This document shows positions 1 to 34,440 of a stretch of 34,440 nucleotides of DNA, piece after piece (the stretch's first letter is position 1; the number at the start of each line of letters is the position of its first letter). Made by a program: the position numbers and the translations under genes. The notes below the pieces were generated by a model. That model did not search any database and had not been told where the DNA came from. It saw only the letters and a program-made list of their open reading frames with translations. The stretch spans positions 1 to 34,440 of the forward strand of contig JAGWZH010000023.1 in the NCBI GenBank assembly GCA_018971945.1. Reading direction: 5' to 3'. This DNA is from Alphaproteobacteria bacterium. GTDB taxonomy: Bacteria; Pseudomonadota; Alphaproteobacteria; Caulobacterales; Aquidulcibacteraceae.

Positions 1-136
1 CCCAAACAGTGATGACGATAGCGCCGGCGAGACGCAAGGCGATTGGGACACGTCACAAAAAATTCTTCGATTTCGTGTTTGCGATTGAGGACCTGAACCA
101 ATACTCAATGTCGGAACCTAACTCGGAGTTGTCGAC

Positions 137-808
137 ATGGTGCGTTGGTCTAGGCGCCAAATGCTCATGCTCGCTACCGGCGCCGGTGCGGTAAGCGCCG
201 CGTCGGTCGGGTCAGCATCTGCTGAGACTGTAGAGTACGAGTATGACGCCTTGGGCCGCCTCGTCCGCGTCCGATACGCGACTGGTGCGACCGTCGATTA
301 CGCCTATGACGCCGCGGGAAATCGCACTCAAGTGGTCAGCGCTGCAAGCTCAGGGTCTCGGTTCACCGCCACCATACCGCTGCCTTCGTCAACTGCAATA
401 GAACTTGGCTCATTCGCCGCTGCCGCAGGATATGACTTTGCTCGAAATGCAACGATCGAGTTCCTGGTTCCAAATGGCGTTTTGATCGACGGCTTCATAG
501 AAGATGGAGAGTTCTACACAGCGCTTTGGTTTGGCGGCTTCGGCTGGCGCTTTGACCTTTATGACATCCAGCTCACGCTCCGTGTACAGAGTGGCGGAGC
601 GGTTTGCGGCGCTCACGTCGGCGGTTATGGGGGTGGCAATGCGATCTACGCTGATGTCCCGGGGGCTATCATCGTGGAGCCTGGCGGGGTTATCGCATCA
701 ACGCCCTATGGCCCAAGCAATCCTAGCCTTTTTGGTTACGCGATCATCCGAACGGCCCCGGTCAACATCACGAATAATGGTACGATATCAGGCCGCATTC
801 TCGGGTGA
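137..808 (+). CDS. Short YD-repeat (RHS-type) protein with Tat-like signal
   Basis: A 223-residue protein. The N-terminus carries a twin-arginine-like signal (SRRQMLML followed by an Ala/Gly-rich stretch ending ASA-E near residue 29). Two consecutive YD repeats follow (YEYDALGRLVRVRY, then YAYDAAGNRTQ, residues 33-66). The remaining ~150 residues are unlike RHS repeats: they are Gly-rich and include GGYGGGNAIYADVPGAIIV and NITNNGTISG, which resemble phage tail-tip or fibre glycine-rich segments. A GGAG ribosome-binding site lies 8 bases before the ATG. Full RHS proteins have dozens of repeats, so this is either a detached C-terminal cassette or a mini-YD protein. A second RHS-like fragment lies just downstream. 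The YD repeats are seen directly; export through Tat and the fibre-like tail are inference. Confidence 0.6.
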   Translation: MVRWSRRQMLMLATGAGAVSAASVGSASAETVEYEYDALGRLVRVRYATGATVDYAYDAAGNRTQVVSAASSGSRFTATIPLPSSTAIELGSFAAAAGYDFARNATIEFLVPNGVLIDGFIEDGEFYTALWFGGFGWRFDLYDIQLTLRVQSGGAVCGAHVGGYGGGNAIYADVPGAIIVEPGGVIASTPYGPSNPSLFGYAIIRTAPVNITNNGTISGRILG

Positions 809-983
809 GATTGCTTCCGCTTTTTCAGGTCTTTGCCTTGAGTAGAGGTGGTCGCCCTTCTGGAAGCTTTTGGATCGCAGCGATTTAGGTGCTTAGCGAG
901 TTGCGAGCGCTGGTGCTGCCTTAAGAGCGCATTTCGCTCGGTCGGAGTTGGTTGTCGTTCTGCAACTGGGGAGAGGTCCGGGC

Positions 984-1235
984 ATGGCTGGGTTGTGGCG
1001 GTGGCTTATTTGTATCGCAGCTCTTTGCCTAACACTGGATCAGGCCCATGCAGAGTCGCGATTGCCGCCGGTCTTTGTTGATTATGACAGCTTTGGCTGG
1101 GACTTTGGGGCGAACCAGTGGAGACGGAGCACCGAGGAAGTGCGAGTTGGTCCGGCCAATCAAGGCGGGCTGTCCTTCACTCGCACTATCATTGCTGGCC
1201 CGGAGTTCCTCTGGACTAGCAGCCTGTCGGACTGA
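984..1235 (+). pseudogene. RHS-type protein, N-terminal fragment cut by the IS
   Basis: The ATG at 984 has a strong ribosome-binding site (GGGGAGAGG at 968-976). It starts with a Sec signal peptide (MAGLWRWLICIAALCLTLDQAHA) followed by DYDSFGWDFGANQW and VGPANQGGLSFTRTI. This is typical of the start of bacterial RHS/YD-repeat proteins just before the repeat region. Reading continues into the left end of the insertion sequence at about 1216 and stops at 1233. No later part of the gene is found beyond the right end of the IS, where pstA begins within 10 bases. It is therefore a truncated gene whose 3' part has been lost or moved. The family call rests on the N-terminal pattern only. Confidence 0.55.
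1216..1234 (+). repeat. Left terminal inverted repeat of the IS
   Basis: CTAGCAGCCTGTCGGACTG. The reverse complement of 2651-2669 is CTAGCAGCCCGTCGGACTG, with one mismatch in 19. Confidence 0.85.
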
Positions 1236-1261
1236 ACGGCAAATCAGTGTATTCTGAGGCC

Positions 1262-2602
1262 ATGGCTAATTTTGTTCCTTGTGACCGCGACCAGGCGTTT
1301 TTGTTGCCGCCGGACCTGAAGGATTGGCTGCCGGGCGATGATCTGGCGCATTTCATCATAGCGGCGGTGGATCGGGTGCCGCTTGGCGCTTTCAAGGTCA
1401 ATGACCGGAATTCCGGCAGCGCGCAGTATCATCCGCGTATTATGCTTGCGCTGCTGATTTATTGTTATGCCAACGGGATTTTCTCGTCGCGGCGGATCGA
1501 GCGGGCCACTTACCGCGACATCGGCGTGCGGTTTGTGACGGCCAACACCAACCCTGACCACGACACGATCTCGGCGTTCCGGCGCAACAACAAGGCTGCT
1601 GTCGAGGCGGCGTTCTTGCAAGTGCTGTTGTTGGCCAAGGAATTGGGGCTTTTGAGCGTGGGCAATGTGTCGATCGACGGTACGAAGATCGACGCCAACG
1701 CATCGCGGGTGAGATCGCTTCGCTATGACCGCGCCAAAGCGCTGCGCGAGACATTGAAAGCCGACATCTCCGCGCTGATGGCGCAGGCCGCCGCCGCCGA
1801 CGCCGAGGGCGAAGATCTCCAGGCCTTGCCAGCCGAGATCGCGCGCCGCGAGGCCCTGCACGCCAAGCTCGACGCAGCGTGCCAGCGCCTGGAGGCGCAA
1901 GCCAAAGCCGAAGCCGAAGCGGCGATGCCCGCCTATGAGGAAAAAATGGCGGCCTATGAAGCCAGAAACGGCAAGGGTCGCAAACCCGAACCGCCCGACG
2001 ATGAGCCGCCTCCAGAGCGTCAGACCAATCTGACCGATCCGGATTCAAGCCTGATGCGCAAATCCAAGGCGCATGAATATCGCCAAGCCTATAACGCCCA
2101 AGCCGTCGTCTGCGCCGACGGCGCGCAATTGATTCTTGCGACAAATGTCGCCAACACGCCGACCGATCAGCCGACTTTTGCGCCGACAATCCTTGGCATG
2201 GCGCAGACAATCGGCCTGCCGAAAACAGTGCTCGCCGACACCGGTTTTGCATCCGGCCCGGCAGTCAAAGCGTTGCAGGAGCGAGAGATCTTACCGCTCG
2301 TCGCCATCGCTCGTACCCAACCCCACCGGCCCTATGATTTCCGCCCGCCGCCCGATCCGAAACCGGAACGGCAAATCAGCGAACCCTGGCGGATTGAGAT
2401 GAAGGCCAAGCTGGAGACCGACAATGCAAAAGCGCTCTACAAACGCCGAAAACAAACCGTGGAACCCGTTTTCGGAATCGTCAAAAGCGCCATGCGATTT
2501 CGCAATTTCCTGCTGCGTGGCCTGGAAAACGTGAAAACTGAGTGGACTCTGGTAAGCTTGGCCTACAACTGCCGGCGATTGGTCGTCCTCAAGGCGACCT
2601 GA
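1262..2602 (+). CDS. IS1182-family DDE transposase
   Basis: A 446-residue transposase. The N-terminal DUF772/InsH-like domain (residues 1-110) has the usual PPDLKDWLPGDDLAHFI and HPRIMLALLIYCYANGIFS stretches. The presumed catalytic acids sit in VSIDGTKIDANAS (Asp139), VLADTGFASG and RRKQTVEPVFGIVK. Between the first and second acid lies an Ala/Glu-rich coiled-coil segment, as in IS1182 members. The ATG at 1262 gives the usual MANFVP start; an in-frame GTG at 1247 lies closer to the IS end and is less likely. The frame is intact, so the element may still be active. Confidence 0.9.
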   Translation: MANFVPCDRDQAFLLPPDLKDWLPGDDLAHFIIAAVDRVPLGAFKVNDRNSGSAQYHPRIMLALLIYCYANGIFSSRRIERATYRDIGVRFVTANTNPDHDTISAFRRNNKAAVEAAFLQVLLLAKELGLLSVGNVSIDGTKIDANASRVRSLRYDRAKALRETLKADISALMAQAAAADAEGEDLQALPAEIARREALHAKLDAACQRLEAQAKAEAEAAMPAYEEKMAAYEARNGKGRKPEPPDDEPPPERQTNLTDPDSSLMRKSKAHEYRQAYNAQAVVCADGAQLILATNVANTPTDQPTFAPTILGMAQTIGLPKTVLADTGFASGPAVKALQEREILPLVAIARTQPHRPYDFRPPPDPKPERQISEPWRIEMKAKLETDNAKALYKRRKQTVEPVFGIVKSAMRFRNFLLRGLENVKTEWTLVSLAYNCRRLVVLKAT

Positions 2603-2650
2603 AGCAGAGCTCCGCCAATATAGGACCAACATGAGGTTAAGTGGCAAGGC

Positions 2651-2669
2651 CAGTCCGACGGGCTGCTAG
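2651..2669 (-). repeat. Right terminal inverted repeat of the IS
   Basis: CAGTCCGACGGGCTGCTAG, the inverted partner of 1216-1234 (18/19). It ends in CTAG and is followed after nine bases by the reversed stop codon of pstA. Confidence 0.85.
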
Positions 2670-2678
2670 CCCAAAGCC

Positions 2679-3818
2679 TCACCAGCGCAAGCGCCGCCGG
2701 AGCCTGTAGCGCAGCCAGATGGCGAGACCATTCATCAAAAGAGTGATGATCAACAACACAAGCCCCGCCGCCGCGGCCAGAGCCCGGAACTCCTCCTGCG
2801 GCCTGCTTGTCCAGTTGAACATCTGGATCGGTATGGCGGTGAAGCTTTCTCGCAGCCAGGAGTGGGGCGACCAAGTCGCTGCGGCCTCCGCAAGGCTCGC
2901 GGGCGCCTCCACGAGCGTCCCGTGCGGCAGGACTGCGGTCTGCGCCTCGCTGATCAAGACTTCAGATCCATCGGCTGCGATCACGGTGGACCCTGCGGGC
3001 AGTTCGACCTCCTCAACCGAAGACGGATCGAGCGCGGCCCCGTTCTGGTCCACCGCGCCGACATAGTGCGCCAGAGGCTCCCCGGGAGCGGCGATCGGAA
3101 GGAACGCGACGAACGCCAAGCCCCCGATCACAATCAATGGAGCGGTCTCCCCGATCGCGCGGGACAATCCGATGATCACGCCGGTGACCACGCCTGGCAG
3201 CGCGTTTGGCAGCACATGGTCCTGGGTTGTCCGCCATTTCGTGGCCCCAAGAGCCAGGGCCGCCTGCCGCAACTCCTGCGGCACCGCGCGCACAGCCTCA
3301 CGCGTCGCCACGATCACGATCGGCAGGATCAGCAAAGCGAGCGTCAGTCCGCCTGTGAGGATTGTTTGGCCAAGGTCCATCGCCTGCACGAACAATCCGA
3401 GGGCCAAGAGCCCGAATATGATGGAGGGTACCGCCGCAAGATTGTTCACCGCGATCTCGATGAGGCTGGTGAACGGGTTTTTGGGCGCGTACTCTTCCAG
3501 ATAAAGACCGGCCGCCACCCCCAACGGAATGGCGAAGGCCGCAGTGGTCAGGATCAGGAAGATCGACCCCACCCAGGCCGACAAGATCCCCGCCCGCTGC
3601 GGCTGCGAAGAGGGGAAACTGAGAAAGAACTCGGGCGCGATCAGGTGCGCGCCGGCGTCGACAAGGTCCCAAACGAGAGCGATGAGCGTGAGAAGCCCAA
3701 TCACAGTGGCGAGCAAACCAAGGACGACGAACACCACCTCCGCCCGGCGTCGGGATCTCACCTGCGGAACCATCGCGGCGATCGAAGGCCGAGCCGCGTC
3801 GATCTCGACAGCGTTCAT
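2679..3818 (-). CDS. pstA: Phosphate ABC transporter permease PstA
   Basis: Inner-membrane permease that pairs with PstC in the high-affinity PstSCAB phosphate importer. The cytoplasmic coupling (EAA) loop is clear (REAVRAVPQELRQAALALGA, about residues 173-192), as are the family motif RAIGETAPL and the C-terminal PIQMFNWTSRPQEEF. At 379 residues it is longer than E. coli PstA (296). The extra length is partly an insert of about 80 residues (roughly 243-324) before the last family motif, in a predicted periplasmic position, Ala/Glu/Ser-rich and without a recognised domain. The ATG at 3818 overlaps the pstC stop by one base (TGATG), so translation is probably coupled. The IS begins 9 bases after its stop, where pstB would normally follow. 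Confidence 0.93.
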   Translation of the reverse strand: MNAVEIDAARPSIAAMVPQVRSRRRAEVVFVVLGLLATVIGLLTLIALVWDLVDAGAHLIAPEFFLSFPSSQPQRAGILSAWVGSIFLILTTAAFAIPLGVAAGLYLEEYAPKNPFTSLIEIAVNNLAAVPSIIFGLLALGLFVQAMDLGQTILTGGLTLALLILPIVIVATREAVRAVPQELRQAALALGATKWRTTQDHVLPNALPGVVTGVIIGLSRAIGETAPLIVIGGLAFVAFLPIAAPGEPLAHYVGAVDQNGAALDPSSVEEVELPAGSTVIAADGSEVLISEAQTAVLPHGTLVEAPASLAEAAATWSPHSWLRESFTAIPIQMFNWTSRPQEEFRALAAAAGLVLLIITLLMNGLAIWLRYRLRRRLRW

Positions 3819-4723
3819 CAATAGGCCTCCCGCAGCCGCCGCTGCAGCCAGACGGCGAAGAAGTTGAAAATGAGGGTCAGGATCAGAAGCGCGACGCCCG
3901 CGGCGAAAATGCTCTGATAGGGCAGCGTGCCCACGGCCAGATCTCCTTTGGCGACTTGGGCGATGAACGCCGTCACCGTCGCGCCCTGTTCCAGCGGCGA
4001 GAACACCATGCGCACCTCAGTCCCGGCGGCGATCGCCACGATCATGGTCTCTCCCACGGCCCGGGCCATACCGAGAATGATCGCCCCGATCACCCCCGAG
4101 ATCGCGGCCGGCAGCACCACCCGCAGCGCCGTTTCAAGTTTGGTGGCTCCCAGGGCGTAGGACCCGTCTCTGAGCGCCTGCGGCACCGCCCGGAGCGCGT
4201 CCTCCGAGAGCGAGGCGATATAGGGGATGATCATCAGCCCCATGACGACGCCGGCCGACAGGATGTTGAAACCAGGCAAGCCGGGAATGAGAACCTGCAG
4301 GAGCGGCGTGACAAACAGCAGGGCGAAATAGCCATAGACCACCGTGGGGACGCCGGCGAGAAGCTCCAGAATGGGCTTCACGATCTCCCGAACGCGATCT
4401 CCGGCGAACTCGCTCAAGAAGATCGCGACCACGACGCCGAGCGGGACCGCCACCGACAAGGCCACGAGCGTGACCATGAATGTGCCGGTCAAAAGCGGCG
4501 CGATCCCGTAATGCGGATCAGCGAAGGTGGGCGTCCAACGAGTTTCGGAGACGAACTCCAGGAGCGACACTTCGGCGAAGAACGATGCGGATTCCGACAC
4601 GAGCACCCACACGATGCCAGCGACGATCAGAACCGCCAGCACCGCGGCGAGCCGCAGCCCTTCCTCGATGAGGCGCTCCCCCCACCGCACCCGCTTGACA
4701 GTGAAATCTCGATTGAGCGCCAT
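3818..4723 (-). CDS. pstC: Phosphate ABC transporter permease PstC
   Basis: A 301-residue inner-membrane permease of the PstSCAB importer. Visible features are the N-terminal membrane segment (25-42), VPLGVVVAIFLSEFAG (93-108), ELLAGVPTVVYGYFALLF (120-137), the EAA coupling loop ALRAVPQALRDGSYALGATK (176-195) and MARAVGETM (219-227). A GGAGG ribosome-binding site precedes the ATG. It lies 25 bases after pstS and overlaps pstA by one base, so the three genes are one operon. Length is normal for the family. Confidence 0.94.
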   Translation of the reverse strand: MALNRDFTVKRVRWGERLIEEGLRLAAVLAVLIVAGIVWVLVSESASFFAEVSLLEFVSETRWTPTFADPHYGIAPLLTGTFMVTLVALSVAVPLGVVVAIFLSEFAGDRVREIVKPILELLAGVPTVVYGYFALLFVTPLLQVLIPGLPGFNILSAGVVMGLMIIPYIASLSEDALRAVPQALRDGSYALGATKLETALRVVLPAAISGVIGAIILGMARAVGETMIVAIAAGTEVRMVFSPLEQGATVTAFIAQVAKGDLAVGTLPYQSIFAAGVALLILTLIFNFFAVWLQRRLREAY

Positions 4724-4748
4724 GGCTTCATCCTCCGCCGGCGAGCCT

Positions 4749-5804
4749 TTAAGGCCTGACCGGAGCCTCCGCCGTTGGCGTTGCCGCCGCCTGGTCGACC
4801 TCTGCGACCTGCGCGGTCAAGAGTGGTCTTTGCTTCAGTTCTTCGATCGTGACACCGACCGCCCCTTCCCCATTGAAGGCGGTGCCCAGCGTGCGGTTGC
4901 GGATCCGGTCGGCATAGACGGCGTAGCTCGCGTCGGGCAGCGGCACATAGCCCACCGCATTGGCTTCCTGCCGCACCTGCGAGAGATAGAAGAGCGCGAA
5001 CTGGCGCACAGCCGACCGATCCAGAGACCGCGCCGAGATATAGATGAACAGCGGCCGCGACAGCGGCCGATAGGTCCCGGCGCCAACATTGGCCAAGGTG
5101 GGCTCAACTGGCCCCTCTCCGTTGTCGATCGCCACCGCGGAAAGCTGGTCGCGATTGGCGAGATAATAGGCGACGCCGAAATAGCCGAGGCCTCCTCGGG
5201 AGGTCGACACGCCTTGCACAATCACGTTGTCGTCTTCGGTGGGGGTGAAATCGGCGCGGGAGGCGCCTTCCTCCCCGTTCACAGCGAGCGTGAAGAAGTC
5301 GAACGTCCCCGAAGCGGTTCCCGGGCCGAACAGCGACAAGGGCGCGTCTGGAAAACCAGGATCGATATCTCGCCAGTTCCGAACGGTGCGCTCCGCCGCC
5401 GGCGCCCACATTCGCCGCAATTGGTCAACGGTTAGCGAGGTGATGGGGTTGTTTTTATTCACCACCACCGTGATCCCGTCGAACACGATCGGCGCCTCGA
5501 CAAACCCTATGCCCGCCTCCGCGCAGGCCTCCATTTCGTCGCGCTCAATCGGCCTTGAGGCCCCGACAATGTCCACCTCGCCACGACAAAACTTGGCGAA
5601 ACCGCCTCCTGTGCCAGCTTCCCCGAGCGGGACCCGGATGCGTCGCCCGTAACGGGTCTGGAAGGCTTCCGCCACGCGCTCCGACACGGGAAAAACGGTT
5701 GAGGACCCGTCGACCCGCACCTGCTGGATCGGCGGCCGCTCCGCGCAACCCGCAGCGCTCAATCCGATGAGGCAGGAGAAGGCCCAAATCGCTGGGCGGA
5801 GCAT
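4749..5804 (-). CDS. pstS: Phosphate-binding lipoprotein PstS
   Basis: Substrate-binding protein of the phosphate importer, 351 residues from the chosen ATG at 5804. That start gives a lipoprotein signal peptide (MLRPAIWAFSCLIGLSAAGC) with lipobox LSAAGC; an upstream in-frame start at 5861 would put 19 extra residues in front of it. The ligand-binding motifs of the PstS family are visible: VDGSSTVFPVSERVAEAF, GEAGTGGGFAKFCRGEVDIVGASR and GPGTASGTFDFFT. It is first in the pstSCA operon and lies 87 bases downstream of a triple PHO box, so PhoB control in phosphate starvation is expected. Confidence 0.93.
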   Translation of the reverse strand: MLRPAIWAFSCLIGLSAAGCAERPPIQQVRVDGSSTVFPVSERVAEAFQTRYGRRIRVPLGEAGTGGGFAKFCRGEVDIVGASRPIERDEMEACAEAGIGFVEAPIVFDGITVVVNKNNPITSLTVDQLRRMWAPAAERTVRNWRDIDPGFPDAPLSLFGPGTASGTFDFFTLAVNGEEGASRADFTPTEDDNVIVQGVSTSRGGLGYFGVAYYLANRDQLSAVAIDNGEGPVEPTLANVGAGTYRPLSRPLFIYISARSLDRSAVRQFALFYLSQVRQEANAVGYVPLPDASYAVYADRIRNRTLGTAFNGEGAVGVTIEELKQRPLLTAQVAEVDQAAATPTAEAPVRP

Positions 5805-5890
5805 GGCCGTCTCCAAAAGCGCGGACATAGGCGTGGGCGAGCAGGCCGCGAACGCCCCCAAAGGCGGGTCCTAGGACGAAGCCGTGAACC

Positions 5891-5923
5891 CTGCGCGACA
5901 GGACCATGACAAATTTGCGACAA
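5891..5923 (-). promoter_or_regulatory. Triple PHO box (PhoB binding) upstream of pstS
   Basis: On the minus strand three 11-base direct repeats run end to end: TTGTCGCAAAT (5923-5913), TTGTCATGGTC (5912-5902), CTGTCGCGCAG (5901-5891). Each starts with the (C/T)TGTC(A/G) half-site of the known PHO box, in the known 11-base spacing. It lies 87 bases upstream of the pstS ATG. Confidence 0.85.
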
Positions 5924-6299
5924 AGTCGGCCCCGGGGCCAGTCCGAGGATTGAGGTCCAACGGTTTGGGCCCAAAAGTTTGGGCGTGCCGGAGGCGGAGC
6001 GGCCGCTACCATGTGAGAGAGCGCCGCGCTTTGCAGGCCTTGGGCAGGCCAGACCGCCATGGCGCCCCGGCGCGCGATGGGTGAAGGCTCCTCTGCTGCG
6101 GGACCTCCCCATCGCCCCAGGGACGCCGGCGCAGCCAATGGCTTCGAACAAGGCCCGTCGCGACGCCTGGGCGGGGGCGTGCCAATAGCGCTTGTGACGA
6201 ACCCTTTGCGTCATACTGGCCGCCCTTCGCGTTTACTCTTACGAAACCCTTGGCCGCCTTGAGCGGAAGCATCCGCGAAAAATGGCGCCTGATGGGTCA
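5924..6299. other. Intergenic region between pstS PHO box and the ODC leader
   Basis: No convincing gene. The open frames here lack ribosome-binding sites and recognisable protein patterns. A perfect 12-bp palindrome TTTGGGCCCAAA (5964-5975) is followed by a repeat of its half (GTTTGGGC, to 5984). A TGACG(N9)CGTCA inverted pair (6195-6199 and 6209-6213) precedes the leader RNA candidate and may be part of its promoter region. No firm -10/-35 could be assigned. Confidence 0.4.
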
Positions 6300-6633
6300 T
6301 TTTCTTCTTTACAGGGGGGCTCGTTGCCCCTAAGTGCGCCCTACCGGCGGACCTGGAAACAGAGTCTACTAACGCCCCCTCGGCCCAGGCCACACGGGGG
6401 ACCGACCATAGTGATCCCGATGGGAGGCGTTCGCCCCCTTTTTCGGAAGCTAGGGCACGGCCTCCCGGCGTAAGCTCCCAAGGGCGGACCTGACATGTCG
6501 GCGCGTCTTTCCATGTGAAAGGCGAAGCCGTCGCAGCTCCGACTAACGCCGGCCTGGGTTTGAACAATGCTGGGCAGCCCCTGAAAGGGCGGCGGACGTT
6601 CCCGCGCACAGCTACACTGAGGGGGAGAGCCGG
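6300..6633 (+). ncRNA. Candidate speF-type leader RNA of ornithine decarboxylase
   Basis: A gene-free, structured stretch directly before an ornithine decarboxylase. This is the position and size expected of the speF motif known upstream of ODC genes in alphaproteobacteria. Seen directly: an AGGGG/CCCCT hairpin (6313-6317 with 6327-6331); GGCGGACCTG twice (6346-6355, 6483-6492), each followed by ACTAACGCC (6368-6376, 6542-6550); and a strong hairpin with a T-run at 6422-6443 between the two copies. Only the location is known to match speF; I could not compare with the family consensus. The 5' end is a guess. Confidence 0.55.
6422..6443 (+). terminator. Terminator-like hairpin inside the ODC leader
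   Basis: GGGAGGC, loop GTTC, GCCCCC, then TTTTT (6439-6443). The stem is GC-rich with one A/C mismatch. Its place inside the leader, about 190 bases before the start codon, fits an attenuator rather than the end of an upstream gene, since pstS runs the other way. Confidence 0.5.
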
Positions 6634-7878
6634 ATGGATCACATCCTGCGCCTTGCATCGTCTGCGGAACACGCCTCCGCGGCCGACGCCGTTGCCGCTG
6701 TGCGGCCGGAAGGCCCGTTGGCGATTGCGCGCCCGCACCGGGTGCGGGCCGCCGCGGCATGGTTTCGCGCCAAGTTTGAGGGCGAGATTTTCTACGCCGT
6801 GAAGGCGAACCCGTCTGCTTGGGCTTTGGACGCCCTATGGGCCGCGGGGGTCCGCGGCTTTGACGTCGCCTCTGAAAACGAAGTCCGGCTTGTGGCCGAG
6901 CGGTTTGGATCTGAGGCCAAGCTCGCCTTCATGCACCCGGTGAAGTCTCGCCGCGCGATTCAGCGCGCCTATCACGACTTCGGCGTCCGCACCTTTGTGA
7001 CGGATACCGAAGAGGAGCTTGAGAAGATCCTGGTCGAAACCGGCGGCGCGAAGGACCTGACCCTGATCGTACGCCTGGCTGTGTCCAATGATGGGGCTTC
7101 CCTGCCGCTGTCGCAAAAGTTCGGCGCCACGGGCGAGGAGGCCGTGCGGCTGATGAACCGCGCCCGCCGCGCCACCGAAGACCGTATGGGCGTTTCTTTT
7201 CATGTGGGCAGCCAGTGCCTGCGGCCCATGAGCTATCGCGCCGCCATGCAGGACGCGGACCGCGCCATCATCCGCGCGGGAGTCGTGGTGGACATTGTGG
7301 ACGTCGGCGGCGGCTTCCCGGCGATTTATCCGGGCGCGCCGATCCCGCCAATGGAGCGCTATATGGACGAAATCCATCAAGCCTTCGAGCAGATGCGCGT
7401 GGCGCAGAACGCCGAGCTCTGGGCCGAGCCTGGCCGAGCCCTGGTCGCCGAGGCCGGCTCCATCGTCGCCCGCGTCGAGCTGCGCAAGGGCGGCGCTCTC
7501 TATCTGAACGATGGGTCTTACGGCAATTTGTTCGACGCCACCCATGTGCGGTGGCCCTATCCTGTCAAACATATCCGTGATGGCGCCGCCTCTCGCGCAA
7601 AGCTCGCACCGTTTTCGTTCTACGGCCCCACCTGCGACTCCATCGACGCCGCCGCCGGCCCATTTCTGTTGCCCGCCGATATCCGCGAAGGCGATCATAT
7701 CGAGATCGGGATGTTGGGGGCCTACGGCGTGGCGATGGCAAGTCGCTTCAACGGTTTTGGTGAGACCGAGCTGGCGGTGGCCTTGGACACGCCTTGGCCC
7801 ACCCTTTACAGCGAGGCGGAGACGCCGCTTGCCGCCCAAGCCAAAGCCAAGCGTGGGAAGGACAAATCCGCCTTGTGA
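6634..7878 (+). CDS. speF: Ornithine decarboxylase, PLP fold type III
   Basis: A 414-residue alanine-racemase-fold decarboxylase making putrescine from ornithine (possibly also cadaverine from lysine). The PLP lysine is Lys57 in FYAVKANP. Other family motifs in order are FDVASENEV, SFHVGSQC, the glycine loop VGGGFPAIYP, WAEPGRALVAEAG, YGPTCDSIDAA (active-site Cys-Asp) and GAYGVAMASRFNGF. The GAGGGGGAG ribosome-binding site sits 6 bases before the ATG. It is preceded by a long leader RNA candidate and followed by a DHS-like gene, making a small polyamine locus. The symbol follows alphaproteobacterial usage for ODC with this leader; the substrate is inferred from family. Confidence 0.88.
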   Translation: MDHILRLASSAEHASAADAVAAVRPEGPLAIARPHRVRAAAAWFRAKFEGEIFYAVKANPSAWALDALWAAGVRGFDVASENEVRLVAERFGSEAKLAFMHPVKSRRAIQRAYHDFGVRTFVTDTEEELEKILVETGGAKDLTLIVRLAVSNDGASLPLSQKFGATGEEAVRLMNRARRATEDRMGVSFHVGSQCLRPMSYRAAMQDADRAIIRAGVVVDIVDVGGGFPAIYPGAPIPPMERYMDEIHQAFEQMRVAQNAELWAEPGRALVAEAGSIVARVELRKGGALYLNDGSYGNLFDATHVRWPYPVKHIRDGAASRAKLAPFSFYGPTCDSIDAAAGPFLLPADIREGDHIEIGMLGAYGVAMASRFNGFGETELAVALDTPWPTLYSEAETPLAAQAKAKRGKDKSAL

Positions 7879-8060
7879 TGGGGATCGGCCGGCCTTCCTG
7901 ACCTGAGGGCCGCGAGTGACGGGAAGGCTTCATTGACGAGAAAGACCGTCTCGTTTAGCGAGCCCCTCTGAACCATCCAGCCCCGCGCGTTCGGCGATGC
8001 GTCCGTGCGGAAGCGATAATTGTGTGTGACGTCGCCATCTTGAAACCAAGGACGAACACC

Positions 8061-9146
8061 ATGGCCAAGGTGAAGGCGGCAGCAGCCAAGAAGGCCGCCG
8101 AAAAAAAACGCGACAACCGCAAGGCGGAACTGCTCTCAAGCCCCGTCGAACATATTGATGTCGCCAAGATCAACGGGTCTGAAATCATCAAAGCCATGGC
8201 CAAGATGAGCTTCACGAGCCGCGACACCGCACGTGCTGCGGAAATCCTCAACATGGCGCTTGCCGACAAGCAGTGTTCTGTATGGTTGACCATGGCCGGG
8301 TCGACGGGCGCCGGCGGCTGTCTGCATGTGTGGCGCGACATGGTCGAATACAACATGGTCGACGCCGTGGTCGCCACCGGCGCAGCGATCATCGACATGG
8401 ATTTTCTTGAAGCGCTTGGCTTTCGCCACTACCAGGCCAAGGAAATCCCCGACGATCGGGTGCTGCGGGATCTCTATATCGACCGGATCTATGACACCTA
8501 TATCGACGAAGAGGAGCTCCAGCACGTCGATCATACGATCTATGACATCTGCGCATTGCTTGAGCCGCGCCCCTATTCCTCTCGCGAATTCATTTGGGAA
8601 ATCGGGAAATGGCTTGCCTCCGGCAATGCGGTGAAGAAGGACAGCCTGATCCAGCGCGCCTATGAGAAAGGCGTACCGATCTTCGTTCCCGCATTCTCCG
8701 ACTGCTCTGCAGGCTTTGGCCTGGTGAAGCATCAGGTTGAGCGGCGCAAGGCGAAAAAGCCCTATGTGACCATCGACAGCGCCGCAGATTTCCGTGAACT
8801 GACGGAGATCAAGCTCGCCGCGGGCTCGACTGCTCTCTTCATGATCGGCGGCGGGGTGCCGAAAAACTTCGCGCAGGATACGGTCGTGTGCGCGGAGATC
8901 CTCGGTCATGATGATGTGGAGATGCACAAATACGCCGTTCAGGTCACTGTGGCCGACGTCCGCGACGGGGCCTGTTCTTCATCGACGCTGAAGGAGGCCT
9001 GCTCCTGGGGCAAAGTCGACGTGACCTATGAACAGATGGTCTTCGCCGAGGCCACAACCGTGGCGCCCATCATCGTCTCCGACGCCTATCACCAGGGCCA
9101 CTGGAAAAAACGCAAAGCCCGGAATTGGTCCAAGCTTTTCCAATAA
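8061..9146 (+). CDS. Deoxyhypusine-synthase-like protein
   Basis: A 361-residue member of the deoxyhypusine synthase (DHS) superfamily; bacteria have no eIF5A, so the role is polyamine-related rather than hypusine formation. Matches to DHS include YNMVDAVVATGA, FMIGGGVPKNF and EACSWGKVDV. The eukaryotic catalytic lysine (human Lys329 in VKVYADAS) aligns with methionine in QMVFAEAT, and the His in GGVVKHH aligns with Asn in GGVPKNF, so the chemistry must differ. The start is ATG 8061 with AAGGA 8 bases upstream; a GTG at 8022 is less likely. The N-terminus is Lys/Ala-rich. It sits 182 bases after ODC, suggesting use of putrescine (for example for homospermidine), which is inference. Confidence 0.85.
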   Translation: MAKVKAAAAKKAAEKKRDNRKAELLSSPVEHIDVAKINGSEIIKAMAKMSFTSRDTARAAEILNMALADKQCSVWLTMAGSTGAGGCLHVWRDMVEYNMVDAVVATGAAIIDMDFLEALGFRHYQAKEIPDDRVLRDLYIDRIYDTYIDEEELQHVDHTIYDICALLEPRPYSSREFIWEIGKWLASGNAVKKDSLIQRAYEKGVPIFVPAFSDCSAGFGLVKHQVERRKAKKPYVTIDSAADFRELTEIKLAAGSTALFMIGGGVPKNFAQDTVVCAEILGHDDVEMHKYAVQVTVADVRDGACSSSTLKEACSWGKVDVTYEQMVFAEATTVAPIIVSDAYHQGHWKKRKARNWSKLFQ

Positions 9147-9221
9147 AAGCGATTATCGAGGCGGGTCCTTAGGGTACGCTCCGGGTCCGCTTTCCCTTCA
9201 AAGCCGAGGAGGCGCATCCCA

Positions 9222-10178
9222 GTGGCCCATCGTCCCTTGCGCGTAGGCGTCCTGGGTGCGGCGCGGGTGGCGGTCTTCGGCATGATCGCTCCGGCCAGGG
9301 AGGTAGATGGCGTAGAGGTCGTCGCCATCGCCTCGCGTGATCCCGACCGCGCCCGCGCTTTCGCCACGCTTCATGGCGTTAGTTCCGTTTCTGAGACCTA
9401 CGAGGCGTTGATCGAAAGCCCGGACATCGATCTTGTTTATGTGGCGACGCCTCCGTTCAACCATGCCGACCTGGCCATCAAAGCGTTGCGCGCAGGCAAA
9501 CCCGTGCTGATCGAGAAGCCTCTCGCGATGAATGCTGCAGAGGCCCGGGCGGTTCGACGAACCGCGGAAGAAACCGGTCTCGCCGCCATAGAGGCCTTTC
9601 ACTGGCGGCATCACGGCCTTGCCACCCGCGCCTTGACGCTTCTACCAGAGATAGGCCCCTTGCGACGCCTCGAAGCCCGCTTTGACGCCATGATCACCCA
9701 GTCTGATCAGGAGTTCCGCTGGAACCCCTCTCTTGGCGGCGGCGCCTTGATGGATTTGGGCTGCTACTGCATCCACTGGATCCGGACATTTTCTGGCATC
9801 GAACCGCAGGTGGTCCGTGCAAAAATGGACATCGAGGGCGGAGTCGACGTCACGACCGAAGCGCATCTTGCCTGCGCCGACATGGAAGCGACCCTCCATA
9901 CCTCGATGCGCCGGCCACGCCAGGCTGTGCTTCGCATCGAGGGAAAACACGGATCATTGCTCATAGAAAACCCCCTTGCCCCCCAGCTTGGCCATCGCCT
10001 GACGCTGGACCGAGAGGGTCGCAAAACCGCCGAGAGCCTTGACGCTGAACCCACCTTCACCGCCCAGCTCAGGGCCGTCGCTGCTCATCTGAAGGACAAT
10101 AAGCCATTCGCCTTGCCGCCCGACGATGCGGAAAAAAACATGGCGGTGATCGACGCGATCCGGGAACGATCGCGCTGA
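9222..10178 (+). CDS. Gfo/Idh/MocA-family oxidoreductase
   Basis: A 318-residue NAD(P)-dependent dehydrogenase. The N-terminal Rossmann fold starts with VGVLGAARVA; the family signature PVLIEKPLAMN (about residue 95-105) supplies the EKP lysine. EAFHWRHH and GGGALMDLGCYCIHW mark the catalytic and substrate region. The GTG start is supported by GAGGAGG nine bases upstream (9206-9212). It is 75 bases from the DHS-like gene on the same strand and may be co-transcribed. Substrate unknown: members act on sugars, inositols or trans-dihydrodiols, and nothing here narrows this. Confidence 0.85.
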   Translation: MAHRPLRVGVLGAARVAVFGMIAPAREVDGVEVVAIASRDPDRARAFATLHGVSSVSETYEALIESPDIDLVYVATPPFNHADLAIKALRAGKPVLIEKPLAMNAAEARAVRRTAEETGLAAIEAFHWRHHGLATRALTLLPEIGPLRRLEARFDAMITQSDQEFRWNPSLGGGALMDLGCYCIHWIRTFSGIEPQVVRAKMDIEGGVDVTTEAHLACADMEATLHTSMRRPRQAVLRIEGKHGSLLIENPLAPQLGHRLTLDREGRKTAESLDAEPTFTAQLRAVAAHLKDNKPFALPPDDAEKNMAVIDAIRERSR

Positions 10179-10578
10179 GGATCAGAGCGGCGCCGGATCA
10201 TCAGGAAAATGGATCGGCATGAAACCACATCATCGGATCTTCTCGTTCTGGACGGGAGGCGCGTCCGACTTGTCCCGCCCTGTTTCACCCAAAGCCGCTG
10301 ATCTCCTGAAGGGCTGCGGCCCGCAAGCCTAAGACATTGGTCAAATGGATGCACGGCGCATCATGACGCGATACCCCCCGTTAGACGGAGATCGGATCAG
10401 AACCGGCCCCATGTTCGCCGGCGTGCGAACCCTGACGCTGGGCTGAGCAAGCCCGGGGCTGGAAAGCTGAGCCTTCGCAATAGTCGCCTTGCGGGCCGAG
10501 CTCAGCGATCCGCGCGCACCCCATTGTCCAGCGTCTCGCGCCCGGTTGAATCCGAGACCGAGAGCGCCGCCTACGCGC
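10179..10578. other. 400-base convergent intergenic region
   Basis: Lies between two convergent genes. I see no gene with a ribosome-binding site, no RNA gene and no hairpin followed by a T-run. GC-rich short inverted repeats occur but none stands out. Confidence 0.4.
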
Positions 10579-12420
10579 CTAGCCTGGTTGCGCCATCCAG
10601 GCCCGCACCAGGCTCTCGGTCACCGACAGCGGCGTCGAGCCATTGACCAGCACGGTGTCATGAAAGCCCTTGAGATCGAAAAGATCGCCCAAGGCAGCCT
10701 GCGCTTCCGCCCGCAGCCTTAAAATCTCCTGCCGTCCGACCATGTATCCGCAGGCCTGCCCAGGCCAGACGCAATAGCGGTCGATTTCGGTTTCGATGGA
10801 GGACCGCTGATCGCCTGTGGCGGCGAGCATTGATTGAATCGCCTCCTCCCGCGTCCAGCGTTTGACGTGAAGCCCAGTATCCACAACCAGCCTGGAGGCG
10901 CGGAACGCTGCGGACTGCAGATAACCGAGTCGCCCCAGCCGGTCATTGGCGTACATCCCAAGCTCGTCCGCAAGCTGCTCGGCATAGAGCGCCCAACCCT
11001 CAGCGTATGCGTTGAAGCCAAGCATCGCCGTACGGATGAACGGCAGGCCTTGCGCTTCCTGCTGAATAGAGATTTGCCAGTGATGTCCGGGCGTCGCCTC
11101 ATGATAGGTGAGCGTAGGCAGAGTATATTTGGGCCATTCCGCGGTGTTGCGCAGATTGATGAAATAGGCCCCCGGGCGGGACCCATCGGGCGCCGCAGCC
11201 TGGTAGTAGCCACCGGGCGCTCCCGCCTCCACATAAGGCGGCACCCGGCGGATCTCGAGGGCCGCCTGCGCGAGCGTTCCGCAGATCTCAGGCATGCGCG
11301 CAGTGATCGCCCCGACTTGGGCATTCAGATCGGCAAGCAATTGGGCCCTGCCCTCGTCGGTGTTTGGATAGAGTTGATCGGGCCGTCTTGATACCGACTG
11401 GATCCGCTCTGCGACCGTCCCGCGGGTGAGCCCCTCAGCGCGCAGAATGGCTTCCATCTCGGCTTGGAGCTCGGCGACAAGCTCAACGCCCATCGCATGC
11501 ACCTCGTCTGGGCTCAGGCTGGTCGTCGTCTGGTTCTTCAGCGCCGCCGCATACATCGCTTCGCCATCCGGCAGCTTCCAGATCCCGGCGTCTTCCGTCG
11601 CCTGACCGCGAACCGCCTGCAAGGCTGCGATCTGGCGCTGATAGGCCGGTATGATCTCGTTGCGGACGATCGCCTCCGCTCTTTCCGCATAGGCCGCACG
11701 CTCCGCTTCTGGGATGTCCTGCGCTTCGACTGCCCGGCGCGCCAGAGACTGCACGAGCACGGTCTCCGCCGGAGCAATAGACGCGAATGCGGTCAATTGG
11801 CGGATCGCGCCGTCAAGGCAAAACAAGGGTGCAACGACGCCTGCTGCAGCATCCAGGGCGACGACAGCGCTTTCCTGATCCATTAATCTCGCGTATCCGG
11901 ACAGTCGCGCCAAATAGGCGTCGGCTTGCGCTTTTGAAGTCACCGGGTGCTGACTATCCAGAAAGTCCGGGACCCACGTATAGCCGCCTTCGATCTGATT
12001 GACGATATAGGGGCCTCCAGCGCCGGAGCCGTAGGCGAACCTCATTGAGTCAACATCGTTCTGGAGACTGGTGCGCACGACTTCCAGGCTGACCGCATCT
12101 TGCCCCGTCAACCCTTTCTCGGCAAAAGGCGCGAGCGCGGCGAGACCCTGCTCCAGGATGCTCCTTGTTTGCAGAAAGCCCTCGCGGGACACATCTGACC
12201 AACGGTCCAGATAAGGCCCTCCGGCCCGCGCCTCGCTGACGGCGAGGCTGGTCGCGAACTCAGGGCTGTCGCGCAGCAAATTTGTGGCGAGACTGTCCAG
12301 AACGGCATCCAGGTCCGCCGCCTCTATGGGCGTGGAGCACCCTGAAAGTCCCATCGCGAACGCCAAACCAAGCGTGGCGGAGGTCCCGATCATGAGCTCG
12401 CGCCGATTGATCCGTTTCAT
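10579..12420 (-). CDS. DUF885 family putative metallopeptidase lipoprotein
   Basis: A 613-residue protein starting MKRINRRELMIGTSATLG with a twin-arginine-like signal and lipobox LSGC (Cys28), so probably a lipoprotein outside the cytoplasm. The DUF885 core has the zinc-site-like motif YHEATPGHHW followed about 40 residues later by AYAEGWALYAEQLADELG, the pattern of gluzincin-like metallopeptidases in which the two His and the later Glu bind metal. The C-terminal region (VWPGQACGYMVGRQEI, GFHDTVLVNGSTPL) is also typical. Length is normal. Substrate not known; peptidase activity is inferred from the motif. It stands alone and ends convergently with the oxidoreductase. Confidence 0.85.
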   Translation of the reverse strand: MKRINRRELMIGTSATLGLAFAMGLSGCSTPIEAADLDAVLDSLATNLLRDSPEFATSLAVSEARAGGPYLDRWSDVSREGFLQTRSILEQGLAALAPFAEKGLTGQDAVSLEVVRTSLQNDVDSMRFAYGSGAGGPYIVNQIEGGYTWVPDFLDSQHPVTSKAQADAYLARLSGYARLMDQESAVVALDAAAGVVAPLFCLDGAIRQLTAFASIAPAETVLVQSLARRAVEAQDIPEAERAAYAERAEAIVRNEIIPAYQRQIAALQAVRGQATEDAGIWKLPDGEAMYAAALKNQTTTSLSPDEVHAMGVELVAELQAEMEAILRAEGLTRGTVAERIQSVSRRPDQLYPNTDEGRAQLLADLNAQVGAITARMPEICGTLAQAALEIRRVPPYVEAGAPGGYYQAAAPDGSRPGAYFINLRNTAEWPKYTLPTLTYHEATPGHHWQISIQQEAQGLPFIRTAMLGFNAYAEGWALYAEQLADELGMYANDRLGRLGYLQSAAFRASRLVVDTGLHVKRWTREEAIQSMLAATGDQRSSIETEIDRYCVWPGQACGYMVGRQEILRLRAEAQAALGDLFDLKGFHDTVLVNGSTPLSVTESLVRAWMAQPG

Positions 12421-12472
12421 GAAAGCTCCCCTGAAAGCATCAGGATGATCCTAGCGGAGAACACAGCTGCGG

Positions 12473-13576
12473 CTAGGCTTTTTCGCACGCCGCAGAAGCG
12501 ACGATCTCGCCGAGGGCGAAACTTGAGGTGAGTCCTGGGCTATCGATACCGTAGAGGCAATAAAGCCCTGGCAGGCCGTGGCGCTCGGGCCCGTCGATCC
12601 GGAAGTCTTCAAACGCCGCTGGCGCGGCGCCGATTTTTGGCCGCACCCCGGCATAGTCAGGCAAAAGGGTCCGTCTTCGGACCTCTGGCCAGTAGCGCGC
12701 AGCCCCTTCGACAAAAGCCGAGATTTTGCTCTCGTCGACGTCATAACGGGGCTTGGCGATCACCTCGACATCCGGGCCGAGCCGGGCGCGCCCATCGGCC
12801 ATGGGCGTATAGTGCACGCCGTGGCCAGAGGGATTAGGCGCAGGATAAATCAGCCGTGAAAACGGCATGGGTCCCGTGACGCGGAAATAATCGCCTTTCG
12901 CGTAGCGGATCTCCGGCCTCATGCCTGGGCCAAGTCCCTGGATTCCGCGTGCGGCGACGTCGGCTTCAAGGCCGGCCGCATTGACCAGGAGGGTCGCGGT
13001 GAAACTCTCTCCGCCTGCTGTCACCCGCCAGGCCTCGCCTGTCCATGCGGCCTTTTCAAAAGGCGTCGAGCGGACGAGCGCTCCGCCGGCGGCTTCGATG
13101 TCGCCCAAGAGGGCGAGCATGTAGAGATGGCTGTCCACAAGCCCCGAGGATGCGGAGTGAATGGCTGCAAGGCAAGCGATCGCCGGCTCCAGGGCTTGCG
13201 CATCGGCCCGATCGATCAGCGACAGCCCTTCCACCCCGTTGTCCAGGCCCTGCGCCATGAGGCGATCCAGGGCAGCGAGGTCTTCAGGCGCCGTCGCCAC
13301 GATCAGCTTGCCGATCGGCTCTGCGCGAAAACCCCGTTCCGCGCCATAGGCATAAAGCGCCTGCTTTCCTGCGATGCAGAGCCGCGCCTTCAGCGATCCT
13401 GTTGGATAGTAAAGTCCCGCATGGATGACTTCGCTGTTTCGGGAAGATGCTCCTTCGCCAAAGCGGGTATGACGCTCCAGGACAGCTGCGCTCCGGCCCC
13501 GCGCCGCGAGCGCCCGCCCGACCGCAAGCCCGACACAGCCAGCGCCGATGATCGCAGCGTCAAAATCCGGCGTCAA
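12473..13576 (-). CDS. FAD-dependent oxidoreductase, L-2-hydroxyglutarate oxidase-like
   Basis: A 367-residue DAO-fold flavoprotein. The FAD-binding IIGAGCVGLAVGRALA opens the protein. SSRNSEVIHAGLYYP and YAKGDYFRV are the patterns seen in the LhgO/L2HGDH group, which oxidises L-2-hydroxyglutarate to 2-oxoglutarate at the membrane. The C-terminus (LPDYAGVRPKIG, GIDSPGLTSSFALGE) completes the FAD site. Its start overlaps the glycosyltransferase stop by four bases (ATGA), so the two are co-translated although their functions are not obviously linked. Substrate assignment is by family resemblance. Confidence 0.82.
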   Translation of the reverse strand: MTPDFDAAIIGAGCVGLAVGRALAARGRSAAVLERHTRFGEGASSRNSEVIHAGLYYPTGSLKARLCIAGKQALYAYGAERGFRAEPIGKLIVATAPEDLAALDRLMAQGLDNGVEGLSLIDRADAQALEPAIACLAAIHSASSGLVDSHLYMLALLGDIEAAGGALVRSTPFEKAAWTGEAWRVTAGGESFTATLLVNAAGLEADVAARGIQGLGPGMRPEIRYAKGDYFRVTGPMPFSRLIYPAPNPSGHGVHYTPMADGRARLGPDVEVIAKPRYDVDESKISAFVEGAARYWPEVRRRTLLPDYAGVRPKIGAAPAAFEDFRIDGPERHGLPGLYCLYGIDSPGLTSSFALGEIVASAACEKA

Positions 13577-14613
13577 AATCCCGCAAACTCCTCTTCAGTC
13601 AGCCGCTGCGCGAAGACCCCGGACCCGGCTGAGGTTCGCGCCCATCGGGTGCGGATGAAATCCCACGGATAGAGGAGCACAGCGCCGGCGTAATCGAACG
13701 CCGTCAGCGGAGTACCCAAAGCCCGGGCGCGTTCCTCCATCTGCCGCGCCGAAGGGCCGGCGCCCAGAAGCCTGAACCAGAGGGGAAAACGCGATAGAAA
13801 GCGCTTCGCCGCCCGCTCTGCCGCCCGCTGTCTCGAACGCGCCATAAAGGGTCCATAGCGCAGAGCCGCCTCGAGCATCCAAAAGTGCGGTAGGCCGTTG
13901 CGCTGCTGCGCCAATTGTCTGCCGAACGTATCGGCGTGGTGCCGCGTGTAGATGAGCGGCTCGCGCACAAACGCCACCTTTCCTTCGGCGATCACCCGGA
14001 GGGCCGCCTCGCAATCGAAGGAGGGCATGCCAGGGGTAAAGAAGTCTCCTTCGGCCCAATCGGGCGTCCAGCGGATGAAAAACGCCTGCCATGCGAAATG
14101 GGCGTCGTCCTGCCGGCACACCCGATCGATGAAGGAAAGGCCCTCCTCCACGTCTTGCCCCTTGAGCAATCGGGTGGGCAGCACACAATCATGCACCACG
14201 TCCCAGCCGGTCACACAGGTGATGGCGGGGTCGGTCTTCGCTTTGGCCACAAACTGCGCGATGGCGTCCCGCCTTATCAGGTCGTCCGCACAAAGCCATT
14301 GTACGAAGCGGGCCTGCTTGGGCGTCATGCGTATGGCGGCGTTCCAATTCTCAAGCTGCGGCAGGGATTGAGGATTCCGCGCCGCCAAAATGGGCGTTTT
14401 CCCCCCCTCGAACGAGCTGATGATGGCGGGGGTCTCGTCGCTGCTCGCGTTGTCTAAGACCACATGCACAAGATTGGGGTAAGTTTGCCTCTGCACGCAA
14501 GCCATGGTGGCCGCCAGGTGCTTTGCGCCATTATAGACCGGCGTCACCACCGCCACGAGCGGCGTATCCGTCTCATCCAACCCTGACAAAGAAAAGGATT
14601 CAGCGGATTGCAT
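13573..14613 (-). CDS. Family 2 glycosyltransferase
   Basis: A 346-residue GT-A enzyme. The nucleotide-sugar site is seen in LVAVVTPVYNGAKHLAATM and VLDNASSDET; the metal-binding acid pair is in FVQWLCADDLIRRDAI. The catalytic half ends near residue 250, followed by a basic region (RSRQRAAERAAKRFLSRF) that may contact membrane. The ATG at 14613 is preferred over a TTG two codons earlier. It overlaps the downstream flavoprotein by four bases. Donor and acceptor are unknown; no other polysaccharide genes are adjacent. Confidence 0.85.
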   Translation of the reverse strand: MQSAESFSLSGLDETDTPLVAVVTPVYNGAKHLAATMACVQRQTYPNLVHVVLDNASSDETPAIISSFEGGKTPILAARNPQSLPQLENWNAAIRMTPKQARFVQWLCADDLIRRDAIAQFVAKAKTDPAITCVTGWDVVHDCVLPTRLLKGQDVEEGLSFIDRVCRQDDAHFAWQAFFIRWTPDWAEGDFFTPGMPSFDCEAALRVIAEGKVAFVREPLIYTRHHADTFGRQLAQQRNGLPHFWMLEAALRYGPFMARSRQRAAERAAKRFLSRFPLWFRLLGAGPSARQMEERARALGTPLTAFDYAGAVLLYPWDFIRTRWARTSAGSGVFAQRLTEEEFAGF

Positions 14614-14624
14614 AATCAAAAGCC

Positions 14625-14960
14625 ATGCTAGACGGCGTCGCTCGACGCGTCTTTAAACATGCCACATGCCTAATCATGACGCTTGACCGCGCACAATGGC
14701 TTTCTCGCATGGCTCCGCGCGTCTGGTTTCCCTTCTTGGCCCACGGCGTCTCAGCTCTGATTGGATGGCCGCTGCAGAAGCCCATGCAGGCCGTGGCGGC
14801 GAAAACGCTTCGAGCCATGCCCAAGCCCGCTCAGGAACGCTTGGCCGATGGCCGAGCGGGAGACGCTGAGGCCTGGAGAGCGCCTTGCGGGCATATGGGC
14901 TCGGCCAAAAGCGTCGCAACCCGCGAAATTGGTCGATCCTGGGCCTTGTCCGCCTTCTAA
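14625..14960 (+). CDS. Hypothetical small protein (doubtful)
   Basis: A 111-residue frame fills the gap between two minus-strand genes and starts 11 bases from the glycosyltransferase ATG, divergent to it. It contains a hydrophobic stretch (WFPFLAHGVSALIGW) and a basic Ala-rich part (KPMQAVAAKTLRAMPKPAQ). I recognise no family and see no ribosome-binding site at 14625 or at the inner ATG (14676). It could be a membrane-associated small protein or chance. Otherwise this 370-base gap holds only the presumed glycosyltransferase promoter. Confidence 0.25.
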   Translation: MLDGVARRVFKHATCLIMTLDRAQWLSRMAPRVWFPFLAHGVSALIGWPLQKPMQAVAAKTLRAMPKPAQERLADGRAGDAEAWRAPCGHMGSAKSVATREIGRSWALSAF

Positions 14961-14987
14961 GGGGATCCCTTAGGGCCGGAAATCGCC

Positions 14988-15836
14988 CTAGCCCTCCTCG
15001 CGCAGACCCATCCGCCCCAGCACCCCTTTGACGATCACGTCGAGCACGCTGTCGATGGAGTAGTCCGCTGGGGCGACGAAATTGACGCGATCCTCTTTGA
15101 TGAGGTCATGGATCCGGCCCGTTTCCCGTTGGGTGAACCAATGGTCGGGGTCCAAAACCCCAATAGCGCAGCCCCCTTGGGTCATGACCATTTTCATGGA
15201 CGGAATGTCGGTATGCCCGTCCCCAATAAAGATCATCCGCCGGAACGGGAGAGGCCGACGCTCTTCGGGCATCCACCGATTAATGGCTTCTGTGTCCCAG
15301 CTATTATCGACCCCTTTATTGATGCGGAAAAGGAACTGGGTCTTGGTGGTGTAGTTGATGGCCACGCCGGGCCATACGGCGCGGTCCTCCGCGTCCAACA
15401 TGAACCGGCTCGCAAAAACCCGTCGAAACTCTGAAAAGATCGAACATCCTTCGATCATTTCATAATTGCCCGACGAAATGACATAGTGTTCCAGATGCAG
15501 GCCATAACCTGCAGCGAAGGCGTTGATCCGGTCAAACCATGTTTCAACACCATGAAAATAGTCCGGCTGTCGTCCGTGGTCGCGGAGCATGCGGCCCGTG
15601 ACGGCCACCCCTGCTTCTCGAGCCTTCTCGAGCATGAGCCGCATATAGACGAGGATTTCGTCGGCATCCTGCCGCCGCGCCGTTTGGCGCACTTCTTTCC
15701 AGAAGGCCTCGCGGTCCAGCCCGATGCTTGGGATGAAGCTTCGCTCCTGCATATTGCCGCGGGCCAGAGTGCCGTCAAAATCATAGACAACGGCCGCGCG
15801 AAAAGGGGTTGGGCGGTGGAAAGACGAGGCGCTCAT
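14988..15836 (-). CDS. HAD-family hydrolase (phosphatase)
   Basis: A 282-residue HAD-superfamily enzyme. Motif I is YDFDGTLA with the nucleophile and acid-base aspartates; motif II is VISSGNYE; the motif IV acids are in FIGDGHTDIPSMK. A large insert between motifs I and II suggests a C1 cap. It is 56 bases downstream of murC on the same strand and may be co-transcribed. Substrate unknown; the phosphoserine-phosphatase-like subgroup is closest by layout. Confidence 0.85.
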   Translation of the reverse strand: MSASSFHRPTPFRAAVVYDFDGTLARGNMQERSFIPSIGLDREAFWKEVRQTARRQDADEILVYMRLMLEKAREAGVAVTGRMLRDHGRQPDYFHGVETWFDRINAFAAGYGLHLEHYVISSGNYEMIEGCSIFSEFRRVFASRFMLDAEDRAVWPGVAINYTTKTQFLFRINKGVDNSWDTEAINRWMPEERRPLPFRRMIFIGDGHTDIPSMKMVMTQGGCAIGVLDPDHWFTQRETGRIHDLIKEDRVNFVAPADYSIDSVLDVIVKGVLGRMGLREEG

Positions 15837-15892
15837 CCCTTGTGCTTAGAACGAGTCGGGGTCGGTTCAGACAAAGACGGGCGCCCCTCTAA

Positions 15893-17296
15893 TCAGTTCA
15901 GCTTGCCCACCAAGGCTCCCGCATGGGTGGTGATGTCGCCGGCGCCCATGCACACCACGAGGTCGCCCGGTTGCGCCTCAGCCATGACCAAGGCAGGGAG
16001 GCCGTCCAGCGTCCCCAGATGCAGGGCCCGCCGATGCCCATGCCGGGAGATGCTGGCGGCGAGGGCCTGCGCACTGATCCCCTCGATCGGCGTCTCGCCC
16101 GCGGGATAGACGTCCGCGACGGCCACGATATCGGCTTCATTGAAGCAGGTGGAGAATTCGGTGAAGAGGTCTTTCAGTCGGGAATAGCGGTGGGGCTGGA
16201 CCACGGCGATGATGCGTCCCCGCCCTACCTCTCGAGCAGCCTTCAAGACCGCCGCGATCTCCACGGGGTGGTGCGCGTAATCGTCGACAATCCGTACGCC
16301 GTTCCACGCGCCCACGGTGCTGAAACGGCGTTTCACCCCGCCGAACTGGGCAAGGCCCTTGCGGATGGCGCTGTCGCCCACGCCGAGTTCTCGCGCGACA
16401 GCGATGGCCGCCGTCGCGTTTTGCACATTATGTCCGCCCACCACCGGCAGGAAGAGGTCATGCAGCGTAACCCCTGGGCCCTCGCCGCGCCGGCGGGCCA
16501 CGACATCGAAGGTTGAGCCCTCAGGACTAGGTCGAATATTCGTCGCAACGACATCCGCCTGCGGATTGAAACCATAGGTAATAATTCGCCGATCGATCAC
16601 CTTGGCTGCAAGCTTTTGCACCTCTGGGTGGTCCAGACACAAAACCGCAAAGCCATAAAAGGGGATATTGGTCACGAAGTCCTCGAAGGCGGCATTCATC
16701 GCCTCGGCGTGGCCATAATGATCGAGATGTTCAGGGTCCATATTGGTGACGACGACTGCAGTCGCTCGAAGCCGTGTGAATGTCCCGTCGCTTTCATCGG
16801 CCTCCACCACCATCCAGTCGCCTTCCCCCATGCGGGTGTTGGCGCCGTAGGCATTAATGATGCCGCCATTGATGACGGTGGGGTCGATGCCACCCGCCTC
16901 CAGGAGCGAGGCCACGATTGATGTGGTGGTGGTTTTGCCATGCGTGCCCCCGATCGCGACGGACCATTTGAGCCTCATCAGTTCGGCAAGCATCTCCGCC
17001 CGCCGGACGATGGGAACGCCCCTGGCCCGGGCTGCGTCGACTTCGGGATTGCCGCCTTTGATGGCGGAAGAAACCACGACCACCCCGGCGCCGACGACAT
17101 TGGACGGATCATGTCCGATGAAGATCCTGGCCCCCTGTTCTTTCAACCGTTCGGTGTTGGCCGAGCCCTTGGCGTCCGATCCCGTGACCCGGTAGCCGAG
17201 ATTCATCATCACGGATGCGATGCCGCTCATCCCAATCCCGCCTATGCCGACGAAATGAACTGGGCCTGTATCGAATGGAACGGGACGCATGGCCAT
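15893..17296 (-). CDS. murC: UDP-N-acetylmuramate--L-alanine ligase
   Basis: A 467-residue cytoplasmic ATP-dependent ligase adding L-alanine to UDP-MurNAc, the first stem-peptide step of peptidoglycan synthesis. The UDP-binding [15 protein letters not shown] (residues 13-27), P-loop GTHGKTTTT (117-125), [34 protein letters not shown] and [11 protein letters not shown] are all canonical. Length is normal. Unusually no other division/cell-wall cluster genes (murG, murB, ddl, ftsQ) are adjacent; a HAD phosphatase follows and an SDR precedes. Two ATGs six bases apart (17296, 17290) can both serve as start. Confidence 0.95.
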
Positions 17297-17602
17297 AGAG
17301 AGGGTTTCCCTGGAGGGGTGCAGACCTCTTTCTTAACCTCGCTCCAAGAGTGAAGAAAGCGGTCAAAGCCGTGCACCATCGCACCCTGGGCGGCGTTCGG
17401 GCGCAAACCGCTGAGCGATCAACGGCCGCGCATCGATAGGCGCGCCAGCGAGCCGGCGGGAGGGCGCCATGTTTCGCAGCGCTTCTTGCTGCGCGCCGCG
17501 GCTCTATGCGATGATCCCCACCCCGTCAGTCAAGCATCGCCGCCCGCCGACGGAAATCCTAAGGGCCCCGCCGAGCGGCGCAAGGCGCCTCGCACCCGGA
17601 CG
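17297..17602. other. 306-base gap upstream of murC
   Basis: Presumed murC promoter region. A CTTTCTT/AAGAAAG inverted pair (17328-17334, 17353-17359) lies 32-63 bases before the murC start. No small gene could be supported. Confidence 0.35.
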
Positions 17603-18646
17603 CTAGGCCGCTGGAAGGCCCTTCACAAGCCCCTGCTCGAGGAGGCTTTTGGCGCAATCAATGATGCTGTCGCGGTGGGGTCGCGGCCTCCAACCCAAGA
17701 CAGTCTTGGCCTTCGTCGGATCGACCTTGCGCTCCTTGCCAAGCTCAAAGACCACCGAGGAGACCACGGGGTCGAAGCGGGCCGCCAGCAGCAGAACCCA
17801 GTTCGGCAACTCGTTTTTCGGCGCCTTGCGCGCCATAGGACCGAGCTCTTCTCTCAGCACCGAAGCGACCTCTCTCATCCAGAAGAATTCGCCGGCGCCC
17901 AAAAATCTTTCTCCCGTTGCGGCCGGATGGGTCATGGCGCGAAGATGCAGATCGGCGATGTCGCGCACATCAACGAGCGGAAAGCCAAAGCGGGGCAATC
18001 CCGGCAAGGATCCTTCAAGCAATTTCTTGACGATTTCGATCGAGGCGGAAAAGTCGGACCCCATAACGGGTCCGATGACGGCGCCTGGATTAACCGTCGC
18101 CATCTGCAGCGAGCCGCCCTCTTTCGCCAGCCAGTCCCACGCCGCACGCTCTGCAATGGCTTTCGAGCGGATATAGGGATTGGTGTCTTCATGGTCCGGG
18201 TTCGTCCAATAGGTCTCGTTAAAAATCGGAGGCCGCGGCTCATCGTGACCATAGGTGACAGCAGCTGTCGAGGACGTCACCACGACCCTTTTGACTCCAG
18301 CCGCTCTGGCGAAACGCAACACGCGAAGAGTACCTTCCCGGGCCGGCGCGATCAGCTCCTGATCGTTCTTAGGCTGTTCCGGCGGAATAGGAGACGCCAC
18401 ATGCAACACATAGTCTGCACCCGCCAGGGCGTCCATCCAACCTGAATCATTCATCAGCTCGGCCGCAAAGAAACTCAGCCGTTCAGGATCGAGCGCTGCG
18501 CCCCCGATCGCTGCCCGAACCTCGCCCTCGCGAGAAAGCCGTCTGACCGTGGCGCGCACTGTCCAGTCTTCATCCAGAAGCTGACGAATACAAAAACCCG
18601 CAATATAGCCCGAGCCTCCGGTGACCAACACGACGCCTTTACTCAT
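17603..18646 (-). CDS. Extended SDR, dihydroflavonol-4-reductase-like
   Basis: A 347-residue NAD(P)-dependent reductase. The dinucleotide motif is VLVTGGSGYIAGF; catalytic residues are Ser/Thr in VVTSSTAAVTYG and the Tyr-x-x-x-Lys in YIRSKAIAE. NPGAVIGPVMGSDFSASI and PLVDVRDIADLHLRAM are typical of the DFR-like aldehyde/ketone reductases. The start overlaps the stop of the Mur-ligase paralogue by four bases (ATGA), so the two are translationally coupled. Substrate unknown; a role with the ligase is not evident. Confidence 0.87.
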   Translation of the reverse strand: MSKGVVLVTGGSGYIAGFCIRQLLDEDWTVRATVRRLSREGEVRAAIGGAALDPERLSFFAAELMNDSGWMDALAGADYVLHVASPIPPEQPKNDQELIAPAREGTLRVLRFARAAGVKRVVVTSSTAAVTYGHDEPRPPIFNETYWTNPDHEDTNPYIRSKAIAERAAWDWLAKEGGSLQMATVNPGAVIGPVMGSDFSASIEIVKKLLEGSLPGLPRFGFPLVDVRDIADLHLRAMTHPAATGERFLGAGEFFWMREVASVLREELGPMARKAPKNELPNWVLLLAARFDPVVSSVVFELGKERKVDPTKAKTVLGWRPRPHRDSIIDCAKSLLEQGLVKGLPAA

Positions 18647-20070
18647 GGGACGCTCTCTCCTTGCCGCCGTTCTCTTTCAGAGACGCCCTGCAAAAGATTG
18701 CGGGCGAAATCCGTAAGCGTGTCGTCCCGCGCGCCCATCACCACGATGCGGTCGCCAGCACGCGCTGCGTCCAGAAGCGTCTTCTGCGCCGCCTGCCGCG
18801 TGGAGCAATAATGCGCCGGGGCCCCGATGGCCGCCAGGTCCGCCACAAGTCCTTCGCTGCCGAAGCTCATATCTGTGGTTCCGCCATGATAGACGGGATC
18901 CGGCAACAACAGCATGTCATCCGGACCAAGACTATTTCCAAAGGCCGAAACAAAGCCGGACCGCATCAGGCGCAACGGCCCGTAGCCGTGTGGCTGAAAA
19001 AACACCAGCAGCCTGCCCTTCGACGCTTTCAGCGTGGCCAGGGTTGCTGTGATCTTATCGGGATTATGCGCAAAGTCATCGATGACGGTGACCCCGCCTG
19101 CAGCCCCGACAATTTCAAGCCGACGCTTAACACCGGAAAAGCTATCCAAAGCCCTGGCGGCTTGCCCGAGCGGAACGCCAAGGGCGGCTGTCGCAGCGAT
19201 CGCTGCAAGCGCGTTCGCGGCATTATGCGCGCCCGGCGCGGAAAGCCGCACCGCCGCCGTCTCATCCTTGAGGCGAGTCTTAAAAGCGCAGCCATCAGGC
19301 AAGAGAGACAATTCAAACCCGAAACAATCTGCTTCCGGATGGAGTAGACTGAACCCTATCCATCGGTCCCTCGGGAGATCCTCTGACAAGGCCTTGCTCT
19401 CGGCGTTGTCGAGATTGAGCACGACCCGGCCAGACCGCGCCGCGAACGCCGAGAACAGGCTCCGAAGCTCGTCCATGGACTTGTGGTCTTCTGCAATATT
19501 GTTCACCACAGCGACAGAGGCGTCGTATTGCGAGATTGACCCATCGCTCTCGTCCACTTCAGCGACAAACAAGTCCGGACGACCCACAACGGCGCTGGCG
19601 ATAGGGGCATGAGGCGTCACGAAATTCTTCATCACCGCGCCATTGATCACGGTGGGGCGGCGATCTAGGCTCGACAAGATCCACGCGATCATCGCTGTGG
19701 TGGTGGATTTGCCGCTTGTGCCGGCGACGCCGATGCTGGTCTCCGCAGCGTTGAACAGCGAGGACAACAGCGCGGCTCGCCGCATCTCGCGACAACCCAG
19801 CGCCCGCGCCTTGAGCACGTCCGGCACGGTGTCCTCCACCGCCGCGGAGGTGACGAGCACCTGCGCCGACGAAGTCAGACCGCTGCCGTCTTGCGGGTGC
19901 AGAATGATCCCTTGCGCCTCGAGGAAGGCGAATTTTCCCGCCGTCAAACCCTGATCCAGGGCCCGATCAGAGCCTGCCACGGCATGCCCCCGGGCCCGCA
20001 TGATCAGCGCCAATGGCAGCATGCCGCTGCCCCCAATCCCGGAAAAGAAGTAAGACGTCTCGACCCGCAT
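18643..20070 (-). CDS. MurC/Mpl-like Mur ligase paralogue
   Basis: A 475-residue Mur ligase distinct from the murC in this window. FSGIGGSGMLPLALIM binds UDP; the P-loop is GTSGKSTTT (117-125, with Ser for the usual His and Ser for Thr); VDESDGS (172-178), IDDFAHNPDKI (Asn where MurC and Mpl have His) and FFQPHGYGPLRLM follow. The lower match to MurC and the divergent LD-carboxypeptidase next door suggest a recycling ligase like Mpl, which joins recovered tripeptide to UDP-MurNAc. That function is inference; a MurC duplicate with altered substrate is the alternative. Confidence 0.82.
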   Translation of the reverse strand: MRVETSYFFSGIGGSGMLPLALIMRARGHAVAGSDRALDQGLTAGKFAFLEAQGIILHPQDGSGLTSSAQVLVTSAAVEDTVPDVLKARALGCREMRRAALLSSLFNAAETSIGVAGTSGKSTTTAMIAWILSSLDRRPTVINGAVMKNFVTPHAPIASAVVGRPDLFVAEVDESDGSISQYDASVAVVNNIAEDHKSMDELRSLFSAFAARSGRVVLNLDNAESKALSEDLPRDRWIGFSLLHPEADCFGFELSLLPDGCAFKTRLKDETAAVRLSAPGAHNAANALAAIAATAALGVPLGQAARALDSFSGVKRRLEIVGAAGGVTVIDDFAHNPDKITATLATLKASKGRLLVFFQPHGYGPLRLMRSGFVSAFGNSLGPDDMLLLPDPVYHGGTTDMSFGSEGLVADLAAIGAPAHYCSTRQAAQKTLLDAARAGDRIVVMGARDDTLTDFARNLLQGVSERERRQGESVP

Positions 20071-20151
20071 TGACGAACGCTATAAGGCCTCGCCAGGTCG
20101 CACAAGCGTCCGCCGCCGCAGGCCGTCGTCGACCAGTGAGGGAAGCCCGCC

Positions 20152-20997
20152 ATGTCCCGCCGTCCTTCCATCCGTGTTTGCGTGGTCGCCCCCTCGCGGC
20201 CCATCACCGTCGAGCAGGCCGAAACGGTCCGCCTCCTGGCCTCCGCCGGCGCGGCCAGGCGCCTCTCCTTGGATTTTCATCCCCAGTGTTTCGTCACGGA
20301 TAATCACTTCGCCGGCCCCGATGCGCTCCGTCTGCAGGCGTTTGTCGAAGCCGCGAACGACCCAGATTGCGACGCCGTCTGGTTCGCCCGCGGCGGCTAT
20401 GGGGCGGGGCGGATCGCCGCCGAGGCTGTCTCCCGCCTTGGCGCGAGCGCCCGGACCAAGCAATATCTCGGGTATTCCGACGCTGGGTATCTCTTGGCGG
20501 GTCTGTACCGGGCGGGCTTCTCCCATCTCGCCCATGGCCCTATGCCTGGCGATCTTCGCCGCAGCGGCGGCGCCGCTGCTGTGGCCCGCGCCTTGAGCTT
20601 CCTTGCCGGCGAAGACGAGGGCGTCGAGCCGAGCGTCAACCGTCTGCCTGCGCCAGTAGTGGCCTTCAACCTCACGGTGCTCGCCCACACCTGCGGCACA
20701 GGCCTGGCGCCCGACTTATCCGGACACATTCTTTATCTGGAGGACGTCGGCGAATACCATTACCGCCTGGACAGGGCTTTCAGCCAAGTCATGAGCCAGC
20801 CCTGGGCGCCGCGGCTCGCGGGCCTGCGCCTTGGCCGCTGCGAGCCAATCCCTGTGGACGAAACCGATGTGTCCTTCGGCCTGACCGAAGAAGAGATCGC
20901 CAAACACTGGTGCGCGAAGCTTGATGTGCCTTTCCTGGGCCGCGCCGATATCGGTCATGATGTCGACAACAAGATCGTGCCCTTTGGACGGGTCTAG
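20152..20997 (+). CDS. ldcA: LD-carboxypeptidase (S66 family)
   Basis: A 281-residue serine peptidase of family S66, which in the cytoplasm removes the terminal D-Ala from recovered murein tetrapeptide. The catalytic triad is visible: Ser109 in YLGYSDAGY, Glu197 in LYLEDVGEYHYRLDR, and His in DIGHDVDNKIVPFG near the C-terminus. The N-terminal ARGGYGAGRI loop also matches. It is divergent from the Mpl-like ligase with an 81-base gap, so both may share a promoter region; the pairing supports a murein-recycling role. Confidence 0.88.
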   Translation: MSRRPSIRVCVVAPSRPITVEQAETVRLLASAGAARRLSLDFHPQCFVTDNHFAGPDALRLQAFVEAANDPDCDAVWFARGGYGAGRIAAEAVSRLGASARTKQYLGYSDAGYLLAGLYRAGFSHLAHGPMPGDLRRSGGAAAVARALSFLAGEDEGVEPSVNRLPAPVVAFNLTVLAHTCGTGLAPDLSGHILYLEDVGEYHYRLDRAFSQVMSQPWAPRLAGLRLGRCEPIPVDETDVSFGLTEEEIAKHWCAKLDVPFLGRADIGHDVDNKIVPFGRV

Positions 20998-21126
20998 AGC
21001 CCACAGCGGCCTTGCGGGCTGGCCAGAGGGGTCGCGCCACATGAAGAGGGCCGGGTTCACACAAATGATCCGAGGCGCCCTCCGCCTTCGCCATCCCCTT
21101 CGATAAACAGGGCGAACACGCTCTGT

Positions 21127-21144
21127 CGCGGCGGAGCGGCCGCG
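21127..21144 (-). terminator. Hairpin downstream of sdhA
   Basis: CGCGGC, six-base loop, GCCGCG, extended by two outer pairs after one mismatch. It lies 26-43 bases beyond the sdhA stop. There is no T-run, so an intrinsic terminator is uncertain. Confidence 0.3.
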
Positions 21145-21169
21145 TCAGACATTAAACGCCGGCGGGGAT

Positions 21170-22960
21170 CTAATAGACGCGTTTCTTGGGCGGTATGCTT
21201 TGCACGTCGTTGGTGAGGGTGTTTGCGTGCACCGGTCTGAAATCGAGGACCGTTCGTCCGCTGGCCTCATCAAGCCAAGCCAGGGTGTGCTTCATCCAGT
21301 TCTCATCGTCGCGCTCTGAGAAGTCTTCGCGCGCGTGGGCGCCGCGGCTTTCTGTGCGGTTCGCTGCGGAGTTCACAGTCACGACCGCCTGTTGGATCAG
21401 GTTTTCGAACTCGAGCGCTTCGACAAGATCGCTGTTCCAGATCATCGAGCGGTCTGTGACGCTGATATCTGGCGTCTTGGCGTACACTTCCGCCATGCGC
21501 GCGACGCCCTCGGCCAGAACGTCTCCGGTGCGATAGACCGCGCAAGTCTCCTGCATCGCCCGCTGCATCGCATCTCGCAGCTGGGATGTCGGCGTGCCGC
21601 CTTGGGCGTTACGAAGCTTGTCGAGTCGCGCCAAATGCTTGTCGCCGGCGCCATTGGGCAATTCGGGTTGCTTGTCTCCAGCTTTGATCATCTCTCCGCA
21701 GCGGAGACCGGCGGCTCGCCCGAAGACCACGAGGTCGATGAGCGAGTTGGAGCCAAGCCGATTCGCCCCGTGCACGGAAACGCACGCCGCTTCGCCCACC
21801 GCCATAAGGCCTGGGACGATGGTGTCGGGATCGCCGTTCGCCTTGGTCAAGACCTCACCGAACACATTCGTGGGAATACCGCCCATATTATAGTGGACGG
21901 TGGGCAGCACGGGGATCGGTTGCTTGGTGACGTCCACGCCAGCGAAAATCTTGGCGCTCTCTGAGATGCCTGGGAGACGTTCTGCGAGAATCTTCGGGTC
22001 CAGGTGATCGAGGTGCAGATAGATGTGGTCCTTCTTCGGCCCGACCCCGCGTCCCTCCCGGATTTCGATGGTCATCGCCCGGCTCACCATATCCCGCGGG
22101 GCCAGATCTTTCACCGTTGGCGCATAGCGTTCCATGAAGCGTTCGCCGTTGGCATTGGTGAGATAGCCCCCTTCTCCGCGGGATCCTTCCGTGATGAGGC
22201 AGCCCGAACCGTAAATCCCGGTCGGATGAAACTGGACGAACTCCATGTCCTGGAGCGGCAAGCCCGCACGAAGCACCATGGCGTTGCCGTCTCCGGTGCA
22301 GGTATGGGCGCTGGTGCAGCTGAAATAGGCCCGTCCATAACCGCCGGTGGCGAGGATCACGCGCTGCGCCCGGAAACGGTGGAGCGTTCCGTCGACCAGG
22401 CTCCACGCCGTGACGCCGCGGCACGCCCCTTGATCATCCATGATGAGGTCAAGCGCGAAATACTCGACGAAAAACTCCACGTCGTAGTTCAAGGACTGGC
22501 CATAGAGCGTATGCAGGATCGCATGCCCTGTCCGGTCCGCCGCCGCGCAGGTCCGTTGCACCGGCGCTTCGCCATAGTTCCGGGTCATGCCCCCAAACGC
22601 GCGCTGATAGATTTTGCCTTCTTCCGTACGCGAAAAGGGAACGCCCCAGTGTTCGAGTTCATAAACCGCCGCTGGCGCATTCTGGCACAAATACTGGATC
22701 GCATCCTGATCGCCGAGCCAATCCGAGCCCTTGACGGTATCGAACATGTGCCAACGCCAGTCGTCTTCGCCCATATTGCCGAGCGCTGCGGAAATGCCCC
22801 CCTGCGCCGCGACTGTGTGGCTGCGGGTGGGAAAGACCTTAGTCACGCAGGCGGTTTTCAGCCCCGCTTGCGCGCAACCCACGGCGGCCCGCAAGCCGGA
22901 GCCCCCCGCCCCCACCACGACGACGTCAAATGTATGATCGATAAAGCTGTACGCGGCCAA
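21170..22960 (-). CDS. sdhA: Succinate dehydrogenase flavoprotein subunit
   Basis: A 596-residue FAD subunit of complex II, oxidising succinate to fumarate at the inner membrane. [13 protein letters not shown] (residues 14-26) binds FAD; His48 in [10 protein letters not shown] is the covalent FAD site; [23 protein letters not shown] and [22 protein letters not shown] are canonical. The start chosen is TTG at 22960, which gives the usual [13 protein letters not shown]-terminus and has GGGGGGAG just upstream; a TTG at 22993 would overlap sdhD and add 11 atypical residues. It follows sdhD by 22 bases. sdhB is not downstream: the next gene is ldcA on the other strand. Confidence 0.96.
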
Positions 22961-22982
22961 ACCCGGCTCCCCCCAAAAAAAA

Positions 22983-23369
22983 TCAGGCGCCAATACTGAT
23001 GCGCAAGATGGCGAAAAGGCTGGCTGCGGCCAGCGCGATGCAAATCGACAGGTTCAGAAGCAGCAGGGCCATTTTGGTCGCGGGCCGGCCGATATAATCC
23101 TCAATGATGACTGTCAGCCCAAGCCACATATGGTGCAGGCTGACCAGTACAAACACCGCGAGCGGCGCCGCCACCCATGGATCGGCCACCCAGGCCCGAG
23201 CCCCCTCATAGCCGAAGGGCAGATGCATCGCGGCGGAGATCACAAACCACGGCGTCAAAAACGCCAGCAGAACCGAGCTCGCTCGTTCCGCGATGAAATG
23301 CCCCGTCCCGGATTTGGCGGAGCCCGCCCCGCGCACCCGTCCAAGAGGGGTTCGGAAAGTCTCGCTCAT
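22983..23369 (-). CDS. sdhD: Succinate dehydrogenase membrane anchor SdhD
   Basis: A 128-residue anchor with three membrane segments (about 30-50, 65-85, 98-125). The haem/quinone-region His pair is in [19 protein letters not shown], the hallmark of SdhD. The N-terminal [21 protein letters not shown] is typical of alphaproteobacterial members. It lies 16 bases after sdhC and 22 before sdhA. Confidence 0.92.
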
Positions 23370-23385
23370 CGCAGCCTACGCCTTT

Positions 23386-23775
23386 TTAAAGATTAGCCAG
23401 AGCCCAAATACCAATCGGTCCCGCCAAGCAAAACACGAAAGCCAACCACGCGGTGGCGTTGGCGGTTTTCGGCTCATGCCCGCGTCCCATGTCCCAGAAT
23501 AGGTGACGCAGACCTGCCGCCAAGTGATAGCAGACCGAGAGGGTCATCGCGTAGAGCGCAAGCTGCCCGATCAGGGACTGAAAAAATGCGTCGGCCAGTG
23601 CGAAAGCCTGCGGCCCGGCCGACAGCGCCGCGAGCCAGACCGCCAGTCCGATCGCCCCGAGATAGAGCGCCGCGCCTGTGGCCCTTGTGAAGATTGAAGC
23701 GGCCATCGTGACATGCCAGCGCCACACCGAAACATGCGGCGATAGGGGTCGGACTGGCTTGGCGGCGCCGGCCAT
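23386..23775 (-). CDS. sdhC: Succinate dehydrogenase cytochrome b556 subunit
   Basis: A 129-residue membrane subunit of complex II. The signature RPLSPHVSVWRWHVTMAASI contains the quinone-site Ser and Arg region (SIFTRATG follows), and the haem-ligand His is in CYHLAAGLRHLFWDMG. Three membrane segments are visible. It is first in the sdhC-sdhD-sdhA operon, with a 110-base upstream gap that must hold the promoter. Confidence 0.93.
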   Translation of the reverse strand: MAGAAKPVRPLSPHVSVWRWHVTMAASIFTRATGAALYLGAIGLAVWLAALSAGPQAFALADAFFQSLIGQLALYAMTLSVCYHLAAGLRHLFWDMGRGHEPKTANATAWLAFVFCLAGPIGIWALANL

Positions 23776-23885
23776 GACGCGCTCCTGTTAGAATGGAAGA
23801 TACGCAGAAACGAACGCCGCGGATCGTACGGCGCGTTCGTTTGAAGTCAATTGCGCCATGGCGCAGCAAGGCAGCGCGTTCCGTA

Positions 23886-24935
23886 TCATCCCCGCTTGGG
23901 GATGGCCGCCCAATAGTCGACGTCCAAGATCACCGCCGGGTCGTACGCACCTTCGGGATCCTTGTCCGGAAAACCCGTCGCCGGCTTATTCTTGAGAGCC
24001 ACAAGCCGCAGCCTCAGCGCGCCAAGGCTGGCGCTCAGATCGGCTTTGTCCAGCACTGCGCTCCACGCATAGACCGTGTCCCCGGCGAAGAGCGGATTGA
24101 CGTGACGCCCGCCATTAATGGCCAGCATCGCGGCCGCGTTCGCAAGCCCGTTGAACGCCAGGGCGCGGGCGATGGACATGGCGACCCCGCCATAGATCAG
24201 CCGTCTGCCGAAGCGCGAAGACGCCTGCGCGAGCCCGTCGAAATGCACCTTGGCGGTATTCTGATAAAGCCGGGTCGCGATTTGGTGTTCGGCCTCCTCC
24301 ACGGTGGTCCCGTCCACATGATCGATGCGTTCCCCGATTGCGTAGTCTTCATAGCCGAAAGGAGAGCCTCCCAGGTCGAAATCATAGCCTCGTCCCGACA
24401 GGCCCTCCGGCGCTGAAAGCCTGTCCGCCGTCACCGCTGTCGGCAGCTCCGGCGTCAGCGGCGCCGGCGGTGACGCTGATGCGTCCCGCTTGTTCACCAT
24501 CACCCAGCGAACGAACTCCAAGACCAGTTCCTCGCGCTGGTTCAGGCCGCGGCTGCGGACATAAACCACCCCGGTCTTGCCGTTTGAGGTTTCTTTGAGG
24601 CCGATCACCTCGCTTTCGGCGCGCAAGGTGTCGCCCACCTGCACCGTCCGCAGAAAACGCCCGTCGGCGTAACCGAGATTGGCCACGGCATTCAGCGAGA
24701 TGTCGGGCACGCTTTTTCCAAACACGAGATGAAACGCCAGAAGCGGATCCACCGGAGCCGCGGACAGCCCGCAAGCTTGCGCAAAAGGATCGGCGCAGAA
24801 CAGGGCGTAGCGCGACCCCGTCAGCGCCAGATAGAGCGCCGCATCTCCAGAAGTGATGGTTCGGGGCGTCGCGTGGCGCAGCGTTTGGCCCACGCGGAAG
24901 TCTTCAAAAAAGCGACCAAAGTTTGATTTCGTCAT
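23886..24935 (-). CDS. mch: Mesaconyl-C1-CoA hydratase (beta-methylmalyl-CoA dehydratase)
   Basis: A 349-residue double-hotdog MaoC-type hydratase. The N-terminal GRFFEDFRVGQTLRHATPRT, DAALYLALTGSRYALFCADPF, VPDISLNAVANLGYADGRF and LKETSNGKTGVVYVRS are highly typical of the ethylmalonyl-CoA pathway enzyme, which interconverts mesaconyl-CoA and methylmalyl-CoA in acetyl-CoA assimilation. The second hotdog carries FGRRLIYGGVAMSIARALAFNG. It lies upstream-to-downstream in the same direction as sdhCDA with a 110-base gap. Other pathway genes (ccr, mcl) are not in this window. Confidence 0.88.
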   Translation of the reverse strand: MTKSNFGRFFEDFRVGQTLRHATPRTITSGDAALYLALTGSRYALFCADPFAQACGLSAAPVDPLLAFHLVFGKSVPDISLNAVANLGYADGRFLRTVQVGDTLRAESEVIGLKETSNGKTGVVYVRSRGLNQREELVLEFVRWVMVNKRDASASPPAPLTPELPTAVTADRLSAPEGLSGRGYDFDLGGSPFGYEDYAIGERIDHVDGTTVEEAEHQIATRLYQNTAKVHFDGLAQASSRFGRRLIYGGVAMSIARALAFNGLANAAAMLAINGGRHVNPLFAGDTVYAWSAVLDKADLSASLGALRLRLVALKNKPATGFPDKDPEGAYDPAVILDVDYWAAIPKRG

Positions 24936-25014
24936 GCCCGCTGGAGGTGCCTGCGCTGGGCCGCGGCGTCAACCGGCAAAACCAAGCGCCCTTTAAGCTT
25001 GTCCCGTCCAGGCG

Positions 25015-26133
25015 TCAGGGCGCCGACTGCAGCCAGCGCCGCACGGCGTTATCCGCCATACCGTTCACGATCACCCCGGGCACGACCGCCCCGAGCCGTT
25101 CAAGCGCGCGCCGCGCCAACGCCAGGTGGCGCACGAGGGTGGCGTTCCAGCAGGCCACCAATACCACAGCGTCGGCTTGGATGGCCGTAAGGCGTCCGTC
25201 GACAAGCCCGACAGGGCCGCAATCGAGAACGACAAGGTCAAAGCGCGCCTTGAGACCGTCGATAAGGGCTTTCAGGCGCGGATGGCCATAGAGCTCTCGC
25301 GTCGGCGACGATCCTTCTCCTTGCGGCAGAATGAGCAGACCCGTGTAGGCGTCAGCCGCCATATGGCCTTCGATCAGGGCGCCGCCGCCGGGAGCGTCCA
25401 AGGGCTCGTCCAAGACGGTCCAAAGTCCACGCCCCTGATCCAACGCCATCGCTTCGCTCAGAGTGCGCTCCCGCGGATCTGCGTCCACCAGCGCCACTCT
25501 CTTGCCCGCCAGAGCCGCAGCGCGGGCCAAAGCCATCGCCATGGAACTTGCGCCTTCCCTGGGAGCCACGGCGATCACAGCCACAGACAGGCCCGTCTCT
25601 CCCGAACGCCAGCGCACGATCCGCGCCGCCGCCATTCGGACCGCTTGGGAGAATGACGACTCCGGCGCGCTAACCAAAAGCCCTGCAGGATATCGCAGAT
25701 CAGGGGCGACCTGCCGCAGATCCCTTGGCGTTAGGAGCGGCGCCAGGGCCAAGACCGACGCCTCGGCGAGGCCCTCCAGACGGTCCGCCGCCGTCGCGGT
25801 CAGGCGCGCTGGGGCCCGCGCGATTGCCAGAACGAGGCCGATCGCGAGACCGCCAAGCGCCCCGGCGCCCGCGAACCCGCCCCATAGCAGCGGCGTCGAG
25901 AGCGGCAGAGCGGCGAGCGTCTCGCGCTGGAAAAGGGCCCACGCGCCGCCAACCAGCCCCCCCGCGATCAGGGCGCTCACAGCAAGAGGCCAAGCCCTCG
26001 CCACCACGGAGGCTGCGCCGCCGCGCCGCAAGGAGCGTTTGAGACGCCAGCCGCTCCCTGCCCCTTGATCTCGCATCGCTCGCGCCAAGTGATCCCGAAG
26101 ACATTCTCCTCGTTGGAGAAGCGCTCCGAACAT
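25015..26133 (-). CDS. BY-kinase/Wzc-like membrane ATPase with degenerate Walker A
   Basis: A 372-residue protein: two membrane segments (about 47-70 and 82-106), then a cytoplasmic P-loop domain related to CpsD/Wzc. Walker A is AVAPREGASSMAMA (residues 189-202): the GK of the normal PGEGKS is replaced by GA. Walker A' (VALVDADPR, 213-221) and Walker B (FDLVVLDCGP, 298-307) are kept. There is no Wzz chain-length domain and no Tyr-rich C-terminus. It is probably a non-hydrolysing relative or regulator. The start is uncertain: no ribosome-binding site is seen at ATG 26133; ATG 26076 is an option. No polysaccharide cluster is adjacent. Confidence 0.72.
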   Translation of the reverse strand: MFGALLQRGECLRDHLARAMRDQGAGSGWRLKRSLRRGGAASVVARAWPLAVSALIAGGLVGGAWALFQRETLAALPLSTPLLWGGFAGAGALGGLAIGLVLAIARAPARLTATAADRLEGLAEASVLALAPLLTPRDLRQVAPDLRYPAGLLVSAPESSFSQAVRMAAARIVRWRSGETGLSVAVIAVAPREGASSMAMALARAAALAGKRVALVDADPRERTLSEAMALDQGRGLWTVLDEPLDAPGGGALIEGHMAADAYTGLLILPQGEGSSPTRELYGHPRLKALIDGLKARFDLVVLDCGPVGLVDGRLTAIQADAVVLVACWNATLVRHLALARRALERLGAVVPGVIVNGMADNAVRRWLQSAP

Positions 26134-26300
26134 TGATGATTTTCAATAACACTGGCCGACAGATCAAAGGTCAAGGCCAGACCCTGCCGGGATCTGCAAC
26201 ACGAAGGCTTTAAACGCGCGTCAGGCGAGCTCTGGGTTTCCCGCTCCTGCGTCCTTTTGCGCAGCGGGCTTGCATCTTAGGGATAGATTGCAGTCAATGC

Positions 26301-26330
26301 CCTGCCGTCCGCCCTGCCGTCCGCCCTGCG
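26301..26330 (+). repeat. 12-bp tandem repeat (2.5 copies)
   Basis: CCTGCCGTCCGC at 26301-26312 and 26313-26324, with a partial third copy to 26330, 27 bases before the GrpE-like start. Confidence 0.8.
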
Positions 26331-26356
26331 GCGGTCCCTCGCTTGAGCCCTGAGCC

Positions 26357-26926
26357 GTGGTTAAGAGAAACGCCCCCATCCCTACAAAGCCTCAAAAACC
26401 AAACAAACGCGCCAGCGCCGCCGGCGCGCCGGCGACGGCCGCCGAGATTTTGACGGCTCAAGCCTGGGCGGAAGCTGATACGGCTCTGGCCGAGGCGTTG
26501 ATCGCCGAATTCAGGATGACGGCTGCGATCACGGCCTTGGGCTCGAAGCTTCGCCGCAGCAAGAACGCCTCCTTGATGGAGGTCGGCGAGGCGGTGGACG
26601 CAGAGGCTCTGGCTTTGGCGCAATGCCTGCGGCGTGCAGCGAAGGTCCGCGGCTTCGTCTTGTTCGGCGATCCTGGCGAGGTCCTCGCCTATGACCGCGA
26701 ACGCCATTGTCTCGCGCGCGGCGACCGCGCTTCGGGCGACCCCGTGAGGGTGACGGCGCCGGGGGTCGCCCTCGGCCGCACGGTGATTGCCCAGGCGGAA
26801 GTGAGGCCTGTGCGAACCAGGAACGGGCGCCCGGCCAAGACGAGCCCCCAAAAGCCTCAAGCGAGGCAGGCGTCCGCGCCGAGGCCATCGGTTCGCAAAC
26901 AGCCTGACCGACCGCCGCCGCCATGA
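26357..26926 (+). CDS. Small GrpE-like protein, partner of the adjacent Hsp70-like ATPase
   Basis: A 189-residue protein with basic Pro/Lys-rich ends, an alpha-helical middle (about 27-98, Ala-rich), and a segment at 108-151 that reads like the beta domain of the nucleotide-exchange factor GrpE: YDRERHCLA where GrpE has DPNVHQAI, and APGVALGRTVIAQAEVRPV where GrpE has KGYTLNGRTIRAAMVTVA. GrpE's long N-terminal dimer helix is shortened. The GTG start lacks a clear ribosome-binding site. Its stop overlaps the ATG of an Hsp70-like gene by four bases (ATGA). The resemblance plus the pairing supports an exchange-factor role, but the match is remote and this is inference. Confidence 0.62.
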   Translation: MVKRNAPIPTKPQKPNKRASAAGAPATAAEILTAQAWAEADTALAEALIAEFRMTAAITALGSKLRRSKNASLMEVGEAVDAEALALAQCLRRAAKVRGFVLFGDPGEVLAYDRERHCLARGDRASGDPVRVTAPGVALGRTVIAQAEVRPVRTRNGRPAKTSPQKPQARQASAPRPSVRKQPDRPPPP

Positions 26927-28263
26927 GCGCCGCGGGATGGATCGTCAGCGTGGATTTCGGCACCGCCTTTTCCAAGGCAGCCGCCGTCCCGGACGGGCTT
27001 TCCCCCTCTGAGGCCCGCCGCCAAGTGCGCGCCTTGGCCCTTGGCGCAGTGGCGGGCGCGCCGTCCCCGATGCTGGCGCCTTCAGTGGTGTTTTTGGATC
27101 GGGGAGAAGTCGCCCTGGGCCCTCTGGCCCAGGAGCGGGCCGCATCAGCCGGGGCGAAGCGCGAACCGCTGCAGTCCTTCAAGCTTCTCTTGGGGGCCGC
27201 CGATCTCGCTGCCGTCGCCGCCTCCCGCCCCAATCGTCTCATCGATCCTGACAGCGCTTTTGTCTATCGCGAGCTGATCGTGCTGTTTCTGGCTTATCTG
27301 CTGGGCCTTGTTGACGAAGCCTTCGACCAAAACCGGCCCGCCGCCGCCGCGCAGGCCCAACTTCGCTACACGCGTCCAGGCTGGTACACCCACCGGACGG
27401 CGGCCGACCATGCGTTCATCCGCGACCTGTTCGCCTCCGCTCGCGGTGTTTTGGGCGTTCTGGGCGGGGGTTTTTGGCGAAGGCCTTTATCCTACGAAAC
27501 CGCTCGTCTCGCCCTGAAGGCCGATCCAGCGCCAGTCTTTATCGACGGCGGCCTGTTTGAGGCCACAGCGGTGGCCGTGGGCTTTCTGCCAGATCCCTTG
27601 CCTAAGACCGAGCGCCTTTTAGTGGTCGATATCGGGGCCGGCACGACCGACATCGGCGCTTATGTGGCCGCCCCAGGCGAGCCGCTGCAAGAAGTCGCCG
27701 CCGCCCGGCGCGTGCTGACGGTGGCGGGCGACGCCGTCGACAGGGCGGTCATGGACGTGATCCTCGCCAAGGCCCCCTTATCCGGCAAACCCGATCTCCA
27801 GGCCGCTTTCTGGCGGAGCCTTCTGAGCTCCGTTCGGACACACAAGGAGACCCTGTTTGATCTTGGCCGCATGGCGATACGCTGCGACGGAAAGCTCCTG
27901 GTAGTAACCCAGAGGGAGGTCGAGAATGGGCCACTCTTCAAAGGCCTCGTCACCGATGTCACCGCCGCCTTCGTCGCCAGCCTCAACACAGCGATAGCAG
28001 CAGCGAGGCAGGCGGAGGCGCCGGGCTTGAGCCTCGCGCTCGCTGGCGGCGGGTCGGCGCTGCCTTTCGCCCGCGAGATGATCCGTCGCGCAAAGGCGCA
28101 AGGGCCTCGGTTCGCCCTGACGCCGCTGCCGAGCTGCCCTGAATGGGCCCATGATCCTGTGTTCCATGGCGCTCTCGCCCCCAATTACGCGAAGGTCGCC
28201 ATCGCCTTGGGAGCGGCGCTCGCGCCGCGTGACATCTTGATCGCCGGCGGTGTTCGCTTCTAA
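26923..28263 (+). CDS. Hsp70-like ATPase with nucleotide-binding domain only
   Basis: A 446-residue actin/Hsp70-fold protein. The phosphate-1 loop is VSVDFGTAFSKAA (8-20); SFKLLLG (85-91) matches the Hsp70 segment holding the catalytic lysine; phosphate-2 is VVDIGAGTTDIGAYV (234-248); VAGDAVDRAVM (267-277) corresponds to the GGDDFD region; the adenosine loop is LALAGGGSALPFAREMI (371-387); the end (VAIALGAAL) matches the end of the DnaK ATPase domain. The substrate-binding and lid domains of DnaK (638 residues) are absent. It is coupled to the GrpE-like gene by a four-base overlap. Client and role unknown. Confidence 0.8.
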   Translation: MSAAGWIVSVDFGTAFSKAAAVPDGLSPSEARRQVRALALGAVAGAPSPMLAPSVVFLDRGEVALGPLAQERAASAGAKREPLQSFKLLLGAADLAAVAASRPNRLIDPDSAFVYRELIVLFLAYLLGLVDEAFDQNRPAAAAQAQLRYTRPGWYTHRTAADHAFIRDLFASARGVLGVLGGGFWRRPLSYETARLALKADPAPVFIDGGLFEATAVAVGFLPDPLPKTERLLVVDIGAGTTDIGAYVAAPGEPLQEVAAARRVLTVAGDAVDRAVMDVILAKAPLSGKPDLQAAFWRSLLSSVRTHKETLFDLGRMAIRCDGKLLVVTQREVENGPLFKGLVTDVTAAFVASLNTAIAAARQAEAPGLSLALAGGGSALPFAREMIRRAKAQGPRFALTPLPSCPEWAHDPVFHGALAPNYAKVAIALGAALAPRDILIAGGVRF

Positions 28264-28460
28264 GCCGTGCCGGAGCGTCACGCGCAAGGTCCACTTCCGA
28301 CGGCTCCGCTCTTGGCCGCCCCAGCCTTAAGGGCGGACAGCGCTTGAGCCCTTGAGGTCTGAAGCGATCCAGGGCATGGCCGTGATCTTCGCACCCATGC
28401 TGCTCCGCTATTTTCTGGCCTTCGGTCCCGATGGTGGAGGAAAACCAAGGCTGACCCTAA

Positions 28461-29270
28461 GTGACCATCCCCGCTGAGCCTGCTCCCGTTGGCAAGTCCT
28501 CGAATGCTCCCACTGAAGAAACAGTCCTGAGCGTAAGGCACTTTACTGAGCGGCTCTTTGCGTTCCGAACAACGCGGCCTGCGAGCTTCCGGTTCCGATC
28601 CGGCGAATTCGTCATGATTGGTCTGATGGTGGACGGCAAACCTTTGCTGCGCGCATACTCCGTCGCAAGCCCATCCTGGGACGACACGTTGGAGTTCTAC
28701 TCTATCAAGGTTCCCGATGGCCCCTTGACCTCGCGCCTTGAGAAGATTCAGCCCGGCGAGACATTGCTGTTGGGACGCAAGCCGACAGGCACGTTGATCC
28801 TGGATGCGCTGACCCAGGCGAAGCGCCTCATCATGTTCGCCACCGGGACCGGTATAGCGCCGTTCGCCAGCCTGATCCGTGATCCAGAGGCCTATCAGCG
28901 GTTTGATGAAGTGATCCTCGTTCATACCTGCCGATTCAAGGCCGAACTCGCCTATGGCCTCGAACTTGTGGCCTCTCTCCAGGCCGACCCGCTTGTGGGC
29001 GAAGCGGCGTCGGAGAAGCTCAAGCATATCGCGAGTTGCACCCGGGAGGACTTCGCCGTCACCCAACGCATCACCGCGATGATCGACGAGGCGGGCCGCT
29101 TCGAGGCGCTGACCGGCGCGGCGCTCTCTCCTGAGACCGACCGGGTCATGATTTGCGGTTCGCTTGAGATGAACGCCGATTTGCGCCTGCGGCTCGAGGC
29201 GCTGGGCTTTCAGGAAGGCAGCGTCGCCAATCCCGGCCAGGTGGTGGTGGAAAAAGCCTTTGTCGGCTGA
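28461..29270 (+). CDS. fpr: Ferredoxin--NADP+ reductase
   Basis: A 269-residue FAD enzyme moving electrons between NADPH and ferredoxin or flavodoxin. FAD binding is shown by LRAYSVASPSWDD; the NADP domain has FATGTGIAPFASLIRDP and VMICGSLEMNADL; the C-terminus VVVEKAFVG ends in the pattern of bacterial subclass-I/II Fpr. The GTG at 28461 is the only good start near the conserved N-terminus. It lies 197 bases after the Hsp70-like gene on the same strand. Confidence 0.92.
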   Translation: MTIPAEPAPVGKSSNAPTEETVLSVRHFTERLFAFRTTRPASFRFRSGEFVMIGLMVDGKPLLRAYSVASPSWDDTLEFYSIKVPDGPLTSRLEKIQPGETLLLGRKPTGTLILDALTQAKRLIMFATGTGIAPFASLIRDPEAYQRFDEVILVHTCRFKAELAYGLELVASLQADPLVGEAASEKLKHIASCTREDFAVTQRITAMIDEAGRFEALTGAALSPETDRVMICGSLEMNADLRLRLEALGFQEGSVANPGQVVVEKAFVG

Positions 29271-29305
29271 CCAGAGCGCAGGCGGAGCAAGGAGCGTTTT
29301 CTTGC

Positions 29306-29351
29306 AAGCTGAACAGGGGGTCGCCCACGACAAGACGTCCCTGTTTAGCTT
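29306..29351 (+). terminator. Long hairpin downstream of fpr
   Basis: AAGCTGAACAGGG (29306-29318) pairs with CCCTGTTTAGCTT (29339-29351) over 13 pairs including one G-U, around a 20-base loop. It starts 36 bases after the fpr stop. No T-run follows. The rest of 29271-29619 shows no supported gene. Confidence 0.45.
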
Positions 29352-29619
29352 GGCCGCAGCTGGCCCAAGGACGAAGGCGCCCTGTGAAACCGAAATCGCC
29401 GCGTAGGTTGGTCGAAACCCTCAAAAGCGCGCTCATAGGGATGAACGTCAGCGGCGCAGCGATAGCGGCTTGGGACGGAGGCGAGGGCCGACGCTCTCTT
29501 GGCGATCGCGCGCCGCCAAAGCGCCAAACAAGGCCAGAACGCAACCCATCAGCCAAAGTTCCGAAACGGGCGAACCGTGTTGCGAAAGACAGCGTGGGCC
29601 CAGGCGGGCTCGCCGCGGG

Positions 29620-30681
29620 TTAGAGGCCGGGCAGCGGCTTCCATTCCTCGTCCGGCGGTAATGGCGCGAAAATCGCGTCGAGCATGTCTGGCGTCACCCC
29701 TTCCAGCGTCGCGGGCCTCCAGTGCGGAGCATTATCCTTGTCAACGATCACGGCGCGCACCCCTTCAAGGAAATCGTGCCGGTGCACGACGCGGCAGGCG
29801 ATGCGGTACTCCATGGTCATCACTGCGGCAAAAGAGGCGGCCCTGGCCCCCTCTCGCAGCTGTCGGAGCGCCACCTTCATCGTCTGCGGCGACTTTGTCT
29901 TCAGGATCTCCAGCTGCTCTTGCGGCCAGTTCCGTCCTGCTTGCGGCTCCGCCCTCTCCAGAGCGGCGAAGATCTCTTCTACCGTGTCGTATCCGAACAG
30001 CGGCTTGAGCCCTCCAGGATAAGGCGTGATGTCGGTCCGTTCGCTCGGCTGCCGAGCCAAAGCTGCTGGCCCCTCTGCGCAGAGTTGCGGGGTCAGCCGC
30101 GATAATTCCGCCGAAAGCGCAAAATGCGTGGCGACGCCAGCGGAGATCAGGTCCTGTCCTTTCAGGCGCGCGCCGGTCAGCGCGAGCCAAGTCCCGAGTT
30201 CGGGCCCGTTGAGGCGTGGCAAAAACCATCCGCCGCCGACATCGGGGAACAGCCCTATCCCTGTTTCAGGCATCGCAAACACCGTGCGTTCGGTAGCCAC
30301 CCGATAGGCCCCGTGCACCGAAATTCCGACGCCTCCCCCCATCGTCACGCCGTCCATGATTGCGATCACGGGTTTGGGATAGCCGTGGAGCAGGTGATTG
30401 AGCTGATACTCGGTGTGAAAAAATCGCCGCGCATCCAATCCATCGCCGCGGCCGCTATCGGCGAGCATTCGGATGTCGCCGCCGGCGCAAAAACCGCGGG
30501 TGCCCGCCGCGTGGTCAATGATCACCCACCCAATGGCCGGGTCCTCACGCCACGCGACAAGGGCGTCGATCATCTCCAGGCACATCGTGGTGTTGAGCGC
30601 ATGCAGCGCTTCGGGCCGGTTGAGCGTCAAACGGCCCGCGCGAGCCTCCAACCGAGCCAAAATAGAAGAGGTCTCGCTCAT
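29620..30681 (-). CDS. 3-hydroxyisobutyryl-CoA hydrolase
   Basis: A 353-residue crotonase-fold enzyme of valine breakdown. The oxyanion-hole segments are GFCAGGDIRML and MDGVTMGGGVGISVHG; the hydrolase-type acid residues are in FAMPETGIGLFPDVGGGWFLPRL. The C-terminal HDFLEGVRAVIVDKDNAPHW is typical of HIBCH-like proteins and longer than plain enoyl-CoA hydratases. The ATG at 30681 overlaps the upstream gene's stop by four bases; an upstream in-frame start at 30735 would add 18 Gly/Arg-rich residues inside that gene. Some relatives are annotated as enoyl-CoA hydratases. Confidence 0.88.
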   Translation of the reverse strand: MSETSSILARLEARAGRLTLNRPEALHALNTTMCLEMIDALVAWREDPAIGWVIIDHAAGTRGFCAGGDIRMLADSGRGDGLDARRFFHTEYQLNHLLHGYPKPVIAIMDGVTMGGGVGISVHGAYRVATERTVFAMPETGIGLFPDVGGGWFLPRLNGPELGTWLALTGARLKGQDLISAGVATHFALSAELSRLTPQLCAEGPAALARQPSERTDITPYPGGLKPLFGYDTVEEIFAALERAEPQAGRNWPQEQLEILKTKSPQTMKVALRQLREGARAASFAAVMTMEYRIACRVVHRHDFLEGVRAVIVDKDNAPHWRPATLEGVTPDMLDAIFAPLPPDEEWKPLPGL

Positions 30682-31766
30682 GCGGGGGGGCTCCAGTCCG
30701 CCAAAACCGCGACCGCATCCGCCGGCCGATCGCAAAATAATCCATCAACGGCCTGGTCGAGCAACAAGCGGATCTCCGCGCCCGTATCCCCTTCCGCAGC
30801 CAAATTATCCCCTCGCCGCATCTCCGCCGGCAAGAAGAAGTTCTCAGGCCTTATGGTCCAGACATGCACCTTGAGCCCGAACGCATGCGCCCGCGCCACA
30901 AGGTCTGTGGCGGCCATGAGGCCATTTTCGGCGTCCCATGGCGTGATCAATGTCTTCTGCACCCCGATCCCCATGGCGTAGTCCGCGATCCGTCCCAAGC
31001 CCTGGTCGGCGATCAGATCCAAGGACGTGCGGCCTTCGCCGTCCGCAGGTGCGCCGTCGGCGCTGATCAACTGAACGCAGGCCACGCGCCGCGATGAGGC
31101 CGAAGCGATGCGCTGCAAAGGCCCCAGTTCAAAGCACTGCACCAAGACGCGATCCGGGGCCATCGCAAGACCGGACGCATCCAGGGCATGCAAAAGCGCA
31201 GGCACAGGATCAAGGCCGAGCCTCTCAAGATAGCTTGGATGCTTCAACTCGGGATAGATCCCGACACCGGCGGCGCTCGCCAGGGCGGCGGCTTCGGTGA
31301 AGGTGGGGATCGTCTCCACACCGTCAAAAACAATATTCTGCGGCCGCAAGTGCGGCAGCCTCTCCTTGCATCGCAGGGTTTTAAGCTCTGCGAGAAGAAA
31401 ATCTTCTGCGAACCACCCGGTGAAGCTGAGGCCGTCGATGATTTTGCTCGTCCGCCGGTCCGCGAACTCAGGGCGGTCGGCCACATCCGTGCTCTGCCCG
31501 ATCTCGCAATCATGCCGACAGACCAAGACCCCATCCTTGGTCATGACAAGGTCAGGCTCGATAAAGTCGGCTTTTTGATCGATCCCGAGCCGATAGGCCG
31601 AAAGCGTATGCTCAGGCCGATCTGCTGACGCCCCGCGATGCGCGATGATGAGAGGTCGGGGTGCGCTTTCTCGCGCTGTGGAAGTCCCTCCGCCGCCAAC
31701 GAGCAGCGTCGCGCCTCCAGCCGCCGCGACCACCCTTCGCGTAAGAGGAAGCTGTGTCATCGCCAT
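30678..31766 (-). CDS. Glycerophosphodiester phosphodiesterase, exported
   Basis: A 362-residue GDPD-family enzyme (GlpQ-like), releasing glycerol-3-phosphate from lipid-derived diesters. It has a signal-like start (LTRRVVAAAGGATLLVGGG, Tat-like RR). The metal and catalytic motif is IIAHRGASADRPEHT, with FIEPDLVMTKDGVLVCRHD supplying Glu, Asp and the second His; IYPELKHP and the late VHVWTIRPEN follow. It overlaps the hydrolase gene by four bases and lies 15 bases after the DUF5367-like gene, so all are probably one operon. Confidence 0.9.
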   Translation of the reverse strand: MAMTQLPLTRRVVAAAGGATLLVGGGGTSTARESAPRPLIIAHRGASADRPEHTLSAYRLGIDQKADFIEPDLVMTKDGVLVCRHDCEIGQSTDVADRPEFADRRTSKIIDGLSFTGWFAEDFLLAELKTLRCKERLPHLRPQNIVFDGVETIPTFTEAAALASAAGVGIYPELKHPSYLERLGLDPVPALLHALDASGLAMAPDRVLVQCFELGPLQRIASASSRRVACVQLISADGAPADGEGRTSLDLIADQGLGRIADYAMGIGVQKTLITPWDAENGLMAATDLVARAHAFGLKVHVWTIRPENFFLPAEMRRGDNLAAEGDTGAEIRLLLDQAVDGLFCDRPADAVAVLADWSPPA

Positions 31767-31781
31767 CCGCCGCGCTCCCAG

Positions 31782-32171
31782 CTAGATCCGTTCATCTTGC
31801 GGCGACAGCCGGGTCAACATGAGCCCTGTGAAGATCATGGCGGCGGAGGCGATCAGCGTCGCTCCGCCAAATTCTCCATCGAGCGTGGGGTCGAGAAGGG
31901 GAAACACGGAACCGAAAGAAGGAAGGACGAAAGCGTTTAAAACCATGCCCGGAAATGCCAGCCCGACTGAGGCTTCGGCCTCGTCGCCGGGGCTGACCCG
32001 CAATAGCCGCACAAGCGCCCAAGTGAGCCCAGCCGACGCTGGCGCTGCAAGCGAGAACAGGATGGCTGGACCGAGCGTCCCGGCCTCGTAGAAAATCTCC
32101 CCCCAGACGCGGAACGCCATGATGGAGCAGAGCCATAGAAAAAGGCCCAGAAGCGCCGCCCGCAGAACCAT
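31782..32171 (-). CDS. Small membrane protein, DUF5367-like
   Basis: A 129-residue protein with four predicted membrane segments (about 3-22, 30-55, 70-88 and 103-120), the middle two separated by the acidic loop SPGDEAEAS. FRVWGEIFYEAGTLGPAILF and GLAFPGMVLNAFVLPSF resemble the DUF5367 family of unknown function. A GGGAGAG site precedes the ATG. It lies between a lipoprotein gene (16-base gap) and the phosphodiesterase gene. The family call is tentative. Confidence 0.6.
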   Translation of the reverse strand: MVLRAALLGLFLWLCSIMAFRVWGEIFYEAGTLGPAILFSLAAPASAGLTWALVRLLRVSPGDEAEASVGLAFPGMVLNAFVLPSFGSVFPLLDPTLDGEFGGATLIASAAMIFTGLMLTRLSPQDERI

Positions 32172-32187
32172 CGCGCCGCTCTCCCTG

Positions 32188-32682
32188 TTAAAGCGCAGGC
32201 CAACTCACATCTGAGGCAGGGCGGCACTCACCGACCCCCGTCACTCTCGCCGCCGTCTCGGGCCCCTGGGGCGCGCCGCCGTCGGCGTTTTGTCCGATTG
32301 CTGCCGCATCAAAGGCGTAGGCCCCGCGCGCCAGATCGACCCCGTGCCGGCAGAGGTGGTCCTCGCCAGCTGCGAGGCAGACAAAGCCGGCTGATTGGCG
32401 CGCGACAGGCGCCAGCCCCGCATTCGCGGCGCGCGCCTCCGCCATCGCCAGGGCCCAGTCGAGATCGATCTCGGTGGAGCCGAACTCGCTGACAGCATAG
32501 AGGCCGCGCTTCAGGTCGATCCACAAAATCCGACTTGTCTGGTCTTCGAACGGGGGGCCTGTGTCGAAGACAAAGCGACGCTCCACGACACAGGACCAGG
32601 CAACCTTGTCCGGCTGCGTCGCCGGAGGCGTGCAAGCCGGCAGCGCCAAGAGCGCCGCGACCCCAACCAATGCTCGCTTCAT
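32188..32682 (-). CDS. Hypothetical lipoprotein
   Basis: A 164-residue protein with a lipoprotein signal peptide (MKRALVGVAALLALPAC, lipobox LPAC) starting at ATG 32682; an upstream in-frame start at 32703 would spoil it. The mature part has four further Cys (VAWSCVVERR, GFVCLAAGEDHLCRHG and GVGECRP), possibly two disulfides, suggesting a periplasmic position. No recognised domain. First gene of the minus-strand run. Confidence 0.65.
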   Translation of the reverse strand: MKRALVGVAALLALPACTPPATQPDKVAWSCVVERRFVFDTGPPFEDQTSRILWIDLKRGLYAVSEFGSTEIDLDWALAMAEARAANAGLAPVARQSAGFVCLAAGEDHLCRHGVDLARGAYAFDAAAIGQNADGGAPQGPETAARVTGVGECRPASDVSWPAL

Positions 32683-32916
32683 GGCGACTTCCCACGCGCT
32701 CAAAGCCTTTGCCTCGCGTCAGAGTGGTGACAAGCCCCGGCTCCCGCGTCAAGCAGATGCGGCGCGCGGGGGTCTTGGGCGCTTTAGGGTTTCGGCAGGA
32801 TTTACTAACAAAGGAAAAGGTTTCGTAATCTCCTGATCCCACGATGAGTTCGAGGCCTGCAGTTTGCGGGCTGACGGCTGCGCCGCCCTGTCCCCCCTGC
32901 CCCGGCGCAGATCCTA

Positions 32917-32942
32917 GCGGAGCCCCTTGCGAGGGGCTCCGC
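32917..32942 (+). repeat. Perfect 10-bp inverted repeat (hairpin)
   Basis: GCGGAGCCCC, six-base loop TTGCGA, GGGGCTCCGC. It lies in the 366-base gap between the lipoprotein gene and the tRNA. No T-run; it could be a REP-like unit or a factor-dependent terminator. Nothing else in 32683-32999 could be supported as a gene. Confidence 0.6.
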
Positions 32943-32999
32943 AGACCCTCCCGCCTGATGCATCCTGGGAAGACGGCGTGAAGCCGCGGCGTCGAGCGC

Positions 33000-33029
33000 T
33001 TGACGCTGCCTCCCGGGCGCCGCTATAGG
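33000..33029 (+). promoter_or_regulatory. Sigma-70-type promoter of tRNA-Ala
   Basis: TTGACG (33000-33005), 18-base spacer, TATAGG (33024-33029), about 20 bases before the tRNA 5' end. Confidence 0.7.
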
Positions 33030-33048
33030 GCGCGCTTCCTGGTGAAGC

Positions 33049-33124
33049 GGGCCTGTAGCTCAGCTGGGAGAGCGCTACGTTCGCATCGTAGAGGTCAGCG
33101 GTTCGATCCCGCTCAGGTCCACCA
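33049..33124 (+). tRNA. tRNA-Ala (anticodon CGC)
   Basis: A 76-base cloverleaf. The acceptor GGGCCTG pairs with CAGGTCC, including the G3-U70 pair that marks alanine tRNAs. The anticodon stem CTACG/CGTAG encloses TTCGCAT, giving anticodon CGC (codon GCG). The T arm holds GGTTCGATCCC, and the 3' CCA is encoded. It has its own promoter. The genes that follow (toxin-antitoxin, excisionase-like) suggest its 3' end serves as an integration site. Confidence 0.97.
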
Positions 33125-33355
33125 GACTTTTCAACGACTTACCGCCTTTCCAAGCCCCGATCAAAAGCGATTTGTCGGGTCGGGCCAGCACAGGGCCAGC
33201 AAATTCGCCCCGCTTTTGTCTGCCGTGATCGGCCCTGGTCGATGCATCGCGCGCAGTCGCAATAAAGGTCGTGGCGCGGTCGCAACGTGTTGATTTCGAA
33301 ACCGCGCAGGAAAGGCGGCGTTCGTCAGCGCTTGACCAACCTTGCCTGCAGCGCA

Positions 33356-33376
33356 ATATGACTACAGTGGTCATAT
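33356..33376 (+). promoter_or_regulatory. Palindromic operator of the toxin-antitoxin pair
   Basis: ATATGAC, seven bases, GTCATAT. The middle (TACAGTG) is itself nearly symmetric, so almost the whole 21 bp is an inverted repeat. It ends 15 bases before the antitoxin start, the usual place for autoregulation by a Phd/VapC complex. 33125-33355 between the tRNA and this site holds no supported gene. Confidence 0.65.
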
Positions 33377-33391
33377 GCTTGGGAGTCGACG

Positions 33392-33634
33392 TTGAAGGAG
33401 CTCCAACTTCGGGACGCCAAAGCCAACCTGTCCGCCGTCATCGACGAGGCGATCAAGGGCGAGGAATTCCTCATCACGCGCCATGGCCGGCCTGAAGCGG
33501 TGCTGATTGGCATCGAGGAATGGCGCCGTCTGTCCGCCGTCCCTTCCTTTGGCAGGTTGCTCATGATGGCGCCGGAGGGCATTGCGGAGGCGCGCGACCG
33601 CGATACGGCTGGTTTGCGAGACAATGAAGTCTGA
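33392..33634 (+). CDS. Phd/YefM-type antitoxin
   Basis: An 80-residue type II antitoxin. The N-terminal MKELQLRDAKANLSAVIDEA and FLITRHGRPEAVLIGIEEW form the Phd/YefM DNA-binding fold, which binds the upstream palindrome; the C-terminus wraps the toxin. The TTG start is chosen because it gives the typical N-terminus and has GGAG shortly upstream. It overlaps the toxin gene by 11 bases. Confidence 0.85.
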   Translation: MKELQLRDAKANLSAVIDEAIKGEEFLITRHGRPEAVLIGIEEWRRLSAVPSFGRLLMMAPEGIAEARDRDTAGLRDNEV

Positions 33635-34070
33635 CATGTATCTGATCGATACCAATGTCATCTCCGCTTCAGCCCCAGGGCGTTCCGCTCCACCGGGCCT
33701 AGGGGATTGGATGGACCAAAACGCGTCTCTGCTTTTCTTGTCCTCTGTGACAATCGCGGAAGTCACCGAAGGAATCGCCAAGGCCCGCCGAGAGGGGTCG
33801 ACCCGCAAGGCAGATGATCTCGCCGCTTGGCTTGGCGCTGTCCTTCACCTCTACCCAGATCGGGTTCTCCCGTTCGATGCGAGCGTTGCCGAGACCCTTG
33901 GAGGCCTCTCCGACCACGCCCGCGTCATCGGCCGGTCGCCGGGACTGGCGGATCTCATCATTGCCGCGACCGCCAAGCATCATGGTTTGACGATCCTGAC
34001 CCGCAATGTCCGCCATTTTGCGCCTCTCACCGTCGCGGTTCACGACCCCTTTGCCGGCTTGCCGAGCTGA
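33624..34070 (+). CDS. VapC-type PIN-domain toxin
   Basis: A 148-residue PIN-domain ribonuclease, the toxin of the pair. The metal-binding acids are Asp in MYLIDTNVIS, Glu in VTIAEVTEGI and Asp in GLADLIIAATA; ILTRNVRHF near the end is also conserved. ATG 33624 overlaps the antitoxin; ATG 33636 (MYLIDTN), one base after the antitoxin stop, is equally likely. Pairing a VapC with a Phd-type antitoxin is common. The target RNA is not predictable from sequence. Confidence 0.87.
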   Translation: MKSDMYLIDTNVISASAPGRSAPPGLGDWMDQNASLLFLSSVTIAEVTEGIAKARREGSTRKADDLAAWLGAVLHLYPDRVLPFDASVAETLGGLSDHARVIGRSPGLADLIIAATAKHHGLTILTRNVRHFAPLTVAVHDPFAGLPS

Positions 34071-34088
34071 GCTTGCGGACAGGGAGAG

Positions 34089-34433
34089 TTAGAAGAGCGA
34101 CTGTTGGCCATGAGCGCCACTCTTGGAGCTTCCCGCTCGTTTCCGTTTCGGTATCGACGTTTCCGGAACGATCGTCTGGATCGGGTCACGATCGTGCTTT
34201 GTTGGCACGACCTGCGACTTGAGCGCCCGCGCCGCGAGCGTGCTCGTGGCTCTGCGGGTTTCGATGAAAGCCAGCACATCGCCATAGCGATAGCGGACGG
34301 CTTTGCCGATCTTGAAGAAGGCGAGGCTCGGCATCGATCCGTCCTCGCGCCAAGCGGCCAGCGTGCAGGGCTGCAGGCCCAGAAAGGCCGCGGCTTCTTC
34401 CGGTTTCAGCAGTCGGTTTGGGTCTGTCGTCAT
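34089..34433 (-). CDS. Excisionase-like helix-turn-helix protein
   Basis: A 114-residue protein. The N-terminal HTH_17/MerR-like domain reads LLKPEEAAAFLGLQPCTLAAW, with FFKIGKAVRYRYGDVLAFIETRR as the wing and following helix (residues 7-63), the pattern of excisionases and of small regulators at the ends of integrative elements. The basic C-terminal tail (PKRKRAGSSKSG) has no known domain. It points back towards the toxin gene, with a gap of 18 bases between the two stops. No integrase is in the window. The role is inferred from domain and place. Confidence 0.72.
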   Translation of the reverse strand: MTTDPNRLLKPEEAAAFLGLQPCTLAAWREDGSMPSLAFFKIGKAVRYRYGDVLAFIETRRATSTLAARALKSQVVPTKHDRDPIQTIVPETSIPKRKRAGSSKSGAHGQQSLF

Positions 34434-34440
34434 CGGCGCG

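What the first reader, a model, noticed from the sequence alone, without database searches (positions are those of the whole stretch)
6300..6633. Leader RNA with duplicated motif and internal terminator upstream of ODC
GGCGGACCTG followed by ACTAACGCC occurs twice, separated by a GC hairpin with five T. The arrangement suggests two related RNA domains around an attenuator, probably a speF-type polyamine-responsive leader.
Basis: partly seen in the sequence, partly recalled or inferred. Interest (0 to 1): 0.6.

Follow-up and report, generated by a model that had tools for sequence, protein, structure and literature searches.

The report
New RNA leader controlling polyamine gene
Just ahead of a polyamine-making gene in Caulobacter and its relatives lies a highly conserved folded RNA, matched by no family of the RNA library searched here, that probably opens and closes the gene's start site; in the bacterium of this window the RNA has been doubled into one cross-paired structure.

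Summary
The repeat is real. GGCGGACCTG...ACTAACGCC occurs twice (6346-6376 and 6483-6550) and recurs upstream of the ornithine-decarboxylase-type (ODC) gene in 53 of 60 listed genomes of the window's family (27 of the 53 trained the model). It is not speF: no Rfam family reaches its cut-off in the leader or in 16 related loci, 12 with the element. The copies are not two domains around an attenuator: helix P3, joining copy 1 to copy 2, changes in step (swap test p 1e-4), which makes one pseudo-symmetric four-way junction. The T-rich hairpin is not scored as a terminator. A single-copy form lies upstream of ODC in Caulobacteraceae, Caulobacter vibrioides included; outside Caulobacterales I found it only in one MAG labelled Bordetella. 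There the ODC codons CTG-GAC-CTG-GTC are invariant in 79 of 79 genes and are predicted to close the ribosome-binding site. Tandem leaders lack them (0 of 65 versus 87 of 87) and appear to use a C-rich arm inside the RNA. Best reading: an apparently undescribed translational switch RNA, probably a polyamine-pathway riboswitch. Ligand and sign are untested.

The parts
6308..6335 (+). putative promoter, TTTACA at 6308-6313 and a weak -10 (CTAAGT 6330-6335); the RNA would start close to P1
   Evidence: TTTACA at this place in 19 of 30 leaders; the consensus scan found 0 promoter-like sites, so inferred
6341..6562 (+). tandem leader RNA element (four-way junction plus tail)
   Evidence: covariance model R1 match, 139.1 bits, E 8.9e-37 (the window sequence is one of the 28 training sequences)
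6344..6349 (+). P1 5' strand CCGGCG (copy 1), pairs with 6547-6552
   Evidence: RNAalifold consensus picks the core of P1 (alignment columns 5-8 with 264-267); these four pairs never vary
6350..6366 (+). P2 hairpin GAC.CUG-GAAA-CAG.GUC
   Evidence: pairs nearly invariant
6368..6372 (+). junction ACUAA, copy 1
   Evidence: nearly invariant in 28 tandem leaders
6373..6377 (+). P3 5' strand CGCCC (copy 1), pairs with 6482-6486
   Evidence: 2 of 5 pairs with two-sided change; swap test p 1e-4 on 12 distinct pairs
6375..6391 (+). C-rich arm CCCCCUC-GGCCCAGGCC: second half complementary to the tail, first half to the Shine-Dalgarno region
   Evidence: CCCAGGCC and tail GGCCTGGG both present in 61 of 65, both absent in 4; SD pairing probability with CCCCCUC 0.66 in the window
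6396..6466 (+). P5 arm, variable apex (contains the T-rich hairpin 6422-6443)
   Evidence: 6 of 6 counted pairs show changes on both sides
6467..6476 (+). P6 GGC-GUAA-GCU mini-hairpin (GNRA-type loop)
   Evidence: two pairs never vary, the third departs only by unpaired cells
6482..6486 (+). P3 3' strand GGGCG (copy 2)
6487..6540 (+). P4 hairpin (copy 2); in this species enlarged and with a C-C mismatch
6542..6546 (+). junction ACUAA, copy 2
   Evidence: invariant in 28 tandem leaders
6547..6552 (+). P1 3' strand CGCCGG (copy 2)
6551..6558 (+). conserved tail GGCCUGGG
6620..6627 (+). Shine-Dalgarno region AGGGGGAG
   Evidence: position upstream of ATG 6634 (sequence); predicted unpaired 0.21
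6634..7878 (+). ODC-type PLP decarboxylase (controlled gene)
   Evidence: PF02784 E 1.5e-38; best solved relatives by sequence are lysine/ornithine decarboxylases
8061..9146 (+). deoxyhypusine-synthase-like polyamine gene, downstream in the same orientation
   Evidence: PF01916; NCBIfam NF002699, 560 bits over cut-off 500; a homologue follows in 53 of 60 related loci with at least 3.5 kb downstream

Best explanation
This is an apparently undescribed cis-regulatory leader RNA of the ODC polyamine gene in the order Caulobacterales. It most likely works as a metabolite-responsive translational switch. Its core is a junction built from CCGGCG/CGCCGG arms, a GGAC..GUCC hairpin and an unpaired (A)CUAA. 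A tail after the core (CUGGGU) and the Shine-Dalgarno region can pair with a C-rich segment and so close the start site. In Caulobacteraceae the core is single and the C-rich segment lies in the ODC codons. In the window's family the core is duplicated: the two copies cross-pair into one pseudo-twofold four-way junction, and the C-rich segment lies inside the RNA. I propose that binding of a polyamine-pathway metabolite shifts the balance between folds and shuts off ODC translation. Shown by comparison: conservation, helix P3 between the copies, ODC specificity in the loci examined, codon constraint. Predicted by folding only: SD closure. Inferred: P1 in the presence of the tail pairing (a pseudoknot), ligand, direction, and that a ligand rather than a protein is the trigger.
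For: Matched in 53 of 60 listed family genomes, 26 of them not in the training set. All 40 CM loci tested (30 of R1, 10 of R2) lie just upstream of ODC; 103 of 119 pattern matches in named genomes are ODC leaders. P3: 2 of 5 pairs with two-sided change, swap test 71 versus 43.7, p 1e-4 over 12 distinct pairs. Core-only folding of lineage g13 (L044, L050), which lacks arm and tail, gives the four-way junction as the minimum-energy fold. A model built from single forms finds both window copies (E 0.027 and 0.27 in 55,223 bases). Codons CTG-GAC-CTG-GTC invariant in 79 of 79. Native codons close the SD more than synonymous recodings (unpaired 0.052 vs 0.174; 68 of 71). Start codon (inferred TTG/GTG) in a small hairpin: 45 of 46 distinct windows with z below -1. 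Arm and tail appear or vanish together (61 both, 4 neither).
Against: No ligand was or could be tested. Of the 8 pairs with two-sided change, 6 are in P5, which both pairing models allow; only 2 (P3) bear on the cross-pairing, and both come from lineage g13. P1's core and the tail pairing never vary. In nested folding with downstream sequence P1 has probability 0.00 in all 50 leaders, the 4 g13 ones included; core only, enforcing P1 costs 7-8 kcal/mol in four leaders with arm and tail (1.3 in g13). RNAalifold on 78 single leaders with coding sequence pairs both P1 strands with coding sequence instead of with each other; core only it does choose P1. The second anti-start pairing shows no own-versus-swapped preference (-21.0 vs -20.6). 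Of 57 close ODC loci in 61 genomes, 45 have the element, 1 a degenerate form and 11 none. Three f2 single-type leaders (L047, L048, L052) lack the coding match. The A. tumefaciens speF RNA bound none of the polyamines tested (PMC1273637, passages).
Confidence: 0.46

Rival explanations
1. The leader is a structured translational control element recognised by a protein or by an sRNA, not by a small molecule; the conserved junction is a protein-binding site and the tail/SD closure is the output.
For: High sequence conservation with junction nucleotides fixed fits protein binding too; mostly one element per genome and one target gene.
Against: No candidate regulator was found, but none was sought; the complex architecture and polyamine operon context resemble riboswitches.
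Confidence: 0.26
2. An ON switch: a substrate-side metabolite (ornithine, arginine, agmatine) stabilises the junction and frees the start site.
For: In nested folding the closed state and P1 exclude each other, so a stabilised junction could open the SD.
Against: Feedback on a biosynthetic gene would favour an OFF switch; as a pseudoknot, junction and closure may coexist.
Confidence: 0.16
3. A speF (RF00518) leader.
For: Same class of downstream gene (COG0019-type decarboxylase) and same bacterial class.
Against: No RF00518 match in the window, its leader or 16 related loci, 12 with the element; four RF00518 loci do not match R1 or R2 at their element.
Confidence: 0.02
4. Static RNA structure: a constitutive 5' stabiliser and translation damper without regulation.
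For: P1 sits near the predicted 5' end; the start site is predicted largely closed (mean SD unpaired 0.17 in 50 tandem leaders, 0.05 in 71 single ones).
Against: Unpaired junction nucleotides as conserved as the stems are not expected of a mere damper.
Confidence: 0.1

Closest known systems
speF leader, Rfam RF00518 (Corbino et al. 2005, PMC1273637; passages on speF and Caulobacter seen)
   Same: alphaproteobacterial leader upstream of an ODC-type (COG0019) gene; ligand unknown
   Different: no covariance match in either direction; the passages mention Caulobacter for suhB and in a reference, not for speF
Spermidine riboswitch, SAM-I variant (PMC10853860; passages seen)
   Same: leader RNA tied to polyamine synthesis; the paper describes a four-stem junction for SAM-I aptamers
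   Different: no SAM-family Rfam match here; transcription termination there, translation proposed here
Glycine-type tandem riboswitches (recalled, no call)
   Same: two homologous copies of a motif in one leader
   Different: here the copies appear to cross-pair into one junction instead of forming two aptamers
Salmonella speF leader (PMC6386406, search listing only)
   Same: controls an ornithine decarboxylase from the mRNA leader
   Different: other organisms; not compared in sequence here

Membership tests
speF, Rfam RF00518 | covariance-model match at gathering score (37 bits) | tested here: not met
   Searches (E up to 10 on 6100-6700; E up to 5) on 16 related loci, 12 with the element
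speF, Rfam RF00518 | located upstream of an ODC-type decarboxylase | tested here: met
speF, Rfam RF00518 | reciprocal: RF00518 loci match this element's models | tested here: not met
   L032-L035 unmatched, except 9.6 bits (E 0.095, R1) in L035 at 2995-3072, far from its RF00518 element at 1501-1623
Spermidine riboswitch (SAM-I variant) | match to a SAM-I type covariance model | tested here: not met
   searches list no SAM family; the variant's own model was not tested separately
Riboswitch (general) | conserved structured leader with covariation, linked to a pathway gene | tested here: met
Riboswitch (general) | direct, selective ligand binding by the RNA | not testable with these tools
   needs in-line probing or calorimetry
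Riboswitch (general) | expression platform with alternative pairing of the ribosome-binding site | tested here: inconclusive
   codon constraint and folding support closure; switching itself not shown
Transcription attenuator | conserved intrinsic terminator in the leader | tested here: not met
   0 terminator-like sites in 6150-6700; T-rich hairpin not seen in aligned relatives; lineage g13 has a terminator-like hairpin elsewhere (by eye; not scanned)

The most novel reading that the evidence does not exclude
An unreported polyamine-pathway riboswitch class of Caulobacterales whose aptamer was duplicated and strand-swapped into a pseudo-symmetric four-way junction in one family, while its start-site-closing partner sits in the protein-coding codons of ODC in one lineage and inside the RNA in the other.
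Probability: 0.33. Interest if true: 0.82.

Novelty: new variant of a known kind. Interest (0 to 1): 0.63.

Why it matters
Caulobacter is a laboratory model, so a new switch RNA on its polyamine gene is directly testable. Validated polyamine riboswitches are rare (one spermidine class is described in PMC10853860; that it is the only one is my recollection). The two forms also suggest how a regulatory RNA can duplicate into a cross-paired unit, and how an expression platform can be written either in coding codons or in the leader.

Tried and rejected
speF membership: rejected by covariance models.

Two independent hairpin domains: less likely. Both models pair well (local 97.2%, cross-paired 94.9% of cells). 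The local model has no pair with two-sided change; the cross-paired one has 8, but 6 of these are in P5, which the local model as I wrote it left out, so the fair comparison is 2 against 0. The P3 swap test is the main ground.

Internal attenuator: the T-rich hairpin is not scored and not seen in aligned relatives.

Leader peptide: a short ATG-TCC-GAC-TAA in copy 2 was noticed by eye in many tandem leaders, not in all and not in single forms; no systematic search was made.

Second anti-start pairing CCGGCGYAAGCUCCC with GGGAGCUGCCGG: strong energies in most, but own pairs are no better than swapped ones, so not claimed (2 leaders without a recognised start and those without the segment dropped, 33 distinct pairs).

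False positives, included in the tallies and named: R1 hits G320 and G655 and R2 hits G351 and G289 have no ODC homologue in the stretch fetched. (codon conservation) was circular because it selected on the codons; one search replaced it and dropped 7 short loci of 86. Alignment A2 held a wrong L020 stretch by my coordinate error; A3 replaced it. One search kept only 7 sequences by a length filter; one search replaced it.

Literature: (10 of 10 searches) showed no report of this RNA; only open-licence papers are held and supplements could not be read.

Full report
Observation. GGCGGACCTG (6346, 6483) and ACTAACGCC (6368, 6542) recur in order upstream of the ODC-type gene 6634-7878. Shuffles of the window give 0.18 and 0.14 matches where 4 and 3 are seen. 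The hairpin with five T exists (6422-6443), but a scan of 6150-6700 scores 0 terminators and I did not see it in the aligned relatives.

Gene context. The gene is a PLP decarboxylase (PF02784) closest in sequence to solved lysine/ornithine decarboxylases. No NCBIfam cut-off is met, so the substrate is inferred. [quoted passage not shown] That compound is caldomycin, an agmatine-coupling product and homospermidine precursor in Thermus (PMC10981699, abstract and passages seen). A homologue follows ODC in 53 of 60 related loci with at least 3.5 kb downstream.

Not in Rfam. The window's only gathering-level match is a tRNA; the leader has one match at E 8.2 to a fly lncRNA. A permissive scan of 16 related loci (12 with the element, 1 degenerate, 3 with another leader) gave four low matches, all below gathering and none to speF. 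RF00518 matches 4 of 142 class genomes, 3 over its cut-off; those loci do not match my models at their element. In Corbino et al. (PMC1273637, passages seen) the A. tumefaciens speF RNA showed no measurable binding of ornithine, lysine, diaminopimelate, putrescine, cadaverine or spermidine.

Distribution. ODC homologues match in 61 of 61 relatives at E up to 0.001, some only weakly; 57 loci are close (E below 1e-90). Reading their leaders, 35 are tandem, 10 single, 1 degenerate and 11 without the element. A covariance model R1 of 28 tandem leaders matches 55 of 398 order genomes: 53 of 60 listed family members (27 of them in the training set), one single-copy leader (G046) and one false positive (G320). 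In 337 class genomes it matches the window's own genome and one false positive, G655. Of the 7 family members without a match, G032 lacks a close ODC, G018's ODC has no such leader and G002 has the single form; four were not examined.

Single form. Of these, 102 have ODC within 1.5 kb and L133, cut short, is by eye the same leader; the other 16 show no ODC downstream (two with under 700 bases to look at), nor do 2 viral matches. Named hits are Caulobacter (C. vibrioides, C. segnis), Brevundimonas, Phenylobacterium, Asticcacaulis, and, with the tandem form, Aquidulcibacter, Terricaulis and 'Hyphomonadaceae' MAGs. One real hit is in a MAG labelled Bordetella (L189); its leader reads like Brevundimonas, so I suspect a mislabelled bin. 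That the unnamed family f3 is Caulobacteraceae is inferred from equal contig lengths. Model R2 of 43 single leaders matches 110 of 398 order genomes: 92 of f3, 11 of the window's family, 6 of f2 and 1 of f5; the f5 hit and one f2 hit (G351) look false. In 337 class genomes it hits 2, both f3. All 40 CM loci tested (30 of R1, 10 of R2) lie just before ODC. R2 also finds both window copies, at E 0.027 and 0.27 in 55,223 bases, which supports homology of the copies with the single form.

Architecture. RNAalifold on the MAFFT alignment of tandem leaders pairs copy 1's 5' strand with copy 2's 3' strand (P1). Counting pairs, the four-way-junction model has 94.9% paired cells, 8 pairs with two-sided change and covariation score 0.115 (shuffles 0.063, 0 of 500 as high). 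Six of the 8 are in the arm P5, and two in P3, both from lineage g13. The model of two separate hairpins pairs 97.2% and has no two-sided change, but it contains no P5, so the fair count is 2 against 0. The key helix P3 (copy 1 3' strand with copy 2 5' strand) reads CGCCC/GGGCG, CGUACCC/GGGUGCG, CGCGCCC/GGGUGCG, CACCUAAA/UUUAGGUG or CACUUUGG/CCAAGGUG in different lineages. Over 12 distinct pairs from 65 leaders the sum of contiguous pairs is 71 against 43.7 by permutation, p 1e-4, the least that 10,000 permutations can give; relatedness is not corrected. P1's core never varies. Folded alone, the cores of two g13 leaders, which lack arm and tail, take the four-way junction as minimum-energy fold; in four leaders with arm and tail enforcing P1 costs 7-8 kcal/mol in a nested model. 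Single forms elsewhere and in one family member suggest that the tandem is derived, an inference without a tree.

Start-site closure, tandem form. The arm CCCCCUC-GGCCCAGGCC and the tail GGCCUGGG are both present in 61 of 65 tandem leaders and both absent in 4. Folding 50 distinct leaders, the tail pairs with the arm with mean probability 0.75 and the SD bases with CCCCCUC with 0.50 (0.66 in the window); the SD is unpaired 0.17 on average and P1 has probability 0.00 throughout. Nested folding cannot hold arm-tail pairing and P1 together; they could coexist only as a pseudoknot, which I could not compute.

Start-site closure, single form. In 79 Caulobacteraceae ODC genes the codons CTG-GAC-CTG-GTC (8-11 from the inferred start) are identical in all 79, the most constrained window of the gene; 7 of the 9 fully invariant codons among 201 conserved columns are in the first 22 columns (7 short loci of 86 dropped; relatedness not corrected). 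RNAalifold on 78 leaders with coding sequence pairs the tail with UGGACCUGG and the SD with CCCC, but also pairs both P1 strands with coding sequence; on the core alone it chooses P1. Against synonymous recodings of five codons, in a stretch without the core's 5' part, native sequences close the SD more (0.052 versus 0.174 unpaired, 68 of 71) and are more stable (-28.0 versus -23.8 kcal/mol). The inferred TTG or GTG start codon sits in a small hairpin of changing sequence (46 distinct windows, 45 with z below -1, plain shuffles). CTGGACCTGGTCC is in 87 of 87 pattern-selected single leaders of the named scan, and it or a close form of it in 0 of 65 tandem ones; elsewhere L020, L038 and 3 of 5 f2 (g178) loci have it, while three other f2 single-type loci (L047, L048, L052) do not. 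So the partner element seems to have moved, though lineage and function are confounded.

Mechanism. I take it as a translational switch: junction plus tail set whether the start site is closed. That the trigger is a polyamine-pathway metabolite, and that binding shuts translation, are inferences from gene context. Papers searched show no description; the C. crescentus transcript study looked for riboswitches by searching 5' UTRs in Rfam (PMC4117421, passages seen), which would miss a family that Rfam lacks.

Verdict. A real, conserved, apparently undescribed leader RNA, not speF, with an unusual duplicated architecture; regulation strongly suggested, ligand open.

Noticed in passing
L055, L056, L057 (leaders of ODC in family f5): A different conserved-looking leader precedes ODC in another family of the same order (by eye: CGACCCGAT..CGCCCCTCAGGGGGACGGC..GGTGGTCAGGGTGC); nothing at gathering in Rfam, no match to R1 or R2.
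   Followed up: partly
L044, L045, L050, L051: Lineage g13 lacks the C-rich arm and tail but has, by eye, a terminator-like hairpin ending in UUUU, and L044 and L045 a CCCCC/GGGGGG pairing at the SD, suggesting another output mechanism.
   Followed up: partly
L038 (family f4): Degenerate leader that keeps the P1 arms, a tail-like UUGGGUU, the SD and the coding CTGGACCTGGTCC but has lost the CUAA junction (R2 E 0.0062).
   Followed up: partly
L011 and L036 (genome G021): Two ODC paralogues in one genome each carry their own tandem leader.
   Followed up: no
L189: A MAG labelled Bordetella sp. carries a Brevundimonas-like single-form leader and ODC; probably a mislabelled or mixed bin.
   Followed up: no
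[quoted passage not shown]
   Followed up: partly
window 4749-5861, minus strand: Divergent PBP_like_2 solute-binding protein, with two transport-permease-like ORFs after it (2679-3821, 3818-4723; by eye phosphate-type, not searched).
   Followed up: no
window 33049-33121: tRNA gene, 63.4 bits.
   Followed up: no
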